Shown piece by piece: positions 1 to 64,000 of a DNA stretch of 64,000 nt (position 1 is its first letter; the number at the start of each line of letters is the position of its first letter). Made by a program: the position numbers and the translations under genes. This DNA comes from Catellatospora bangladeshensis (GTDB taxonomy: Bacteria > Actinomycetota > Actinomycetes > Mycobacteriales > Micromonosporaceae), in assembly GCF_016862575.1 (NCBI RefSeq), contig NZ_BONF01000019.1, forward strand, positions 62,001-126,000, read 5' to 3'. Under the pieces are notes generated by a model. That model saw only the letters and a program-made list of their open reading frames with translations, was not told the origin of the DNA and ran no database searches.

Positions 1-1
1 C

Positions 2-403
2 CCGCTGGAGTCGGCCATCCGGCTCACCCTGCTGGAGGCCCTGTCCGCCGCGGCCGACGAGATCACCCGGGACCTGGCTCCCGGCTCCGTCGACGTACGG
101 CTGCGCGGGGTGAACCCCGGCTTCGTGGTGCACCTGCCGCAGGCCGAGCCCGAGACCGCGCCGGCCGCCCCGGCCCCCGCCTGGGACGAGGCCGCCGGCG
201 GCGCCGCCACCTCGCGGATCAACCTGCGCCTGCCCGACGACCTGAAGACCCGCATCGAGGAGGCCGCCGGGCGCGAACGCCTGTCGGTCAACACCTGGCT
301 GGTGCGGGCCGCCGCGGGCGCCCTGGACGGACCCGCCGAACGGCGCGGCACGGCCGAACGCGGCCCCGACCTCGGCCAGCGCTTCACGGGCTGGGTGCGC
401 TAG
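2..403 (+). CDS. Ribbon-helix-helix (HicB/Arc-like) protein, 5' truncated
   Basis: The reading frame is open from base 2, so the gene starts before the window and only its last 133 codons are present. An Ala/Pro-rich linker leads into a segment reading INLRLPDDLKTRIEEAAGRE then LSVNTWLVRAA, the pattern of a ribbon-helix-helix DNA-binding domain (a strand followed by two helices) as in HicB-type antitoxins and Arc/MetJ repressors. An internal ATG at 110 is not needed as a start, because the upstream codons continue in the same style. The gene lies 90 bp before a DUF4097 gene and an ABC exporter. A regulatory role for that cluster is inferred from position only. No toxin gene is visible beside it. 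Confidence 0.7.
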   Translation, partial: PLESAIRLTLLEALSAAADEITRDLAPGSVDVRLRGVNPGFVVHLPQAEPETAPAAPAPAWDEAAGGAATSRINLRLPDDLKTRIEEAAGRERLSVNTWLVRAAAGALDGPAERRGTAERGPDLGQRFTGWVR

Positions 404-493
404 CCCGCCGCCCCGACACGCGCTCCGGCGCGCAGACGTACCCGCCGTCCGGCGGCCCCACCTGATCGACCAGACCCGAGGGAGGGCTCCACC

Positions 494-1330
494 ATGCCCG
501 TTTTCGACACCCCGCAGCCCGTCGCCGTGACGCTGAGCCTGCTCGCCGCCGACGTGCGCATCACCGCGGGCGAGCGCACCGACACCGTGGTCGAGGTGCG
601 CCCGGCCAACAACAGCACCAAGGCCGCCAAGGCCGCCGAGGAGACCCGCGTCGAGTACGCCGACGGCCGGCTGCTGATCCGCACCCCCAAGCACCTCAAC
701 TCCATGTGGGGCCGCCCCGGCTCCATCGAGGTGGACATCGCGCTGCCCGCCGGTTCGTCGGTGGACGGCGACGCCGGGATCGGCGAGCTGACCGCCGAGG
801 GCCCGCTCGGGTCGTGCCGCTACCAGAGCGGGTACGGCCGGATCCGGTTCGACGAGACCGGCCCGCTGCGCGCGGAGACCGGCGCGGGCGACATCAGCGC
901 CGAGCACGTGCTCGGCGACGCCACGGTGTCCACCGGCACCGGGCGGATCCGGCTCGGCCGGGTCGACGGCGACGCCGTGGTCAAGAGCTCCAACGGGGAG
1001 AGCGTGCTCGGCGAGGTCACCGGCCTGGCCCGGATCAACGGCGCGAGCGGCTCCATCACCGTGGAGCGGGCGCTGGGCGGGGTCACCGCGCAGACCGCCC
1101 ACGGGGACATCCGCGTCGGGTCCGCCGTACGCGGCTCGGTGTCGCTGGTGACCGCCGCGGGCCGCCTGGAGATCGGCATCCCGCACGGCACCGCCGCCTG
1201 GCTCGACCTGCGCACCTCCGGCGCGGTCCGCAACTCCCTGGACAGCGCGGCCGGTCCCGCCGAAACCGACGAGCGCGTCGAGGTGCGGGCCCGCACCCAC
1301 TGGGGCGACATCACCATCCACCGATCCTGA
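494..1330 (+). CDS. DUF4097 family beta-strand repeat protein
   Basis: This 278-residue protein has no signal peptide or membrane segment. From about residue 70 onward it consists of short repeating units rich in Gly, Asp and Val (for example GDATVSTGTGRIRLGRVDGD), typical of the DUF4097 right-handed beta-solenoid family, whose function is unknown. A good ribosome site (GAGGGAGGG at 479-487) sits before the ATG. The stop is 12 bp before the ABC ATPase start, so the two are probably cotranscribed. In actinomycetes DUF4097 proteins often sit beside DrrAB-type exporters, as here. Any role in export or its regulation is inference from that association. Confidence 0.85.
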   Translation: MPVFDTPQPVAVTLSLLAADVRITAGERTDTVVEVRPANNSTKAAKAAEETRVEYADGRLLIRTPKHLNSMWGRPGSIEVDIALPAGSSVDGDAGIGELTAEGPLGSCRYQSGYGRIRFDETGPLRAETGAGDISAEHVLGDATVSTGTGRIRLGRVDGDAVVKSSNGESVLGEVTGLARINGASGSITVERALGGVTAQTAHGDIRVGSAVRGSVSLVTAAGRLEIGIPHGTAAWLDLRTSGAVRNSLDSAAGPAETDERVEVRARTHWGDITIHRS

Positions 1331-1342
1331 GAGGACACCGCC

Positions 1343-2299
1343 ATGCCCACCCCCGCCATCGAGGTACGCGGCCTGCGTAAGGCGTACGGCGCCAAGACCG
1401 TGCTGGCCGGCCTCGACCTGACCGTGCCCGCGGGCACCGTCTACGCCCTGCTCGGCCCGAACGGCGCCGGCAAGACCACCACCGTGCACATCCTGTCCAC
1501 CCTGCTGCGCGCCGACGCGGGCCAGCTGCGGGTGGCCGGGCACGACCCGGCGGCCGACCCCGACGCGGTGCGCGCCGCGATCGGCCTCACCGGCCAGTTC
1601 TCCGCCGTGGACGGCTACCTCACCGCCCGGGAGAACCTGGCCCTCATGGCCGACCTGAACCACCTGGACCGGCGGGAGGGCCGCCGCCGCGTCACCGAAC
1701 TGCTGGCCCGGTTCGACCTCACCGAGGCGGCCGACAAGCCGGTGGTGACCTACTCCGGCGGCATGCGCCGGCGGCTCGACCTGGCGATGACCCTGGTCGG
1801 CGACCCGCGCGTGGTGTTCCTCGACGAGCCGACCACCGGCCTGGACCCGCGCAGCCGCCGCACCATGTGGGACAGCATCCGCGAGCTGGTCGCCGGAGGC
1901 GTCACCATCCTGCTCACCACGCAGTACCTGGAGGAGGCCGACCAGCTCGCCGACCGGGTGGCGGTGCTCGACCACGGCCGCATCGTCGCCGAGGGCACCC
2001 CCGCCGAGCTGAAGCGGCTCATCCCCGGCGGGCACATCCGGCTGCGCTTCGCCGCCCTGGCCGAGCTGGAGTCCGCCGCCCGCGCGCTGGGCCCGGTCAC
2101 CCGCGACGACGACGCGCTCACCCTGCAGGTGCCCAGCGACGGCGGGGTGCGCTCGCTGCGCGAGGTGCTGGACCGGCTCGACGGCGCGGCCGTCGAGGTC
2201 GCCGAGCTGACCGTGCACACCCCCGACCTGGACGACGTCTTCCTCACCCTCACCGGCCGCCCCGACGCCGCCGCCCTGGAAGGAGCAAACCCCCGATGA
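1343..2299 (+). CDS. ABC transporter ATP-binding protein, DrrA type
   Basis: Nucleotide-binding subunit (318 aa) of a drug or lipid exporter of the daunorubicin-resistance (DrrA) class, which hydrolyses ATP on the inner face of the membrane. Visible motifs: Walker A GPNGAGKT at 38-45, Q-loop Gln85, signature YSGGM near 137-141, Walker B VVFLDEP at 157-163. The usual H-loop histidine is replaced by Gln in TTQYLEEAD, a substitution characteristic of DrrA-like proteins. A C-terminal extension after residue 230 also matches this class. The stop overlaps the permease start by 4 nt (ATGA), so translation is coupled. The substrate cannot be read from sequence. There is no antibiotic gene cluster around it, so self-resistance is not implied. 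Confidence 0.93.
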   Translation: MPTPAIEVRGLRKAYGAKTVLAGLDLTVPAGTVYALLGPNGAGKTTTVHILSTLLRADAGQLRVAGHDPAADPDAVRAAIGLTGQFSAVDGYLTARENLALMADLNHLDRREGRRRVTELLARFDLTEAADKPVVTYSGGMRRRLDLAMTLVGDPRVVFLDEPTTGLDPRSRRTMWDSIRELVAGGVTILLTTQYLEEADQLADRVAVLDHGRIVAEGTPAELKRLIPGGHIRLRFAALAELESAARALGPVTRDDDALTLQVPSDGGVRSLREVLDRLDGAAVEVAELTVHTPDLDDVFLTLTGRPDAAALEGANPR

Positions 2300-3075
2300 C
2301 CACCTACGCCCTGCGCGACTCCACCACCATGCTGCGGCGCTACCTGCTGCGCGCCCGCCGCTACCCGCTGATCGGCTTCCTGGTCGGCATCCCCGTGATC
2401 ATGCTGCTGCTGTTCGTGTACGTCTTCGGCGGCACGCTGGGCGACGGCATCGCGGCGGGCGGCGGCCGGGCCGCGTACGCCAACTACGTCACGCCCGGCA
2501 TCCTGCTGCTGGCCATCGCGAGCATCGCACAGCTCACCGCGATCGGGGTGGCGCAGGACATGACCGAGGGCATCATCAACCGGTTCCGCACCATGGCCAT
2601 CTTCCGGCCCTCGGTGCTGACCGGCCACGTCATCGGCAACCTGGCGCAGATGCTGCTCGCCCTGGCCGTCGTGATCGGCGTAGCGCTGCTCGTCGGCTTC
2701 CGCCCGAACGCCACACCGGTCGAGTGGCTCGCCGCCACCGGCATGCTGACCCTGGTCTCGCTGGCCGTGATCTGGTTCGGCGTGGCCTGCGGCCTGACCG
2801 CGCGCACCGTCGAGTCGGCCAGCAACCTGCCCATGCCGCTGATCCTGCTCCCCTTCCTGGGCAGCGGCTTCGTCCCCACCGACTCGATGCCCACCGGAGT
2901 GAGCTTGGCCGCCGAATACCAGCCCTTCACCCCCGTCATGGAGACCATCCGCGGCCTCCTGCTCGGCACCGGCATCGGCAACAGCGCCTGGCTCGCCACC
3001 GCCTGGTGCACAGCCCTCACCGTCCTCTGCTTCTTCTGGGCCCGCTCCCGCTACAACCGCGAGGCGGCCCACTGA
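2296..3075 (+). CDS. ABC transporter permease, DrrB type
   Basis: Membrane partner (259 aa) of the preceding ATPase. The chosen ATG overlaps the ATPase stop as ATGA, and the longer frame upstream of it is out of phase with real coding. There are six likely membrane helices, starting with RYPLIGFLVGIPVIMLLLFV near residue 22 and ending with a helix just before the basic tail RSRYNREAAH. The family trait of a Glu-containing reentrant region near EGIINRFRTM (about residue 92) is present, as is the late motif FVPTDSMP. Together with the DrrA-type subunit it should form a two-gene, 2+2 subunit ABC-2 exporter. A large hairpin repeat follows the gene. Confidence 0.92.
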   Translation: MTTYALRDSTTMLRRYLLRARRYPLIGFLVGIPVIMLLLFVYVFGGTLGDGIAAGGGRAAYANYVTPGILLLAIASIAQLTAIGVAQDMTEGIINRFRTMAIFRPSVLTGHVIGNLAQMLLALAVVIGVALLVGFRPNATPVEWLAATGMLTLVSLAVIWFGVACGLTARTVESASNLPMPLILLPFLGSGFVPTDSMPTGVSLAAEYQPFTPVMETIRGLLLGTGIGNSAWLATAWCTALTVLCFFWARSRYNREAAH

Positions 3076-3080
3076 CCGCA

Positions 3081-3184
3081 CCGCCCAAGATCGCGACGAT
3101 CTTGCGTGAACTGTTAGGGATATGTCCGAAAGGGGCGTGTCGCACCCACAGTTCACGCAAGATCGTCGTGGTGTTGGGCGGGCG
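3081..3184. repeat. Long hairpin repeat, GATCTTGC family, full copy
   Basis: A perfect 21-bp inverted repeat (3094-3114 against 3148-3168) flanks a 33-nt centre. Outside it the arms continue imperfectly as CCGCCCAA (3081-3088) and TTGGGCGG. It has no T-run. Bases 3135-3165 recur almost exactly at 21621-21651, so this is a dispersed element rather than only a terminator. It lies between two genes on the same strand. Confidence 0.85.
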
Positions 3185-3242
3185 GGGCGGGACTTTACGT
3201 TGCTCGAACATCGCGCGGGGGTGGGGCTGATCTTTGTGCTTT

Positions 3243-3248
3243 TAGGAT
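3243..3248 (+). promoter_or_regulatory. -10 box TAGGAT placed for a leaderless mRNA
   Basis: TAGGAT ends 6 nt before the ATG of the DUF1800 gene, where transcription would begin at the start codon itself. No convincing -35 is seen 16-18 bp upstream, and there is no strong ribosome site. Supported by the same arrangement at seven other genes in the window. Confidence 0.45.
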
Positions 3249-3254
3249 CGGGGT

Positions 3255-4574
3255 ATGGGTGAGCGTGAGAGGGTCGCGCACCTGCTGCGGCGGGCGACGT
3301 TCGGGCCGACCGCCGATGAGGTGGACCGGGCCGAGCGCGACGGGTACGCGGCGACCGTCGAGCGGCTGCTGAAACCCGGCGGAGACGACGCCGGGGCGGC
3401 GCGTACGCCGGTGCCGGAGCTGGGGGCGGATCCGTATCAGAGCCTGGTCAAGGGCGCCTCGCGGGAGCAGCGGCAGAAGGCGCGGCAGGCGCGTAAGGCG
3501 CAGGTGCAGGAGCTGACGCACTGGTGGGTGGACCGCATGATCGCGGCCGAGCACCAGTTCGGCGAGAAGCTGGTGTTCTTCTGGCACGGGCACTGGGCGA
3601 CCAGCGTGCAGAAGGTCAACTCGGCGCACCTGATGCTGGCCCAGCAGCAGGTGTTCCGGCGCGAAGGGCGCGGGGACTTCGGCGGCCTGGTGCGGGCCAT
3701 GCTGCGTGACGCGGCGCTGATCCACTGGCTGGACGGGCAGCGCAACACCCGCAAGGCGCCCAACGAGAACCTGGCCCGCGAGCTGATGGAGCTGTTCACG
3801 CTGGGCATCGGCGCGTACACCGAGGCCGACGTGAAGGCCGCGGCGCGGGCGCTGACCGGCTGGACCGTCAACCGGGACACCGGCAAGGCCGTGTTCCAGC
3901 CCGCGCGGCACGACAGGACGGACAAGACGGTGCTCGGGCGCACCGGCCCCCTGGACGCCGACGGCCTGGCCGCGATCCTGCTGGACCAGCCCGCGGCGGC
4001 CACGTTCCTGCCCGCGCGGCTGTGGTTCCGGTTCGCCTCCGGCGAGCCCATGCCCGACGCGGTGCGCGACCGGCTGTCCGCCGCGTTCGCCGGGCGCGAC
4101 GTGTCCGCGCTGCTGCGGGCGCTGCTCACCGACGAGGCGTTCGGCGGCACCGGCGGGCAGCTGGTCAAGCAGCCGGTGGAGTGGCTGGTGGGCGCGGTGC
4201 GCCAGCTCGGCGCGGCCGGCACCGCGGCCGGGATGAAGCAGCGCAAGCAGGTCTACCAGGGGCTCAGCCGGCTCGACCAGGTGCCGTTCCGGCCGCCGAG
4301 CGTCGGCGGGTGGCCGTCGGGCACCGCGTGGCTCAACACGTTCAGCACGCAGACGAAGGTGCAGCTGGCGCAGGCGCTGGCCGCCGCGGCGAGCCCCGCG
4401 TTCACCGAGCGGCTGTCCGCCGCGCCCGCCGCCGGGCGGCCGGAGGCGCTGGCCCGCCTGCTGGTGGTGGACGCGTGGACCGACCGCACCCGCGCGGTGC
4501 TGGCCGAGGCCGCCGAGGACGTACGCAGGCTGACCGTGCTGGGGCTGATCAGCCCCGAGTACACCGTCCACTGA
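3255..4574 (+). CDS. DUF1800 domain-containing protein
   Basis: A 439-residue protein matching the DUF1800 family across its length: an N-terminal HLLRRATFGPT motif (residues 7-17), a central WHGHWATS segment near 113-120, the NENLARELMELFTLG block near 173-187 and VGGWPSG near 351-357. The family has no established biochemical function. In bacteria it is nearly always encoded immediately upstream of a DUF1501 protein, as here (19 bp gap), and the pair is usually assumed to act at the cell surface. This protein shows no clear signal peptide, although its DUF1501 partner has a Tat signal, so co-export of the pair is possible but inferred. Confidence 0.9.
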   Translation: MGERERVAHLLRRATFGPTADEVDRAERDGYAATVERLLKPGGDDAGAARTPVPELGADPYQSLVKGASREQRQKARQARKAQVQELTHWWVDRMIAAEHQFGEKLVFFWHGHWATSVQKVNSAHLMLAQQQVFRREGRGDFGGLVRAMLRDAALIHWLDGQRNTRKAPNENLARELMELFTLGIGAYTEADVKAAARALTGWTVNRDTGKAVFQPARHDRTDKTVLGRTGPLDADGLAAILLDQPAAATFLPARLWFRFASGEPMPDAVRDRLSAAFAGRDVSALLRALLTDEAFGGTGGQLVKQPVEWLVGAVRQLGAAGTAAGMKQRKQVYQGLSRLDQVPFRPPSVGGWPSGTAWLNTFSTQTKVQLAQALAAAASPAFTERLSAAPAAGRPEALARLLVVDAWTDRTRAVLAEAAEDVRRLTVLGLISPEYTVH

Positions 4575-4593
4575 GACCCGGGGAGGAACGGCC

Positions 4594-5832
4594 ATGGACA
4601 AGACGACCCGGCGCAGGTTCCTGATCGCCAGCGGGGTGGTCGGCGGCGGCGCGCTGGCGGCCGGCGCCGCCACGCTGAGCCTCACCGATCTGTTCGACAC
4701 CGCAGGCGAGCGGCCCGAGGGCGCGAAGACCCTGGTCGTGATCACGCTGTACGGCGGCAACGACGGCCTCAACACCGTGGTCCCGCACGCCGACAAGGCG
4801 TACCAGGACGCGCGGCCGGAGCTGGCGTACGACGGCGGCGAGGTGCTCCGCCTCGACGACGGCACCGGCCTGAACCCGGGGCTGAAGGGCCTGCACGGGC
4901 TGTTCGGCACGAAGCGGCTGGCGATCGTGCGCGGCGTCGGCTACCCCAAGCCCGACCGCAGCCACTTCCGCTCCATGGACATCTGGCAGACCGCCTCCCC
5001 CGAGCGGCCCGGCAACACCGGCTGGATCGGCCGCTGGCTCGACGGCGCGGGCGCCGACCCGCGGCTGGCCGTGTCGTTCGAGAAGGTGCTGCCGCCGCTG
5101 CTGGCCGGGCAGAACTGTGCCGGGGCGGTCATCGGCGCGGCCGACGCGAAGCTGCCCAAGGCGGTCACCGCCGACGTGCTCGCCGGGCTCGCCGCGCCCG
5201 CCGCCGGTGAGCCGCCGCTGCAGGCCCGCGCCGCGGCGTGCTTCGGCGACCTGGCCCGCGTACGCGAGATGGCGCAGCAGGTGAAGGACGCCGCCGACGA
5301 GGAGGACGGCACCGACGGGGGCGACGACACCCCCGCCGCGACCGGCACCGGCGGCCTGGCCGGGCTGCAGGCGCAGCTCGGCCTGGTGGCGCAGTGCATC
5401 GAGGCGGGCGTGGCCACCCGGGTCTTCTCCGTGTCGCTGGGCGGCTTCGACACCCACGCCGACGAGCGCAACCTGCAGGAGACGCTGCTGTCCTACCTGG
5501 ACCGGGGCGTGACCGCGTTCTACCAGCGGATCAACGCGCACCCGGCGGGCAGGGACGTGGTGGTGCTGATCTACTCCGAGTTCGGGCGGCGGGTGCGGGC
5601 CAACGCCTCCGACGGCACCGACCACGGCACCGCGTCCAACGTGTTCCTGCTGGGCGAGTCGGTGCCCGGCGGCCTGTACGGCGAGCAGCCCAGCCTGACC
5701 GACCTCGACGACGGCGACCTGAAGTTCACCACGGACTTCCGGGACGTGTACGCCACCGTCCTGGACCGCGTCCTGCAGGACGATCCAGGCCGTGCTCTCG
5801 GCGGCTGGCAGGACAGCCTGTCCTGGTGGTGA
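4594..5832 (+). CDS. DUF1501 protein with Tat signal peptide
   Basis: A 412-residue secreted protein of the DUF1501 family. The N-terminus TTRRRFLIASGVVGGGALAA is a textbook twin-arginine signal, so the protein is exported folded. Family motifs include VVITLYGGNDGLNTVVPH (about 49-66), DRSHFRSMDIWQT near 127-139, LGGFDTHADE near 283-292 and YSEFGRRVRAN followed by DHGTASNVFLLG. The HxxG/DHG pattern relates it to alkaline-phosphatase-like sulfatases, but a catalytic role has not been proven for the family. An acidic insert (DEEDGTDGGDD) lies near residue 234. It forms an evident operon with the DUF1800 gene. Confidence 0.9.
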   Translation: MDKTTRRRFLIASGVVGGGALAAGAATLSLTDLFDTAGERPEGAKTLVVITLYGGNDGLNTVVPHADKAYQDARPELAYDGGEVLRLDDGTGLNPGLKGLHGLFGTKRLAIVRGVGYPKPDRSHFRSMDIWQTASPERPGNTGWIGRWLDGAGADPRLAVSFEKVLPPLLAGQNCAGAVIGAADAKLPKAVTADVLAGLAAPAAGEPPLQARAAACFGDLARVREMAQQVKDAADEEDGTDGGDDTPAATGTGGLAGLQAQLGLVAQCIEAGVATRVFSVSLGGFDTHADERNLQETLLSYLDRGVTAFYQRINAHPAGRDVVVLIYSEFGRRVRANASDGTDHGTASNVFLLGESVPGGLYGEQPSLTDLDDGDLKFTTDFRDVYATVLDRVLQDDPGRALGGWQDSLSWW

Positions 5833-5873
5833 CCTCCACCTGGGACAGGCTGGTGCGGTGGGCTTCGATCCCT

Positions 5874-5879
5874 TAGGTT
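5874..5879 (+). promoter_or_regulatory. -10 box TAGGTT placed for a leaderless mRNA
   Basis: TAGGTT ends 7 nt before the ATG of the CopC-like gene and there is no ribosome site between them. The -35 region is poor. The call rests on spacing and on recurrence of this arrangement elsewhere in the window. Confidence 0.45.
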
Positions 5880-5886
5880 CATCGCC

Positions 5887-6546
5887 ATGCTTCGAAAGAT
5901 CGCGGTCGTGCTCGCCGTCGTCGCCGCCGTCGCGCTGGTGCCCGCGCCCGCGCAGGCGCACGGGCAGCTCGCGTTCTCCGACCCGGCCGACAAGAGCACG
6001 GTGACCGAGCCGCTGGTGGACGTGCGGCTCTACTTCACCGAGAAGCCCGCCTCGAACGCGTTCTTCAGCATCACCGCGCCGGACGGCACCCGGGTGGACC
6101 GCGGCTGGTCCGGTGGCGAGCCGAAGCCGCTGCCCACGCCGGTGCAGGAGCTGAACCTGGTCAACGGCAACTGGGAGCCCAAGGTCTACAACATAGGGTT
6201 CCCCACGGTGATCCCGGTGGGGTACTGGCCGCAGACCGGCGTCTACACCATCACCTACAAGTCGGTGGCCAGCGACGGCGACCGGGTGGCCGGTGAGATC
6301 CGCTTCGACTACCAGGGCAGGCTCACCCAGGCCCCGGCCGACTGGCAGGCGCCGACCAACCAGCCCGACCCGGCGCTGGACGAGCACGGGCCGACGGCCG
6401 GATCGGTGGCGACCCTCAGCGCCACCTCGCCGGACGCGCCCCTCGCCCCCACCTCCACGACCTGGCCGTACTGGGTGCTCGGGGCGCTGATCGCGGTGCT
6501 GGCCGGGGTCGGCGTGCTGCAGCACCAGCGGCGTAACACCCGCTGA
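5887..6546 (+). CDS. CopC-domain copper-binding secreted protein
   Basis: This 219-residue protein has a Sec signal peptide ending in APAQA, so the mature chain begins with His (HGQLAFSDPAD). The N-terminal His is the key copper ligand of CopC proteins. The Ig-like CopC domain spans about 24-150 (DPADKSTVTEPLVDVRLYFT, then VASDGDRVAGEIRFDY near its end). A proline/threonine-rich spacer and a single C-terminal membrane helix (WVLGALIAVLAGVGVL) followed by RRNTR anchor it on the outside of the membrane. No CopD or YcnI partner gene is adjacent, so it stands alone. Copper binding is inferred from the family and the mature N-terminus. Confidence 0.82.
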   Translation: MLRKIAVVLAVVAAVALVPAPAQAHGQLAFSDPADKSTVTEPLVDVRLYFTEKPASNAFFSITAPDGTRVDRGWSGGEPKPLPTPVQELNLVNGNWEPKVYNIGFPTVIPVGYWPQTGVYTITYKSVASDGDRVAGEIRFDYQGRLTQAPADWQAPTNQPDPALDEHGPTAGSVATLSATSPDAPLAPTSTTWPYWVLGALIAVLAGVGVLQHQRRNTR

Positions 6547-6643
6547 CGGGGCCCGTGTCGCACCTGATGTGCGACGCGGGCGCCCTCCCATCCGCGAATC
6601 TCGATCGCGTGCGCCGGCGCACGCCGGGCGGAGGGAGGCGGCA

Positions 6644-7408
6644 GTGACGAGCATCGCCGTGGTCCAGGGATCGGCCGGGGAGCGGGCGCTGCAGGCCGCG
6701 CACGGCACGGCCGAGCGGGCACAGCGCTTCTACGACCAGCAGGTCCTCGACCACCTCAACGAGCGCATGATCACCTTCGTACGGGCGCAGGAGATGGTCT
6801 TCGTGGCCACCGCCGACGCGCACGGCGAGTGCGACGCCACGTTCCGCGCCGGGCCGGCCGGGTTCGTGCACGTGGTGGGGCCGACCCGGCTGATGTGGCC
6901 GGAGTACCGAGGCAACGGCGTGCTGGCCAGCCTGGGCAACATCAGCGAGAACGCGCACGTCGGGCTGCTGTTCATGGACTTCGTCAAGGACGTCATCGGG
7001 CTGCACGTCAACGGCCGCGCCACGGTCATGGAGGACGCGCAGGCCCGCGCCGAGTGCCCGGAGCTGCCGGTGGACCCGGTGCCGGGACGGCGGGCCGAGC
7101 GCTGGGTGGTGGTGGACGTGATGGAGGCGTACATCCACTGCGCCAAGCACATCCCGCGCATGGTCAAGGCGCCGCGGGAGCGCGCCTGGGGCACCGACGA
7201 CGTACGCCGCAAGGGCGGCGACTTCTTCGGCGCGGCGGCGTCACAGCCGGAACGCGCCGAGCGCCCTGAAAAGGAGCAGAATGGCGACAATCGTCGCGGC
7301 GGAGCCGGCCGGTGGCGGCGCCTGCTCCGCCTTCCGTGGCGTCGGGGCAGGTCAGACGTACCGGACCCGTCCGCGGGGGCACCCGCACGGGGTCGGCGGG
7401 CCGGGTGA
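6644..7408 (+). CDS. Pyridoxamine 5'-phosphate oxidase family protein
   Basis: The GTG at 6644 is preferred because GGAGGGAGG lies just upstream; an ATG at 6569 would add 25 poorly conserved residues. The 254-aa product has the split-barrel flavin-binding fold: FVRAQEMVFVATADAHGECD (about 45-64), RLMWPEYRGNGVLASLGNI, and VGLLFMDFV-HVNGRATVM. This is the arrangement of PPOX proteins that bind FMN or F420 and reduce small molecules. The last ~45 residues are very basic and low in conservation features, and the third-position GC signal weakens there. A small overlapping frame beginning at 7281 with its own AAGGAG could be the real gene in that stretch. Substrate unknown. Confidence 0.78.
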   Translation: MTSIAVVQGSAGERALQAAHGTAERAQRFYDQQVLDHLNERMITFVRAQEMVFVATADAHGECDATFRAGPAGFVHVVGPTRLMWPEYRGNGVLASLGNISENAHVGLLFMDFVKDVIGLHVNGRATVMEDAQARAECPELPVDPVPGRRAERWVVVDVMEAYIHCAKHIPRMVKAPRERAWGTDDVRRKGGDFFGAAASQPERAERPEKEQNGDNRRGGAGRWRRLLRLPWRRGRSDVPDPSAGAPARGRRAG

Positions 7409-7526
7409 ACAGCCTTCCCCCGAAACGGCTGGTTGGCTACGATTCTGCCTGCCCTCACCGGTGGTGTACCGCGCCTGGGGGACGTGCCCGGCCGAGGTCG
7501 GTCGCGGCGTCCGAACGCTACGGTGA
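7281..7526 (+). CDS. Possible small ORF overlapping the PPOX gene end
   Basis: An 81-codon frame starts at an ATG preceded by AAGGAG (7271-7276), one of the better ribosome sites in the region, inside the 3' end of the PPOX gene. For its first ~40 codons the third positions are mostly G/C, at least as consistently as the overlapping PPOX tail, but the bias fades after 7400. The peptide has no recognisable domain. It could be a small protein, or the site could be chance. Low confidence. Confidence 0.2.
   Translation: MATIVAAEPAGGGACSAFRGVGAGQTYRTRPRGHPHGVGGPGEQPSPETAGWLRFCLPSPVVYRAWGTCPAEVGRGVRTLR
7415..7443 (+). promoter_or_regulatory. Candidate promoter of the DivIVA-like gene
   Basis: TTCCCC (7415-7420) and TACGAT (7438-7443) are separated by 17 bp in the 130-bp gap before the coiled-coil gene. 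The -10 is reasonable, the -35 weak. It would give a leader of about 90 nt. Confidence 0.3.
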
Positions 7527-7538
7527 GGAGATCGCCAC

Positions 7539-8222
7539 ATGACCGACAACCGGCTGAAGGGCCGCGTCAAGGGCCTGTTCGGCGGCGCCGCCGCGGACGC
7601 CGAGGTGCTGGAGCACGCCGAGCCGGTGCTCGCCGATCCGGAGGCCGAGCGCCAGGCGCTGCAGGTGCTGGTGCTGGCCCGGCGGACCGCCGACGAGCAC
7701 ATCGCGACCGCGCAGCAGGAGGCGAGCCGCATCCACGCCGAGGCGCGCGCCAAGTCCGAGGAGATCGCCCGCGAGGCGCGCGCGATGGTCGAGACGGCGC
7801 GCGAGGAGGCCGCCCGGATCCAGGCCGCCGCGCAGGCCAAGGCGGTGGAGGTCTCCCGCGAGGCGCAGGCGCACGCGGAGACGACCCGGCGCGAGAGCGA
7901 GAAGGTGCTGACCGACGCGCGGCACCGCGCCGAGGACATCCTCGACGACGCCCAGGCCAAGGCCGACCGGCTGGAGGGCGACGCGCTGCAGCAGTACGAG
8001 GACGTGGTCGGCAGCCTGGAGGGCAAGCGGGCGGCGCTGCAGCAGCGCATCGAGGGCCTGCAGCAGTTCGACCGGGAGTACCGGGCGCGCCTGCGCAAGT
8101 TCATGAGCGGGCAGCTGGAGGCGCTGGACGCCGACGAGCCGTCGCTGGCCGAGGTGGAGCAGCACATGGTCGCCGACGTGCCGCCGCAGGCCACCCGGCA
8201 GCAGCCGGTGCGCCGCCGCTGA
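7539..8222 (+). CDS. DivIVA-like coiled-coil protein
   Basis: A 227-residue soluble protein that is almost entirely alpha-helical coiled coil from about residue 40 to 190, rich in Ala, Glu, Arg and Gln with runs such as EEAARIQAAAQAKAVEVSRE. There is no membrane segment. The block EDILDDAQAKADRLEGDALQ and the C-terminal FDREYRARLRKFMSGQLEAL closely resemble the C-terminal part of actinobacterial DivIVA/Wag31 and related cytoskeletal proteins, but the N-terminal DivIVA membrane-binding motif is not evident. A structural role at the cell pole or septum is plausible but inferred. The ribosome site GAGGAG lies before the ATG and a strong terminator follows. Confidence 0.7.
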   Translation: MTDNRLKGRVKGLFGGAAADAEVLEHAEPVLADPEAERQALQVLVLARRTADEHIATAQQEASRIHAEARAKSEEIAREARAMVETAREEAARIQAAAQAKAVEVSREAQAHAETTRRESEKVLTDARHRAEDILDDAQAKADRLEGDALQQYEDVVGSLEGKRAALQQRIEGLQQFDREYRARLRKFMSGQLEALDADEPSLAEVEQHMVADVPPQATRQQPVRRR

Positions 8223-8245
8223 GCCCGCGGAGATCCTGATCGGAG

Positions 8246-8278
8246 GGCCCGTCACCGCGCTGGTGGCGGGCCTTTCTT
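8246..8278 (+). terminator. Intrinsic terminator after the coiled-coil gene
   Basis: Stem GGCCCGTCACC (8246-8256) pairs with GGTGGCGGGCC (8262-8272) with one G-U wobble and a 5-nt loop, followed by TTTCTT. Confidence 0.85.
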
Positions 8279-8323
8279 AACTAATGCTTAAACACCACAT
8301 TGGCACCCGTGCACCCATGGACA

Positions 8324-8347
8324 TTGACAGTAAGCTTTCCTAATAAT
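8324..8347 (+). promoter_or_regulatory. Candidate promoter region of the chitinase gene
   Basis: An A/T-rich stretch holds TTGACA (8324-8329), the sequence AAGCTTTCC and TAATAAT (8341-8347), the latter ending 6 nt before the chosen ATG. The TTGACA is only 12 bp from AATAAT, too close to act as its -35, so which boxes are used is uncertain. The TGGTCTAGACCT-type repeats of Streptomyces chitinase promoters are absent. Confidence 0.35.
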
Positions 8348-8353
8348 GACGCC

Positions 8354-9766
8354 ATGCCGAACACTCCCACCCGCTCGATCCGCCGCTCGGCGCGCTGGGC
8401 GATCGCCGTCGCCGCCAGCGTGACGGCGACCCTGGCCGTGGCCATGGTCTCCGCCCCGAACGGCCAGGCCGCCCCCACCCCGGTGGCCGCGCTCGTCGCC
8501 TGCTCCGCCCCGGCCTGGGCCGAGGGCAACACCTACACCGCCGGCACCCAGGTCACCTACAACGGCCGCCTGTACCAGGCCCTGGTCACCCACACCGCGC
8601 ACGTGGGCGCCGGCTGGAACCCCGCGGCCACCCCGTCGCTGTGGAAGGACCTCGGCGCCTGCGACGGCACCCCGCCGTCGCCGTCCGCCTCGGCCTCCCC
8701 GTCCCGGCCGCCGTCGCCGTCGCCGTCGCCGTCCGCGTCGCCCTCGCGGCCGCCGTCGCCCTCCCCGTCGGTGTCGGCCCCGCCGTCGCCGTCCACCTCG
8801 CCCGGCGGCACCACCTGCCCGGTCAAGTCCCGGCCCACCGGCAAGGTGCTGCACGGCTACTGGGAGAACTGGGACGGCTCGTCCAACGGCGTGCACCCGC
8901 CGTTCGGCTGGACCCCGATCACCAACGCAGCCATCCGCCAGCACGGCTACAACGTCATCAACGCCGCCTTCCCGGTGATCCTCTCCGACGGCACCGTGAA
9001 GTGGGAGGACGGCATGGACGCGGGCGTCAAGGTCGCCACCCCGGCCGAGATGTGCGAGGCCAAGGCGGCCGGCCTGACCATCCTGCTGTCCATCGGCGGC
9101 GCCACCGCCGGCATCGACCTCAGCTCCTCAGCCGTGGCCGACCGGTTCGTCGCCACCGTCGTGCCGATCCTGAAGAAGTACAACTTCGACGGCATCGACA
9201 TCGACATCGAGACCGGCCTGTCCGGCAGCGGCAACATCAACACGCTGTCCACCTCGCAGGCCAACCTGATCCGCATCATCGACGGCGTGCTCGCGCAGAT
9301 GCCGTCCAACTTCGGCCTCACCATGGCGCCGGAGACCGCGTACGTCACCGGCGGCAGCGTCACCTACGGCTCGATCTGGGGCTCGTACCTGCCGATCATC
9401 AAGAAGTACGCCGACAACGGCCGCCTGTGGTGGCTGAACATGCAGTACTACAACGGCAGCATGTACGGCTGCGCCGGTGACTCCTACTCGGCGGGCACCG
9501 TGCAGGGCTTCGTCGCGCAGACCAACTGCCTCAACACCGGCCTGGTCATCCAGGGCGTGACGATCCGGGTGCCGTTCGACAAGCAGGTCCCCGGCCTGCC
9601 CGCGCAGGTCGGCGCCGGTGGCGGCTACATGTCGCCGTCCCTGGTGTCCCAGGCCTGGAACACGTACAACGGCCAGCTCAAGGGCCTGATGACCTGGTCC
9701 ATCAACTGGGACGGCTCCAAGAACTGGACCTTCGGCGACAACGTCAAGGCCCTCCAGGGCCGCTGA
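8354..9766 (+). CDS. Secreted GH18 chitinase with CBM5/12 domain
   Basis: A 470-residue extracellular chitinase that cuts beta-1,4-linked N-acetylglucosamine chains. From the ATG at 8354: twin Arg then a hydrophobic signal peptide (about 1-36); a chitin-binding CBM5/12 domain at about 43-98 (PAWAEGNTYTAGTQVTYNGR, then LYQALVTHTAHVGAGWNPA); a Pro/Ser linker to about 155; and a GH18 catalytic barrel to the end. The catalytic DxxDxDxE motif is intact as DGIDIDIE at 279-286 (Glu286 is the proton donor), with SIGG before it and MQYYN after it. No ribosome site is evident, but -10-like TAATAAT lies 6 nt upstream. An AAGGTGCCCTTC repeat follows the stop. Confidence 0.93.
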   Translation: MPNTPTRSIRRSARWAIAVAASVTATLAVAMVSAPNGQAAPTPVAALVACSAPAWAEGNTYTAGTQVTYNGRLYQALVTHTAHVGAGWNPAATPSLWKDLGACDGTPPSPSASASPSRPPSPSPSPSASPSRPPSPSPSVSAPPSPSTSPGGTTCPVKSRPTGKVLHGYWENWDGSSNGVHPPFGWTPITNAAIRQHGYNVINAAFPVILSDGTVKWEDGMDAGVKVATPAEMCEAKAAGLTILLSIGGATAGIDLSSSAVADRFVATVVPILKKYNFDGIDIDIETGLSGSGNINTLSTSQANLIRIIDGVLAQMPSNFGLTMAPETAYVTGGSVTYGSIWGSYLPIIKKYADNGRLWWLNMQYYNGSMYGCAGDSYSAGTVQGFVAQTNCLNTGLVIQGVTIRVPFDKQVPGLPAQVGAGGGYMSPSLVSQAWNTYNGQLKGLMTWSINWDGSKNWTFGDNVKALQGR

Positions 9767-9773
9767 CCGAAAC

Positions 9774-9827
9774 AAGGAAGGGCACCTTCTTAACGCTATG
9801 CGTAGAGGAAGGTGCCCTTCTTAACGC
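9774..9827. repeat. Paired AAGGTGCCCTTCC repeat, copy 1
   Basis: Two ~20-nt units, AAGGAAGGGCACCTTCTTAA and GAGGAAGGTGCCCTTCTTAA, sit in the 64-bp gap between the convergent chitinase and PPOX genes. The reverse complement of the whole block aligns without gaps to 57649-57701, differing mainly in 4 central bases of one unit and in the 9-nt spacer. Confidence 0.85.
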
Positions 9828-9830
9828 GTC

Positions 9831-10220
9831 TCAGCGGGAGAACACCTTGACCGGGGTCACCCGGCACACGACCCGCACGCTGGCCGGATCGTGCTCGGTG
9901 AACGGGCCGCCCGTGTAGCGCTGGGACAGCTCCTGGATCAGCTCCGGGCCGCCCTGCTCGGTCATCGTCACCTCGCCCCGGACCTCGACGTACTGGTACG
10001 GGTTCGCCGGGTCGAACAGGGTCAGCGACACCCGCGGCTCGCGCTGCATGTTGCGCGTCTTGCGGCGGCCGAGGATGGTCGAGAAGACGACGTCGTCGCC
10101 GTCGCGTTTGACCCAGACGACGCTGCTCTGCGGCGACCCGTTCGGGTTCACCGTGGCCAGCGTGGCGAAGGTGTCGGCGTCGATGAGCCGCTTGGCGAGT
10201 TCGGAGAGTGCAACGGTCAC
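9831..10220 (-). CDS. F420-dependent PPOX-class oxidoreductase
   Basis: A compact 129-residue split-barrel protein: FATLATVNPNGSPQSSVVWV (about 18-37), RRKTRNMQREPRVSLTLFDP (52-71) and YQYVEVRGEVTM. This is the layout of actinobacterial PPOX-class F420-dependent enzymes (TIGR03618-like), which use deazaflavin F420 to reduce quinones, biliverdin or xenobiotics. No signal or membrane segment. It starts at GTG 10220, with TAGGGT 6 nt upstream on this strand and no ribosome site, suggesting a leaderless transcript from within the 3' end of the response regulator gene. The substrate is not deducible. Confidence 0.85.
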   Translation of the reverse strand: MTVALSELAKRLIDADTFATLATVNPNGSPQSSVVWVKRDGDDVVFSTILGRRKTRNMQREPRVSLTLFDPANPYQYVEVRGEVTMTEQGGPELIQELSQRYTGGPFTEHDPASVRVVCRVTPVKVFSR

Positions 10221-10226
10221 CCGGCC

Positions 10227-10232
10227 ACCCTA
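10227..10232 (-). promoter_or_regulatory. -10 box TAGGGT placed for a leaderless mRNA
   Basis: On the minus strand TAGGGT ends 6 nt before the GTG start of the PPOX gene. There is no clear -35, which would fall at the very end of the response regulator gene. Confidence 0.45.
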
Positions 10233-10247
10233 CGCGCCGCACGGCGG

Positions 10248-10904
10248 TCACGACGGCGGCCGCAGACCGTGTTCCCGGGCCAGGATCGCCGCCTGCACCC
10301 GGCTGCGCAGGCCCAGTTTCGCCAGGATCCGGCTGACGTGCGTCTTCACCGTCGCCTCCGCCATGTGCAGGGCCAGCGCCGCGTCCGCGTTGGACAGCCC
10401 GGCTCCGAGGCAGCCGAGCACGTCCCGTTCCCGGCCGGTCAGCGTGTCCAGGTCCGGCACGGCGGCCGGGTCGGTCCAGCCCGGCGCGGCCAGGAATCGG
10501 TCCAGCAGCCGCCGCGTCGCCGCCGGGGCGATGATCGCGTCGCCGCGGGCCACCGTGCGCACCGCCTCGGCCAGCGCCGCCGCCTCGATGTCCTTGAGCA
10601 GGAAACCCGCCGCCCCGGCCCGCAGCCCGCCGAACACGTACTCGTCGAGGTCGAACGTGGTCAGGATGAGCACCTGCGCGAGCTGCTCCGCCACGATCTC
10701 CCGGGTGGCGGCGATGCCGTCGAGCACCGGCATGCGCACGTCGAGCAGCGCCACGTCGGGCCGCTCGCGGCGGCACAGCTCGACCGCCCGCGCCCCGTCG
10801 GCGGCCTCTCCCACCACCTCGATGTCCGGCTGCGTGCCCAGGATCAGCACGATGCCCGAGCGCACGGCGGGCTGGTCGTCGGCGACCACCACCCGGATGC
10901 TCAT
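10248..10904 (-). CDS. NarL/LuxR-family response regulator (TCS 1)
   Basis: A 218-residue regulator. The N-terminal receiver domain begins MSIRVVVADDQPAVRSG and holds the phospho-acceptor Asp in VALLDVRMPVLDG (about residue 54). The C-terminal LuxR helix-turn-helix runs from LTGRERDVLGCLGAGLSN to EATVKTHVSRILAKLGLRSR. The start at 10904 overlaps the end of the sensor kinase gene by 4 nt (ATGA), so the two are translated together. The pair belongs to the DesK/NarL-like class common in actinomycetes. Target genes are unknown; no obvious adjacent target is found. Confidence 0.94.
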   Translation of the reverse strand: MSIRVVVADDQPAVRSGIVLILGTQPDIEVVGEAADGARAVELCRRERPDVALLDVRMPVLDGIAATREIVAEQLAQVLILTTFDLDEYVFGGLRAGAAGFLLKDIEAAALAEAVRTVARGDAIIAPAATRRLLDRFLAAPGWTDPAAVPDLDTLTGRERDVLGCLGAGLSNADAALALHMAEATVKTHVSRILAKLGLRSRVQAAILAREHGLRPPS

Positions 10905-12085
10905 CGGCTCGCCGCCGGGTCGTGCCGCAGCGGCAGCTCCGCCCGCAGCCGCCAGCGGCCGTCGACGGCTGCCGCGGTCAGCGTGCCGCCGAGCAGGGCG
11001 GCCCGCTCCCGCATGCCGATCAGGCCATGCCCACTGCCGGTGGCAGCGGGCCCCGGCCGCACCGGGTTGTCCATCTCTATCAGCACGCGGTCGGCGTCGG
11101 CGTCGACGCGCAGGACGGCCGTGCCGGTGCCGTGCTTCCAGGCGTTGGTGAGGCTCTCCCCCACGATCCGGTGCGCGGCGAAGTCGACGCTCACCGGCAG
11201 CGCCCGGTCCGTGCCGGCCGTATGCGCCTCGACGGCCAGCCCGGTGGCCTGGGCCTGTGCGAGCAGCTGCGGCAGCGACGCCAGGCCGGGCCGGGCCGCC
11301 GGATCGGCGCCTTCGCCGTCGCCGGTGTCGCGGAGCAGGCCGATCATCTGCCGCATCTCGGCCAGGCCGGACACGCTGCTCTCCCGGATCTGCTCGACGG
11401 CGCGGCGGACCAGCTGCGGGCTGGGGTCGGGTGCGGACAGCACCGCGGTGGCGTGGATGGCGATCGCGCTGAGCTGGTTGGCGACCACGTCGTGCAGCTC
11501 GCGGGCCATCCGGGCGCGCTCGTCGGCGACGGCCTGCCGGCGTTCCCAGGCGGCCAGCCGCGCCGTCTCCTCGGCCCGCTGCCGCTGGATCCGGGCCTGC
11601 TCGCGGTACTGCCGCACGCTGATGCCGGTCACCGTGGGCAGCACCACGACCAGCGCGACGACCAGGCCCAGCACGATGCCGCGCCAGTCGCCGGAGAGGA
11701 GCACCCCCGCGACGGCGGCCAGCACCGAGCCGGCCACCCCGCCGATCAGGTTGGCCCGCCACAGCCAGGCGCGGCCGTAGACGCAGGCGTCGTACACCAC
11801 CTGCGTGAAGATCAGCGCGGTGCCCAGCGAGCCGCCGAGCATCGTGTCGGCGGCCAGCGCGACCAGGCCGATGCCCTCCGCCGTGCCCGGGGCGAGGCGG
11901 CGCAGCAGGCAGCAGCCCGCCATCACGGTCATCGGCACGAGCAGCAGCCAGTCCGGCGCCCCGGACCAGGGCCCGTCGCCGAGGAACATGCGCCAGCCGC
12001 CCGCGGCGTACAGCAGCAGGCCGCCCGCGAACGAGACCAGGCTGATCGCCAGGTCGGTCCGCCACGAGGGCCAGCGCGCGGTCAT
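10901..12085 (-). CDS. Sensor histidine kinase, HisKA_3 type (TCS 1)
   Basis: Membrane sensor (394 aa from ATG 12085; an in-frame ATG at 12103 would add six residues). Several N-terminal hydrophobic segments (LAISLVSFAGGLLLYAAGG, then helices to about residue 165) form the sensor region with no large extracellular domain. A coiled linker leads to the dimerisation helix with the phospho-accepting His in RARMARELHDVVANQL. The ATPase domain is present with NAWKHGTGT (N box) and GSGHGLIGMRERAALLGG (G box). These are features of the HPK7 family. It is followed directly by its response regulator. TGTGAT ends 6 nt before the ATG at 12085, which is why I prefer that start. The signal sensed is unknown. 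Confidence 0.92.
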   Translation of the reverse strand: MTARWPSWRTDLAISLVSFAGGLLLYAAGGWRMFLGDGPWSGAPDWLLLVPMTVMAGCCLLRRLAPGTAEGIGLVALAADTMLGGSLGTALIFTQVVYDACVYGRAWLWRANLIGGVAGSVLAAVAGVLLSGDWRGIVLGLVVALVVVLPTVTGISVRQYREQARIQRQRAEETARLAAWERRQAVADERARMARELHDVVANQLSAIAIHATAVLSAPDPSPQLVRRAVEQIRESSVSGLAEMRQMIGLLRDTGDGEGADPAARPGLASLPQLLAQAQATGLAVEAHTAGTDRALPVSVDFAAHRIVGESLTNAWKHGTGTAVLRVDADADRVLIEMDNPVRPGPAATGSGHGLIGMRERAALLGGTLTAAAVDGRWRLRAELPLRHDPAASR

Positions 12086-12216
12086 GACTTGATCACAACA
12101 CATCGCGCGGGGTCCGGCGACCGGCCCGGGACGGAGGCCGCCTACATCCTTCGGTGTACGCCGTTCTCGTGCCGCGCTCCGAGGCGCGGGGACCGAACGG
12201 CGGCGACGATCGGGAC

Positions 12217-12762
12217 ATGCTGCTGTTCGTCATCGCCGCGTGCGAGATCGGGTTCTGGGTCATCCTCGGCGCCGGGCTGGCTGCCCGCTACCTGCTGCGC
12301 TGGCCGGCCGTCTCGGCGGTGCTGCTGGTCGGGGTGCCCGTGGTGGACCTGGTGCTGCTCGCGGCGACGGCCGTCGACCTGCACCGCGGGGCCACCGCGA
12401 CGTTCGCGCACGGCCTGGCCGCGGCGTATCTGGGCTTCTCGGTGGCGTTCGGGCACTCGATGGTGCGCTGGGCCGACGTGCGGTTCGCGCACCGCTTCGC
12501 GGGCGGCCCGGCCCCGGTCCCGCCGCCGCGCTACGGCGCGGCCCGCACCCGGCACGAGTGGCGCGAGTGGGGCAAGGCGTTCGTGGCCTGGCTCATCGCG
12601 GTGGTGCTGCTGGCCGCGGCCATCTGGTACGTCGGCGACGCCGCGCGCACCGCCGAGCTGGCGGGCTGGATCCAGCGGCTGACCGTGGTGCTGCTGATCT
12701 GGCTGGCGGGCTGGCCCGTCTGGTACACGCTGTTCCCCAAGCGCGAGCCAAGCCGGGTATAG
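12217..12762 (+). CDS. Integral membrane protein, unknown function
   Basis: A 181-residue protein starting at ATG 12217 (MLLFVIAACEIGFW). I prefer this to the upstream GTG at 12154, which would add a polar, non-conserved stretch before the first helix. Four to five membrane helices are seen: about 1-22, 27-46, 55-78, 122-142 and 149-165, with a polar, arginine-containing loop around 85-120 (RFAHRFAGG to HEWREWGKAF). No family motif is recognised, though proteins of this shape are common hypotheticals in actinomycetes. It is divergent from TCS 1 and convergent with the HAD gene; complex hairpins follow its stop. Confidence 0.75.
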   Translation: MLLFVIAACEIGFWVILGAGLAARYLLRWPAVSAVLLVGVPVVDLVLLAATAVDLHRGATATFAHGLAAAYLGFSVAFGHSMVRWADVRFAHRFAGGPAPVPPPRYGAARTRHEWREWGKAFVAWLIAVVLLAAAIWYVGDAARTAELAGWIQRLTVVLLIWLAGWPVWYTLFPKREPSRV

Positions 12763-12773
12763 GCCGGCGCTAC

Positions 12774-12900
12774 GGCCACAACTTCAGGGTTGTACCCACA
12801 ACCCAGAAGTTGTGGCCCCGGGGAGCACACACCGTCCCGGCGGAGGCAACCCGGAAGTTGCCTCGGCAACTCAGTGGTTGCCCAGCGCCGCGGACGGTGT
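12774..12900. repeat. Compound hairpin region between convergent genes
   Basis: Two structures. First, a 20-bp inverted repeat with one mismatch and a 4-nt loop (12774-12793 against 12798-12817). Second, nested stems: ACACCGTCC (12829-12837) with GGACGGTGT (12892-12900), inside it GGCAACC (12845-12851) with GGTTGCC (12876-12882), and inside that AGTTGCC (12856-12862) with GGCAACT (12865-12871). The second structure runs into the last codons of the HAD gene. It probably ends transcription from both sides, but is far more elaborate than a terminator needs. Confidence 0.75.
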
Positions 12901-13488
12901 CCGCTCCCACGGCGGCGGCACCCTAACAGCGGCCATGCCGGCGGCGGCCGCGGCCTGCATGCCCAGGTCGGTGTCCTCGAAGACGAGGCAGTGCTCGGGT
13001 GCGACGCCCAGGTGCGCGGCGGCCAGCAGGAAGCACTCCGGGTCGGGCTTGCCCCGGGTGTACTCACCGGCGCAGACCAGCACGTCGAAGCGGTCCAGCA
13101 GGCCGAGGGTGCACAGCGACAGGGAGACCGGCTCGCGGGTGCCGCCGGACACCACGGCCATCGGCACCCGGCCGTGCCCGTCCTCGACGTGCCACACCAC
13201 CTCGGGCACGGCGGTCAGCTCCGGCAGCAGCTCCTGGTAGAGCTCCTCGCGGCGGCGGTCGACCTCCGGCACCGGCATGTCCAGGCCCTGCGCCGCGTTG
13301 AGGTCGACGATGATGTCGAGCACCGACCGGCCGCCCCAGGCGTAGAACAGCTCCTCGGACAGCTCGCAGCCGTGCTCGCCGAGCGCCTGCTGCCAGGCGC
13401 GGAAGTGCAGCGGCATGTTGTCGGCGATGGTGCCGTCGCAGTCGAACAGGTAGGCCCGGAACTCCCCGGGCGGCAGAGCCAGCGTCAC
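12871..13488 (-). CDS. HAD-family hydrolase, beta-phosphoglucomutase-like
   Basis: A 205-residue cytosolic haloacid-dehalogenase phosphatase or phosphomutase. Motif I is FDCDGTIADN (about 14-23) with the nucleophile Asp and the second Asp two residues on; motif II is VVSGGTRE (Ser near 116); the Lys of motif III is in TRGKPDPE near 145; motif IV is VFEDTDLGMQAA near 168. The small cap region after motif I and the overall order match the PGMB/CbbY subgroup acting on sugar phosphates. Start at GTG 13488, 6 nt after TAGGCT on this strand, with no ribosome site. It is divergent from, and shares promoter bases with, the kinase gene. Confidence 0.87.
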   Translation of the reverse strand: MTLALPPGEFRAYLFDCDGTIADNMPLHFRAWQQALGEHGCELSEELFYAWGGRSVLDIIVDLNAAQGLDMPVPEVDRRREELYQELLPELTAVPEVVWHVEDGHGRVPMAVVSGGTREPVSLSLCTLGLLDRFDVLVCAGEYTRGKPDPECFLLAAAHLGVAPEHCLVFEDTDLGMQAAAAAGMAAVRVPPPWERTPSAALGNH

Positions 13489-13494
13489 CGGCGC

Positions 13495-13500
13495 AGCCTA
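13495..13500 (-). promoter_or_regulatory. -10 box TAGGCT of the HAD gene
   Basis: Read on the minus strand, TAGGCT ends 6 nt before the GTG at 13488. Its TA (13499-13500) is also the TA of the oppositely directed kinase -10 box. Confidence 0.5.
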
Positions 13501-13504
13501 CTGT
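13499..13504 (+). promoter_or_regulatory. -10 box TACTGT of the kinase gene
   Basis: TACTGT ends 7 nt before the ATG at 13512, consistent with a leaderless kinase mRNA. It overlaps the opposing -10 box of the HAD gene by the dinucleotide TA. Confidence 0.5.
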
Positions 13505-13511
13505 GACGGGC

Positions 13512-14963
13512 ATGACGGCGACCCACCCCGGACTGCTCAACGGCCGCTACCGCATGGACGAGCGCATCGGCGCGGGCGGCATGGGCGAGGTGTGGCGGGC
13601 CACCGACGTGGTGCTGGGCCGCCCGGTCGCGGTGAAGACGGTGCTGGCCGCGCTCGCCGACGACGAGGACTTCACCCGCCGCTTCCTCGCCGAGGCGCGG
13701 GCCATGGCGGGGGTACGCCATCCGGGCGTGGTCGCCATCCACGACTTCCAGCACGGGCCCGACGGCGCCTACCTGGTGATGGAGTACGTCGACGGCGAGC
13801 CGCTGTCCAAGGTGCTCACCCGGTACGGCAGGCTGTCCGCGCCGGCCACGCTGCACCTGGTCGGGCAGGCGACGAACGCGCTGCACGCGGTGCACGGCCG
13901 GGGCATCGTGCACCGTGACGTGAAGCCGGGCAACCTGCTGGTCCGTCCGGACGGGACGCTGCTGCTCACCGACTTCGGCATCGCCCGGCGCGACGGCGCG
14001 ACGGCGCTGACCGCGACCGGCGCGGTCATCGGCACGCTGTCCTATCTGGCCCCGGAGCAGGTGCTGGGCCACCCGGCGACCCCGCGCAGCGACGTGTACG
14101 CGCTCGGCGTGGTCGCGTACGAGTGCCTGACCGGGCGGCGGCCGTTCCTCGCCGAGAACCCGTTCGCGGCGGCGATGATGCGGCTCAGCCAGCCGCCCCC
14201 GCCGCTGGGGCCGGAGGTGCCCGCGCCGGTGACGGCGCTGATCGAGCGGGCGCTGGCGGCCGACCCGGAGGCGCGCTGGGCGAGCGCGGCCGCGTTCGGC
14301 GCGGCGATCGCGCAGGTCGCGGCGGCCCTGCGCGGCGCGGTCGCACCCCCGCCCGGGGCCGAGCCGACCGTGGCGCAGCAGCAGCGGGCCATGCCGCCCA
14401 CTCTGATCGAGCCCGGCAACGCCGCGACCGTCGTGGTCACCCCCACCCCGACCCCGTCGTCCTTCGCCGGGCAGGGGCCGCGCGACGGCCTGACGGCCCC
14501 CTACCCCGGCCCGGTGACCGTCGGCTCGGCCACGCCGCCGCCGGGGCAGGAGACCTCCGGCGGCGGCCCGGCGGGCAGCCTGCCCGTGCCCGCCGGGTTC
14601 GCCGCGCGGGACGGCTACTACGTGCCCACGTCGCCGATGTGCTGGGGCGGCCTGGTCATCCCCGGCGGCCTCGGGCGGACGCCGAAGCGCTACCGCCCGG
14701 ACGAGGAGCACTACTGGGAGACGTTCGCGGCCGGCGAGCTGCCCGAGGATGCCGTCTACCTGCGGCAGGAGGAGCTGATCGAGCATCCGGCGGTGGCCGC
14801 GGTGTGCAACCCGCGGGTGCTGGCGGCGTGCAGCCGTGACCCGCGCCGCACCACCGGCTGGGAGCTGGAGCCGTGGCCGGTGCAGATCGGCCGGGACCGG
14901 TGGATCTTCCACTGCCTGGCGGGTCCCGGCACGGGCGAGTGGTTCGGCACCGAGTTCGGCTGA
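13512..14963 (+). CDS. Soluble Ser/Thr protein kinase with novel C-terminal domain
   Basis: A 483-residue Hanks-type kinase. From ATG 13512: glycine-rich loop IGAGGMGEVW (19-28), catalytic Lys42 (VAVKT), HRDVKPGN at 134-141 with catalytic Asp136, DFG at 154-156, and APEQ near 180. It appears fully active. A Pro/Thr-rich linker (about 275-355) separates the kinase from a globular C-terminal region of about 125 residues rich in Trp, Tyr and Cys (for example SPMCWGGLVIPGG, DEEHYWETF, WIFHCLAG). Unlike PknB-type receptors it has no membrane helix, so it acts in the cytosol. I do not recognise the C-terminal domain. It shares divergent promoter bases with the HAD gene. Confidence 0.9.
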   Translation: MTATHPGLLNGRYRMDERIGAGGMGEVWRATDVVLGRPVAVKTVLAALADDEDFTRRFLAEARAMAGVRHPGVVAIHDFQHGPDGAYLVMEYVDGEPLSKVLTRYGRLSAPATLHLVGQATNALHAVHGRGIVHRDVKPGNLLVRPDGTLLLTDFGIARRDGATALTATGAVIGTLSYLAPEQVLGHPATPRSDVYALGVVAYECLTGRRPFLAENPFAAAMMRLSQPPPPLGPEVPAPVTALIERALAADPEARWASAAAFGAAIAQVAAALRGAVAPPPGAEPTVAQQQRAMPPTLIEPGNAATVVVTPTPTPSSFAGQGPRDGLTAPYPGPVTVGSATPPPGQETSGGGPAGSLPVPAGFAARDGYYVPTSPMCWGGLVIPGGLGRTPKRYRPDEEHYWETFAAGELPEDAVYLRQEELIEHPAVAAVCNPRVLAACSRDPRRTTGWELEPWPVQIGRDRWIFHCLAGPGTGEWFGTEFG

Positions 14964-14965
14964 GG

Positions 14966-15604
14966 TCACTCCGCGCGGGCGGCGCGGACCATGTCGCGTA
15001 CCCGGAAGGCCATCACGAAGTCGGTGATGGCCCGCATCAGCGCGATCACCCCGATGACCACGACCAGCAGGGCGACCGAGCGGAAGAACCGCCCGGCGGC
15101 CCACAGGCCCAGCAGCAGCTCCAGCATGCCCACGAGCAGCCCGACCCACCACAGGTCGTGCTCGCGCTTGCTCAGGAACGCCAGCACGATGTCGGCCGCG
15201 CCCTTGAACAGCAGGTACCAGCCGAGGATCGCGGCCAGCCAGAACACCGTCCTGCCCGGGTTGATGAACGCGAAGAACCCGGTGAGCAGGAAGACGATGC
15301 CGAGGATGCCGTGCAGCCAGCGCCAGCCGGGCGCGAAGAACATGTCGAACAGCTCGGCGACCGCGGCCACCAGGATCACGATCCCGGCGAGCACGGCGAC
15401 GGTCTTCAGGCTGCTGGTGTTGAAGGCGAGCACCACCCAGGCGATGACCAGCCAGAAGCAGCCGGTGATCAGGAAGACCCACCACGGCACCCAGGTCAGC
15501 CCGGCGACCTTGCCGCGCGGGGCGAGCGGGTTGCCGGCCAGGTCGGCCACTGGTGAGGGCATGCGGGCCGGGCCGGACCGGCCGTTGCCGGAGACGCTGC
15601 TCAT
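14966..15604 (-). CDS. HdeD family membrane protein (DUF308)
   Basis: A 212-residue membrane protein with six hydrophobic helices arranged as DUF308 repeats: PWWVFLITGCFWLVIAWVVL (about 39-58), then helices near 66, 95, 119, 150 and 173. The sequence FLLTGFFAFINPGRTVFWLA is typical of the HdeD family, named after an acid-stress protein of enteric bacteria, whose molecular function is not established. It starts at ATG 15604 and is convergent with the kinase gene with only 2 bp between the stops. No evidence here ties it to acid resistance. Confidence 0.85.
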   Translation of the reverse strand: MSSVSGNGRSGPARMPSPVADLAGNPLAPRGKVAGLTWVPWWVFLITGCFWLVIAWVVLAFNTSSLKTVAVLAGIVILVAAVAELFDMFFAPGWRWLHGILGIVFLLTGFFAFINPGRTVFWLAAILGWYLLFKGAADIVLAFLSKREHDLWWVGLLVGMLELLLGLWAAGRFFRSVALLVVVIGVIALMRAITDFVMAFRVRDMVRAARAE

Positions 15605-15739
15605 GCGTACACGATGCGCTCTTGACCGGGCTTATGTGGCGAAGTTGCCAGCACTGCCGCGAATCGCATTCAAAGCCCATCAAACGGCTGCCAGTATTAC
15701 GCTCAGGACAACCCGCCCCTCTCGGAGGAGTTGATCGCC

Positions 15740-16090
15740 ATGTCCACGGCGACCGAGACGTTCTTTGCCGAACTCGGCAGACGCGGCCATGAGCCGCTGC
15801 TGCGCCGGGTCACCGGCAGCATCAGGTTCGACATCGGCGAAGGCCGGGCCGTGCAGCGCTGGCTGGTGGACATCGACCACGGCGACGTCGCCGTGTCCAA
15901 GCGCGCCCGCGGCGGCGACTGCACCGTGCGGACCGACACCGCCACCTTCGACAGCATCCTGCAGGGCTCCGACAACACCATGGCCGCCTACCTACGCGGC
16001 GCCATCGGCGCCGAGGGCGACCCGGAGCTGCTCATGCTCAGCCAGCGCCTGTTCGCCGGCCCGGAACGCACTGGGTACGACCATGGCTGA
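15740..16090 (+). CDS. SCP2 sterol-binding-domain protein
   Basis: A 116-residue single-domain protein of the SCP2 lipid-binding fold: ETFFAELGRRGHEPLLRRVT, then GSIRFDIGEGRAVQRWLVDI and a C-terminal YLRGAIGAEGDPELLMLSQR helix. The family binds hydrophobic ligands in a cavity. The start is ATG 15740, with GGAGGAG at 15724-15730. Its 3' end overlaps the debranching-enzyme gene by 8 nt, so the two are translationally coupled. The functional link between a lipid-binding fold and a glycan enzyme is not obvious. Confidence 0.85.
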   Translation: MSTATETFFAELGRRGHEPLLRRVTGSIRFDIGEGRAVQRWLVDIDHGDVAVSKRARGGDCTVRTDTATFDSILQGSDNTMAAYLRGAIGAEGDPELLMLSQRLFAGPERTGYDHG

Positions 16091-18146
16091 CCAGGTGCGC
16101 ATCCTGCACGGCAACACGTTCGTGGTCAGCGACGACCGGGGCGACATCGAGGCGTCGCCGACCGACCCGACCGGCCTTTTCGCCTGGGACACCCGCTTCC
16201 TGTCCGGCTGGGTGCTGACCGTCGACGGGCAGCGGCTGGCCATGCTCAGCGTCGACGACCTGCAGTACTACCAGACCCAGTTCTTCCTCGTGCCCGGCAC
16301 CGGCACCGTCTACATCGACGCGAAGCTGTCGGTGATGCGGCTGCGCGAGGTGAGCGACGGCTTCCGTGAGCGGGTGGAGATCCTCAACCACGGCGAGGAG
16401 CCGGTCGAGCTGACCGTCCGGCTGGACGCGGGCAGCGACTTCGCCGACCTGTTCGACGTGAAGAACGCCCAGCAGAAGAAGGGCGAACTCTACGCCAAGG
16501 CCGAGCGCGACCAGCTGACGTTCGGCTACCGGCGCGAGACCTTCCACCGGCACACGACGGTCACCGCCCAGCCGCGTCCGGACTACGACGAGCAGGGTAT
16601 GACGTGGAAGGTGCGCATCGCGCCGCAGCAGGGCTGGACCGCGGACCTGCGCGTGGTGCCGGGCGTGCGCGGCTACGACGACAAGCCGATCCTGCTCGCT
16701 CCCCCGGCCGTGAATCTGGGCGGCGAGCTGGACAAGTGGCTGGCCGACGCACCCCACCTGGAGAGCGACTGGGAGCCGCTGCACAACACGTACCGGCGCA
16801 GCCTGATCGACCTGGCGGCGCTGCGCTTCGCCCCGCTGTCCTCGGGCGGTCGCAGCCTGCCCGCCGCCGGGCTGCCCTGGTTCATGACCATGTTCGGCCG
16901 GGACAGCATCTTCACCAGCCTGCAGGCGCTGCCGTTCGTGCCCGAGCTGGCCGCCACCACGCTGCGCGAGCTGGCCGCACGCCAGGGCACCCGGATCGAC
17001 GACTTCCGCGACGAGGACCCGGGCCGCATCCTGCACGAGATGCGCTACGGCGAGTCGGCGGCGTTCAAGGACCAGCCGCACACGCCCTACTACGGCAACG
17101 CCGACGCCACCCCGCTGTTCGTGGTGCTGCTGGACGAGTACGAGCGCTGGACCGGCGACAAGGCCCTGGTGAAGGACCTGGAGCTGGAGGCGCGCGCCGC
17201 GCTGCACTGGATCGACGCGTACGCCGACCTGATGGGCGACGGCTACCTCTGGTATCAGCGCCGCAACGAGGAGACCGGCCTGGAGAACCAGTGCTGGAAG
17301 GACTCCTGGGACTCCATCTCCTACCGTGACGGCCGCCTGCCCGGCTTCCCCCGGGCCACCTGCGAGCTGCAGGGCTACGCCTACGACGCGCGGGTGCGCG
17401 GCGCCCGGATGGCCCGCGAGATCTGGCGCGACCCGGAGTACGCCGCCGAGCTGGAGCGCAAGGCCGCCGACCTGAAGCGGCGCTTCAACCGCGACTACTG
17501 GGTCACCGACGGGGAGTACTTCGCACTGGCCCGCGACACCGAGGGCAAGCAGGTCGACGCGCTCTCGTCGAACATCGGGCACCTGCTGTGGAGCGGCATC
17601 GTGGACCGGTCCAAGGCGCGGGCGGTGGCCCGGCACCTGATGGGGCCGCGGCTGTTCTCCGGCTGGGGCGTGCGCACGCTGGCCGTGGGCGAGGGCCGCT
17701 ACAACCCGATCGGCTACCACGTGGGCACGGTGTGGCCGTTCGACTGCTCGTTCATCGCCTGGGGCCTGCGCCGCTACGGCTTCAAGAAGGAGGCGGCGCA
17801 GATCGCCGCGGGCATCCTCGACGCGGCCGAGTACTTCGACGGCCGGCTGCCGGAGGCGTTCGGCGGCTACCCGCGCGAGGCGACCCGCTACCCGGTGCAG
17901 TACCCGACGGCGTGCAGCCCGCAGGCCTGGTCCACGGGCGCGCCGCTGCTGCTGCTGCGTACCATGCTCGGCCTGCAGCCGCTGGGCGACAGCCTGGTCG
18001 TCGACGCGGCGCTGCCGGCCGGCATGGGCCGGATCGAGCTGCTCGGCATTCCGGGCCGCTGGGGCCGGGTGGACGCGTTCGGCCGGGGCCGGGTGCGGGT
18101 CGAGGCGCCGAGCCGCCTGCGTCCCTCGCTCGCAGGCCAGCGGTGA
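16083..18146 (+). CDS. Glycogen-debranching / amylo-alpha-1,6-glucosidase-type enzyme
   Basis: A 687-residue cytosolic glycosidase. Residues 1-200 form the bis-type N-terminal beta domain (HGNTFVVSDDRGDIEASPTD, then GLFAWDTRFLSGWVLTVDG). From about 225 an (alpha/alpha)6 barrel follows, with the diagnostic AAGLPWFMTMFGRDSIFTSLQ region (given in part) near 260-280, CWKDSWDSISYRDGR near 405, and YNPIGYHVGTVWPFD near 540. This is the GDE_N_bis plus amylo-alpha-1,6-glucosidase (GH133-like) architecture. No signal peptide. The substrate could be glycogen branches or an imported oligosaccharide; the adjacent MFS gene (GTGA overlap) makes sugar handling likely. Confidence 0.9.
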   Translation: MADQVRILHGNTFVVSDDRGDIEASPTDPTGLFAWDTRFLSGWVLTVDGQRLAMLSVDDLQYYQTQFFLVPGTGTVYIDAKLSVMRLREVSDGFRERVEILNHGEEPVELTVRLDAGSDFADLFDVKNAQQKKGELYAKAERDQLTFGYRRETFHRHTTVTAQPRPDYDEQGMTWKVRIAPQQGWTADLRVVPGVRGYDDKPILLAPPAVNLGGELDKWLADAPHLESDWEPLHNTYRRSLIDLAALRFAPLSSGGRSLPAAGLPWFMTMFGRDSIFTSLQALPFVPELAATTLRELAARQGTRIDDFRDEDPGRILHEMRYGESAAFKDQPHTPYYGNADATPLFVVLLDEYERWTGDKALVKDLELEARAALHWIDAYADLMGDGYLWYQRRNEETGLENQCWKDSWDSISYRDGRLPGFPRATCELQGYAYDARVRGARMAREIWRDPEYAAELERKAADLKRRFNRDYWVTDGEYFALARDTEGKQVDALSSNIGHLLWSGIVDRSKARAVARHLMGPRLFSGWGVRTLAVGEGRYNPIGYHVGTVWPFDCSFIAWGLRRYGFKKEAAQIAAGILDAAEYFDGRLPEAFGGYPREATRYPVQYPTACSPQAWSTGAPLLLLRTMLGLQPLGDSLVVDAALPAGMGRIELLGIPGRWGRVDAFGRGRVRVEAPSRLRPSLAGQR

Positions 18147-19564
18147 GCACGCCGGTGGGGGCCGTGGACGTGACCGGACGGCCCCCGGCCGAGCTGCGCC
18201 GGGCGCTGGTGCCGCTGGCGCTGGCGCAGTTCATCTGCAGCTTCGCCGGCTCGAACATGAACGTGATGATCAACGACATCAGCCAGGACCTGAACACCAC
18301 TGTCCAGGGCGTCCAGATCGCGATCACGATCTTCCTGCTGGTGATGGCGGCGCTGATGATCCCCGGCGGCAAGCTGACCGACCGCTACGGCCGCAAGCGC
18401 TGCTTCACCGCCGGGCTCATCCTGTACGGCGTCGGCGCGCTGCTCAGCGCGGTCTCGCCCAGCCTGGGCGTGCTCATCCTGGGCAACTCGATCTTCGAAG
18501 GCGTGGGCACGGCGCTGCTCATCCCGCCCGTCTACATCCTGACCACGCTGCTGTTCAGCGGCCTCGCCGCCCGCGCCCGCGCGTTCGGCGCGATCAGCGC
18601 GGCGGGCGGCATCGGCGCCGCCGCCGGCCCGCTCATCGGCGGCCTGATCACCTCGGCGGCGAGCTGGCGCTGGGCGTTCGTGTTCCAGGCCGCCGTCATC
18701 GCGGCGATCGTCGTGCTCAGCCGCCGGGTCCCCGATCCGCTGCCGCCCGACCCGACCCGGCCCTTCGACACCGGCGGCGCCGTGCTGTCGGCGACCGGCC
18801 TGGTCCTGCTCGTCGCGGGCATTCTCGCCGCCGACGACAACGCCTGGCTCATGCTCGCGCTGATCGCCGCCGGCGCGCTGTTCCTGGTGCTGTTCTTCCG
18901 CTCGGTGCGGGCCAAGGAGCGCGCCGGGCAGGAGCCGCTGCTGTCCACGGCCCTGTTCCGCAACCGCACCTCGAACCTGGGCCTGGTCACCCAGAACGCG
19001 CAGTGGCTGATCCTGATGGGCACCTCGTTCACGGTCGCGGCCTACCTGCAGGTGGTACGCGGCTACGACGCCATCGAGACCGGCGTCATCTTCACCGCCG
19101 CGACCGTGGGCCTGCTCGTCTCCTCCCTGGCCGCCGAGCGTCTGGCCAAGCGCCGCCCGCAGCGCACCCTGATCCAGGCCGGGTTCGTGCTCACCGCGAT
19201 CGGCGTCGCCGCCCTGCTGGCGATGGTCGCGTGGTCGCCGAACGTGTGGGCGTTCGCACCCGGCCTGCTGTTCATCGGCCTCGGGCTGGGCCTGATGCTG
19301 ACCCCGTCGGTCAACGTCGTGCAGTCCAGCTTCGGCGAGAGCCAGCAGGGCGAGATCTCCGGCCTGTCCCGCAGCGTGTCCAACCTCGGCTCGTCCCTGG
19401 GCACCGCGATCGCGGGCACCATCATCGTCGCGGGCATCACGGTGACCCCGCAGCGCTCGTACGCGCTCGCCATGGCCGTGCTCGCCGTGGTGGCCGTAGC
19501 CGGCCTCGTCGCCGCCAGCCGCCTGCCCCGCACCCCTCCCCCGGCCGCCGCCCCGCGGCCCTGA
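18143..19564 (+). CDS. MFS transporter, DHA2-like
   Basis: A 473-residue major-facilitator protein of about 14 helices. It starts at GTG 18143, overlapping the previous stop as GTGA. The loop between helices 2 and 3 holds the family signature GGKLTDRYGRKRCF (about 73-86), and helix 1 reads LAQFICSFAGSNMNVMINDI. Later, LSRSVSNLGSSLGTAIAGTI is typical of helix 13 in DHA2 drug/proton antiporters (QacA/EmrB-like). The gene is the third of a tightly coupled run with the SCP2 and debranching genes. Whether it exports a drug or moves a metabolite linked to that enzyme is not known. Confidence 0.9.
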   Translation: MSTPVGAVDVTGRPPAELRRALVPLALAQFICSFAGSNMNVMINDISQDLNTTVQGVQIAITIFLLVMAALMIPGGKLTDRYGRKRCFTAGLILYGVGALLSAVSPSLGVLILGNSIFEGVGTALLIPPVYILTTLLFSGLAARARAFGAISAAGGIGAAAGPLIGGLITSAASWRWAFVFQAAVIAAIVVLSRRVPDPLPPDPTRPFDTGGAVLSATGLVLLVAGILAADDNAWLMLALIAAGALFLVLFFRSVRAKERAGQEPLLSTALFRNRTSNLGLVTQNAQWLILMGTSFTVAAYLQVVRGYDAIETGVIFTAATVGLLVSSLAAERLAKRRPQRTLIQAGFVLTAIGVAALLAMVAWSPNVWAFAPGLLFIGLGLGLMLTPSVNVVQSSFGESQQGEISGLSRSVSNLGSSLGTAIAGTIIVAGITVTPQRSYALAMAVLAVVAVAGLVAASRLPRTPPPAAAPRP

Positions 19565-19570
19565 GGCAGT

Positions 19571-21409
19571 TCAGCGGCGTTCGATCAGGGTACGCAGGTT
19601 GGCGACGCCGATGGCGACGGCGGCGGTCAGGGCGAGCACGCCCAGGGCGATGCGCAGGTTGGTGGCGAGCAGCCAGATCAGATACACCGAGCCGCCGATG
19701 ATGGCCAGGCTCAGCAGGAACAGCAGCAGCCGCCCGCGCAGCAGTGCTTCGACGCCCATCACCAGCAGCACCGCCGCGACGAACACCCACAGCCCGCCGC
19801 CCACGTCGAACAGCAGCCCGAGGCCTAGCAGGATCAGCAGGATCGACAGCGACGCCCCGGTCCAGAACCGCAGCAGGGCGCCCGCCGGGGTCGTCACGTC
19901 GGGCACCGCCCGGTGCCGCAGGTGCGCGTGCGGCGGCGGCTCGGGCACCACCGTGCCGACCTCGCGCAGCTGGTCGCGCTCGTTGACGGCGGCACGGCGG
20001 CGGGTCCGCAGCCCGGCCAGCGCCTGCTCCCGCTCGGTCACCTGGGCGGCCGCGCCGTCGCCGCCACGCCGCGAGTCGGTGACCGTCGACGGCAGCACCT
20101 CCAGCCCCGACGCGGCCCGGCGCAGCTCGTCCTGCCCGGTGCTGATCTGCCCGTCGAGGTCGGCGACCAGCTCGTCCAGCTCGGCGATGCGGTCCCGGCG
20201 GGCACCGGGCGCGACCGCGTACGGCGGCACCCGGTCCAGGCCCGCCCAGCCCACCGGGTCGGCCCAGGAGGCCCGGATCGCGCCGCTGCGCTCGTAGCGC
20301 GGCCCGGCCGGAGCTCGCTCCCCGCCGAACGGGTCATCGGTGTCCAGGCCCCACAGGCCGCGGTAGTCGCGTACCCACGGGGTCGCCGAGTCGATCAGGA
20401 TCGGGGTCCAGGGGCGGCCGGTGCCCGGCCCGATCTGCACGCCGTCGCCGCGGCGGTAGTCGACGTACGGGATGCCCAGGCCCGCCCGGGGCTGGTTTCG
20501 GGTCCACGGCAGCAGCGCCCAGCGGATCGCGTTGACCACCGCGAACGGCTTGGCCAGCGCCGGCGGCTGGACCCGGACCAGGTAGTCGCCGGGCAGGTAC
20601 GCCCCCGAGTGCGAGCCCGCCCCGGCGTTGCCGACGATGTGCGTGCCGCCCGACCAGGTCAGATCCGGGTCGTCGGCGCGGCGGCGCAGGTCCGCGCCTA
20701 CCTCGTCGTGCGACGACAGCGCCACCCACGCCACGGTGTACCCGTCGCCGCTGTGCGGGCCCGGCTCCGGGCCGGAGGGCACGAGGAAGAGGGTGAGCTG
20801 CTCCCAGTCCGACTCGTGGTCGTTGACCCCGGCGAAGCTGGTCCGCCAGTCGTTCATCGCGTACAGGAACCAGTACTGGATCACCACGTAGCCGCCGTCG
20901 GTGCTGACATGGGCGTGGTAGGCGTCGTACGGGTCGGCGACGGCGGCGTACTGCCGCTGCACCGCCGCGGTGAGCCCACCCGGCACCCGGCCGCGCATCG
21001 TCAGCGAGAACCGCATCAGCGAGTCGATCACCCGGCCGAGCAGGCCGACGGCCGCCAGCCGGGACACCCCGGTGAACGTGGGCCGGTCCGGGCGGCGGCG
21101 CCATTCACGCAGCTCGCGGCGCTGCAACGAGGTCGGCGCGTAGCGCAGGAACAGCGGCGCGTCCGGGTTCGCCCGTGCCTGCTCGGCGAGCTTGTCCGGG
21201 TCGAGGCTGCCGTGGTCGACGAGCAGGGTGGGCGTGCCCCGGCTGTCCCGGCGCGACGACCACAGCGCCGCGCCGGCCAGGTACTGCTCGACGGGCATGG
21301 GGAAGAACAGTTCACCGGCGGTGTAGCGCAGCACGGGCTCGAACCGGCGCACGAGCGCGAGCAGGTCGGCGCCCGCGGGCAGATCCGGGGCATCGCACTC
21401 GCCGGTCAC
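19571..21409 (-). CDS. Large membrane-anchored protein with Vps62-like domain
   Basis: A 612-residue protein. The N-terminal ~370 residues are a soluble domain with no signal peptide, containing GGYVVIQYWFLYAMNDWRTS (about 172-191), then NDHESDWEQLTLFL and a later HIVGNAGAGSHSGAY. The HESDWE signature and WFLY block resemble the Vps62/NPP1-like fold of uncharacterised proteins. A coiled coil follows (IAELDELVADLDGQISTGQD, about 408-470) and then a hydrophobic C-terminus with about four membrane helices from residue 515 on. I recognise no enzyme. The gene is convergent with the MFS gene; its upstream gap carries three repeat elements. Confidence 0.75.
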   Translation of the reverse strand: MTGECDAPDLPAGADLLALVRRFEPVLRYTAGELFFPMPVEQYLAGAALWSSRRDSRGTPTLLVDHGSLDPDKLAEQARANPDAPLFLRYAPTSLQRRELREWRRRPDRPTFTGVSRLAAVGLLGRVIDSLMRFSLTMRGRVPGGLTAAVQRQYAAVADPYDAYHAHVSTDGGYVVIQYWFLYAMNDWRTSFAGVNDHESDWEQLTLFLVPSGPEPGPHSGDGYTVAWVALSSHDEVGADLRRRADDPDLTWSGGTHIVGNAGAGSHSGAYLPGDYLVRVQPPALAKPFAVVNAIRWALLPWTRNQPRAGLGIPYVDYRRGDGVQIGPGTGRPWTPILIDSATPWVRDYRGLWGLDTDDPFGGERAPAGPRYERSGAIRASWADPVGWAGLDRVPPYAVAPGARRDRIAELDELVADLDGQISTGQDELRRAASGLEVLPSTVTDSRRGGDGAAAQVTEREQALAGLRTRRRAAVNERDQLREVGTVVPEPPPHAHLRHRAVPDVTTPAGALLRFWTGASLSILLILLGLGLLFDVGGGLWVFVAAVLLVMGVEALLRGRLLLFLLSLAIIGGSVYLIWLLATNLRIALGVLALTAAVAIGVANLRTLIERR

Positions 21410-21488
21410 CTATGCATCTTCCCGTCCGGCCCGGTCGCATATTGCTGGAACCGCCGTACTCAGTGGGGTACGTCGCGCGACTGGGGGC

Positions 21489-21555
21489 CGAGATCGCGCC
21501 TTCGTGTCATGATCTGCGGTTCTACCGCACCTTTCGACACGAGATAGCGATCATC
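21489..21555. repeat. 67-nt structured element, copy 1
   Basis: Outer arms 21489-21508 and 21536-21555, a 6x6-nt internal loop, and an inner stem TGCGGT (21515-21520) / ACCGCA (21524-21529) with a 3-nt loop. Length and all spacings equal those of the copy at 38053-38119, and the inner stem differs by a compensatory C-G for T-A change. The outer arm is less perfect here (13 of 20 paired) than in copy 2. Confidence 0.8.
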
Positions 21556-21620
21556 AACCCCTGCCCCCGGCAAGATCAGGTCGATCTTGCAGGTGACGAG
21601 GGCGATTGAGCCTGATTCGA

Positions 21621-21651
21621 GCGTGTCGCACCCACAGTTCGCGCAAGATCG
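21621..21651. repeat. Solo arm of the GATCTTGC-family repeat
   Basis: These 31 bases match 3135-3165 with a single difference (G for A at 21641). The partner arm of the long hairpin is absent, so this copy looks decayed or half-sized. Confidence 0.75.
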
Positions 21652-21715
21652 GCGCACTTGGGGGGCCGGCGGTGGGTTGGGTGGCGAGATCGGGTCCCGA
21701 TGCGGGACAGAGGAG

Positions 21716-21746
21716 CGGGAGGCGGCCCCAGGAAGGCCGCCTCCCG
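21716..21746 (-). terminator. Strong hairpin after the DUF1080 protein gene
   Basis: A perfect 12-bp stem, CGGGAGGCGGCC (21716-21727) with GGCCGCCTCCCG (21735-21746), and a 7-nt loop, 14 bp past the stop at 21760. It lacks a U-run, as is usual in this GC-rich genome. Confidence 0.75.
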
Positions 21747-21759
21747 CCGGTTCACGGGG

Positions 21760-24700
21760 TCAGAGGCTCAGCGGCTCGACCCAGATGTTGCGGTAGCGCA
21801 CGTTCGCGCCCGCGTCGCCGTGGTCCTGCAGCCGGATCGGGCCGACGGACGGCCCCTCCGGCGCGCCGGCCCCGGTCGGCCCGTCGATCTGCGCGTTGTT
21901 GTGGATGGTCACGCCGTTCCAGACGACCGTGACCCGGGCGTTCTCCGTCTTGACGCCGGAGGAGTTGTAGCGGGCCGCCCGGAACGTGACCTCGTAGGTC
22001 TGCCACGTCTCCGGTGCGGTCGCCGCGTTCGACGACGGCGCGAGCTTCAGGTAGATCGAGCCGCACTCGTTGTTGGCCGGGGTGGTGTCGCCCCACGAGT
22101 CCAGCACCTGCAGCTCGTACCGGTCCTGCAGGTAGATCCCGCTGTTGGCGCGGGCCTGCCCGGTGACGTCGATCGGCAGGTTCGGCAGCCAGAACTCGAT
22201 GTGCAGCTTGAAGTCGCCGAACGCCTGCTTGCTGCGGATGTCGCCGCCCAGCACCTCCGCGGAGCCGCCGGACACGGGCCAGGTCGCGGCCGTGCCGTCG
22301 GTCTTCTCGAAGTTGTTCAGGTTGGTGCCGTCGAACAGCTGGATGCGGTTGGTGCCGCCGGTGCCGTACACCTCGAACTCGTAGATGCGGGCCGCGGCGT
22401 TGCCGTCGCTGGTCGGCGTCGTGACGTTGAGCCGCACGTAGCGCGCCGACGTGGCCGCGATGTCGTGCGTGGTGGTGTTGGCCGTGTTCGCGGTCACGGT
22501 GGTGACCGTCGTCCAGGAGGTCCCGTTGGCGCTGACCTGGATGTTGAAGTCACGCGTGTTCCAGGCGGTGTTCTCCCCGCCCGCACCCGCGTGCTTGACC
22601 ACGAACCGGCTCAGCGACGCGCTGGCGCCCAGGTCGACCTGGAGCCACTTGGTCGCGCCCGAGGAGCACCACTTGTCGCTGTTGCCGCCGGACACCGAGC
22701 CGTTGACGGCCTTGGCCGGGCCCTCGGTGGTGCCGCAGGAGCTGTCGGCCGTGGCGGTCTTGCCCAGGGCCAGGTTGTTCGACGGTGGTGCGGTTCCGCC
22801 GTACACCTCGAACTCGTAGATGCGGGCGGCGCCGTTGCCGTTGTTGGTCGGCGTGGTGATGTTGAGCCGGACGTAGCGTGCCGACACGGCGGTGATGTTG
22901 TGCGTGGTGGTGCTGGCCGTGTTCGCGGTCGTGGTGGAGACCGTCGTCCAGGAGGTGCCGTTGGTGCTCACCTGGATGTTGAAGTCACGGGTGTTCCAGC
23001 CGACGTCCTCGCCGCCCGCACCCGCGTGCTGCACCACGAACTTGTTCACCGACTGCGCCGAGCCGAGGTCGACCTGCATCCACTTGGTCGCGCCCAGCGA
23101 GCACCACTTGTCCAGGGTGCCGCCGGTGACGCTGCCGTTGACCGCCTTCGCTGGGCCCTCGGCCGTGGCGCAGGAGCTGTCCGCGGTGGCGGGCTTGCCG
23201 AGCGCCAGGTTGTTGGCGGTCTGCTGGCCGGGGATGGCGTTGAGGGTGTACCAGACCTCGGTGCTCCACAGCGACTGGCCGTTGGCCGCGGCGAACGGCT
23301 TGGGCGAGCGGATGTGCACCACCCGGCCCGGCTTGAGGCCGTTGATGACCAGGGTGACCTTCTTGCTGTCGGCGGACAGGGTCGCCGACGAGACGGTCAG
23401 GGTCTCCTCGTCGACCTTCGGGCCGCCGTACGCCGCGGTGGGCACGTAGCGCCACTGCTTGACCTTGTACTTGGTGGCCAGGCTGGTGGCGGTGGCCGCC
23501 GAGATCGGCTGGGTGTACTCCATCTCGAAGCCGTTGGGCAGCGCCCGGGTGGCCAGGATGTCGAAGGCGTTGCCGCCGTTGGGCATCAGCTTCTGGAAGC
23601 CGTAGGCGAGCTTGCCCTCCTGGCCCCAGTTGCCGCCGCCGTGCAGGCCGCCGAGGTAGAACGCGCCGTCCGGGCCGATGCTGACCTCGGTGACGCCCAT
23701 CTCCAGGCCCTGGGTCATGCGGTAGAGCGCGCCCTGGTACTCGCCGTTGACCTTCTCCAGGTACGCCCGCTGCAGGCCGCCGTAGGTGACGTCGCCGATG
23801 GCGAGCTGACCGGCGAACGGGCCGCTGTTCATCAGCACCGGGGTGCTCGGCGAGTTCGCGATCTCGTTCTGCGGCATCCACAGCACCGGCGGGGTGGGCG
23901 CGGCGTTGTCGAACGGGCCGGCCGGGTTCATGTAGTGGTTGAAGAAGCGGCCCTGCTTGACGTGCAGCAGCTTCGACGAGGGCAGCCAGCCGCCCTGGTT
24001 GTCGGTGACGAAGATGCCGTTCTCCGGGCCCCAGCCGATGCCGTGCGGCGTACGCAGGCCGCCCGCGACGTAGGTGACCGCGCCGGTGTTGCGGTCGACC
24101 TTGATGGTCGTGCCGCGGTTGGGCGAGCCCTGGGGGTCGGTGGTGGCGCCGCCGTAGTTGATCGACACCGAGAGGTTCAGGTAGAAGAAGCCGGCCTCGT
24201 AGAGCAGGCCGAACCCGAACTCGTGGAAGTTGCCGTCGAACGGCCAGGTCGCCACGGTGCGGTAGTTGTCGATGATCCCGTCGCCGTTGGTGTCGTTCAG
24301 CTCGGTGAGCCGCTGCTTCTCGGAGACGTACATCTTGCCGTCGACGATCTTGATGCCCATCGGCTCGCGCAGCCCGCTGGCCACCCTGGTCCTGGTGACC
24401 TGGCTCGGGCTGGTGTTGCCGGTGACGCCGTTGAGGATCCAGACCTCACCCGCGACGGTCTCCGAGCCACCCCAGGTGAGCAGGGCCAGGCGGCCGTCCG
24501 GGAACCAGTCGAACCCGGTGACCTGCGGCTCGAAGCCGCTCGGGCGCAGGTTCATCAGGGTGTAGTTGGGGTGCACGCCGGTCAGCGGCAGGCCGTCGCC
24601 CGGCGTGTCGCCGCTGGCCTCGCACTCCTTCTTGCCCGGCGCGGTGACCCGCACGACGCCCGCGTCGGTGCTCAGCACGGAGTTGGGCACGTTGACGAAC

Positions 24701-25218
24701 GTGGTCGAGCCCGGCGTCTGCCACTGCAGCGTGAGCTGGTTGTCGACGGTCGCCTCGAAGTACTCGATCTTCAGCGAGTGGTAGCCGGTGCTCAGGGTGA
24801 TGGCGCCGTCCTTGGCGCTCGCCCCGTGCAGACCGTCGTGATCGATGACAAGGTTGTCGTCGATGAGCAGCCGGGAGCCGTCGTCACTGATCAGGCGGAA
24901 GGTGTAGCTGCCGGCGGTGCTGATGTTGACGTTGCCGAGGACGTGGACCAGGAAGTTGTCCGCCAGCCCGAAGTCGGTGGTGGTGGTCCAGTTGACGATC
25001 GGCATGAGCTTGTCGATGTTGGGCGTCTGGCCCGCCTTCAGCGTGCACAGCTTGGTCATACCGGTCGGCATGTCGAAGACGCGCAGCGTGACGCCGGGCT
25101 CCTGGGGCGGCGGGGCGGCCGCGGCGGCGGCGGGCAGCCCCGCCAGGCTCGCGGCCGTGAGCAGGGTGGCGAGGGCGCCCACGAGGGACAGGCGCGCTCG
25201 TCGGGACGGTTTGGACAC
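21760..25218 (-). CDS. Secreted PA14 / sugar-dehydrogenase-like / F5-8C x2 / DUF1080 protein
   Basis: A very large secreted protein (1,152 aa). Signal peptide about 1-35 ending in AAAAA; a PA14-like domain at about 40-185 (GSYTFRLISDDGSRLLIDDN); a glucose/sorbosone-dehydrogenase-like six-bladed propeller at about 205-650 (FDWFPDGRLALLTWGG, LREPMGIKIVDGKMYVSEK, TPHGIGWGPENGIFVTDNQG); two near-identical F5/8-type-C sugar-binding domains beginning about 669 and 814 (each NNLALGK then TADSSC, ending RIYEFEVYG); and a DUF1080 domain from about 957 to the end (LFDGTNLNNFEK, SGIYLQDRYELQVLDSWGD). DUF1080 members include 3-keto-disaccharide hydrolases. It probably oxidises or cleaves a complex sugar at the cell surface. 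The internal duplication of F5/8C is recent. Confidence 0.88.
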   Translation of the reverse strand: MSKPSRRARLSLVGALATLLTAASLAGLPAAAAAAPPPQEPGVTLRVFDMPTGMTKLCTLKAGQTPNIDKLMPIVNWTTTTDFGLADNFLVHVLGNVNISTAGSYTFRLISDDGSRLLIDDNLVIDHDGLHGASAKDGAITLSTGYHSLKIEYFEATVDNQLTLQWQTPGSTTFVNVPNSVLSTDAGVVRVTAPGKKECEASGDTPGDGLPLTGVHPNYTLMNLRPSGFEPQVTGFDWFPDGRLALLTWGGSETVAGEVWILNGVTGNTSPSQVTRTRVASGLREPMGIKIVDGKMYVSEKQRLTELNDTNGDGIIDNYRTVATWPFDGNFHEFGFGLLYEAGFFYLNLSVSINYGGATTDPQGSPNRGTTIKVDRNTGAVTYVAGGLRTPHGIGWGPENGIFVTDNQGGWLPSSKLLHVKQGRFFNHYMNPAGPFDNAAPTPPVLWMPQNEIANSPSTPVLMNSGPFAGQLAIGDVTYGGLQRAYLEKVNGEYQGALYRMTQGLEMGVTEVSIGPDGAFYLGGLHGGGNWGQEGKLAYGFQKLMPNGGNAFDILATRALPNGFEMEYTQPISAATATSLATKYKVKQWRYVPTAAYGGPKVDEETLTVSSATLSADSKKVTLVINGLKPGRVVHIRSPKPFAAANGQSLWSTEVWYTLNAIPGQQTANNLALGKPATADSSCATAEGPAKAVNGSVTGGTLDKWCSLGATKWMQVDLGSAQSVNKFVVQHAGAGGEDVGWNTRDFNIQVSTNGTSWTTVSTTTANTASTTTHNITAVSARYVRLNITTPTNNGNGAARIYEFEVYGGTAPPSNNLALGKTATADSSCGTTEGPAKAVNGSVSGGNSDKWCSSGATKWLQVDLGASASLSRFVVKHAGAGGENTAWNTRDFNIQVSANGTSWTTVTTVTANTANTTTHDIAATSARYVRLNVTTPTSDGNAAARIYEFEVYGTGGTNRIQLFDGTNLNNFEKTDGTAATWPVSGGSAEVLGGDIRSKQAFGDFKLHIEFWLPNLPIDVTGQARANSGIYLQDRYELQVLDSWGDTTPANNECGSIYLKLAPSSNAATAPETWQTYEVTFRAARYNSSGVKTENARVTVVWNGVTIHNNAQIDGPTGAGAPEGPSVGPIRLQDHGDAGANVRYRNIWVEPLSL

Positions 25219-25585
25219 GGTTCCTCCAGCGGGAGCGGGGGACGACGAGACCCGTCGTCGGCGCGGCAGCCCGCGGAGCGGCGTGCCTGGACCTGGACGG
25301 ACTTCGTCGCGCTACGTCCGGTGATCAGCCCGGCACGCCGTTGCCTGGCGAGTGGAACCTTATGATTCTTCTTTTTGAATGTCTAGATGTTAAGGCGAGA
25401 TTGACACAACTTCTGATCGCGCCAGCAAAAGTTCTGGGCACCCGGCCCGCTGAGCCCGCCGCGCGGCCCGCCCCACCAGGCCGTCGGCAGTTTCGGGGAA
25501 ACTGCAGGCACCGGGGGCGCGATCGCTGCAGTTTCCCCGAAACTGCAGGGCAGGTCCGGGCCCGCGGGGCGTGCGGCGAGCGCGG
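25219..25585. other. Intergenic region with promoter tract and 64-nt hairpin repeat
   Basis: The gap between two minus-strand genes has no supported gene. An A/T-rich stretch at about 25360-25430, striking in this background, is the likely promoter of the large secreted protein gene, with a leader of well over 100 nt. The repeat at 25485-25548 lies nearer the channel gene end and may double as its terminator. Confidence 0.6.
25485..25548. repeat. 64-nt CAGTTTCGGGGAAACTG repeat, copy 1
   Basis: A 23-bp inverted repeat (25485-25507 against 25526-25548, 22 of 23 paired) with an 18-nt spacer. The second copy at 53463-53526 has the same 23-18-23 geometry and an unrelated spacer. Each arm is itself partly palindromic (CAGTTTCGGGGAAACTG). 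Confidence 0.85.
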
Positions 25586-27454
25586 TCAGCTGGAGGCGAG
25601 GACGATCACGCGGTCGACGGCGGGCATGGGCTGGTCCTTGTCGGGGTTGAGGACGACGCCGTGGCCGTCGCCGGGTTCGGCGACCCGGTAGCCGATGGCG
25701 ACCTCGCCGCGCCGGTAGGCCGCCTCGACCACGGTGGCGAAGGTGACCTGCGCGTTCGGGCGCAGGTAGTAGCTGGCGGGCCGGATGTAGATCTCAGCGC
25801 CGTCGGCGTCGAACAGGTCGGCGAACACCGACTCCAGGTGCTTGTCCTCCGAGATCTGCGTCATCAGCAGGCTGACCAGCTGCTCGCTCACCACGAAGTC
25901 GTCGGCCTTGGTCAGCTGCGCCAGGGCGCGGTCGCGCTCGTCGCGCATCTCGCTGACGATCGAGCCCGGCCCGCGCCCGGCCAGGATGTCGCGTACGTGC
26001 AGCAGCGTGACCAGCACCCGGGAGTCGGCGGTGAGCGCGTCCAGGTCGTCGTCGGCGAGCACGATCACGTTGTGGTACGCCACGATGTCGAGCGTCTCCA
26101 GCAGCCCGCGGTCGCGGGTGTCGCCGGTGCGGGCGCGCAGGGTCAGGTTGCGCAGCCGGGTCGCGAGCCGGTTGACGGCCGGGCCGGCGTCGGGCCGGTC
26201 GACGACGACGTCGACCGACGAGCCGGCGGCGACGTACGCGTCGAGCTGCTCGATGATGCGGGTGGCGCGCCGGTTCCAGCCGAGGATGAGGGTGCTCTCG
26301 GGGGCGGCCGGGCCGCGTACGGCGTGCACGATCGCGGTCTCGTCGACGGGGAACCGCCGGGTCGCCAGCTTGATCATCGAGTCGTCGCGGGCGAGCAGCA
26401 CGATCCGGTCGCCGGGGCTGATCACGGTGCCGGGCGGCGGGTTGAGCACGGTCTTGCCGTCGGCCAGCAGCAGCCCCAGCGGGCAGCACACCTGGTACGC
26501 GCGCAGCGCCTCGGCGAACGGCCGCCCCACCAGCGCCGGCTCGGCGGTCATGTAGATCTCGTCGCCGCCGAAGTCGAACAGGTCGTGGTAGACGACGGAC
26601 AGTTTGGACTGCCGGGCGGTCTGCACGATGAGCCGCGCGCCGATGTCGTCGCCGTCGAGCACCACCGCGTCTCCCCCGGCCAGCTCGGCGACGGCGAGGT
26701 TGCGGCTGTCGCGCACCGCCGCGACCACGTGGTGCGGGCGGCCCCGGAACGCCGGGCCCTTGTTGATGGCGAGCAGGATCTTCAGCACGAACGCGTCGGC
26801 GTCCTCGGCGGGCACCCCGTCCGGGGCCAGCACGATGATCGAGCGGGCCTCGTTGAGGTTGACCAGCTCCAGGTCGCGCAGGTCCAGCGGGCTGCCGGTG
26901 CGGAACACCAGCCGGGTGCGGCCGGTGTCGGGCAGCCGGTGCCGGACCCGGTCCTCCATGGTCACCTTGTCCTGCTCGGCGAGCACGACCACGGCGGCGC
27001 GGCGGCGGCTGGCGTTGGCCTCGACCAGCTCGCCGAGCACCGTGTAGATCTGGTCGGACCAGCCCAGCACGACGGTGTGGTCGGTCTCCAGCACCTGCGA
27101 GCGGCCCTTGCGCAGCTGCTCCAGCCGCCGGTTGACGCCGCTGGTGAGCAGACCGATCAGCGCGCCGACGACGAAGATGCCGCCCAGCGCCAGCACGAAC
27201 CACAGCAGCGTGGGGATCAGACTCTCTGTGGTCGGCGCCGAGAGGCTGAACGTGGTCACGAACGTCTCCCACAGCAGCCGCAGCGGCTCGGGATGCCTGC
27301 CCTCGGTGTCGACCAGCTCCAGCGCGACGGTGATCACGAGGATCATGGCGACGGACGCGATGCCCAGCCAGCCGATCAGCCCGGTCGTGCCGCGCGACAG
27401 CGTGTTGTCGAACCAGTAGCGGAACTTGGCGCGGTAGCCGACTCGACGGGCCAT
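25586..27454 (-). CDS. CASTOR/POLLUX-like ion channel with RCK domains
   Basis: A 622-residue protein. Two membrane segments (GTTGLIGWLGIASVAMILVI at about 22-41 and LIPTLLWFVLALGGIFVVGA at about 79-98), with FVTTFSLSAPTTES between them in the place of a pore loop; the canonical TVGYG selectivity filter is absent. Two RCK-like NAD-binding units follow: HTVVLGWSDQIYTVLGEL (about 126-143) and STLILGWNRRATRIIEQL (about 375-392), each with downstream Asp/Arg-rich Rossmann features. This is the bacterial relative of plant CASTOR/POLLUX nuclear ion channels, thought to pass K+ or Ca2+. It stands alone between two carbohydrate genes. Ion specificity is not readable. Confidence 0.87.
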   Translation of the reverse strand: MARRVGYRAKFRYWFDNTLSRGTTGLIGWLGIASVAMILVITVALELVDTEGRHPEPLRLLWETFVTTFSLSAPTTESLIPTLLWFVLALGGIFVVGALIGLLTSGVNRRLEQLRKGRSQVLETDHTVVLGWSDQIYTVLGELVEANASRRRAAVVVLAEQDKVTMEDRVRHRLPDTGRTRLVFRTGSPLDLRDLELVNLNEARSIIVLAPDGVPAEDADAFVLKILLAINKGPAFRGRPHHVVAAVRDSRNLAVAELAGGDAVVLDGDDIGARLIVQTARQSKLSVVYHDLFDFGGDEIYMTAEPALVGRPFAEALRAYQVCCPLGLLLADGKTVLNPPPGTVISPGDRIVLLARDDSMIKLATRRFPVDETAIVHAVRGPAAPESTLILGWNRRATRIIEQLDAYVAAGSSVDVVVDRPDAGPAVNRLATRLRNLTLRARTGDTRDRGLLETLDIVAYHNVIVLADDDLDALTADSRVLVTLLHVRDILAGRGPGSIVSEMRDERDRALAQLTKADDFVVSEQLVSLLMTQISEDKHLESVFADLFDADGAEIYIRPASYYLRPNAQVTFATVVEAAYRRGEVAIGYRVAEPGDGHGVVLNPDKDQPMPAVDRVIVLASS

Positions 27455-27627
27455 GGGCTCGCTGTCCTTCGAACGCGGGGAGGGGGCGATCGATCCAGGT
27501 GCGGGCTCACTTTAGTGGCGGCGCGACACGCCGTGTCGCGGGGCTCCGTCATGGACTGTGACGTGCGGAAGGGCCGCCGCGACACCGGATCCGGGTCGTG
27601 GCGGCCTGCGGTCCGCGACCGCCGTGC

Positions 27628-29919
27628 TCAGCTGACGACGGTGAACCCTGCGCGCAGCAGGTCCTCCGGGCGTGAGGAGCAGCCGACGAGCAGCTCGAAC
27701 GCGCCCGCCTCGACGACGCGCACGCCGCGGGCGTCGACGATGGTGCAGTCCGCGACGGGCAGGGTCAGCTCGACGGTGCGGCTCTCCCCCGGCGCGAGAT
27801 CCACCTGGGTGTACGCCTTCAGCTCCCGGTCCGCCCAGGTCGCCGAGGTGACGGTGTCGCTGACGTAGACCTGGACGGTCTCGCGCACCGGGCGGGCGCC
27901 GGTGTTGGCCAGCCGCACCTGCGCGCGCACGGTGTCCGCAGCGGTCACGGTGGGGGTGAGCACGCGCAGCTCGGCGTACTCGACGGTGGTGTAGCTGAGG
28001 CCCTGCCCGAACGCGAACGCCGGGCTCTGGGTGAGGTCGGCGTAGCGGGTGCCGTGCTGGCCGCGCACCTGGTTGTAGTAGGTCGGCTGCTGTCCGGCGT
28101 GGCGGGCGAACGAGATCGGCAGCCGCCCGGTGGGCTCGATGAGCCCGAGCAGCAGCTCGGCCAGGGCCCGGCCGCCCTGCATGCCCGGGTTGGCGGCGTA
28201 CACGATCGCGGCGGCGTTCAGCGCCGACGGCGGCAGCACCAGCGGCTTGGAGCTGACCAGCACCACCGTCATCGGGGTGCCGGTGGCGGCGAGCGCGTCC
28301 AGCAGCGCGATCTGCGCGCCGACCAGCTCCAGCGTCGCCGTGGACTTGCCCTCGCCGACCAGCTCGATCCGGTCGCCGACTACTGCGACCACGTGGTCGG
28401 CGTCGCGCGCGGCGGCCACCGCCTCGGCGATCATCGCCTCGTCCGGCTCGCACGGGAGGACCACGTGCGGCCGGGGCTGGCCGTCGGGGAAGGTGTCGCC
28501 CTCGGGGTCGGGCCCGGCGGTGAGGATGTCCGCGCCCCGGGCGTGGCTGACGGTCCAGCCCGCCGGGACGTGCGCCCGCAGGCCGTCGAGCACCGTCGTG
28601 ATCATCTCGCGCGGGTGCCCGTCGGGCAGCCAGTCGCACTGGCCGGAGGCCCCGGCCCAGTCGCCGAGCATGGTGTGCGGGTCGTCGGCGTTCGGCCCGA
28701 CGACGGCGATCCGGCGCGCCGGGGCGTCGGCGGGCGCGATCGCCCGGCCGTCGGACCCGGCCGTGAGCCCGCCGGTCAGCGGCAGCGTGCCGTCGTTGCG
28801 CAGCAGCACCAGCGAGCGCCGGGCGACCTCCAGGTTGAGGTCGGTGTGCGGGGCGCAGGCGATGACCTCGGCCTGCCGGGCCGGGTCGGGGCGGCGCGGG
28901 TTCTCGAACAGGCCCAGCTCGAACTTGAGGGTGAGGACGCGGGCCACGGCGGCGTCCAGGTCGGACTCGTCGAGCAGGCCCTTGGCGATCGCGTCCTGCG
29001 CGCCCTGGAAGAAGTCGGGCGTGGTCATCACCATGTCGTTGCCGGCCTTCACGGCCGCGGCCGACGCCTGCGCGTAGTCGGCGTAGATGTGCTGCTCCCA
29101 CACCATGCGCCCGACGTTGTCCCAATCGGTCACCAGGGTGCCCCGGTATTCCCACTCGCCGCGCAGCACGTCGTTGAGCAGCCAGTCGTTGACGGTGATC
29201 GGCACGCCGTCCATCGACTGGTAGCCGAGCATGAAGACGCGGCACCCCTCCCGGGCGACCCGCTCGAACGGCGGCAGGAACCAGGAGCGCAGCTTGCGCC
29301 GGGAGATGTCGGCCTCGCTGGCGTCGCGCCCGCCCTGCGTCTCGGAGTAGCCGGCGAAGTGCTTGGCGCAGGCCAGGATCGCGGTCGGGTCGTCCAGCCC
29401 GTCGCCCTGGTAACCGCGGACCATGGCCGAGGCGAACTCGCCGATGAGGAACGGGTCCTCGCCGAACGTCTCGCTGATCCGGCCCCAGCGCAGGTCCCGG
29501 CCGATGCACAGCACCGGGGAGAAGGTCCAGTGGATGCCGGTGGCGGCGACCTCGACGGCGGTCGCCCGGGCGGCCCGCTCGATCAGGGCCGGGTCCCAGG
29601 TCGCGGCCATGCCGAGCTGGGTCGGGAAGATGGTGGCGCCGACCCAGAACGAGTGGCCGTGGATGCAGTCCTCGGCGACCAGCAGCGGGATGCGCAGCCG
29701 GGACTGCTCGGTGAGCGCGGCCGCCTCGAGCACCCGCTCCGGGGAGGTGTGCAGGATCGAGCCGACGTGCATGTCCTCGACCAGGGCGCGGACGCCGTCG
29801 CGGGCGTCGAGCTGGAGCATCTGCCCGACCTTCTCCGGCAGCGTCATCCGTCCGATGAGGTCGGCGACCCGTTGCTCGGTGGGCAGCGCGGGGTCGAGGT
29901 ACGGCAGGCGGGAAGTCAC
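27628..29919 (-). CDS. Glycoside hydrolase family 3 beta-glucosidase
   Basis: A 763-residue cytosolic GH3 enzyme without a signal peptide (N-terminus MTSRLPYLDPALPTEQRVAD). The (alpha/beta)8 domain contains the nucleophile Asp265 in LVTDWDNVGR, and KHFAGYSETQGGRD is the conserved KH-containing block. The second domain starts about residue 370 (RSLVLLRNDGTLPL), and a fibronectin-III-like C-terminal domain follows from about 660 (VRLANTGARPVRETVQVYVS). The order is that of BglX/BglA exo-beta-glucosidases that release glucose from beta-linked oligosaccharides. Start GTG 29919 with AAAGGA upstream. A perfect LacI-type palindrome lies 75 bp before the start, so induction by an oligosaccharide is likely. 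Confidence 0.93.
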   Translation of the reverse strand: MTSRLPYLDPALPTEQRVADLIGRMTLPEKVGQMLQLDARDGVRALVEDMHVGSILHTSPERVLEAAALTEQSRLRIPLLVAEDCIHGHSFWVGATIFPTQLGMAATWDPALIERAARATAVEVAATGIHWTFSPVLCIGRDLRWGRISETFGEDPFLIGEFASAMVRGYQGDGLDDPTAILACAKHFAGYSETQGGRDASEADISRRKLRSWFLPPFERVAREGCRVFMLGYQSMDGVPITVNDWLLNDVLRGEWEYRGTLVTDWDNVGRMVWEQHIYADYAQASAAAVKAGNDMVMTTPDFFQGAQDAIAKGLLDESDLDAAVARVLTLKFELGLFENPRRPDPARQAEVIACAPHTDLNLEVARRSLVLLRNDGTLPLTGGLTAGSDGRAIAPADAPARRIAVVGPNADDPHTMLGDWAGASGQCDWLPDGHPREMITTVLDGLRAHVPAGWTVSHARGADILTAGPDPEGDTFPDGQPRPHVVLPCEPDEAMIAEAVAAARDADHVVAVVGDRIELVGEGKSTATLELVGAQIALLDALAATGTPMTVVLVSSKPLVLPPSALNAAAIVYAANPGMQGGRALAELLLGLIEPTGRLPISFARHAGQQPTYYNQVRGQHGTRYADLTQSPAFAFGQGLSYTTVEYAELRVLTPTVTAADTVRAQVRLANTGARPVRETVQVYVSDTVTSATWADRELKAYTQVDLAPGESRTVELTLPVADCTIVDARGVRVVEAGAFELLVGCSSRPEDLLRAGFTVVS

Positions 29920-29993
29920 GGCAGCTGTCCTTTCGGCGGACGCGGCGGCATCCTGGGGCTAGAGTGCACGCACGCGCTCCGGGCGGCGTCGAT

Positions 29994-30009
29994 CGGAGAG
30001 CGCTCTCCG
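29994..30009 (-). promoter_or_regulatory. LacI-type operator upstream of the GH3 gene
   Basis: CGGAGAGCGCTCTCCG is a perfect 16-bp palindrome with the central GC step of LacI/CebR-family sites. Its core GAGAGCGCTCTC is the same as in both sites upstream of the GH64 gene at 50653-50682. Confidence 0.75.
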
Positions 30010-30070
30010 ATGGTACATAACTCCCGTCGCGCCCCCTACCCGCCCGGCGCATCACCGTCCACCGATCGGT

Positions 30071-30703
30071 CTACTCCCGGGAGTCCGCGGGGGCGGCGGC
30101 GTGGAGGGCGGCGAGGGCGCCGTCGAGGGCGGCGGCCAAGGGCTCGTTGGAGCGGGTGGCCTGGTTAAGCAGGAGGCCGCCCTGCACGGAGGCGAACACG
30201 GCCAGTGCGAGGCGGTCGGGTTCGGCGTCCGGGCGCAGCAGCCCGCGCTCACTCATCCGGCGCAGGCCCGCGCTCAGGTACGCCCGCCAGCGGTCCAGGT
30301 GGGCGGCGACTTCCTCGGCGGCCGCGGCATCGGTGCCGGTCAGCTCGCTGACCAGCGTGCCGATCGGGCAGCCCCAGTGCGGCTGGGCCGCGTAGTGCGC
30401 GAGCAGCGCGGTCCGCCAGCCGTCCCAGGACTCCCAGGTGTCCAGGCCGTCCAGGTACGGCCGCTGCGCCTGGAGGACGCGCTCGGTCTGCAGGGCGGCG
30501 ATGGCGAGCACGAGTTCGCGCTTGCCACCGGGAAAGTAGTGGAAGAGCTGGCTCTTGCTGGTCAGCGTGCCCGCACGTACGTCGTCGAGGCTGGTGCCGC
30601 CGACCCCGCGCGCCAGCACCAGATCGGCCGCAGCCGCGACGATGCGCGTACGGGTGGCGACGCCCTTGCCGGTCAGCCGCGTGGCGGGGAAAGCAGTGGT
30701 CAC
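30071..30703 (-). CDS. TetR family transcriptional regulator
   Basis: A 210-residue repressor. The N-terminal TetR helix-turn-helix spans about 15-60 (TRTRIVAAAADLVLARGVGG, then TSLDDVRAGTLTSKSQLFHY). The C-terminal ligand domain includes HWGCPIGTLVSELTG, a motif of the TetR_C subgroup seen in regulators of oxidoreductase genes. Start GTG 30703 with TAGTCT 7 nt upstream, suggesting a leaderless mRNA. It is divergent from an SDR gene, and two matching palindromes lie in the 102-bp gap, so it very likely represses both itself and the SDR gene. Ligand unknown. Confidence 0.9.
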   Translation of the reverse strand: MTTAFPATRLTGKGVATRTRIVAAAADLVLARGVGGTSLDDVRAGTLTSKSQLFHYFPGGKRELVLAIAALQTERVLQAQRPYLDGLDTWESWDGWRTALLAHYAAQPHWGCPIGTLVSELTGTDAAAAEEVAAHLDRWRAYLSAGLRRMSERGLLRPDAEPDRLALAVFASVQGGLLLNQATRSNEPLAAALDGALAALHAAAPADSRE

Positions 30704-30710
30704 GGCAGCC

Positions 30711-30716
30711 AGACTA
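30711..30716 (-). promoter_or_regulatory. -10 box TAGTCT of the tetR gene
   Basis: On the minus strand TAGTCT ends 7 nt before the GTG at 30703. With a 17-bp spacer the -35 would be TGGACC (30734-30739), which is half of operator 1, so bound repressor would block RNA polymerase. Confidence 0.5.
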
Positions 30717-30723
30717 CCGGAAA

Positions 30724-30739
30724 TGGACCAGCCGGTCCA
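30724..30739. promoter_or_regulatory. TetR operator 1
   Basis: TGGACCAGCCGGTCCA, with 6-bp perfect arms. It overlaps the predicted -35 and spacer of the tetR promoter. Confidence 0.65.
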
Positions 30740-30756
30740 TTATCCGTGCTACGGTC

Positions 30757-30772
30757 TGGACTGAGCGGTCCA
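30757..30772. promoter_or_regulatory. TetR operator 2
   Basis: TGGACTGAGCGGTCCA, with the same arm spacing as operator 1 and 33 bp away (about three helical turns). It lies just downstream of TACGGT (30750-30755), a candidate -10 for the SDR gene. Confidence 0.65.
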
Positions 30773-30805
30773 ATCTTGGCCGCGACATCGAGAAAGGTTC
30801 GCACC

Positions 30806-31564
30806 GTGGGCACTCGCCTGGCCGGAAAGACGGCCCTCATAACCGGTTCCACCAGCAACATCGGCCGCGCGACGGCGCTGGCCTTCGCCGCCGAGGGCGC
30901 GCACGTCGCCGTCTCCGGCCGGGACAAGCAGCGCGGGGACGAGGTGGTCGCGCAGATCCGCGCGGCGGGCGGGCGGGCCGACTTCGTCGCCGCCTCGCTC
31001 GACGGCTCCCCCGCTACCTCGCAGGCGCTGGCCGACGAGGCGGTGCGTGTGCTCGGCGGGCACATCGACGTGCTCGTCAACAACGCCGGCATCTACCCGC
31101 CGTCGACGACGCCGACCGTCACCAGCGAGATGTTCGACGAGGTGTACGGCGTCAACGTCAAGGCGCCGTTCTTCCTGACCGCCGCGATCGCGCCGCGCAT
31201 GGCCGAGCGCGGCTCCGGTGTGATCGTGAACCTCGGCTCCTGGATCGCCCGGCTCGGCGTCCCGGTCAGCGCCCTCTACAGCTCCACCAAGGGCGCGATG
31301 GAGACGCTGACCCGCGCCTGGGCCGCGGAGTTCGGGCCGCGGGGGGTACGCGTCAACGCCGTCTCCCCCGGCGTGGTCCGCCCGGAGTCCGCCGACGACA
31401 TGGCCGAGGCGATGATGCGCGGCACTCCGGCCGGCGCCAGCGGGCGGCCGGAGTCGATCGCGTACGCGGCCGTCTACCTCGCTTCCGACGAGGCGGCGTT
31501 CGTGCACGGCACAGTGCTCGACGTGGACGGCGGCCGGACCGGCGTGGCCGTGGTCGCCGCCTGA
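30806..31564 (+). CDS. Short-chain dehydrogenase/reductase (SDR)
   Basis: A 252-residue classical SDR. The Rossmann loop reads TGSTSNIGRA (about 13-22), NNAG is present near 92-95, and the catalytic set is Ser in LGSWIAR, then Tyr and Lys in YSSTKG (near 158-163). RVNAVSPGVV and the C-terminal LDVDGG complete the family pattern. It is an NAD(P)-dependent oxidoreductase of an unknown alcohol or ketone. The start is GTG 30806, supported by AAAGG upstream and by the fact that the N-terminal region before it is not SDR-like. It is divergent from its presumed repressor. Confidence 0.92.
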   Translation: MGTRLAGKTALITGSTSNIGRATALAFAAEGAHVAVSGRDKQRGDEVVAQIRAAGGRADFVAASLDGSPATSQALADEAVRVLGGHIDVLVNNAGIYPPSTTPTVTSEMFDEVYGVNVKAPFFLTAAIAPRMAERGSGVIVNLGSWIARLGVPVSALYSSTKGAMETLTRAWAAEFGPRGVRVNAVSPGVVRPESADDMAEAMMRGTPAGASGRPESIAYAAVYLASDEAAFVHGTVLDVDGGRTGVAVVAA

Positions 31565-31574
31565 GCGGGCGACG

Positions 31575-31919
31575 TCACGCGCGGCCGGGTGGATCGCCCA
31601 GGCGGCGGCGCAGGATCTCGATCATCGCGTTGGCCGCGGCAAGCTGGTACTCCAGGTCGACGATGCGCACCGCGGCGTCCAGCCGCATGCCGTCGTCGAC
31701 CAGGCCGCGGGCGCGGTCGGCCCGCTGCAGGTCGTCCTGGCTGTAGCGGCGGTGCCCGCCGCCGGACCGGTGCGACTCGAACAGCCCCGCGGTCTCCACG
31801 GCGCGCAGGAAGGCCGGGGTCACCCCGATGGCCTGCGCCGCGGTGCCCATGGAGTAGCCAGGGAAGTCCGCGTCGCCCAGCACCGGCCTGTGGCCCGTGC
31901 CCTGTGTGGGTTCCTTCAT
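31575..31919 (-). CDS. MerR family (HspR-like) regulator
   Basis: A 114-residue regulator from ATG 31919 (MKEPTQGTGHRPVL). The MerR winged helix covers about 24-90: MGTAAQAIGVTPAFLRAVET, then HRSGGGHRRYSQDDLQRADR. A short coiled C-terminus (DLEYQLAAANAMIEILRRRL) would serve for dimerisation, with no metal-binding cysteines. It is downstream of an Hsp20 gene on the same strand with a 76-bp gap. The arrangement resembles heat-shock operons controlled by HspR-type repressors, and autoregulation of the hsp20 promoter is the natural inference. Confidence 0.85.
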   Translation of the reverse strand: MKEPTQGTGHRPVLGDADFPGYSMGTAAQAIGVTPAFLRAVETAGLFESHRSGGGHRRYSQDDLQRADRARGLVDDGMRLDAAVRIVDLEYQLAAANAMIEILRRRLGDPPGRA

Positions 31920-31995
31920 CGCCCGATCCGTTCCTATGGGACCGGCGCCGGTCGGCGGGTGCTCCGCCGCCCGGCGCCGGTCGTGTCCCGCGCGG

Positions 31996-32484
31996 TCAGC
32001 TCGCGGCACCGGCGGTGGCCGGCACGCGGTCCTCGCTCGTCTGACCGTTGATCATCCGGTGCCCCTCGTGGGACTCCAGCGCGGCGTCGCGCCCGCGGGT
32101 GACCTCGATCCGGCGCGGCTTGGCGCGCTCGGCGACCGGGATCGTCAGCGTCAGCACGCCGTCGCGGTAGTCGGCGGTGATCGCCTCGACGTCCAGGCCG
32201 TCGCCCAGCACGAGCTGGCGGCTGTAACGCCCGGCGGGCCGCTCCGAGACCAGGTAGGACGCGTCCTCGGGGTCGTTGCGGCGCCGCTCGCCGCGCACGG
32301 TCAGGGTGCCGTTCTCGGCCGCGACGTCGAGGCTCTCGACGTCGATGCCCGGCATGTCGAACCGGACCACGAACGTGTCGCCCGTGCGCAGGCAGTCCAT
32401 CGGCATCGGCGACGGGGTGCGCGCCGTGCCGAACACCTCGCCGGCGAGCCGGTCGAAGTCGCGGAACGGGTCGAAACGCATCAT
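31996..32484 (-). CDS. Hsp20/alpha-crystallin small heat-shock protein
   Basis: A 162-residue chaperone. It starts at ATG 32484, 8 nt after GGGAGGTG; a longer frame upstream lies in the promoter region. N-terminal MMRFDPFRDFDRLAGEVFGT, then an alpha-crystallin domain at about 40-130 (TFVVRFDMPGIDVESLDVAA; ENGTLTVRGERR; DGVLTLTIPVAE, the last being the conserved IxI/VxL-type edge region). It holds unfolding proteins in an ATP-independent manner. Cotranscribed with the MerR-type gene. Confidence 0.93.
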   Translation of the reverse strand: MMRFDPFRDFDRLAGEVFGTARTPSPMPMDCLRTGDTFVVRFDMPGIDVESLDVAAENGTLTVRGERRRNDPEDASYLVSERPAGRYSRQLVLGDGLDVEAITADYRDGVLTLTIPVAERAKPRRIEVTRGRDAALESHEGHRMINGQTSEDRVPATAGAAS

Positions 32485-32516
32485 GATCAACACACCTCCC
32501 AGGTGATTGCCTCCGA

Positions 32517-32534
32517 GCAAGACATCTCGCTTGC
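32517..32534. promoter_or_regulatory. Candidate operator in the hsp20 leader
   Basis: GCAAG-N8-CTTGC lies between a -10-like TATAGA (minus strand, about 32547-32552) and the hsp20 ribosome site, where a repressor would block transcription. It is not the HspR HAIR motif (CTTGAGT-N7-ACTCAAG) nor CIRCE. The flanking region is conspicuously A/T-rich. Confidence 0.4.
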
Positions 32535-32598
32535 CCGACACAAATTCTATAACACCCAAAGCAGATTTCAACCACAGACGGCGTCAACTTTTCTGCCC

Positions 32599-33276
32599 TC
32601 AGGAGCCGGGGCTGACCAGGCCGCTCTCGTACGCGAAGATGACCGCCTGCACCCGGTCGCGCAGCTGGAGTTTGGCCAGGATGCGGGCCACGTGCGTCTT
32701 CACCGTGGCCTCGCCCAGCTGCAGCTCGGCCGCCAGCTCGGCGTTGGACAGGCCGCGGGCGAGCAGCACCAGCACCTCCCGCTCGCGGGCGGTCAGCGTG
32801 GGCAGCGCGCCGTGGTCCTCGACCACGCCGCGCCCCGAGGTGAAGCGGTCCACCAGCCGCCGGGTGATCGACGGCGCGAGCAGCGCGTCCCCGTCCCGGA
32901 CCAGCCGCACCGCGTGCACCAGATGGTCCGGGGTCACGTCCTTGAGCAGGAAGCCGCTGGCCCCGGTGCGCAGCGCGGCGTAGACGTACTCGTCCAGGTC
33001 GAACGTGGTCAGGATGATCACACGGGTGGGTTCCCCGGCCGTGGTCGTCGCGCCGGAGGCCAGCAGCCGCCTGGTCGCCTCCAGGCCGTCCATGCCCGGC
33101 ATGCGGATGTCCATCAGCACCACGTCCGGCCGCAGCCGCCGCACCGCCGCGAGCGCGGCCTCGCCGTCGCCCGCCTCCCCCACCACGTCGACCCCGGCCG
33201 CGGCCAGGATCATGGTGAACCCGCTGCGGACCAGTGCCTGGTCGTCGGCGACGACGACGCGCAGCGGCTCACTCAT
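32599..33276 (-). CDS. NarL/LuxR-family response regulator (TCS 2)
   Basis: A 225-residue regulator from ATG 33276 (MSEPLRVVVADDQALVRSG). The receiver phospho-acceptor Asp is in DVVLMDIRMPGMDG (about residue 55); LTTFDLDEYVYAALRTGASG is the conserved central stretch; the LuxR helix-turn-helix runs LTAREREVLVLLARGLSNAE to EATVKTHVARILAKLQLRDR. A frame extending upstream to 33315 lacks conserved residues. It is separated by 95 bp from its kinase gene. The pair is a paralogue of TCS 1, and here the adjacent divergent ABC exporter is a likely target. Confidence 0.93.
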   Translation of the reverse strand: MSEPLRVVVADDQALVRSGFTMILAAAGVDVVGEAGDGEAALAAVRRLRPDVVLMDIRMPGMDGLEATRRLLASGATTTAGEPTRVIILTTFDLDEYVYAALRTGASGFLLKDVTPDHLVHAVRLVRDGDALLAPSITRRLVDRFTSGRGVVEDHGALPTLTAREREVLVLLARGLSNAELAAELQLGEATVKTHVARILAKLQLRDRVQAVIFAYESGLVSPGS

Positions 33277-33371
33277 GCCTTCCCCCGCTTCGCTCGGCTC
33301 CGGCACGAGTGCCATCGGCCCCTGACCCGCCCACCGCGTCGCTCATGCCCTCAACCTGCCTCGCGCCGCGC

Positions 33372-34679
33372 TCACGACGCGGCCGGGATGCGCGCGGCGA
33401 GCAGGAAGCCGCCGCCGGGCGCGGCTCCCGCCTGGAGCGTGCCGTCGTGCAGGCGCAGGCGTTCGCGCAGGCCGAGCAGCCCGCGTCCGGCGCCGGGCCC
33501 GCCCGGCTCACCCGCGGCGGCCTCGTTGCTGACCTCGACCAGCAGGTCGGCGCCGTCGCGGCGGATGTGCACCGCGGTCACGGCCCCCGGCGCGTGGCGC
33601 AGCGCGTTGGTCAGCCCTTCCTGCACCACCCGGTACGCCGTCAGGTCCACGCCCTCGGGCACGTCGGCGCCGTCGCGGCGCAGCGTCACCGGCTGGCCCG
33701 CGGCGCGTACCGCGTCGACCAGGGTGTCCAGCTCGCGCAGGCCGGGCTGTGGATGCAGGCGGTCGTCGGCGGGGGCCATCAACCCCAGCAGGTGGCGCAG
33801 CTCGGCCATGGCGGCCCGGCCGCTGTCCTCGATCGCGCTCAGCGCCCCGGCGGCGAGGTCCGGCCGCTGGTCGATGACCTTCCCGGCCGCCCCGGCCTGC
33901 ACCACCATGACGCTGACGTGGTGGCTGACCACGTCGTGCAGCTCGCGGGCGATCCGGGCCCGCTCCTCGGCCATCGCGGCGCGGGCGGTGGCGGCCTGCT
34001 CCTGCTCCAGCGCGGCGGCCCGGCGGGCGGCGGCGGCGGCGCGCTCGCGGGCGCTGCGCAGCGCGGCGGCGAACAGCCCGGCGGGTAGCAGCACCGCGAA
34101 CGGGCTGGCCCAGCCCGGCATCTGCGGGATCGACTGGGAGAACAGCGAGGCCGAGATCACCGCCGCGACCGTCAGCAGCGCCCCTGCCCAGCGGACGCTG
34201 CGCCCGTACGCCACGGCCGAGTACGCGCAGATCAGCACCGCCAGGAAGCCCGGCCACAGCAGGCCGTCCTGGAGCACGAACACCCCGCCGGCGGCGACGG
34301 CGAACGCGCTCATCGGCCATCGCCGCCGCACCGCCACCGCCGCCCCGGCGATCAGGTTGACCAGCAGCATGCCGTCGTCGAGCCCGCCGCTGTCGTCTCC
34401 CTCGGGCAGCAGCGGCGGCCCGATGGGCGCCCGCGGTTCCTCACCCGTGCCGAACCTGTCGGGCGGGGCCGGGATGTCGGGAATCGCCGGCCGCTCCTCC
34501 ATCCGGGACACGCCGGGGATGTCCAGCCGCACGGGCGCCGGGGCGTCACCCCTGTCGCCGCTGACCGCGATCGCCCACCCGAACCCGGCCAGCACCAGCA
34601 CCACCGCGAGGGCGAGATCGGCGGCGGGCACTCCGAGGCGGGCGGCCAGGCGGCGCAGGACGGTCGGCACGCCGACCAT
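33372..34679 (-). CDS. Sensor histidine kinase, HisKA_3 type (TCS 2)
   Basis: A 435-residue membrane sensor. The first helix (LALAVVLVLAGFGWAIAV, about 22-39) is followed by an extracytoplasmic Pro/Asp-rich stretch of about 60 residues (about 42-102) containing DIPGVSRMEERPAIPDIPAP, then four or five more helices. The phospho-accepting His lies in RARIARELHDVVSHHVSVMV; the ATPase domain has NALRHAPGA and GRGLLGLRERLRL. The extracellular acidic/proline loop may sense envelope-acting compounds, since similar kinases next to LolD/FtsX exporters respond to cell-wall drugs, but that is inference from neighbourhood. Start ATG 34679. Confidence 0.92.
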   Translation of the reverse strand: MVGVPTVLRRLAARLGVPAADLALAVVLVLAGFGWAIAVSGDRGDAPAPVRLDIPGVSRMEERPAIPDIPAPPDRFGTGEEPRAPIGPPLLPEGDDSGGLDDGMLLVNLIAGAAVAVRRRWPMSAFAVAAGGVFVLQDGLLWPGFLAVLICAYSAVAYGRSVRWAGALLTVAAVISASLFSQSIPQMPGWASPFAVLLPAGLFAAALRSARERAAAAARRAAALEQEQAATARAAMAEERARIARELHDVVSHHVSVMVVQAGAAGKVIDQRPDLAAGALSAIEDSGRAAMAELRHLLGLMAPADDRLHPQPGLRELDTLVDAVRAAGQPVTLRRDGADVPEGVDLTAYRVVQEGLTNALRHAPGAVTAVHIRRDGADLLVEVSNEAAAGEPGGPGAGRGLLGLRERLRLHDGTLQAGAAPGGGFLLAARIPAAS

Positions 34680-34843
34680 TGTGCCCAGGTCACTCCGCTA
34701 TGGCGTCCACCGTGATGACTACCCGCGTCATCATCGTGGCGGACGGCACCCCGCCAGGTTCGCTCCCGCGCCGGACGCGCCCGCGTACCCCCGCTTCCTA
34801 CGGTCGCCAGGACCGGTATCCGACCTGGAGGGGGCAACCGACC

Positions 34844-35524
34844 ATGACCGAACTGATCCGCCTGCGCGACGTGGCGAAGGCGTACGAGGCCGCGGGGCCG
34901 CCCGCCCTGGCCGGCGTCGACCTGACCGTGCACGCCGGGGAGGCCGTCGCCGTCATGGGCCCGTCCGGCAGCGGCAAGTCGACCCTGCTCAACGTCATCG
35001 CCGGGCTGGACCGGCCGACCGGCGGCACCGTCGAGGTGGCCGGCGTACGCGTCGACAAGCTGTCCGAGACCGCGCTGGCCCGCTTCCGCAGCGCGCACAT
35101 CGGCATCATCTTCCAGTTCTTCCACCTGCTCGACGAGATGACCGTGCGCGACAACGTGCTGCTGCCCGCCCGCCTGGCCGGCATGCGCGCCGCCCAGGCC
35201 CGTGGCCGCGCCGACGAGCTGCTGGACCGGCTCGGCATCGCGGGCAAGTCCGACCAGTACCCGGCCCGCCTGTCCGGCGGGCAGCGCCAGCGGGTGGCCA
35301 TCGCCCGCGCCCTGATGAACCGCCCCCAGCTGCTGCTCGCCGACGAACCGACCGGCGCCGTGGACCAGGAGGCCGCCGCCGGGGTCCGCGACCTGCTGCA
35401 CGAGCTGTCCGAGGGCGGCCTCACGCTGCTGCTCGTCACGCACGACCCGCAGCTGGCCACCGCCGCCGGGCGGCGGCTGATCACCATGCGCGACGGCCGG
35501 GCCACCGAGGCGGTGCCCGCATGA
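34844..35524 (+). CDS. ABC transporter ATP-binding protein, LolD/MacB type
   Basis: A 226-residue ATPase. Walker A GPSGSGKST (about 39-47), Q-loop in FQFFHLLDEMTV, signature LSGGQRQRVAIARAL (about 144-158), Walker B LLLADEPTGAVD, H-loop in LLVTHDP. This is the MacB/LolD/BceA class, which powers mechanotransmission rather than classic transport. The start is ATG 34844, with GGAGGGGG 10 nt upstream; the frame continues open upstream without conserved residues. It overlaps the permease gene by 4 nt (ATGA) and is divergent from the TCS 2 kinase gene. Confidence 0.94.
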   Translation: MTELIRLRDVAKAYEAAGPPALAGVDLTVHAGEAVAVMGPSGSGKSTLLNVIAGLDRPTGGTVEVAGVRVDKLSETALARFRSAHIGIIFQFFHLLDEMTVRDNVLLPARLAGMRAAQARGRADELLDRLGIAGKSDQYPARLSGGQRQRVAIARALMNRPQLLLADEPTGAVDQEAAAGVRDLLHELSEGGLTLLLVTHDPQLATAAGRRLITMRDGRATEAVPA

Positions 35525-37956
35525 GCGCCCTGACCGGGGTCTCCCCCGCCGCTGAGCGGCAGGAGCGCGCCCGGCCGCCGGAGCCGCGCCGCGGCCGGGG
35601 CACGGGCGCCGTGCTCGCGGCCGCCCGCGCGGCGGTGGCCCGGCGGCGGCTGCAGACGGTGATCGTCGGGATCGTCGTGCTGCTGTCGGCCGCCACCTCC
35701 GTGCTCGGTGTCGGCCTGCTCGTCGCCTCGCACGGGCCGTTCGACGACGCGTTCGCCGAGGCACAGGGCGCCCACGTCGCCGCCACCGTCAGCGCCGAGG
35801 TGCCCGCCGGGCAACTCGCGGCGACCGCCACGGCCACCGGCGTCGCTGCCGCGGCAGGCCCGTTCGACCAGGTCACGGCGCCCATCACGGGCATGTTCGG
35901 GCCGCCCGGCCTGGAGTTCGTCATCGTGGGACGCGGCGAGCAGCACGGCCCCGTGGACCGGCTCACGCTCACCGACGGCACCTGGCTCACCGGCCCCGGG
36001 CAGATCGTGGTGACCCGGCGCATCTCCGGGCCGCGCACCAGAGTCGGCACCACGCTCACCATCAACGGGGTGTCGCTGCGGGTGGTCGGCGTCGCCGCGT
36101 CGGTCACCGGCACCGCCGACGGGTGGGTCCACCCCACCCAGACCGACGTGCTCACCGGCGAGAACACCGCCCGGCAGATGCTCTACCGCTTCACGAGCCC
36201 CGGCGCCGACGACGCCGCGCTGCGCGCCGCCCTCACCACCGCCACCAGCGCCCTGCCCCGGGGCGCGGTCACCGGCGCGACCACGTACGTGACCATCCGG
36301 CTGGCGCTCAACCGGTCCATCGCGGCGATCGCGCCGTTCGTGGTGGCGTTCGCGATCCTCGGCATCGTGCTGTCCGTGCTGATCACGGTCAACGTCGTCA
36401 ACGGCGCGGTCGTCTCCGGCTTCCGCACCATCGGCATCCTCAAGACCCTCGGCTTCACCCCCGGGCAGGTCGTCGCCGTGTACGTCGCGCAGGTGCTCGT
36501 CCCGGCGCTGGCCGGCGCGGCCCTCGGCGTGGTGCTCGGCGCGCTGCTGGCGGTGCCGATGCTCGCGCAGACCGACGACGCGTACGGCATCCCCGGCGAC
36601 GGCGCGGGCGTGCCGCTCTGGGTGATCGGGCTGGTGCTGGCCGCCGCTCCGCTGCTGGTCGCGCTCGCCGCGCTCGGGCCGGCGCTGCGGGCCGGGCGGC
36701 TGGCCGCCAACCAGGCGATCAGCGTGGGCCGCGCGCCGCGTACCGGCCGGGGCTTCCGGGCCCGCCGCGCACTGACCGCATCGGCGCTGCCCCGCCCGGT
36801 CGCCCTCGGCCTCGGCATGCCGCTGGCCCGGCCGTCACGGGCCCTGGCGACCGTGGTCGCGCTGCTGCTCGGCGCGATCACCCTGGTCTTCTCCAGCGGC
36901 CTATCCGCGTCGATGATCGAGGTCAACACCGCGTTCAGCCGCCTCGACGCGGTCGCGGTCGAGGTGAACGTCATAGTGCCCGACGCGTTCGGCAACGCTC
37001 CGCTGCCGCCACCGGGACCGGGCGGGGCTCCCCGTGCCCCGATCGACCCGCCCGACCCCGCAGACGTCGCCGCGGCCGTGGCCGCCATGCCCGGCACCGC
37101 GCACTCGGTGCTGCGCGAGGACGCCGAGATCCGCGTCGCGGGCATCAGCGGGGAGGTCCGCCTCTTCGGGTACGCCGGAGACGCGAGCTGGGCCGGGCAC
37201 CGCCTCGCCGCCGGGCGCTGGTACTCGGGTGCGGGCGAGGTCGTGCTCTCGTCGTACACGCTGCGGCAGACCGGGCTCGTGCTCGGCGACCGGGTCACCC
37301 TGCCCGGCGGGCGCGTGGTCACCGTCGTCGGCGAGGTCATCAACGGCAGCGACCAGTACACGATGATCGGCGACGAGTCGCTGGTGGAACAGGCGTTCTC
37401 CGCGCGGGTCGAGGTCGGCCTCACGGCGGGCGCCGACTCCGCCGCGTACACGAAGGCCTTGCAGGCGAAGTATCCGGAGGAGACGTCCGGGGTGTACGTC
37501 GAGGACCGGGCCGTCAGCGAGGAGAGCGAGACGTTCGTGATCATCCAGGCGCTGATCGTGATGCTCACCTTGCTGCTCAGCGTCGTCGCGGCGCTGGGGG
37601 TGCTCAACACGGTGGTGCTGACCACCCGGGAGCGGATCCACGAGATCGGCGTGCTGAAGGCGCTGGGCATGACGCCGCGGCAGACCCGGATCATGGTGGT
37701 CACGTCGATGGTGGGCCTGGGACTGCTGGCGGGCGTGATCGCCGTGCCGCTGGGAGTCGCGCTGCACCACGCGGTCATCCCGGTGATGGGTGAGGGCGCG
37801 TCCACCGCCCTGCCGCAGTCCGCCATGGAGGTGTACGGGATCGGCGAGCTGGTGCTGCTCGGCGGCGCGGGCATCGTGCTCGCGGTGCTCGGCGCGCTGC
37901 TCCCGGCGGGCTGGGCGGCCCGCACCCGCGTCGCCACGGCCCTGCGCGCGGAGTAG
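35521..37956 (+). CDS. FtsX-like ABC transporter permease
   Basis: An 811-residue membrane protein with two FtsX halves. The first helix is near residues 40-62 (VIVGIVVLLSAATSVLGVGL), followed by a large extracytoplasmic domain and a cluster of three helices (about 265-400: IAPFVVAFAILGIVLSVLIT; RTIGILKTLGFTPGQVVAVY). A second helix at about 440-465, a second external domain, and a final cluster (about 680-805: NTVVLTTRERIHEIGVLKAL) complete the duplicated plan. This is the long actinobacterial MacB/LolCE-like permease. With the ATPase it likely extrudes or senses lipids or peptides at the envelope. Confidence 0.92.
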   Translation: MSALTGVSPAAERQERARPPEPRRGRGTGAVLAAARAAVARRRLQTVIVGIVVLLSAATSVLGVGLLVASHGPFDDAFAEAQGAHVAATVSAEVPAGQLAATATATGVAAAAGPFDQVTAPITGMFGPPGLEFVIVGRGEQHGPVDRLTLTDGTWLTGPGQIVVTRRISGPRTRVGTTLTINGVSLRVVGVAASVTGTADGWVHPTQTDVLTGENTARQMLYRFTSPGADDAALRAALTTATSALPRGAVTGATTYVTIRLALNRSIAAIAPFVVAFAILGIVLSVLITVNVVNGAVVSGFRTIGILKTLGFTPGQVVAVYVAQVLVPALAGAALGVVLGALLAVPMLAQTDDAYGIPGDGAGVPLWVIGLVLAAAPLLVALAALGPALRAGRLAANQAISVGRAPRTGRGFRARRALTASALPRPVALGLGMPLARPSRALATVVALLLGAITLVFSSGLSASMIEVNTAFSRLDAVAVEVNVIVPDAFGNAPLPPPGPGGAPRAPIDPPDPADVAAAVAAMPGTAHSVLREDAEIRVAGISGEVRLFGYAGDASWAGHRLAAGRWYSGAGEVVLSSYTLRQTGLVLGDRVTLPGGRVVTVVGEVINGSDQYTMIGDESLVEQAFSARVEVGLTAGADSAAYTKALQAKYPEETSGVYVEDRAVSEESETFVIIQALIVMLTLLLSVVAALGVLNTVVLTTRERIHEIGVLKALGMTPRQTRIMVVTSMVGLGLLAGVIAVPLGVALHHAVIPVMGEGASTALPQSAMEVYGIGELVLLGGAGIVLAVLGALLPAGWAARTRVATALRAE

Positions 37957-38249
37957 CCGCCGGCACGCCTGTGCCATGACCGAAGCTCTCGCCACGCTGC
38001 CGGAGCTTCGGTCATGGCGCGCCGCACGGCCACCTCCCCTGACTCCCGCTGGGAAGATCACCGTTTCGTGTCGTTATGTGTGGTGAGACCACAGGTTCTG
38101 ACACGAGACAGCGATCTTCAGGCGTCGGGCGGCCGCAGGCTGCCGGGCCAGCGCGCGATTGCCCGGCGGGGGCGATCTCCGAGGGTGTTCCGAGGTGATT
38201 CTCGTTGAACGTTCAGCGAACGGCTCTGGTCTCGGTTCGGTAACACCCC
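37957..38249. other. Intergenic region with structured repeat
   Basis: A 305-bp gap (to 38261) between two plus-strand genes. Contents: a GACCGAAGCTC...GAGCTTCGGTC-type hairpin right after the permease stop (around 37979-38014) which may end transcription, the 67-nt structured element (38053-38119), and the protease promoter. No coding frame is supported. Confidence 0.65.
38053..38119. repeat. 67-nt structured element, copy 2
   Basis: Outer arms GAAGATCACCGTTTCGTGTC (38053-38072) and 38100-38119 pair at 17 of 20 positions. A 6x6 internal loop separates them from the inner stem TGTGGT (38079-38084) / ACCACA (38088-38093) with a 3-nt loop. Geometry is identical to 21489-21555. Confidence 0.85.
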
Positions 38250-38255
38250 TAGGCT
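38250..38255 (+). promoter_or_regulatory. -10 box TAGGCT placed for a leaderless mRNA
   Basis: TAGGCT ends 6 nt before the ATG at 38262 of the protease gene, with no ribosome site between. A GTG at 38259 overlaps but fits the spacing less well. Confidence 0.45.
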
Positions 38256-38261
38256 CAGGTG

Positions 38262-39095
38262 ATGCCGGGTCGCTTCAGGGTCGTGCCGACCGAGCCCGCC
38301 GCGCCGCCCGCTCCCCCGGCGGCCGAGGGCAGTCCAGCGGGTCCGCCTGCGCGCGTACGCCATCGGGTCCTGATCGCGGCGCTGGCCGCGGCGGTGCTGG
38401 CGCTGACCGCGGTGGTCGCCTACCAGTGGGGCTCCTCCTCGTCCCCGGAGACGGCCACCGTGGCGCCGGCCCCGTCGCCGTCGGCGGACGCGCCGCTGAC
38501 CGTCGGCGAGATCTACCAGACCCTTGCCCCGTCCGTGGTGTTCATCAAGGCGGCGGGCAAGGCGGGCACCGCGACCGGCAGCGGCGTGGTCGCCAACGCG
38601 GACGGGTCGGTGCTGACCGCGCTGCACGTGGTGCGCGGCGCGACCGCCATCGAGCTGGCCTTCGCGGACGGCACCACCGCGAAGGCCGCCATCGCCGCGC
38701 AGGACCCGGCGCACGACATCGCCGTGCTGACCCCGGCGCAGCTGCCGTCGGTGCTGGTCCCGGCGGTGATGGGCGGCGGCCCGGCGATCGGCGACGCGGT
38801 GGTCGCCATCGGCAACCCGCTCGGCCTGGTCCAGTCGACCACCTCGGGGGTCGTCTCCGGCCTGGACCGGTCCATCGTGGCCAAGGAGGCGGGCGAACTG
38901 GACGGGCTGATCCAGTTCGACGCCGCGGTCAACCCGGGCAGCTCGGGCGGGCCGCTGGTCAACGACCGGGGGCAGACCGTCGGCATCGTGGTCGCCCTGG
39001 CCAACCCGACGGAGGCGGGCACCTTCATCGGTGTCGGCTTCGCCGTGCCGATCGGCACCGCGCTGGGCGCCGACGGCCCGCGCCCGCAGCTGTGA
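38262..39095 (+). CDS. Membrane-anchored trypsin-like serine protease (S1C)
   Basis: A 277-residue protease. A Pro-rich cytoplasmic start leads to one membrane helix (VLIAALAAAVLALTAVVAYQ, about 36-55), so the catalytic domain is outside the membrane. The chymotrypsin triad is intact: His in LTALHVVRG, Asp in AHDIAVLTP, Ser in NPGSSGGPLV. It lacks a PDZ domain, ending soon after the barrel (FAVPIGTALGADG), so it is a short DegS/HtrA-like protease. It heads a co-directional run with MoxR, DUF58 and two VWA genes (33 bp to the next start), suggesting a joint envelope function. Confidence 0.9.
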   Translation: MPGRFRVVPTEPAAPPAPPAAEGSPAGPPARVRHRVLIAALAAAVLALTAVVAYQWGSSSSPETATVAPAPSPSADAPLTVGEIYQTLAPSVVFIKAAGKAGTATGSGVVANADGSVLTALHVVRGATAIELAFADGTTAKAAIAAQDPAHDIAVLTPAQLPSVLVPAVMGGGPAIGDAVVAIGNPLGLVQSTTSGVVSGLDRSIVAKEAGELDGLIQFDAAVNPGSSGGPLVNDRGQTVGIVVALANPTEAGTFIGVGFAVPIGTALGADGPRPQL

Positions 39096-39128
39096 TCCCC
39101 CATCCGCGTAACCACTGAGGACGGACAG

Positions 39129-40115
<987 letters not shown>

Positions 40116-40117
40116 GC

Positions 40118-41008
40118 ATGACGGCGGCCTCCGACCGGCTGCTGCGGCGCCTGGAGTGGCAGGTGCTGCGGCGTCTCGACGGGCGCCTGCAGGGCGGGCA
40201 CCGCACGGTGTGGCGCGGGGTCGGCATCGACTTCGCGGACCTGCGCGCGTACACGCCCGAGGACGACGTACGGCACATCGACTGGAACGTCACGGCGCGC
40301 ATGGACGAGCCGTTCGTGCGGCAGTACACCGAGGACCGTGAGCTGACCGCGTGGCTGGTGCTGGACCGCTCGGCCTCGATGCGGGTCGGCGGCGGCGACG
40401 CGCCGGGCAAGGAGTCTGTGCTGACGGAACTGGCGATCTGCCTGGCCCGGCTGCTGTCGCAGCACGGCAACCGGGTGGGCGCGATCCTGTACGACAACCG
40501 GCACCAGAAGGTGATCCCGCCCCGGGCCGGGCGCAACCAGATCCTGCGGCTGGCGCACGAGCTGGACCGGCCGGTCCCCGCCGACGGGCACGGCGCCACG
40601 ACCGACCTGGCGGCGATGCTGCGGCTGGCGGCGACCACGTCGCGGCGGCGGTCGCTGTTCCTGGTGCTGTCGGACTTCATCGGCGAGCCGGGCTGGGAGC
40701 GGGCGCTGACGTTGCTCGCCCACCGGCACGAGGTCGTGGCGGTGCGCATCGTCGACCCGGCCGAGCTGCGCCTGCCCGACCTGGGCCTGGTGATCATCGA
40801 GGACGCGGAGACGGGTGAGCAGCTGCTCGTCGACACCGGCGATCCGCTGCTGCGCAGGCGCTTCCGGGCGCAGGCGCGGGAGCGGGAGGCGGCGCTGGAC
40901 GGCGCGGTGACCCGGGCGGGCGCGGTGGCGCACCGGGTCACCACCGACACCGACCTGGTCGACGCCCTGGTGGGCATGGTGCACCGGTCCCGGCGGAGGC
41001 CCCGATGA
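40118..41008 (+). CDS. DUF58 domain-containing protein
   Basis: A 296-residue protein with the DUF58 signature GIDFADLRAYTPEDDVRHID followed by WNVTAR (about 43-69), then a VWA-like fold beginning AWLVLDRSASM, which keeps the DxSxS part of a metal-adhesion site. DUF58 proteins are constant partners of MoxR ATPases and are thought to link the ATPase to VWA proteins. No membrane helix. It begins right after the moxR stop and overlaps the next gene by 4 nt (ATGA), so the cassette is translated together. Confidence 0.93.
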   Translation: MTAASDRLLRRLEWQVLRRLDGRLQGGHRTVWRGVGIDFADLRAYTPEDDVRHIDWNVTARMDEPFVRQYTEDRELTAWLVLDRSASMRVGGGDAPGKESVLTELAICLARLLSQHGNRVGAILYDNRHQKVIPPRAGRNQILRLAHELDRPVPADGHGATTDLAAMLRLAATTSRRRSLFLVLSDFIGEPGWERALTLLAHRHEVVAVRIVDPAELRLPDLGLVIIEDAETGEQLLVDTGDPLLRRRFRAQAREREAALDGAVTRAGAVAHRVTTDTDLVDALVGMVHRSRRRPR

Positions 41009-41961
41009 CGGTGATGTATCCGCCCCTGCTGGTCTTCGGCCTGCTGCTCAGCGCCGGCCTGATCGCCGGGTACGTGCTGCTGCGCCGCTCGCGCGCGAAC
41101 GCGCCCCGGGCGACGGCGACGGGCCGGTCGGGGCTGCGCCGGCACCTGCCGTACGCGCTGATGCTGGCGGCGCTGCCGCTGCTGCTCGCGGGGCTGTCCC
41201 GGCCGCAGGCGGAGCTGCCGGTGCCCCGGGTGTCCGGCACGGTGGTGCTGGTCTTCGACGTGTCCAACAGCATGGCCGCCGAGGACGTGGCACCGAACCG
41301 GCTGGCCGCCGCGCAGACCGCGGCGAACGCGTTCGTGGAGGCCCAGCCGGACACCGTCGACATCGGCGTGGTGATGTTCGGGCAGGGCGGGCTGCTCACC
41401 CAGGCCCCGACCGACGACCGGCGCTCGGTGCAGGCGGCGATCTCCCGCCTGACGCCCAGCGGCGGCACGTCGCTGCGGCAGGCGATCCTGACCGCGCTGG
41501 GCGCGATCGTCGGCGAGCCGGTGGACCTGCCCGCCGAGGACGCGACCGAGCTGCCCGACCTGGGCTACTGGGGTTCGGCCACGATCGTGGTGTTCTCCGA
41601 CGGGCAGGACGACGCGCCCGCCGACGCCGAGGCGGCGGCGATGCTCGCCGCCGGGGCCGGGGTGAGGATCGAGACGGTCGGCGTCGGCACGGTCGAGGGC
41701 ACCACCGTCGAGGTCGACGGCTACCAGGTCGCCACGGCGCTTGACGAGCAGCTGCTGACCGGGCTGGCCGCGGCGACCGGCGGCGAGTACCACCCGGCGC
41801 GCGACGCCGCGGCCCTGCACGACATCGGCGACGCGATCGACCTGCGCATCACCACCCAGCCCGAGCTGGTCGAGCTGACCGGCCCGCTCGCCGGGATCGC
41901 GCTCCTCCTGCTGACCCTCGGCGGACTGCTGATGATCCGCTGGTACGGAAGGATCGTCTGA
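41005..41961 (+). CDS. Membrane VWA-domain protein (BatA/BatB-like), first copy
   Basis: A 318-residue protein. Helices at the N-terminus (LLVFGLLLSAGLIAGYVLLR; YALMLAALPLLLAGL) and at the C-terminus (LAGIALLLLTLGGLLMIRWY) bracket a von Willebrand factor A domain with an intact MIDAS: DVSNS near 90-94, then a conserved Thr in PSGGTSLRQ and Asp in FSDGQDDAP. The layout matches BatA/BatB proteins associated with MoxR. The stop overlaps the next start by one base (TGATG). The VWA face is predicted to meet MoxR/DUF58 or an external partner. Confidence 0.92.
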   Translation: MTVMYPPLLVFGLLLSAGLIAGYVLLRRSRANAPRATATGRSGLRRHLPYALMLAALPLLLAGLSRPQAELPVPRVSGTVVLVFDVSNSMAAEDVAPNRLAAAQTAANAFVEAQPDTVDIGVVMFGQGGLLTQAPTDDRRSVQAAISRLTPSGGTSLRQAILTALGAIVGEPVDLPAEDATELPDLGYWGSATIVVFSDGQDDAPADAEAAAMLAAGAGVRIETVGVGTVEGTTVEVDGYQVATALDEQLLTGLAAATGGEYHPARDAAALHDIGDAIDLRITTQPELVELTGPLAGIALLLLTLGGLLMIRWYGRIV

Positions 41962-43007
41962 TGTCGCTCACCTGGCCGTGGGCGCTGGCCGCCCTGGTGG
42001 CGGCCCCCCTCCTGCTGCTCCTGCGCTGGTGGATGCTGAAGCGGCGGCGCAAACTCGCGGTGCGGGTGTCGAGCCTGGCGCTGATCCGGGCCGCGCTGCC
42101 CGGACCGAAGCGCTGGCAGCGGCACCTGCCGGTGGCCCTGTTCGTGCTCGCGCTGCTGGCGCTGGGCACGGCCGTGGCCCGGCCGCAGGCGTCGCTGCGG
42201 GTGCCGACGAGCAGCAGCTCGATCGTGCTGGCGCTGGACGTGTCGCAGTCGATGTGCTCGACCGACGTGCCGCCGAACCGGCTGACCGCGGCGCAGGAGG
42301 CGGCCCGCGAGTTCGTCCGGGCGCAGGACGGCGGGACGAAGATCGGGCTGGTCGCCTTCTCCGGCATCTCGGGCCTGCTGGTCGCGCCGACCACGGACCG
42401 CGACGCGCTGCTGGCCGCGATCGACGGCCTGAGCACCGCGCGGGGCACCGCGATCGGGCAGGCGATCCTGACCGCGATCGACGCGGTCGCCGAGATCAAC
42501 CCCGAGGTCGTGCCGATCGGCGTCGACCTGGGCGAGACGACCCGGCCGGAGGGCGACGGATTCGTCCCGGACACCATCGTGGTGCTCACCGACGGCGCGA
42601 ACACCCAGGGCGTGGACCCGGTGACCGCGGCCGAGCAGGCGGCGGGGCGCGGGCTGCGGGTGTACACCATCGGGTTCGGCACGACCGAGCCCGCGCCGAT
42701 GGTGTGCAGCCCCGACCAGATCGGCAGCGGGGGCATGGGCACCCGGCCGGAGTGGCAGGGCCGGTTCGGCGGCGGGCGGCGCGCCCAGCTGATCGACGAG
42801 GACACGCTGGCCGCGGTGGCCGAGCTGACCGGCGGGGAGTACTTCCGGGCCGAGGACGCCGACCAGCTCAACGAGGTGCTGACCGACCTGCCGAGCACGA
42901 TCGTCACGCAGGAGCGCGACGTCGAGGTGACCGTCTGGTTCGTGCTGGCCGGGGCGCTGCTGCTGATCGGCGCGGTCGGGTTGTCGCTGCGCTGGAACCG
43001 TTCCTGA
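41961..43007 (+). CDS. Membrane VWA-domain protein (BatA-like), second copy
   Basis: A 348-residue paralogue of the preceding protein. Two N-terminal hydrophobic segments (WALAALVAAPLLLLLRWWML; LPVALFVLALLALGTAV), a VWA domain with MIDAS motif DVSQS near 93-97 and VLTDGAN near 212, and a C-terminal helix (FVLAGALLLIGAVGLSL). Two VWA membrane proteins in tandem after MoxR-DUF58 is the standard order for this cassette. The Cys in SMCSTD next to the MIDAS motif is a small deviation from the first copy. Confidence 0.92.
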   Translation: MSLTWPWALAALVAAPLLLLLRWWMLKRRRKLAVRVSSLALIRAALPGPKRWQRHLPVALFVLALLALGTAVARPQASLRVPTSSSSIVLALDVSQSMCSTDVPPNRLTAAQEAAREFVRAQDGGTKIGLVAFSGISGLLVAPTTDRDALLAAIDGLSTARGTAIGQAILTAIDAVAEINPEVVPIGVDLGETTRPEGDGFVPDTIVVLTDGANTQGVDPVTAAEQAAGRGLRVYTIGFGTTEPAPMVCSPDQIGSGGMGTRPEWQGRFGGGRRAQLIDEDTLAAVAELTGGEYFRAEDADQLNEVLTDLPSTIVTQERDVEVTVWFVLAGALLLIGAVGLSLRWNRS

Positions 43008-43060
43008 CCGCGACCGTCCAGGTGCGACGGTCTGGCGCGGCCGGGCTGTGATCGGCGAGG

Positions 43061-43792
43061 ATGGGGCCCGTGTGGGACCTGACGATCAATCTGCTGGCGA
43101 GCGCCATCGCCGGCGCGGCGGTGTGGCTGACCCAGTACGCGCTGCGCCGGCGGCGGCTGCACCGGATGCGCACGTTCTTCGGGCTGGCCGCGGAGGCGCC
43201 GTGCGTGTTCTTCGTGTCGCGGCACGCGTCGTCGCCGCACCCGAACAGCGTGCACCGGGCGGACATGGGTGCGCTGCTGGAGCTGGCGGTCATCGCGCGT
43301 GACTGCGGCAGCCGCCCGCAGATCGCGTCGTTCGAGGACCGGCCGCTGGGCCTGGGCGAGCTGACCGAGTTCAGCGTGGGCGGGCCGACGTTCAACCCGC
43401 GCACCGAGAGCCACCTGCGGCGGATGCTGCCGGGCGTGGACGTCAGCGGGACCAGCCCGAGACCGCTCACGTTCACCATCGGCGGCCAGGTGTACGAGTG
43501 CAAGCCGGGGCGCGTCGAGTACGTGCTGGTGGCTCGGGTGTTCGGGCCGAACGGCGGGCGGCCGGTGTTCGTGCTGTGCGGGCAGACCGCGCTGTCGAAC
43601 CAGGCCGGGGCACGGCACCTGCGGGCGGAGTACGCGCAGCTCGGCAAGACCTACGGCGACCGCCCGTTCAGCCTGATGCTGCGGGTGGTGGACACCGACG
43701 CGTACGGCCCCGCCGTCGTCGACCAGATCACCGACGTCACCGCCGACGCCACCACTCCCCTGCCGCAGCCCCAGGAGCCCGCCGCCGCTTGA
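43061..43792 (+). CDS. Conserved membrane-anchored protein, unknown function
   Basis: A 243-residue protein. One N-terminal membrane helix (LTINLLASAIAGAAVWLTQY) is followed by RRRRLHR, giving a cytosolic domain of about 200 residues with ordered alpha/beta character: APCVFFVSRHASSPHPNSVH, LLELAVIARDCG, YVLVARVF and RPVFVLCGQTALSNQAGARH. The VF-Gly-Gln-Thr/Ala pattern suggests a Rossmann-like or nucleoside-deoxyribosyltransferase-like fold, but I cannot assign a family. The start is ATG 43061 (GTG 43070 is possible). It lies 53 bp after the VWA gene on the same strand, so it may belong to the MoxR run. Its stop codon lies within a long hairpin repeat. Confidence 0.75.
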   Translation: MGPVWDLTINLLASAIAGAAVWLTQYALRRRRLHRMRTFFGLAAEAPCVFFVSRHASSPHPNSVHRADMGALLELAVIARDCGSRPQIASFEDRPLGLGELTEFSVGGPTFNPRTESHLRRMLPGVDVSGTSPRPLTFTIGGQVYECKPGRVEYVLVARVFGPNGGRPVFVLCGQTALSNQAGARHLRAEYAQLGKTYGDRPFSLMLRVVDTDAYGPAVVDQITDVTADATTPLPQPQEPAAA

Positions 43793-43868
43793 TCATCCGA
43801 CTTGCCTGGCACCTGGGCGTACCCGCACTCATGATTCGCCCACCTGCCAGGCAAGTTGGACGATCAAG
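43788..43868. repeat. Long hairpin with 32-bp arms
   Basis: Arms 43788-43819 and 43837-43868 pair at 28 of 32 positions around a 17-nt spacer. The left arm contains the TGA stop (43790-43792) of the preceding gene. It sits between convergent genes, followed by a separate terminator. Confidence 0.85.
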
Positions 43869-43905
43869 CCGTCCCCGGCCACGATCTCGGGGTAGTGGGT
43901 CGGGT

Positions 43906-43944
43906 GCCGGGCTCCCACCGCGTCGTGGCGGGAGCCCGGCTTTT
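43906..43944 (+). terminator. Intrinsic terminator between convergent genes
   Basis: GCCGGGCTCCC (43906-43916) pairs with GGGAGCCCGGC (43930-43940), followed by TTTT. The U-run favours the plus strand, but the stem can also serve the minus-strand ThuA gene ending at 43951. Confidence 0.8.
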
Positions 43945-43950
43945 GCCGGG

Positions 43951-45276
43951 TCAGGGCTGCTGGACCAGGCGGAACGACTGGGCGCCGGTGCCGTTGCAGG
44001 TGTACTGCACGAGCTGGACGCTGTCGGCGGTGGACGCGGCGGGCACGTCCAGGCACTTGCCGCTGTTGCGGTTGACCAGGTGATACCAGCCGCTGCCCTC
44101 GGCGACCGGGAGCCACTGCTGGTTGTTGCCGGCGCTGTAGGTCCACAGCTGGATCGGCGCGTTGTCGGCGGTGGACACGTTGGTCACGTCCAGCGACCGG
44201 GTCGCGTTGAGCCGGATGTTCACCCGGGTGTACCCGCCGCTGGTGGGCTGGAACTGGTACTGCTGCGCCTGCGAGTTGTTGCAGGTGTACTGCTGGATGG
44301 CGGTGCCGTTGGCGGACCCGGCGGCGCGCGCGTCGACGCACTTGCCGCTGGTCTTGTTGACGACGCTGTACCAGGCGGTGGGCGAGATCGGCCCGGTGGG
44401 CGCCGACGGCGAGGGCGAGGCGGGCACGCTCGGGCTGGGGTTGGCCGTCGCGCCGCCCAGCCACAGCAGGCCGTCGATCAGCCAGCGGTTCTGCGTCTCG
44501 CTGGCGAACGTCGAGGACAGCCGGGTGTTGGTGTTGTAGTTCATCGCGTTGTGGCCGAAGTTGGCGTACAGCATCCGGTAGTCGCGGTTGGTCCAGATGA
44601 TCGGGTGGTAGCCGCTGTACCAGGTCTGGTTCGGGTCGGTGCCGACCGGGTAGGACGCCGGGTCGATCGACGCCAGGATGTCGATCCTGGGGTTCTGCCG
44701 CAGGTCGTTGCGCCAGGAGTACCACTCGCTGACCGCGGAGCCGAACGTCGCGGGCAGCCGGACCGTGGACGGGTGGGTGCGGTTCTCGGTGCGCAGGGTG
44801 ACCGCGGTCGGCCCCCAGGTGTTCGACACGAACGCGCCGGTGCCCAGGAACGTGTTGTAGTACCAGCTCCACGTGTTCGGGTCGGTGTTGAACGCGGTGA
44901 CGTGGAAGCCCATCCACGCGCCGCCGTTGCTCATGTACTGCTGGAACGCCGCGCGCCGGTCCGCGGGCGGGGCGTCGTCCAGGAACATGATCACCTTGTA
45001 CTGGGCCAGGTGCGTGGCGTTGAGCCGGCTCCAGTCGGTGGTCGCCTCCCAGGTGAAGTTGTTCTGCGCCGCAGCCTGCGGGAACCAGGTCAGCGCCTCC
45101 TTGTCGAAGTCGATGTGGGCGGCGTCCCAGGTGCCGTTGTAGAAGGCGAGCACCTTGAAGGCGGGCGCGGCCTGCGCCGGGCGCTGTCCGGCGACCAGGC
45201 CGGTGGCCAGCACGGCGAGCAGCGCGACGGCGGCGGCCAGCCACCAGCGCACGGCGGGCAGGATGGATCGAGACAC
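43951..45276 (-). CDS. Secreted ThuA-domain protein with ricin-B lectin domain
   Basis: A 441-residue extracellular protein. Signal peptide about 1-36 (WWLAAAVALLAVLATGLVAG); a ThuA/trehalose-utilisation-like glutamine-amidotransferase-fold domain at about 38-275 (FKVLAFYNGTWDAAHIDFDK; GAWMGFHVTAF; MLYANFGHNAMNYNT); a Ser/Pro linker; and a ricin-B (CBM13-type) lectin at about 300-441 with QxW-like repeats (NNSQAQQYQF, GNNQQWLPV, GTGAQSFRL). The lectin closely matches the C-terminal domain of the GH64 protein at 50777. ThuA relatives isomerise or hydrolyse 3-keto sugars or bind sugars. The protein probably handles a surface polysaccharide. Confidence 0.9.
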   Translation of the reverse strand: MSRSILPAVRWWLAAAVALLAVLATGLVAGQRPAQAAPAFKVLAFYNGTWDAAHIDFDKEALTWFPQAAAQNNFTWEATTDWSRLNATHLAQYKVIMFLDDAPPADRRAAFQQYMSNGGAWMGFHVTAFNTDPNTWSWYYNTFLGTGAFVSNTWGPTAVTLRTENRTHPSTVRLPATFGSAVSEWYSWRNDLRQNPRIDILASIDPASYPVGTDPNQTWYSGYHPIIWTNRDYRMLYANFGHNAMNYNTNTRLSSTFASETQNRWLIDGLLWLGGATANPSPSVPASPSPSAPTGPISPTAWYSVVNKTSGKCVDARAAGSANGTAIQQYTCNNSQAQQYQFQPTSGGYTRVNIRLNATRSLDVTNVSTADNAPIQLWTYSAGNNQQWLPVAEGSGWYHLVNRNSGKCLDVPAASTADSVQLVQYTCNGTGAQSFRLVQQP

Positions 45277-45445
45277 GACGTGTCCTCCGTTTCGTCATGA
45301 CGTGGCAAGACGGGTCCTGCCCCACCAGGCGAGACCTGGAAGAAACCGTCCGGTAAACATTCTTAACTGACGATGGACCAATAGGCAAGACGGTTCACCT
45401 AATGGCCGGCTTCCCGCTCGTTTAATAAATGAGTACGCTGCTTTT
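45277..45445. promoter_or_regulatory. Divergent promoter region, ThuA gene / antitoxin gene
   Basis: A 169-bp gap with several A/T-rich tracts unusual for this genome (GTAAACATTCTTAAC near 45354-45368; TTTAATAAATGAG near 45421-45433). The latter ends about 13 nt before the antitoxin ATG, which has no ribosome site, so a start close to the codon is likely. No palindrome with clear VapB-operator form was identified. Confidence 0.4.
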
Positions 45446-45742
45446 ATGAATAGCGAGCCCGTGGACCCTCCGGAGACCACTGAACGGCGGGTCAAGTCCT
45501 ACAGCCTGCCCACCGAGCTGGCCGAATACGTTGAGCGCAAGGCCGGCCGCCGGGGCGCCTCGGCCTACATCAGCAACCTGATCGCGGCCGACCGGCACCG
45601 GGACCTCGTCCGCCAGGAGCTCGCCGAGTTCGGGTACACCGGCGACCTGGCGATCACCGACGAAGGCCGCGCCCGCGCCCGCCGGCGCCTCGACCGGCAC
45701 GCCGCGAGCAAGGCGGCCCGGTCCGGCCGGCAGGCCGCGTGA
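45446..45742 (+). CDS. Antitoxin-like DNA-binding protein (VapB-type)
   Basis: A 98-residue basic protein: RVKSYSLPTELAEYVERKAG (about 12-31) is a ribbon-helix-helix-like start and RRGASAYISNLIAADRHRDL completes it; the C-terminus (RARARRRLDRHAASKAARSG) is positively charged and probably disordered, as in antitoxins that fold on toxin binding. It overlaps the PIN-type gene by 4 nt (GTGA), which is the usual coupling of VapBC-like toxin-antitoxin pairs. It likely binds its own promoter together with the toxin. Confidence 0.72.
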   Translation: MNSEPVDPPETTERRVKSYSLPTELAEYVERKAGRRGASAYISNLIAADRHRDLVRQELAEFGYTGDLAITDEGRARARRRLDRHAASKAARSGRQAA

Positions 45743-46140
45743 ACGTCGGGCTCGTCTTCGACACCAGCGCGCTGCTCGCCCACGTCCGCCCGGAACGGCT
45801 CTCGGCGGGCGAACTCATCGGCGAGGTCGCCGAGAACGGCGACCTCGTGGGCGTACCCGTGCTCGCCGTGCTGGACGCCCTGGCGCAGCTCAAGCAGGAC
45901 GACCGTGCCCGGCTGGAGCGGCTGGTCGGCGGCGACAGCCACACGATCGCCGTACTCCCCCTCACCGCCGACGACGTGCTGGAGGTCCACCGGGTGGCCT
46001 CGCTCATCGCCGGTGGCTGGGGAGCCGCCCAGGCGGTGGTCACGGCCAACCGGCGCGAGGTGCTGCTCGCCACGACCATGCCTGCCGACCTCGGCATCGG
46101 CGTGGTCATCCACGCCGACGACGTGGACGTCCTTTCCTGA
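45739..46140 (+). CDS. PIN-like toxin (VapC-type)
   Basis: A 133-residue protein starting at GTG 45739. LVFDTSALLAHVRPE (about 5-19) carries the first conserved Asp of PIN-domain ribonucleases; VAENGDLVGVPVLAVLDALA and AVVTANRREVLLATTMP are in the positions of later conserved blocks, but the acidic cluster is weaker than in canonical VapC. It could therefore be a divergent or inactive PIN protein. Position after an RHH-type antitoxin supports a toxin role, such as cleaving tRNA or rRNA when released. Confidence 0.65.
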   Translation: MNVGLVFDTSALLAHVRPERLSAGELIGEVAENGDLVGVPVLAVLDALAQLKQDDRARLERLVGGDSHTIAVLPLTADDVLEVHRVASLIAGGWGAAQAVVTANRREVLLATTMPADLGIGVVIHADDVDVLS

Positions 46141-46504
46141 GCGGGCGTGGGTCCGGAAGCGCTTCCAGTCATGGCGCCTCCGCAATCGCGCCGCCGTCCG
46201 CCCCCTGGCCGAACCCTGGATGAACATCACCCGATCCGACATTCACCAATGTGGACGGCGGCGTTACACTGGACTGGAAGCGCTCCCGGGAGTCCGGCGA
46301 CAGAGGGCAGTCGCCGGCCAGAGGTCCGGGTGGCACGCGCACGCCTCCAGCGGCGATCGACGCGGGGAATGCGGTGCACGGATCCGGCGATGCCGCCCGT
46401 GACCCCCCGGGAGCGCTTCCAAATTGATCCGCGTACGGGCCGCGGGTCCCCGCACCGCGGGTCAACCTGTGCCCACCGCGCCCAAGAGGAGACACGACCA
46501 CCCC
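46141..46504. promoter_or_regulatory. LacI-gene upstream region with three palindromes
   Basis: No gene is supported in this 364-bp region. It carries three LacI-type sites: GGAAGCGCTTCC (46155-46166, perfect), GGAAGCGCTCCC (46276-46287) and GGGAGCGCTTCC (46409-46420), the last two imperfect. Their spacing (about 121 and 133 bp between neighbours) allows DNA looping by a tetrameric or multiply bound repressor. A promoter probably overlaps the TTACACTGG tract at 46264-46272. Confidence 0.6.
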
Positions 46505-47539
46505 ATGGGGACCCCCCAACCGTCACGGCAACCCACATTGGACGAGGTAGCAGCCCTGGCCGGGGTCTCCCGGTCCGCCGCGTCCCGGGTGATCAACAAT
46601 GCCCCGCACGTGAGCCGGGCCAAGCGCGAGGCCGTCGAGCGCGCCATCGCCGAGCTGGGCTACGTGCCCAACCCGACCGCGCGGGCCCTGGCCACCAGCC
46701 AGGTCGGCTCGGTCGTGTTCGCGATGCCCAACGACGACCCGGCCGCCTTCGGCGACCCGTTCTTCGCCCAGGTGGTACGCGGGGTCAGCGCCGAGCTGGC
46801 CAAGACCGACCTGGAGCTGATGCTGGTCGCGGCCCCGTCCCCGCACGGCCGGGACCGGCTGCGCCGCCTGGTGCGGGCGCGCCGCGCCGACGGCGTGATG
46901 CTGATGGCCCTCAGCGGCGACGACCCGCTCGCCCACCTGCCCGAGGAGACCGGCATCCCGGTGGTCTTCGGCGGCCGCCCGCTGCACGTGCAGCCCCGCT
47001 GGTACGTCGACGTCGACAACCGGGCCAGCGCCCGCCTCGCCGTCGAGCACCTGCTGCGCACCGGCCACCGCCGCATCGCGACGATCACCGGCCCGCTGGA
47101 CACCGACGTGGCGACCGCGCGCCACCACGGCTTCCGTGATGCGATGGCCGAGGCGGGGCTGCCCGCCGACCGCGTCGCGGCCGGCGACTTCACCGAGACC
47201 GGCGGGGCGGCAGCGATGACCCGGCTGCTGGACGCGTTCCCGGATCTGGACGCGGTGTTCGCGGCCAACGACGACATGGCCGCGGGCGCGCTGCGGGTGC
47301 TGCGGGCGCACGGCCGCGACGTGCCGGGCGACGTCGGCGTGATCGGGTTCGACGACCTGCCCGCCGCACTGCACACCGACCCGCAGCTCACCACGATCCA
47401 TCAGCCGATCGAGGCGCTGGGCCGGGAGATGGCGCGGATGCTGGTCGCGCTGCTGGCCGGGGAGCGGCCCTGCCCGATCATCCTCCCGGCCCGGCTGGTG
47501 GAGCGCGACTCCGTCCGCGCCCGCCCGCTGACCGGCTGA
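46505..47539 (+). CDS. LacI family transcriptional regulator
   Basis: A 344-residue repressor from ATG 46505. The LacI helix-turn-helix and hinge helix are clear: TLDEVAALAGVSRSAASRVI (about 11-30), then VPNPTARALATSQVGSVVFA. The rest is a periplasmic-binding-like sugar domain (FGGRPLHVQPRWYVDVDNRA; RIATITGPLDTDVATARHHG; AVFAANDDMAAGALRVL; VGVIGFDD). The upstream palindromes have half-site GGAAGC, so it probably represses itself. Sites near GH3 and GH64 have half-site GAGAGC and may belong to another LacI protein. The inducing sugar is unknown. Confidence 0.92.
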   Translation: MGTPQPSRQPTLDEVAALAGVSRSAASRVINNAPHVSRAKREAVERAIAELGYVPNPTARALATSQVGSVVFAMPNDDPAAFGDPFFAQVVRGVSAELAKTDLELMLVAAPSPHGRDRLRRLVRARRADGVMLMALSGDDPLAHLPEETGIPVVFGGRPLHVQPRWYVDVDNRASARLAVEHLLRTGHRRIATITGPLDTDVATARHHGFRDAMAEAGLPADRVAAGDFTETGGAAAMTRLLDAFPDLDAVFAANDDMAAGALRVLRAHGRDVPGDVGVIGFDDLPAALHTDPQLTTIHQPIEALGREMARMLVALLAGERPCPIILPARLVERDSVRARPLTG

Positions 47540-47590
47540 AAAGGACGGACGGGCCGATGTCGGACCGGTGTTCCAGACTATGACGCGTAT

Positions 47591-47620
47591 GCGGCTCCAG
47601 GGGTACGGCGGTGGAGCCGC
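47591..47620 (+). terminator. Hairpin after the LacI gene
   Basis: GCGGCTCC (47591-47598) pairs with GGAGCCGC (47613-47620), 14-nt loop, no U-run; it separates the regulator from the kinase-fusion gene. Confidence 0.5.
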
Positions 47621-47671
47621 GTCGCTATCCTTACGGCTCGTAGTCAACGATCTTCACTTTCAGGAGGGCGG

Positions 47672-50590
47672 ATGTCCGGTTCGGCCGATGCTCCGACGCC
47701 GAACGTCGCGCCCCTGACGGCCCACGATCCCCGGGCCGCCGGGCCGTACCGGCTGCTCGGCCGGCTGGGCCAGGGCGGGCAGGGCGTCGTCTACCTCGGC
47801 GTGGACGGCGACGAGCGGCGGGTGGCGGTCAAGATGCTCAGCATCGACCTGCGCCAGGACGCTCGCGCGCGGGCCCGCTTCGCCAAGGAGATCGCCGCCG
47901 CGCAGCGCGTGGCGACGTTCTGCACCGCGCAGGTGCTGGAGGCCGAGCTCGACGCCGAGCCGCCGTACGTGGTCAGCGAGTACATCGAGGGCATGACGCT
48001 GCACAGGCACGTGCGCGGCAACGGGCCGCTGTCCGGCAACGCGCTCTACCGCCTGGCCGTGGGCACCGCGACCGCGCTGGCCGCGATCCACCAGGCCGGG
48101 GTGGTGCACTGCGACTTCAAGCCGGACAACGTGATCCTCGGCGGGGACGGCCCGCGCGTCATCGACTTCGGCATCGCCCGCGCGCTCGGCTCGGAGACGA
48201 TGACCGGCAACGTGATGGGCACCGTGCCGTACATGGCGCCGGAGCGCTTCAGCAACGTCGACGTCGGCCCGAGCTGCGACGTGTTCGGCTGGGCGGCGAC
48301 CATGGCGTTCGCATCCTCGGGCCGGGGCCCGTTCGGGCACGACTCGATGGCGACCGTGATGGCGCGGGTGCTGCACGAGGAGCCGGACCTGAGCAACCTG
48401 TCGGGGCCGCTGCTGGGCCTGGTGCAGGAGTGCCTGGCCAAGGACCAGCACGCCCGCCCGACCGCCGAGCAGGTGCTGCTGCGGCTGCTGGGCCACGGGG
48501 CGGTGCCGCTGAACGCCGCGCTGCGCGAGGGCAGCGACGCCGCGACCGCCGTGGCCGTGCCCGCGCCGCCGCCGACCCTTCCGGCGAGCCCGCCCACGAT
48601 CACCGCACAGCCGGTCTCCCCCGCCCCGCCGACGCAGACCGCGCCGCGACTGCCGGTGGACCCGCGCACCGCTGCCGCCACGGCGGCCGACCCGCGCCGG
48701 ACCGCGCCCGACTTCGGCGCCGTCACCCCGCCGGTGCCGCCGACCCGCCAGGACGTGGCCGGTCCGGGCACCACGGCCGGCCCGACGGTGCCCGCGCCGC
48801 GCGGTCCCGAGCCGGTCGGCCCGCAGCCGCCGCGCCGCCGTCGCCGCTGGCCGGTCGCGGTCGCCGCGCTGCTCACCGTGGCGTTGGCCGCGGGCGGTTA
48901 CCTGTACGGGCGCTACGGCGGCGGCTTCGGCCCGACGGACTGCGTACGCCTGGACGTGGTCTCCTCCACGGAGAAGAACGTGCAGGTCGAGAAGCTGGCC
49001 CGGCGCTACAACGACAGCGGCCGGTCCTACGGCGGCGAGTGCGCGCAGATCAGCGTGCACGGCCTGACCTCCGGCCAGGCGATGGAGGCGCTCGCCGGAA
49101 ACTGGGCCGAGGTCGCGGGCAACCGCATCCCCGAGCCGCAGGTCTGGCTGCCGACCTCGACGCTGTGGACCGGGCAGCTGGAGCTGCTGGACCGGGCGAA
49201 CAAGCGCGCCCCGCAGACGCCGGGCGGCGCCGAGTTCCCGTCGATCGCCAACAGCCCGCTGGTCATCGCGATGCCCGCGGCGAAGGCGGCGCAGGTGAAG
49301 CAGCGCGGCCCGCTGGGCTGGGGCGACATCCTGGGCATGTCGGGCGAGCAGGGCTGGGCGTCGTTCGGGAAGCCGGAGTGGGGCCGGTTCACCTTCGGCA
49401 AGGACAACCCGAACCTGTCCACCTCGGGCCTGGCGGCCACGATCGCGGCGTACTACGCGGCGTCGAACAGCTCCAGCGACCTGACCGAGGCCGACATCCG
49501 CAACTCCGACGTGACCCGGTTCGTGCGGCGGATCGAGGCCAACGTGTCGCACTACAGCGACGACGTGGTCGATCTGCTGCGCTCGCTGGCGGCCGTCGAC
49601 CTGTCCACGGTGGAGGGCGCCGCCGCGTCCGACCTGAGCGCGATCGTGACCCAGGAGGAGCTGGTCTACCTCTACAACCAGGGCGAGCTGAGCCCCACCC
49701 CGGGTAAGAAGCCGAACGAGCCGCTCGTCGCGCTCTACCCGAAGGAGGGCACGTTCAACCTGGACCACCCGTACGTGGTGCTGCCCCGGGCGAGCGCCGA
49801 GCAGAAGCGCGGCGCCGCGGACTTCCTGGCGTTCCTGCAGGAGCCCGCGCAGCAGGCGGAGTTCGAGGCGATCGGCTTCCGCAACCACGAGATGGTGGCT
49901 TCGAAGGACCTCATCGCGACGGTCGGCGGCCAGGAGGCGGCGCAGAAGTACTTCGAGCCGCCCGCACCGGGGGTGGTGCAGGCGATCAAGGCGAACTGGG
50001 CGACGCTGCGCAAGAAGGCCAACATCCTGATGGCGGTGGACGTCTCCGGTTCGATGACGGCCAATCAGGTCAACGGGCGCACCCGGCTGGAGGTGGCCGT
50101 CGAGGCGGCCTCGGACGGCATCGCGCTGCTCAACAGCGAGGACCGGGTGGGGCTGTGGGCGTTCTCGTCCCGGCAGGGCGGTGACCGGCTGCCCTACCGG
50201 GTGCAGCATCCGCTGTCGAAGCTGGACACGGCCGCGTACACGGCCAAGCTGCGGGCCATGAAGCCGGGCGGGCAGACCGCGCTCTACGCCACGGTGCGCG
50301 CCGCGCACGACTACATGCTCGCCAACTACGACCGCACCCGGGTCAACGCGGTGGTCGTGCTGACCGACGGCGAGAACGAGTACCCGGCCGACAACGACCT
50401 CAACAAGCTGCTGAAGGACATCGCGCTGGACCCGGACAAGCCGGTGAAGGTGTTCTGCATCGCGTTCGACAAGGCCTCCGACCTGAAGACGCTGCAGGCC
50501 ATCGCGAAGGCGAGCGCCGGCAAGACCTTCAACGCGCAGGACCCGACCATGCTCGACGAGACGTTCGTGAAGCTGCTCAGCAGCTTCTGA
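47672..50590 (+). CDS. Ser/Thr kinase - membrane helix - solute-binding - VWA fusion protein
   Basis: A 972-residue signalling protein with four parts. (1) A Hanks-type kinase at about 24-285: LGQGGQGVV (32-40), catalytic Lys54, HCDFKPDN at 146-153 (HCD where HRD is usual), DFG 165-167, APE 189-191. (2) A Pro/Thr-rich juxtamembrane stretch and one membrane helix near 393-413. (3) An extracellular solute-binding-protein-like domain, about 419-770 (VRLDVVSSTEKNVQVEKLAR; LPTSTLWTGQLELL). (4) A VWA domain from about 785 with intact MIDAS DVSGS (Asp790) and VVVLTDGENEY. Solute-binding plus VWA modules exist alone in actinomycetes; joining them to a cytosolic kinase makes a receptor. GGAGG precedes the ATG by 5 nt. 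Confidence 0.9.
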   Translation: MSGSADAPTPNVAPLTAHDPRAAGPYRLLGRLGQGGQGVVYLGVDGDERRVAVKMLSIDLRQDARARARFAKEIAAAQRVATFCTAQVLEAELDAEPPYVVSEYIEGMTLHRHVRGNGPLSGNALYRLAVGTATALAAIHQAGVVHCDFKPDNVILGGDGPRVIDFGIARALGSETMTGNVMGTVPYMAPERFSNVDVGPSCDVFGWAATMAFASSGRGPFGHDSMATVMARVLHEEPDLSNLSGPLLGLVQECLAKDQHARPTAEQVLLRLLGHGAVPLNAALREGSDAATAVAVPAPPPTLPASPPTITAQPVSPAPPTQTAPRLPVDPRTAAATAADPRRTAPDFGAVTPPVPPTRQDVAGPGTTAGPTVPAPRGPEPVGPQPPRRRRRWPVAVAALLTVALAAGGYLYGRYGGGFGPTDCVRLDVVSSTEKNVQVEKLARRYNDSGRSYGGECAQISVHGLTSGQAMEALAGNWAEVAGNRIPEPQVWLPTSTLWTGQLELLDRANKRAPQTPGGAEFPSIANSPLVIAMPAAKAAQVKQRGPLGWGDILGMSGEQGWASFGKPEWGRFTFGKDNPNLSTSGLAATIAAYYAASNSSSDLTEADIRNSDVTRFVRRIEANVSHYSDDVVDLLRSLAAVDLSTVEGAAASDLSAIVTQEELVYLYNQGELSPTPGKKPNEPLVALYPKEGTFNLDHPYVVLPRASAEQKRGAADFLAFLQEPAQQAEFEAIGFRNHEMVASKDLIATVGGQEAAQKYFEPPAPGVVQAIKANWATLRKKANILMAVDVSGSMTANQVNGRTRLEVAVEAASDGIALLNSEDRVGLWAFSSRQGGDRLPYRVQHPLSKLDTAAYTAKLRAMKPGGQTALYATVRAAHDYMLANYDRTRVNAVVVLTDGENEYPADNDLNKLLKDIALDPDKPVKVFCIAFDKASDLKTLQAIAKASAGKTFNAQDPTMLDETFVKLLSSF

Positions 50591-50610
50591 CCAGCAGTGG
50601 CACAGCGGGA

Positions 50611-50640
50611 CGCCCACGTCCATTGACGGTGGGCGTTTCG
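50611..50640 (+). terminator. Intrinsic terminator after the kinase-fusion gene
   Basis: CGCCCAC (50611-50617) pairs with GTGGGCG (50629-50635), followed by TTTCG. Confidence 0.75.
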
Positions 50641-50652
50641 TGGCCGTAACGT

Positions 50653-50682
50653 GAGAGCGCTCTCTGGACGAGAGCGCTCTCG
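50653..50682 (+). promoter_or_regulatory. Tandem LacI-type operators upstream of the GH64 gene
   Basis: GAGAGCGCTCTC (50653-50664) and CGAGAGCGCTCTCG (50669-50682) are both perfect palindromes whose centres are 17 bp apart. The core equals that of the GH3 operator at 29994-30009, pointing to a common regulator. Confidence 0.75.
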
Positions 50683-50776
50683 CAGCCGGGCCCGCTGCGA
50701 GCAGCGAACACCCGCCCGGCAAGCCCACCGGGCGGCGCCCTGAACCCCGTCCCACTCCCGGAAGCGAGGGCTCTTC

Positions 50777-52429
50777 ATGCGTACCCGAAAGAGGGTCTGC
50801 GGCGCGATAGCCGCACTGGCGCTGGCCGTGCCCGCGGCCGTCGCCGCGTCCGCGGCGCCCGCCGCGGCGATCGGACCCGATCCGCTCCCCGTCACCATCA
50901 CCAACAACACCGGCCGCAGCGAGGCCGTCTGGGTCTACGTCATCGGCATCCAGCTCAGCAGCGGCCGGCTCGGCTACGTCAACGCGGCCGGCGCGTTCAC
51001 GCCGTGGACCGGCGGGCAGCTCCCGCCCTCTCCCGCGCCCGACGTGGCGATCGCCGGTCCGGGCAACGGCGGCAGCACCACGGTCCGGTTCCCGCGCGGC
51101 TTCTCCGGCCGGGCGTACTTCTCCATGGGTGAGAAGCTCAAGTTCTTCCTCACCCCCGACGGCCTGGTGCAGCCCGCGCCGTGGGCGTCCGGCGACCCGA
51201 ACTACAACATCCTGTTCGACTGGAGCGAGTTCACCTACAACGACGCGGGCCTGTGGCTCAACAGCTCGCAGGTGGACATGTTCGCCATCCCGCACGCGGT
51301 CACCGTGACCGGAGCGTCCGGCGCCACCAAGCGCACCGGCGACGTCGTCTCCAACGGCCGCAACAACGTGATCAACCAGATCAAGGCGCAGTCCGGCTGG
51401 GCGAACACCGTCTACACCCGCTCCGACGGCACCGTGCTGCGGGTGCTGGCACCGGGCAAGGCCGCCGGGGCCGGGCTGTTCAGCACCACGTACCTGGACG
51501 GCTACATCACCTCGGCGTGGAACGCGTACACGAGCAAGACGCTGACCGTGGTGCCGTTCACCGACCAGCCCAACACCCGCTACTTCGGGCGCACCAGCGG
51601 CAACGTCATGAACTTCACCAACAGCGCGGGCCAGCAGGTCGCCTCGTTCAACAAGCCGACCAGCGCCCACGTGTGGGGCTGCGACGGCAACCTGCAGGCG
51701 CCCAACGACCTGGTCGTCGGCCCGATCGCGCGTACGCTGTGCGCCGCGCTCAACCGCGGCACGCTCGGCACGATCGACACCCAGCCGAGCACCAACGCGG
51801 CGCAGTTCTACCAGAACAGCCCGACCAACCAGTACGCCAAGATCATCCACGCGAACATGGCCGACGGCAAGGCGTACGCGTTCGCGTTCGACGACGTCGG
51901 CGCGTTCGAGTCGCTGGTGCACGACGGCGACCCGCGCTCGGCGAGCATCATCCTGAGCCCGTTCGGGTCGGGCGGCACGCCCGGCGGTCCCATCTCGTCG
52001 ACCACCTGGTACAGCGTGGTCAACAAGACCAGCAACAAGTGCGTGGACGCGCGCTCGTCGGGCACCGCCAACGGCACCGCGATCCAGCAGTACACCTGCA
52101 ACAACAGCTACGCCCAGCAGTTCCGGTTCACCCCGACCAGCAACGGCTACGTACGGATCGAGAACCGCAACAACCCGGCGCAGGTCATCGACGTCAGCGG
52201 GGTGTCGACCGCCGACAACGCGGTGCTGCACCTGTGGGCGTACGGCGGCGGCAACAACCAGCAGTGGCTGCCCGTCTCCGAAGGCAGCGGGTACTACCAC
52301 TTCACGGCGCGGCACAGCGGCAAGTGCGTCGACGTGCCCGCCGCCTCGACCGCCGACAGCGTCCAGCTCGTGCAGTACACCTGCAACGGCACGGGCGCGC
52401 AATCGTTCCGCCTGGTCGCGCAGCCCTGA
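50777..52429 (+). CDS. Secreted GH64 beta-1,3-glucanase with ricin-B lectin domain
   Basis: A 550-residue extracellular enzyme that releases laminari-oligosaccharides from beta-1,3-glucan such as fungal cell wall. Signal peptide about 1-34 (ending AAAI); a GH64 catalytic domain at about 36-400 with the expected acid pair, Glu151 in FDWSEFTYN and Asp167 in SQVDMF, 16 residues apart as in characterised GH64 enzymes; a Gly/Ser linker; and a ricin-B lectin at about 410-550 with repeats CVDAR-type starts and GNNQQWLPV, GTGAQSFRL. GAGGG precedes the ATG. Twin LacI-type operators lie about 100 bp upstream. The lectin matches that of the ThuA protein. Confidence 0.93.
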   Translation: MRTRKRVCGAIAALALAVPAAVAASAAPAAAIGPDPLPVTITNNTGRSEAVWVYVIGIQLSSGRLGYVNAAGAFTPWTGGQLPPSPAPDVAIAGPGNGGSTTVRFPRGFSGRAYFSMGEKLKFFLTPDGLVQPAPWASGDPNYNILFDWSEFTYNDAGLWLNSSQVDMFAIPHAVTVTGASGATKRTGDVVSNGRNNVINQIKAQSGWANTVYTRSDGTVLRVLAPGKAAGAGLFSTTYLDGYITSAWNAYTSKTLTVVPFTDQPNTRYFGRTSGNVMNFTNSAGQQVASFNKPTSAHVWGCDGNLQAPNDLVVGPIARTLCAALNRGTLGTIDTQPSTNAAQFYQNSPTNQYAKIIHANMADGKAYAFAFDDVGAFESLVHDGDPRSASIILSPFGSGGTPGGPISSTTWYSVVNKTSNKCVDARSSGTANGTAIQQYTCNNSYAQQFRFTPTSNGYVRIENRNNPAQVIDVSGVSTADNAVLHLWAYGGGNNQQWLPVSEGSGYYHFTARHSGKCVDVPAASTADSVQLVQYTCNGTGAQSFRLVAQP

Positions 52430-52447
52430 TCCAGCTCGCGCGGCCAC

Positions 52448-52481
52448 GGGCCGTCCCGCCCCTGCCCGGGTGGGACGGCCC
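52448..52481 (+). terminator. Hairpin after the GH64 gene
   Basis: GGGCCGTCCC (52448-52457) with GGGACGGCCC (52472-52481), perfect 10-bp stem, 14-nt loop, C-rich tail instead of a U-run. Confidence 0.7.
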
Positions 52482-52570
52482 CCTCGCCTTCCGGAACCGC
52501 CGCGGGCGGCCATCCCGGCCGATACGCTGAACTGCGGGCCAGACTCCCCCGGACGAGGCGAGGAGCGAGG

Positions 52571-53437
52571 ATGACCACGCAGACCCTTCCCGCGGCCGCC
52601 GCCGGCCGCTTCACCATCGGCGGCGACCTGGACGTCGCCCGGCTCGGGTACGGCGCGATGCAGCTGACCGGCCCCGGCATCTGGGGCGACCCGGCCGACC
52701 CGGACGAGGCGGTGCGCGTCCTGCGCCGCGCCGTCGAGCTGGGCGTCGACCTCATCGACACCGCCGACTCGTACGGCCCCTTCGTCAGCGAGCTGCTGAT
52801 CAAGAAGGCGCTGCACCCGTACCCGGACGGGCTGGTCATCGCGACCAAGGCCGGGCTCACCCGCGCCGGGCCGGACGACTGGCGGCCCCTGGCCCGCCCG
52901 GAGTACCTCCGTCAGCAGTGCGAGCTGAGCCTGCGCCACCTGGGGCTGGAGCGGATCGACCTCTACCAGCTGCACCGCATCGACGCGAAGGTGCCGCTGG
53001 AGGACCAGGTCGGCGAGCTGGTGCTGCTCCAGCAGGAGGGCAAGATCCGGCACATCGGGCTGTCCGAGGTGTCCGTCGAGCAGATCGAGCAGTGCCGCAG
53101 GCTCGCCACCATCGTGAGCGTGCAGAACCTGTACAACATCGCCAACCGCAGCGCCGAGGACGTGCTCAGCCACTGCGAGAAGGAGAACCTGGGCTTCATC
53201 CCGTGGTTCCCGATCGCGACCGGTGAGCTGGCCCGGCCCGGCGGCCCGCTGGCCACGGCCGCCGAGCAGCACGGCGCGTCCCCGGCCCAGCTGGCGCTGG
53301 CGTGGCTGCTGCGCCGCTCGCCGGTGATGCTGCCGATCCCCGGCACCTCCAGGGTGTCCCACCTGGAGGAGAACGTCGCCGCCGCCGAGATCCGCCTCAC
53401 CGACGAGGAGTTCCAGGCCCTCGCCGACGCGGTCTGA
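52571..53437 (+). CDS. Aldo/keto reductase
   Basis: A 288-residue NAD(P)H-dependent reductase of a (beta/alpha)8 fold. The catalytic tetrad is intact: Asp and Tyr in DTADSYGPF (about 61-69), Lys in VIATKAG (about 93-99), His in LYQLHRID (about 131-138). Cofactor-binding ends as [13 protein letters not shown]-like text near 260 ([20 protein letters not shown]). The protein resembles YakC/PdxI-type AKRs. It starts at ATG 52571 with GAGGAGCGAGG upstream. No neighbour gives its substrate. Confidence 0.92.
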
Positions 53438-53462
53438 ACGCCCCGCCGCCCGGCCGGGTGGG

Positions 53463-53526
53463 CTGCAGTTTCAGGGAAACCGCAGCCCACCCGGCTGCGT
53501 TGACTGCGGTTTCCCCGAAACTGCAG
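53463..53526. repeat. 64-nt CAGTTTCGGGGAAACTG repeat, copy 2
   Basis: A 23-bp inverted repeat (53463-53485 against 53504-53526; 22 of 23 paired) with an 18-nt spacer, in the gap between the convergent reductase and hydrolase genes. Relative to copy 1 a paired position has changed from A-T to G-C, keeping the stem. Confidence 0.85.
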
Positions 53527-53587
53527 CCCGTCCGGCGGGGGGGACGTGCGGGTTCCCGGTGGGTGCGGATCTCGGTGGGGTACGGGG

Positions 53588-54280
53588 TCAGCGGGTGGCC
53601 GCGCGGTCGGCGATGTCGCTGAGGATCTCGGCCAGGTCGGCCGGGCGCGTCCACATCGGCCAGTGGCTCGTCGGCAGGTCCAGGTAGGTGACGTCGCGCA
53701 GGTCGGCGAGGCCGGCCAGCCAGGGCACACCGTCGGCGACCCCGGCCTTGATCTCGGCGGCCGTCATCGACGTGCAGATCACCGTGCTCGGGACGTCCAG
53801 CCGGGCGTCGTTCACAGCCCGGGGCGGTGCTTCGCGCAGCGCCGCGCCGGGCTCGGGCACCGCGCGCTCACGGAACACCGCCAGCTGCTCCGGGCTGAGC
53901 CCGGCGAAGTCGTCGGCGGGCAGCGGCTGCTCGACGCCGTCGAAGCCCGCGTCGAGCGCGGCGGTCGCCGGACCGGAGTCGACGTAGACCATCGCCGCGA
54001 TCAGGCCGGGCAGCCGGTCGGTCACGGCGTAGCCGGGGACCCCGGCGCCGGAGTGCACCGCGAGCAGCACCGGCTCGCCCGCAGCCTGCACGGCGTCGCA
54101 GATCGCGTCGATGTGGTCGGCGAGGCCGACCCCGGCCCGGTCGGCGTGTGCCGACTCCAGACCGGGCAGCGTGAGCGCGGTGACGTCGTGCCCGTCGGCA
54201 CGCAGCCGGGCGGCGACGTCGTCCCAGGCCCAGGCGCCGAGCCAGAAGCCGGGCACGAGGATGATCGGTGCGGATGCCAT
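53588..54280 (-). CDS. Alpha/beta hydrolase
   Basis: A 230-residue cytosolic hydrolase. IILVPGFWLGAWAWDDVAAR (about 5-24) gives the oxyanion-hole region; the nucleophile Ser lies in LLAVHSGAGVPG (about 73-84; the usual GxSxG is HSGAG here); an acidic residue and a late His (TSHWPMW near 215) complete a plausible triad. This resembles the short actinobacterial esterases of the YdeN/AB_hydrolase_6 type. Start ATG 54280 with TAGGGT 7 nt upstream on this strand, suggesting a leaderless mRNA. Substrate unknown. Confidence 0.87.
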   Translation of the reverse strand: MASAPIILVPGFWLGAWAWDDVAARLRADGHDVTALTLPGLESAHADRAGVGLADHIDAICDAVQAAGEPVLLAVHSGAGVPGYAVTDRLPGLIAAMVYVDSGPATAALDAGFDGVEQPLPADDFAGLSPEQLAVFRERAVPEPGAALREAPPRAVNDARLDVPSTVICTSMTAAEIKAGVADGVPWLAGLADLRDVTYLDLPTSHWPMWTRPADLAEILSDIADRAATR

Positions 54281-54287
54281 GAGGCCG

Positions 54288-54293
54288 ACCCTA
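54288..54293 (-). promoter_or_regulatory. -10 box TAGGGT placed for a leaderless mRNA
   Basis: On the minus strand TAGGGT ends 7 nt before the ATG at 54280 of the hydrolase gene. The -35 is not recognisable. Confidence 0.45.
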
Positions 54294-54326
54294 GGCGCGG
54301 CCCCCGACATCCGGCCGGAGCCCGCG

Positions 54327-57035
54327 TCAGGCCTCGCCGCGCCAGCTGTCGAGCTGCGCCGCGACCTCGCGGGTGCGGGGATGGGTGTCGCCGACGGCCT
54401 CCCGCATGTCCCGCAGGAGCACGGTCAGCTCCGCGTACGCCCCGGCCGGATCGCCCGCGCGGTGGCGCAGCTCGGCGAGCTGCTGGCGGGTGCGCAGGGC
54501 GCGCGGGTGGACCGGGCTCATCACCTCGGCGATGACCGCGTGCAGCGCACCGAGCTCGGACATGCCGCGCTCCGGGTCGCCGGCCAGGCCGCGCCAGTAG
54601 GCGAGGTTGGCCTGAACGGTCAGCGTCGTCGGGTGCCGGGGCCCGATCGCCCGCACGGCGTCCTCGGCGGCGATCGTGAACTCCGCCACGGCGAGGTCGT
54701 GCCGCCCGGTGAGGCCGCGCCAGTAGGCGAGGTTGTGCCGCGCCATCAGCGTGTCATGGTGCAGCGGCCCGACCGCGGCCGCGAGCCCCGTCACCGCCCG
54801 CTGGTAGGTGACCACGGCCTGCTCGGCGTCGCCGCTCTCGCCGATCCAGCGGCCCACGAAGTCGAGCAGGTTGAGGGTCTCCAGGTGGTCCGGGCCGAGC
54901 CTGGCCTCCGACTCGGCGGCGAGCTGGGCGAACGCGTCGCGCGCGGCCGCCGGGTCGCCGCCCAGCCCGAAGGTGAGCGCGACGTAGCGCCGGGTGGCCA
55001 GGGTGAGCGGATGCACGTCACCGAGCAGCCGGGCGGCATCGCGGGACAGCACGCTCAGCTCCTCCCGGGCGCCGGGCGGGTCGCCCAGGTCGAGGCGCTG
55101 CCTGGCGAGGTGCAGGCGGATCTGGAGTGTGTCGGCGTCGTCGTCGCCGAGCAGAAGCCGGGCGTCGGCGAGCAGCGCCCGCAGCTCGGCGCGGGCGCCG
55201 GCCGCGTCACCGAGATCGCCCTGCGTCTCGGCGACCTGGGTGCGCAGCACCAGCACGTCGCGGTGTTCCTCGCCGAGCCGGGCGCGGGCCTCGCGGAGCA
55301 GGTCCTGGACCGCGCCGAGGGCGGCGGTGGCGCGGCCGACCCGGTTGAGGTGCTCGCCGATGCGGCGCAGCACGGGGTGCAGGCCGCCGTGCCACAGGTG
55401 CTCCCCGGCCTCGCGGCGCACCGTCTCGATGCTGTCGTACAGCGCCGCCGGGTCCACCCCGGCGATCCAGGCCTGCTCCAGCGCGTCCGCGGCGGCGCGG
55501 GCCAGGCGGGGCAGCTCCGGCTCGGGCACGGCCTCGCGGACGGCCCGCTGCACCAGCGCGTGCATGGCGATGGCGGCGTCGGCGTGGGTGAGCAGGCTGA
55601 GCCGGTGCAGGGCGCGCAGCGCGGCGGACGCCTCGCGGCGGGTGCCGCCGAGCCAGGCGCAGGCCGCCTCACCGAGCAGCACCTGCTCGGGCACGCCCGC
55701 GGGGGCTAGCAGCGCGGCCAGTTCGAGCAGACGCTGCGCGGTGCCCGGTTTGGCCAGCGCCGCCGCCCGCTGCGCGGCCAGCTGCCAGGTCCCGGCGACG
55801 GTGCGGGCGTGGCCGTCGGCCGGTGACGACGCCGGGAACAGGTCGGCCAGCCGTTCCCGCCGGTCGGCCAGCAGCCGCCGGTAGTCCGCGAGTGAGGTGC
55901 CCGTGTCGATGAGATACGCCGCCGCCTGCGACAGGGCGAGCGGGAAGTGACCCAGGGCGGCGGCGAGTCCGGCCAGCTCGGCGTCGGGTCCGGTCGGTGC
56001 GGCGTCAGGGTCGCCGACCGGGTCGCCATCGGGGTCGCGGCGCAGCTCGGCGCCGGATGCGGCCGACACGATGCCGGGACCGTCCCCGCCCGCTACTTGG
56101 TCCGCAGCCAGGCGGCTGCGGAGGTAGGCGGCCGATTCGGCCGGGGTGAACATGCCGACCTGGATCAGCCGGGACTCCGGCCGGAGCAGGACCGCGTCGC
56201 GGCGGCGGGTGGTCACCACGCAGCGGCCGGCGTCGCCGAGCGGCCACATGCCGTCCAGCTCGGCCGGGTCGTCGACGTCGTCGAGCACCAGCAGCCACGG
56301 CTGCGAGGCCGTGCGCAGCCAGGCGATGAGCAGGTCGGCCTGGGTCTCCTCGTCGTGACCGTAGCCGTCGGGCGATCCGGCGGGGCGGTCGTGGAGCCCG
56401 GCGGCAAGCGCGCGCCAGGTGCGGGCGTACCCGGTGAGCACGGACTGGCGCGACGATGCGCCGATCCAGGCGAACAGGCCGCCGCCGCCGCGTGCCCGGT
56501 GGAACGCCGCGGCGGCCAGCTGCGACTTGCCGGAGCCACCGGGACCGGTGAGGACGACCTGGCCCACGGCCGGGTCGCGCAGCGCCTCGTCGATCGCGTC
56601 GGCCAGGTCGGGGCGCGGCCGCAGCGACGCGGCGTCGCTGGGCGGCCGGCCGACGACCAGCTCCGCGGCGGGTGCGGTCGCGGTGGGGGTACGCGCCGGG
56701 GCCCGGTGCTCGTGCGCGGCCCGCCACAACCGGCGCCAGCCCTCCACCGACGGGCCCGGGGCACCGCCCGCCGCCGCCCCGCCCGCCGTCTCGACCGCGC
56801 GCACCAGCGCGAAGACCTGCTCGAAGTCCCGCGGCACGGAACGGCCGCTCAGCCACTCGCCGATCCGGCGCGCGTTCACGGAGACACGGCGGCCCGACGG
56901 CAGCGCGGTGGCGCTGGCCCGCCGGGCGAGCACCTCGTCGGACACGTCGGGCAGCCTGCCACGCAGCCTGATCAGCGCGGCCACGAACTCGGCCCGGGGG
57001 TCGGCGGGATCCTGGCCCTGCGGGGGCTGTGCCAT
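54327..57035 (-). CDS. STAND (NB-ARC-like) ATPase with TPR repeats
   Basis: A 902-residue cytosolic protein starting at ATG 57035, preceded by GGGGGGAGGGA. Residues about 10-85 are helical with RRIGEWLSGRSVPRDF, like the HTH-type start of actinobacterial TPR regulators. An NTPase follows: Walker A GPGGSGKS at 164-171, Walker B WLLVLDDVDD near 246-255, CVVTTRRRD (sensor), then winged-helix text (LAGLAAALGHFPLALSQAAA). From about 540 to the end are tetratricopeptide repeats of roughly 42 residues, each ending in an RLGEEH / LGDVHPLTL / IGPRHPTTL-type turn. Such NLR-like proteins switch on by ligand binding to the repeats. Its target here is unknown. Confidence 0.88.
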   Translation of the reverse strand: MAQPPQGQDPADPRAEFVAALIRLRGRLPDVSDEVLARRASATALPSGRRVSVNARRIGEWLSGRSVPRDFEQVFALVRAVETAGGAAAGGAPGPSVEGWRRLWRAAHEHRAPARTPTATAPAAELVVGRPPSDAASLRPRPDLADAIDEALRDPAVGQVVLTGPGGSGKSQLAAAAFHRARGGGGLFAWIGASSRQSVLTGYARTWRALAAGLHDRPAGSPDGYGHDEETQADLLIAWLRTASQPWLLVLDDVDDPAELDGMWPLGDAGRCVVTTRRRDAVLLRPESRLIQVGMFTPAESAAYLRSRLAADQVAGGDGPGIVSAASGAELRRDPDGDPVGDPDAAPTGPDAELAGLAAALGHFPLALSQAAAYLIDTGTSLADYRRLLADRRERLADLFPASSPADGHARTVAGTWQLAAQRAAALAKPGTAQRLLELAALLAPAGVPEQVLLGEAACAWLGGTRREASAALRALHRLSLLTHADAAIAMHALVQRAVREAVPEPELPRLARAAADALEQAWIAGVDPAALYDSIETVRREAGEHLWHGGLHPVLRRIGEHLNRVGRATAALGAVQDLLREARARLGEEHRDVLVLRTQVAETQGDLGDAAGARAELRALLADARLLLGDDDADTLQIRLHLARQRLDLGDPPGAREELSVLSRDAARLLGDVHPLTLATRRYVALTFGLGGDPAAARDAFAQLAAESEARLGPDHLETLNLLDFVGRWIGESGDAEQAVVTYQRAVTGLAAAVGPLHHDTLMARHNLAYWRGLTGRHDLAVAEFTIAAEDAVRAIGPRHPTTLTVQANLAYWRGLAGDPERGMSELGALHAVIAEVMSPVHPRALRTRQQLAELRHRAGDPAGAYAELTVLLRDMREAVGDTHPRTREVAAQLDSWRGEA

Positions 57036-57325
57036 GGCGTACGACTCCCTCCCCCCGGCCACCGTCCGAAAGCGATTCTAGGCGACCGGGCGGACGCCCT
57101 CCGGTCCCCGCAGCGGCCCGGAACGGGGGACTTCGCGGCGCCCGGTCTCCGCGCTCTGACCTGCTTGGACAGTCGGGGAGGGCCGGGCGGCGGCGGCCGG
57201 GCGAGGTGGTGCGTGCCTAACGTCGGCGCATCAGCGGGTGGGGAGGCAGCGGCCGGTGTAGGCGCCGGCCGCGCCGCACCCGGCGGAGGCGGATCGCCGG
57301 AGTGTCCGGCAGGAAAGGCGGGAGC

Positions 57326-57583
57326 ATGCGCACCCTCGGCCAGGCGGACATCGATCGGCTGCGCCGGTCGCACCGGAACCTCATGATCTCACTGGCGCTG
57401 TCGCTGCCCGTGATCGCGGTGCTGACCGTGGCGATCATCATGGCGGGCATCAGCTTCCCGCTGTTCGGACCACTGCTCGGGGTCGGCATCGGCTGGCTGC
57501 TGCTCATCCCGCAGCGCCGCCTGCTGGACGAACTCGGCCTCACCAGCAAGGAGGCGAAGGAGATCCTCAAGGCCAATCGGTGA
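57326..57583 (+). CDS. Small two-helix membrane protein
   Basis: An 85-residue protein. It starts at ATG 57326, 7 nt after AGGAAAGG; a GTG at 57302 would add eight residues. It has a short basic N-terminus (RLRRSHRNL), two membrane helices (LMISLALSLPVIAVLTVAII and a second near ISFPLFGPLLGVGIGWLLLI), and a charged C-terminal tail (PQRRLLDELGLTSKEAKEIL). No family recognised. It is alone between the STAND gene and an AAGGTGCCCTTCC repeat. Confidence 0.7.
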   Translation: MRTLGQADIDRLRRSHRNLMISLALSLPVIAVLTVAIIMAGISFPLFGPLLGVGIGWLLLIPQRRLLDELGLTSKEAKEILKANR

Positions 57584-57648
57584 GCGGCGCCCAGTGGAGC
57601 CTGAAGCCGCTGACTGCCAGGCCGCCGGATGACGGCGACCGTGACCAA

Positions 57649-57701
57649 GTTAAGAAGGTGCCCTTCCTCTACGGAAAACGATAAGAAGGTGCCCTTCCTT
57701 T
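57649..57701. repeat. Paired AAGGTGCCCTTCC repeat, copy 2
   Basis: Two direct units, TTAAGAAGGTGCCCTTCCTC and ATAAGAAGGTGCCCTTCCTT, 9 nt apart. It aligns without gaps to the reverse complement of 9774-9827. Its last bases supply part of the stop codon (57700-57702) of the GGDEF-EAL gene. Confidence 0.85.
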
Positions 57702-59733
57702 AGGGGGTGGGGGCGGGGATGCGGGAGGCGGCGGCGTCGGCGACGAGCTGTGGGATGGCTTCTGCCGGGAGGGCGGGCGCGAGCAGGTAGCCCTGCATGA
57801 GGGAGCAGCCGGCGGCGCGCAGGCGGTGGCGGGTGGGCGCGTCCTCGATGCCCTCGGCGACGGTGCGCAGGCCCAGGGTGCGGGCCAGCGTGACGACGGA
57901 GGAGACGATGGCGCTGTCGTGGCGGTTGGTGGTCATGCCGGACACGAACGAGCGGTCGATCTTGATCTCGTCGAGCGGGATCTCGCGCAGGTGCTGCAGC
58001 GAGGAGAAGCCGGTGCCGAAGTCGTCCAGGGCCAGGCCGACGCCGAGTTCGCGCAGCGCCTTGATGGTGGGCAGGGCGCGGGTCGGGTCGGCCATCAGGG
58101 CGCTCTCGGTGATCTCCAGCTGGAGCAGGTGCGGCGGCACGCGGTGCTCGGCCAGGCGGCTGCGCAGCCGCTCGACGAGATCGTCGCGCAGCAGGTCGCG
58201 GATGCTGACGTTCACGGAGGTGCGCAGGTTCAGCCCGGCCGCCTGCCAGCGGCCCGCCTGGGCCACGGCGTCGTCGACGATGCGGTCGGTGAGCTGGTGC
58301 ATGACCGGGGTGTGCTCGACCATGGGGATCAGCGTGGCCGGGGACACCGGCTCGCCGTCGGGGCCGCGGTAGCGCAGCAGCGCCTCGACGCCGACGACGC
58401 GGCCGGTGATCAGGTCGGCCTGCGGCTGGTAGTGCAGGGTGATCGCCTCGCGGTCGTCGGTGACGAGCGCGTGGCGCACCTGGTCGAGCAGCTCTAGGCG
58501 CTGCGCGTGGCGGTCGGTGCCGGGCTGGTAGAGGGCGACCCCGGTGTTGTCGCGCTTGGCGTCGTACATGGCGATGTCGGCGTGGCGGAGCAGGGTGACG
58601 AAGTCGTCGCCGTGCTGCGGGCTGACCGCGACGCCGACGGCGGCGGCCACCTCGACCTCCAGGCCGCTGAGGCTGACGGGGCCGTTCACGGCCGCGCTGA
58701 TGTGCTCGGCGGCACGCAGGGCGCAGCCGCTGTCGCGCTCGTCGAGCAGCACGGCGAACTCGTCGCCGCCCAGCCGCGCGGCGTAGGCGCCCTCGGGCAG
58801 CGCGGCGCGCAGGCGCTCGGCGAAGGCGGTGAGCAGCCGGTCGCCGGTGTCGTGGCCGAGGGCGTCGTTGACGTACTTGAAGCCGTCCAGATCCATGACG
58901 AGCAGCGCCGGGCCGCGGCGGCGGGCGGCCGGGACGGCCTGGCGGCGGGCGTACGCGGCCTGCAGGCCGGTGCGGTTGCCCAGCCCGGTGAGGTCGTCGG
59001 CGTGGGCGGCGCGGCGGCGCTCCTGGGACAGGCGGGCCATCCGCTGCACGGCGTAGAGCGGCATGATCACCAGTGGCACGAAGCCGAGGCTGACGTGGCC
59101 GGTGACGGCGAGCACGGGGCTGAGCATGGTCAGCGCGGTGACGTGCGCGGCGGGGTCGCGCAGCGCGGCCAGGCGGTAGCGCAGGCTGCCGGACGACGGG
59201 AGCGCGTCTGGTGCGGTGAGCAGCACGGCCAGGCCGTACACGACGGTGAAGGCGAGGGCCGCGAGCGCGACGGCGATGGTGTCGCTCGCCAGGTCGGCCA
59301 GCGAGCCGCCCTGGAACGGGTCCGGCTCGCCGATCAGCAGCACGAGGTAGGCGGCGCCGAACGCGACGGCGTAGCGGGCGCCGCTGAGCACGGCGTGCCG
59401 GATCCGCTGGCGGGCGCGGACCGCGATCACGGTGACGGCGAGCGCCTGGACGGCGATGGCGGGGCCGAGGTCCCAGCAGAGCAGGATCGCGAAGGTGAAG
59501 ACGAGCGACGGGCTGACCACGACGCCGCGCAGCGGCCTGCCCACGGGCACGTAGGTGACCGCGGCGGCGGCCAGCGCGAGCGCGGACATGACCCAGAAGG
59601 GGGTCTTCTGCGCGGCGAGCGGCATCTGGCCCATCGTCAGCACGAAGAGTGTGAGCGCGATCATGGAAAGTGCCGTCGGCACGGCGGCCACGCGGCGCCA
59701 CGCAGGCACCCCGACCACTGACAGCGGTGTCAC
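57700..59733 (-). CDS. Membrane GGDEF-EAL protein (c-di-GMP synthesis and breakdown)
   Basis: A 677-residue protein. The GTG start at 59733 follows GGAGGAG by 6 nt; the longer frame upstream is non-coding in style. Five to six N-terminal membrane helices (about 11-245) form the sensor region. The diguanylate cyclase domain (about 250-410) keeps an intact GGDEF at 322-326 (ARLGGDEFAVLL), and the phosphodiesterase domain (about 425-670) keeps EAL at 450-452 plus LQLEITESA, DDFGTGFSS and IKIDRSFV. Both halves appear catalytically competent. In filamentous actinomycetes c-di-GMP controls development through BldD. No riboswitch was seen upstream. Confidence 0.93.
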   Translation of the reverse strand: MTPLSVVGVPAWRRVAAVPTALSMIALTLFVLTMGQMPLAAQKTPFWVMSALALAAAAVTYVPVGRPLRGVVVSPSLVFTFAILLCWDLGPAIAVQALAVTVIAVRARQRIRHAVLSGARYAVAFGAAYLVLLIGEPDPFQGGSLADLASDTIAVALAALAFTVVYGLAVLLTAPDALPSSGSLRYRLAALRDPAAHVTALTMLSPVLAVTGHVSLGFVPLVIMPLYAVQRMARLSQERRRAAHADDLTGLGNRTGLQAAYARRQAVPAARRRGPALLVMDLDGFKYVNDALGHDTGDRLLTAFAERLRAALPEGAYAARLGGDEFAVLLDERDSGCALRAAEHISAAVNGPVSLSGLEVEVAAAVGVAVSPQHGDDFVTLLRHADIAMYDAKRDNTGVALYQPGTDRHAQRLELLDQVRHALVTDDREAITLHYQPQADLITGRVVGVEALLRYRGPDGEPVSPATLIPMVEHTPVMHQLTDRIVDDAVAQAGRWQAAGLNLRTSVNVSIRDLLRDDLVERLRSRLAEHRVPPHLLQLEITESALMADPTRALPTIKALRELGVGLALDDFGTGFSSLQHLREIPLDEIKIDRSFVSGMTTNRHDSAIVSSVVTLARTLGLRTVAEGIEDAPTRHRLRAAGCSLMQGYLLAPALPAEAIPQLVADAAASRIPAPTP

Positions 59734-60097
59734 GAAGCCCTCCTCCGGGTTCACGGCTGCGGGCAAATGAGCTGCCAGCCTAACCGACGAACCGGGGAAA
59801 GCGAGCAAATCACGCGTACCGGATGATGCACTGCACGTCGGGAATAACTGCGGCCAGCAGTAGCCGGCCCGACCGGCTCGGGCAGCACAGTCACCACCCA
59901 TCCCCCTCGATGTATTCAAGATTATGGCTGGAGTGGTACGTTGCTCACCGGCCTGGGAGCCGGATCAACGCGGTCGAGGAAGGGCAGCCTCCCGCCGTAC
60001 CACCACGCTTGCTGCGCGCGCGTCCGCGCCCGGCGGGCAGGGTCCGGGCTGCCGTCGCCGCGCGCCGCGTGCACAGCCTCATCCCTGAGGAGACCCT
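59734..60097. promoter_or_regulatory. Divergent promoter region, GGDEF-EAL gene / glycosidase gene
   Basis: A 364-bp gap with no supported gene. On the minus strand TAGGCT (59777-59782) about 44 nt before the GTG is a likely -10 of the GGDEF-EAL gene. On the plus strand the A/T-rich segment 59910-59942 (with TTCAAG at 59915 and TACGTT at 59937, 16 bp apart) may be the glycosidase promoter, leaving a leader of about 150 nt. No operator palindrome was identified. Confidence 0.4.
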
Positions 60098-62188
60098 GTG
60101 TCACCGACCCCCGCCGGAGCCCCCGCCTCGGCCGGCCCGCCCGACCCGCTCCGCTCGCGCCGCCCCGCCACCCGCCGGGCCGCGCTCGCCCTGTCCGCCC
60201 TGCTCGCCGCGTCCGGCCTGGCCGCGGCCTCCCCCGCCGCCGCCGAGGACGCACCCGTGCGCGTCACGGTCAACGTGCGGGGCGGCTGGGAGACCGTCAG
60301 CGACACCGCGGTAGGCGTCAACCACGCGATCTGGGACACCGAACTGGGCAGCAACCAGACGGCCGACCTGCTCAAGGACGCCGGGGCGCGGCTCATGCGC
60401 TACCCCGGCGGCTCGTACTCCGACATCTACCACTGGCGCGACCACACCGCCCCCGGCGGCTACGTCGCCCCGAACACCGACTTCGCCACCTTCATGGCCG
60501 GGGTACGCCGGGCCGGGGCGCAGGCCATCGTCACCGCCAACTACGGCACCGGCACCGCGCAGGAGGCCGCCGACTGGGTGCGCCACGCCAACGTCGAGCA
60601 GGACTACGCGGTCAAGCTGTGGGAGATCGGCAACGAGAACTACGGCAACGGCCACTACGGCTCGCCGTGGGAGGCCGACGACCACGCCGACAAGAGCCCG
60701 GCCGAGTACGCCCGGCACGTCGTGGAGTACTCGCGCGCGATGAAGGCGGTCGACCCGAGCATCAAGATCGGTGCGGTGCTGACCACGCCCGGCGAGTGGC
60801 CCGACGGCATCACGGCCGCCGGGGACGCCGGGCCGTGGAACCAGGTCGTGCTGGACATCGCGGGCGACGACATCGACTTCGTGATCCTGCACTTCTACGC
60901 CGGCGGCGGCAGCGCGGCCGAGGCCCTGGCCCGGGTCGACCGCATGCCGGTCGCCATCGACCTGCTGCACCGCCAGGTCCGCGAGCAGGTGGGCCGCGAC
61001 CTCGGCGTCGCGGTAACCGAGATCAACATGACGCAGGGCATGAACACGCAGCCCGGCGCACTGTTCGCCGCCGACGTGTACGCCGCCCTGATCGCCCGCG
61101 GCGTGTTCACCGTCGACTGGTGGAACGTGCGCAACGGCATCGGCACCATCGGCGAGTACGCCGGGCAGACCGACTACGGCGACTGGGGCCTGCTGTCCTC
61201 CGGCAACTGCACCGCCGACGGCGCGACCTGCCAGCCCGCCCTCAACACCCCGTTCGCGCCGTACTACGCGCTCGGCATGGTCTCCCGCTTCGCCCGGCCC
61301 GGCGACCAGTTCGTCCGGGCGGGCGCCAGCGACCCGGCGGTCAAGGCGCACGCCGCGCGGCGGGCCGACGGCGGACTGGCCGTCATGCTGCTCAACGAGG
61401 ACCCGGCCGCGGCCAAGCAGGTCAGCCTCTCCTACGCCGGGTACACGCCCGCGGCGTCGGCGCAGGTGCTGCGTTACGGCAACGGCGACACCGCGATCAG
61501 CACCGGCACCGGCACGGCGTCGTCGGTCACCCTGCCGCCGTACTCGATCACCACGCTGGTGCTGCGCCCGTCGGCGGCGCTGTCCGGCCCGGCCGCGCCC
61601 GGCCGCCCCGCCGCGTCGGCGATCACCGACCGGTCGGCCACGCTGACCTGGCCCGCGGCGGCCGGCAGCGGGCTGAAGTACGAGATCCACCGGCAGCACG
61701 GCACCGTCACCGAGCAGTGGGGCGAGACCACGGGCACCACGTTCACCGTCGGCAACCTCACGCCGGGCACCACGTACACGGCCAACGTGATCGCGCGGGA
61801 CGGCTCCGGCAGGGTCTCCTGGGCCTCGCCGCCGGTGCTGTTCTCGACGGTCACGCCGACGACGTCGACCTGCGCGGTGGCGTACAACGACGACAACGAC
61901 TGGGGCAACGGGTTCGTGGCCGGCGTCGACGTCGTCAACACCGGCACCGCGCCGATGGACGGCTGGACGCTGACCTTCGACTGGCCGACCACCTGGCAGC
62001 AGTTCGGCAGCGGCTGGAACGCGAACTGGTCGCAGACCGGCGGCACGGTGAAGGTGACCAACGTGGACTGGAACCGCCTGATCGCGCCCGGCGCCAGCGT
62101 GAACGTCGGCTTCGTGGGCAATTACCAGGGCCCGAACCCGGAGCCGCCGCGCTTCACCGTCAACGGCATGCTCTGCACCACCCGCTGA
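60098..62188 (+). CDS. Secreted clan GH-A glycosidase with FN3 and CBM2 domains
   Basis: A 696-residue extracellular enzyme from GTG 60098 (GAGGAG upstream). Signal peptide about 25-50 after RRPATRR (Tat-like double Arg). Catalytic barrel about 52-380 in the style of alpha-L-arabinofuranosidases and related clan GH-A enzymes: RLMRYPGGSYSDIYHW, acid/base Glu180 in WEIGNENYGN, nucleophile Glu308 in AVTEINM. A beta-sandwich follows to about 495, then a fibronectin-III domain (about 500-590: AASAITDRSATLTWPAAAG) and a cellulose-binding CBM2 (about 597-696, with WxxG-like FDWPTTWQQFGSGWNANW). The family is not firmly assigned; plant cell-wall arabinan or xylan is the likely target. Confidence 0.85.
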   Translation: MSPTPAGAPASAGPPDPLRSRRPATRRAALALSALLAASGLAAASPAAAEDAPVRVTVNVRGGWETVSDTAVGVNHAIWDTELGSNQTADLLKDAGARLMRYPGGSYSDIYHWRDHTAPGGYVAPNTDFATFMAGVRRAGAQAIVTANYGTGTAQEAADWVRHANVEQDYAVKLWEIGNENYGNGHYGSPWEADDHADKSPAEYARHVVEYSRAMKAVDPSIKIGAVLTTPGEWPDGITAAGDAGPWNQVVLDIAGDDIDFVILHFYAGGGSAAEALARVDRMPVAIDLLHRQVREQVGRDLGVAVTEINMTQGMNTQPGALFAADVYAALIARGVFTVDWWNVRNGIGTIGEYAGQTDYGDWGLLSSGNCTADGATCQPALNTPFAPYYALGMVSRFARPGDQFVRAGASDPAVKAHAARRADGGLAVMLLNEDPAAAKQVSLSYAGYTPAASAQVLRYGNGDTAISTGTGTASSVTLPPYSITTLVLRPSAALSGPAAPGRPAASAITDRSATLTWPAAAGSGLKYEIHRQHGTVTEQWGETTGTTFTVGNLTPGTTYTANVIARDGSGRVSWASPPVLFSTVTPTTSTCAVAYNDDNDWGNGFVAGVDVVNTGTAPMDGWTLTFDWPTTWQQFGSGWNANWSQTGGTVKVTNVDWNRLIAPGASVNVGFVGNYQGPNPEPPRFTVNGMLCTTR

Positions 62189-62196
62189 GCTTGCAC

Positions 62197-62232
62197 GGGG
62201 CCGGGTACCACGCACCGCCGGTGCCCGGCCCC
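62197..62232 (+). terminator. Hairpin after the glycosidase gene
   Basis: GGGGCCGGGTACC (62197-62209) pairs with GGTGCCCGGCCCC (62220-62232) with one mismatched or wobble position; C-rich tail. Confidence 0.7.
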
Positions 62233-62360
62233 CAGCGTTCACGGGGCCTGACTTCACTCAGCCAACAGCCCGACATCTATCTATTCTCGTCGATCCCCTT
62301 TGGATATACATGGACACCAGTGCCTCATCGGCACTGCCATGCCCTCTGGGGAGGTAATCC

Positions 62361-63926
62361 ATGAGACGAACCCTCACCGTCACGGTGGTCACGTTGGTGG
62401 CGACCGCCGCGACCGCGCTGGCCACCGGCTCGGCTGGCGCTGTCAGCGACCCGGTCCGTGCCACCGGACCAGCCGCGACCGCGCTGGCCGCGCTCGGCGC
62501 CGGGCCGGACGGCGCGGCCGCGAGCGGCGAACGCTACACCGCGCTGCGCACCGCGACCGACGCCGACGGCAGTTCGCACGTGCGCCTGAGCCGGACCGTG
62601 CACGGGCTGCCCGTGCACGGCGGCGAGGTGATCGTGCACCTCGACCGCACGGGCCGCGTCACCGGCACCGACGGCGCCGTCCGGGTGGCACCCGGCAGCA
62701 CCACGCCCCGGGTGGCCGCCGACGCCGCCGCGCGCGCCTCGACCGGCGCGTTCAGCGGGACCGTCAGCGGGGTCGGCGCGCCGCGCCTGGTCGTCGACGC
62801 GTCGGCCGGCAACAGGCTGGCCTGGGAGACCGTGGTGCGCGGGTTCGCGCCGGACGGGCAGACGCCGTCGCGGCTGCACGTGCTGTCCGACGCGGGCACC
62901 GGTGCCGTCTACGCCACATTCGACGAGGTGCGGACCGTGCTCGGGACCGGGCGGGCGATCTACGCCGGGCCGGTGCGCATCGACACGACGCCGTCCGGCA
63001 CGGCGTACCAGATGATCGACCCTTCGCACGGCGGGAACCGCACCTGCGACATGCGCAACACCACCACGGGACCGTGCGTCCTGTTCGTGGACGCCGACAA
63101 CCTGTGGGGCAACTACACCACCGCCGACCGGGCCAGCGCGGCCGCCGACGCGCACTTCGCCTCGGCCAAGACCTACGACTACTTCAAGTTCGTGCACGGG
63201 CGGTCCGGGCGCACCGGCACCGGCGCGGGGATCACCTCGCGGGTGCACTACGGCAGCAACTACGTCAACGCCTTCTACGACGGCACGCAGCTGACCTTCG
63301 GCGACGGCCTCGGCAACGTCCATCCGCTGACCTCGATCGACATCCTGGCCCACGAGCTGGGCCACGGCTACACCGACGGGCTCGTCAACCTGGTCTACAG
63401 CAGCGAGTCCGGCGGCATCGACGAGGCCAGCAGCGACATCTGGGGCGCGATGGTGGAGTTCTACGCCGCCGCGCCCGGCGATCCGGGCGACTACCTGATC
63501 GGCGAGGAGGCCGACATCTTCGGCACCGGCGAGCCGTTCGGCAACCTGTTCGACCCGTCGCTGGACGGCTCCTCACACAGCTGCTGGTCGGTGGCCACCC
63601 CGCCCGCTCCGCCGCACGTGTCGGCCGGGGTGGGCAAGCACTTCTTCTTCAACCTGGCCGAGGGCACCGGCGCCACGGCCTACGGGTACAGCCCGCTCTG
63701 CGGCGACGTGGCCGACGTGGTCGGCATCGGCCGGGCCAAGGCCGAGAAGATCTGGTACCGGGCGTTGAACGTGTACGCCGTGTCCACCGCCACCTACGCG
63801 AACATGCGGACGTACACCCTGGCGGCCGCCGCAGACCTGTACGGCACCTGCTCGGTCGAGCAGAAGACCGTGCAGGCGGCCTGGACCGCGGTCAACGTCG
63901 CCGGGCCCACGCTCTGCGGCGGCTGA
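62361..63926 (+). CDS. Secreted M4 (thermolysin-like) metalloprotease
   Basis: A 521-residue zymogen. Signal peptide about 1-27 (VVTLVATAATALATGSAGAV); an FTP/PepSY-type propeptide to about 200 (HGLPVHGGEVIVHLDRTGRV; LAWETVVRGF; LHVLSDAGTGAVYATFDEV); and the peptidase domain to the end. The zinc site is complete: HELGH at 331-335 (His331, Glu332, His335) and Glu355 in GGIDEASSD, 24 residues on as in thermolysin; the later FFFNLAEG block replaces the usual region around the second catalytic His. GGGGAGG lies before the ATG. It hydrolyses proteins outside the cell. Confidence 0.92.
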   Translation: MRRTLTVTVVTLVATAATALATGSAGAVSDPVRATGPAATALAALGAGPDGAAASGERYTALRTATDADGSSHVRLSRTVHGLPVHGGEVIVHLDRTGRVTGTDGAVRVAPGSTTPRVAADAAARASTGAFSGTVSGVGAPRLVVDASAGNRLAWETVVRGFAPDGQTPSRLHVLSDAGTGAVYATFDEVRTVLGTGRAIYAGPVRIDTTPSGTAYQMIDPSHGGNRTCDMRNTTTGPCVLFVDADNLWGNYTTADRASAAADAHFASAKTYDYFKFVHGRSGRTGTGAGITSRVHYGSNYVNAFYDGTQLTFGDGLGNVHPLTSIDILAHELGHGYTDGLVNLVYSSESGGIDEASSDIWGAMVEFYAAAPGDPGDYLIGEEADIFGTGEPFGNLFDPSLDGSSHSCWSVATPPAPPHVSAGVGKHFFFNLAEGTGATAYGYSPLCGDVADVVGIGRAKAEKIWYRALNVYAVSTATYANMRTYTLAAAADLYGTCSVEQKTVQAAWTAVNVAGPTLCGG

Positions 63927-63952
63927 GCCGCCTGAACGGGGTCCCGGAAGGC

Positions 63953-63995
63953 GGTGGCCCGCCCGGCGTGGGAACCGGGCGGGCCACCGTTCTTT
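63953..63995 (+). terminator. Intrinsic terminator after the protease gene
   Basis: GGTGGCCCGCCCGG (63953-63966) pairs perfectly with CCGGGCGGGCCACC (63975-63988), 8-nt loop, then GTTCTTT. Confidence 0.85.
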
Positions 63996-64000
63996 GCGGG

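Follow-up and report, generated by a model that had tools for sequence, protein, structure and literature searches.

Some short dyad-symmetric sequences, among them the matS/MatP and Noc sites, are scattered over the chromosome and read by one protein. Others are dispersed repeats. REPINs are built of two inverted REPs that form a hairpin around a diverse spacer and are copied by RAYTs, and compensatory changes have been described as common in them (PMC3116915, PMC8049555). Tagged REPs carry GTAG or CGTC at their end, the CGTC families being without a dedicated transposase, and the main text of the report describing them makes no mention of actinobacteria, Micromonospora, Frankia or Streptomyces (PMC3733652). 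In Escherichia coli, BIMEs are intergenic palindromic repeats that have been proposed to act as domain barriers (PMC6907758). A literature search at the level of listings found no published description of the 67-bp family considered here.

In the window, which is the whole stretch of 64,000 nucleotides that was analysed, a first-pass annotation had pointed to two 67-nt elements, and both are present where it placed them and with the inner stems it gave, TGCGGT/ACCGCA and TGTGGT/ACCACA, the differing pair lying at element columns 29 and 39. The features used below are the following.

38053..38119, no strand assigned: copy A, 67-bp dyad-symmetric element with its centre at 38086, lying between the 3' end of an FtsX-like permease gene and a trypsin-like protease gene
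38056..38059, plus strand: left outer GATC block of copy A (columns 4-7); conservation is 99-100% in 126 copies picked by columns 14-20 only
38066..38072, plus strand: left core TCGTGTC of copy A (columns 14-20); the core varies among species
38073..38099, no strand assigned: 27-nt inner part of copy A, with the degenerate motif RRAANSTGNGGYC in each half and one central base between
38100..38106, minus strand: right core of copy A (columns 48-54), GACACGA on the plus strand
38113..38116, minus strand: right outer GATC block of copy A (columns 61-64), conservation again taken over 126 copies
21489..21555, no strand assigned: copy B, 67-bp dyad-symmetric element with its centre at 21522
21502..21508, plus strand: left core TCGTGTC of copy B
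21536..21542, minus strand: right core of copy B, GACACGA on the plus strand

The core pattern TCGTGTC N{16,40} GACACGA matches twice in the window against 0.01 expected, and a profile scan found no third copy there. In the genome of the window (G000; 8.83 Mb in 115 contigs) the same pattern has 226 matches and, as a control, none when read backwards. The inner length is exactly 27 nt in 220 of these 226, with A or T at the centre in 126 and G or C in 94; individually listed sites cover 50 of the 226 core-pattern matches and 194 in the runs with the fixed 27 nt. The identical fold geometry that had been claimed for copies A and B thus holds as far as the layout is concerned, which is the same in both predictions (z-scores of -4.8 to -7.3 over both strands) and fixed throughout the family, but the outer arms are imperfect and those of copy B pair as blocks of 6 and 8 bp. 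Separate from copy A and directly upstream of it, a 16-bp inverted repeat (GCCATGACCGAAGCTC) lies at 37973-38018 of the window, and a related sequence adjoins the counterpart of copy A in a second Catellatospora genome, G007.

When a half-site profile was run over 1.22 Mb around known copies, it recovered 140 full elements, of which 126 carry the strict core and only 14 depart from it, together with 12 leftover halves above 8 bits; the reversed control gave nothing. Several of the leftover halves stand beside full sites, and none of the 12 belongs to a far-apart pair bracketing a gene. A narrow pattern run over named genomes matched five stretches, all within four Catellatospora species, and viral contigs held no exact match. 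A looser, genus-wide pattern (GATC N10 GTC N27 GAC N10 GATC) was present in all 11 Catellatospora genomes, with 265 sites in G000, 253 in G007, 203 in G001, 181 in G008, 146 in G009, 118 in G006, 57 in G002, 52 in G004, 40 in G010, 35 in G003 and 19 in G005. The 239 other Micromonosporaceae genomes searched with it had 0-2 matches each, and those listed, for 12 genomes, bore by eye no resemblance to the 67-bp element. The search for further copies that the first-pass annotation had proposed therefore yielded hundreds in G000 and 19-265 in each genome of the genus, and since the constant geometry is genuine across so many copies, its suggestion of a dispersed element or a protein-binding site was a good guess. 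Among the matches listed, six G000 elements lie 46-248 bp from a contig start (contigs C9, C12, C40, C48, C49 and C57), where the assembly seems to break at them. On the 8.9-Mb contig C1 of G002, 48 of 56 sites fall within about 1.1-5.9 Mb.

Other palindromes are dispersed in G000 as well. Window positions 43787-43869 hold a member of a second family (GATC-NNN-CGACTTGCCWGGCA...) with a directional centre; in 1.63 Mb of G000 its 41 half matches represent 25 distinct copies, the GATC-to-GATC length being 75 bp for 40 of the 41, and in the G000 stretches examined no copy lies within 400 bp of a 67-mer. A third family, with GATCTTGCGYGAACTGTGGGTGCGACACGCC arms, is represented at 3081-3181 and by a minus-strand match near 21640, and has 33 half matches in the same 1.63 Mb. 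Inverted repeats built on GCAGTTTC..GAAACTGC, with 15 matches in that sample, occur at 25487-25546 and 53439-53550.

Each half-site of the 67-bp element reads approximately SAWGATCGCNGTY-TCGTGTC-RRAANSTGNGGYC over 33 bp, and two such halves in inverted orientation flank a single central base. Column statistics rest on the 126 strict copies, whose selection fixes columns 14-20 but not columns 4-7; columns 4-8 are conserved in this set, columns 10, 21, 22, 25, 26 and 29 are free, and both element ends read SAWGATCGC, which is part of the arm. The core itself differs among species. TCGTGTC is found in most copies of G000 and G007, the core of G001 is mainly TCGGGTC with TGCGGTC, TCCGGTC and others besides, that of G009 is mainly TGCGGTC, and cores in G002 are mixed; 3' of the same permease gene, different cores stand in G000, G001 and G002. 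In 146 strict copies of 162, columns within a half are interdependent, mostly neighbours such as 25-26, 12-13 and 21-22, which can mean either a dinucleotide read-out or half-site lineages. Because of this dependence, copies are clearly closer to one another than column-shuffled copies are; the distances between copies resemble those obtained by re-pairing halves at random, apart from slightly more cases at 7 differences or fewer.

The first-pass annotation had argued from the changed inner pair that covariation signals selection on a folded RNA or single-stranded DNA. That argument does not survive comparison with the family. Columns 29 and 39 form a Watson-Crick pair in 24% of the 126 copies against 30% expected for independent halves, column 29 is among the most variable of all, and over columns 28-33 the left and right halves match at a level near or below chance (z -2.3, -1.8 and +0.9 in G000, G001 and G009), so that covariation of the inner stem was rejected. 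A wider test for covarying pairs, as the annotation had also proposed, was run on G000, on the first 100 listed of the 203 sites in G001 and on 74 of the 146 in G009 (part of the rows listed); the sites listed for G002 (57 of 57) and for G008 (part of 181) stood outside this test. It did show left-right matching beyond chance, in outer columns, though not for the pair that had been cited. Columns 8-13 matched with z 5.4, 5.7 and 4.3 and columns 21-24 with z 3.5, 5.0 and 2.1 in the same three genomes, columns 25-27 with z 3.2 in G001, and the core halves with z 10.6 in G001, where they are identical in 54 of 100 elements against 20 expected, and z 3.1 in G009.

Comparison with orthologous elements in G007 indicates how this matching behaves over time. 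In the 15 closest orthologue pairs we counted 19 outer changes that make or break a pair and no compensatory ones; in 24 pairs the counts were 45 against 2, and in all 33, which include doubtful orthologues, 70 against 8. In addition, for 81 elements between co-directional genes, G.U was not favoured over A.C on the sense strand (90 against 116, columns 1-27). The matching is real but lies in the outer part, and one-sided changes in orthologues together with the lack of a wobble bias argue against pairing as its cause. Selection on a folded RNA or single strand, as had been proposed, finds no support here; it appears instead to act on the sequence and spacing of a duplex site, and the left-right matching is most readily understood as inherited from perfect palindromes.

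Of the 40 elements in the G007 stretches, which were picked for holding elements, 36 make up the orthologue set (33 of them one-to-one), and as selection was by the TCGTGTC pattern, columns 14-20 are biased and columns 4-7 are not. The 36 comparisons show differences at 40 of 1152 positions in conserved columns (3.5%), at 202 of 684 in variable columns (29.5%) and at 16.7% of positions in the other columns. Core column pairs changed in none of 165 cases in the 15 closest pairs, against 25 of 135 for outer column pairs, and in 5 of 363 when all 33 pairs were taken. In the orthologues of these two genomes, bases of the recognition type were hence conserved and the bases between them free. Several element positions are common to different species, and between G000 and G007 copies have been gained or lost, with single/double differences and with some single copies that resemble hybrids of two neighbours; the ends of insertions at empty sites are not readable because the intergenic DNA is too diverged. 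Recent copies were also looked for among 162 elements and this idea was dropped, the closest being a tandem pair that differs at 2 positions, followed by ten pairs with 5-7 differences. A pattern search found no element at the permease locus in seven other species. The G007 orthologue of copy A is split by an insert of about 1.5 kb flanked by an 11-bp direct repeat (GTGTCAAAACC); we considered this insert as an autonomous version of the family and rejected it, as it looks like a separate insertion sequence with its own 11-bp repeat.

Where elements have a close neighbour, the distance between them is quantised. In the G000 stretches, spacings below 300 bp (n=30) are 94 (six), 95, 104 (six), 105 (five), 106 (two), 108, 110, 115 (three), 116, 125, 126, 157 and 159 bp, with one further at 370 bp, and 26 of the 30 fall at 94-95, 104-106, 115-116 or 125-126 bp, which are whole helical turns. 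The phasing statistic R(10.5) was 0.82 for these 30, a value that none of 20000 jittered sets reached; the pairs are not all independent because triplets occur, and with each distinct spacing counted once R was 0.67 (n=13). The G007 stretches add spacings of 105 (six), 106 and 113 bp, and the G007 site list also holds 279 and 439 bp. In G009 and in G008, for which the profile of G009 was used, the spacings under 170 bp comprise 71, 83, 93, 94, 105, 116 (three), 117, 126, 136 and 145 (two), with R 0.78 (n=13) in this range and 0.45 (n=22) up to 300 bp. Spacings of 108 and 110 bp in G000, 113, 279 and 439 bp in G007 and 71 and 145 bp in G008/G009 fit the phasing poorly, and 107 of the 162 copies in G000 lack a neighbour within 170 bp. 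The scores of pair members and singles in G000 do not differ (p 0.33), and the idea that pair members score lower was rejected accordingly. Judged by eye, the spacers between neighbours look unrelated except within some triplets. Spacings of whole turns between elements whose spacers vary freely in sequence point to a duplex-bound protein, be it in a complex that serves the host or in a transposition complex.

Copies favour the 3' ends of genes and shun divergent gaps. With genes called by a purpose-written ORF/GC3 script, 120 classifiable clusters in the G000 stretches comprise 45 in convergent, 65 in co-directional and 10 in divergent gaps, against 152, 365 and 158 background gaps of at least 67 bp in the same stretches (p 7e-6). 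These counts exclude 6 clusters that fall within called ORFs and 4 at edges, and where stretches overlap, their background gaps stay unmerged. Tested by gap length, the placement bias had p 6e-5. Among the 65 co-directional clusters, 51 lie closer to the upstream stop, the medians being 52 and 118 bp. Seventeen of 20 flanking proteins scanned had a Pfam match, one of them below the cut-off, and three had none; no common theme was seen among the 20 and none was a transposase.

The failed covariation, the one-sided changes and the lack of a wobble bias mean that the elements behave as a dyad-symmetric duplex site conserved in sequence. The site occurs throughout the genus, and its neighbours are phased with the helix. 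We would explain them as follows. The element would be a recognition site on duplex DNA, made of two 33-bp half-sites around the single central base, and since the conserved blocks of a half lie about one helical turn apart, the two halves could be read from the same side of the DNA by a protein that is dimeric or has several domains. Complexes on neighbouring elements may touch, and such contact would account for the whole-turn distance between centres. The family would have spread by copying of a palindrome, after which selection would keep the recognised bases while other positions drift, as the orthologues of one species pair do, and the change of core among species looks as if a putative protein had changed together with its sites. 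A role as boundary, as roadblock or in organising the chromosome is suggested by where the copies lie, at the 3' ends of genes and in convergent gaps; this is the most speculative step. Taken as a whole, with phased docking, copying, selection and a role at gene ends, we consider this explanation slightly more probable than its contrary. The wider picture, in which a genus-specific, chromosome-wide system has a putative protein docking on the same face at gene-end 67-bp sites and coevolving with their cores across species, is tentative and on balance rather unlikely. Gain and loss of copies would fit a mobile repeat just as well and the outer halves match beyond chance, both of which count against the duplex-site explanation, as does the room that column dependence within halves leaves for half-site lineages.

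The main rival of the duplex-site explanation is a mobile palindrome of the REPIN or MITE kind, non-autonomous and without host function, whose ends are read by a transposase, perhaps as a single-stranded hairpin. Hundreds of intergenic copies with two inverted conserved ends and a fixed length would be expected of it, and the three observations just named fit it too. So does the coexisting 75-bp family, which as a second fixed-length, GATC-ended palindrome in G000 is reminiscent of the tagged REP superfamilies (PMC3733652) and leaves room for a shared mobile origin. On the other hand, a Y1 transposase of the RAYT class (PF01797, Y1_Tnp) had no match in 5 of the 11 genus genomes, including G000 and G006, none of the 9 Y1_Tnp loci in the other six carries the GATC-ended element pattern, and association with a RAYT was rejected on these grounds; nor do the scanned flanking proteins offer a transposase. 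Distances that follow re-paired halves with close copies only slightly in excess, and a core kept in orthologues while other columns drift, likewise speak against it, and mobility alone does not explain the whole-turn spacing unless a bound transposase directs insertion. We regard this rival as a serious possibility, albeit one that falls well short of probable.

Two further readings make pairing itself the function. A cruciform or single-stranded hairpin bound by a structure-specific protein, with selection on the pairing of the outer stem (columns 4-24), would account for matching outer halves in G000, G001 and G009 and above all for the G001 core; we nevertheless hold it to be very unlikely, given that outer changes in orthologues are mostly one-sided and that the matching is explicable by descent from perfect palindromes. 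Moreover, cruciform extrusion must begin at the centre, which is the worst-paired part of the element. A structured RNA, which had been put forward earlier, or a bidirectional hairpin terminator at gene 3' ends would suit the strong predicted hairpins and the excess of elements in convergent gaps and close to stop codons. The inner stem is not maintained, though, the transcribed orientation shows no G.U preference, and the closest orthologues hold no compensatory outer change; there is also no T-run (at least 6 T occur in 2 of 324 flanks, each 15 nt long), no terminator-like site at 37900-38300, and no Rfam match either there or in the window. We consider an RNA or terminator most improbable.

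If a protein binds these elements, they provide up to 265 natural replicates of one site per genome, in 11 species and with different cores, and so a test bed for the coevolution of protein and site and for helical cooperativity of chromosomal complexes. Should they prove purely mobile, the genome holds a REPIN-like family but no detected RAYT, and the question becomes what copies the palindromes.

Compared with known systems, the 67-bp sites are like the matS/MatP or Noc sites in being dyad-symmetric and dispersed over the chromosome, with one putative reader protein; unlike these, they are much longer, more numerous and partial to gene ends, and have no known protein. With BIMEs (PMC6907758) they share the character of intergenic palindromic repeats, but their spacing is quantised by helical turns. 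With the GTAG- and CGTC-tagged REPs they share the character of short dispersed palindromes that often have a neighbour, but those are 20-40 bp long with an unpaired tag (PMC3733652), whereas the elements here measure 67 bp, lack an unpaired GTAG/CGTC end tag and carry GATC inside the arm, within the SAWGATCGC end. The nearest known kind is the REP/REPIN, which the family resembles in layout while three tests that define that kind failed. Like REPINs (PMC3116915, PMC8049555), it has inverted conserved ends around a diverse spacer whose length is constant, is present between genes in hundreds of copies and persists for long; unlike them, it shows no compensatory changes in the closest orthologues, and it has in addition a conserved motif near the centre and whole-turn spacing of neighbours. 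On the best reading, the 67-bp elements are REP-like palindromes that are kept as candidate binding sites of a putative protein.
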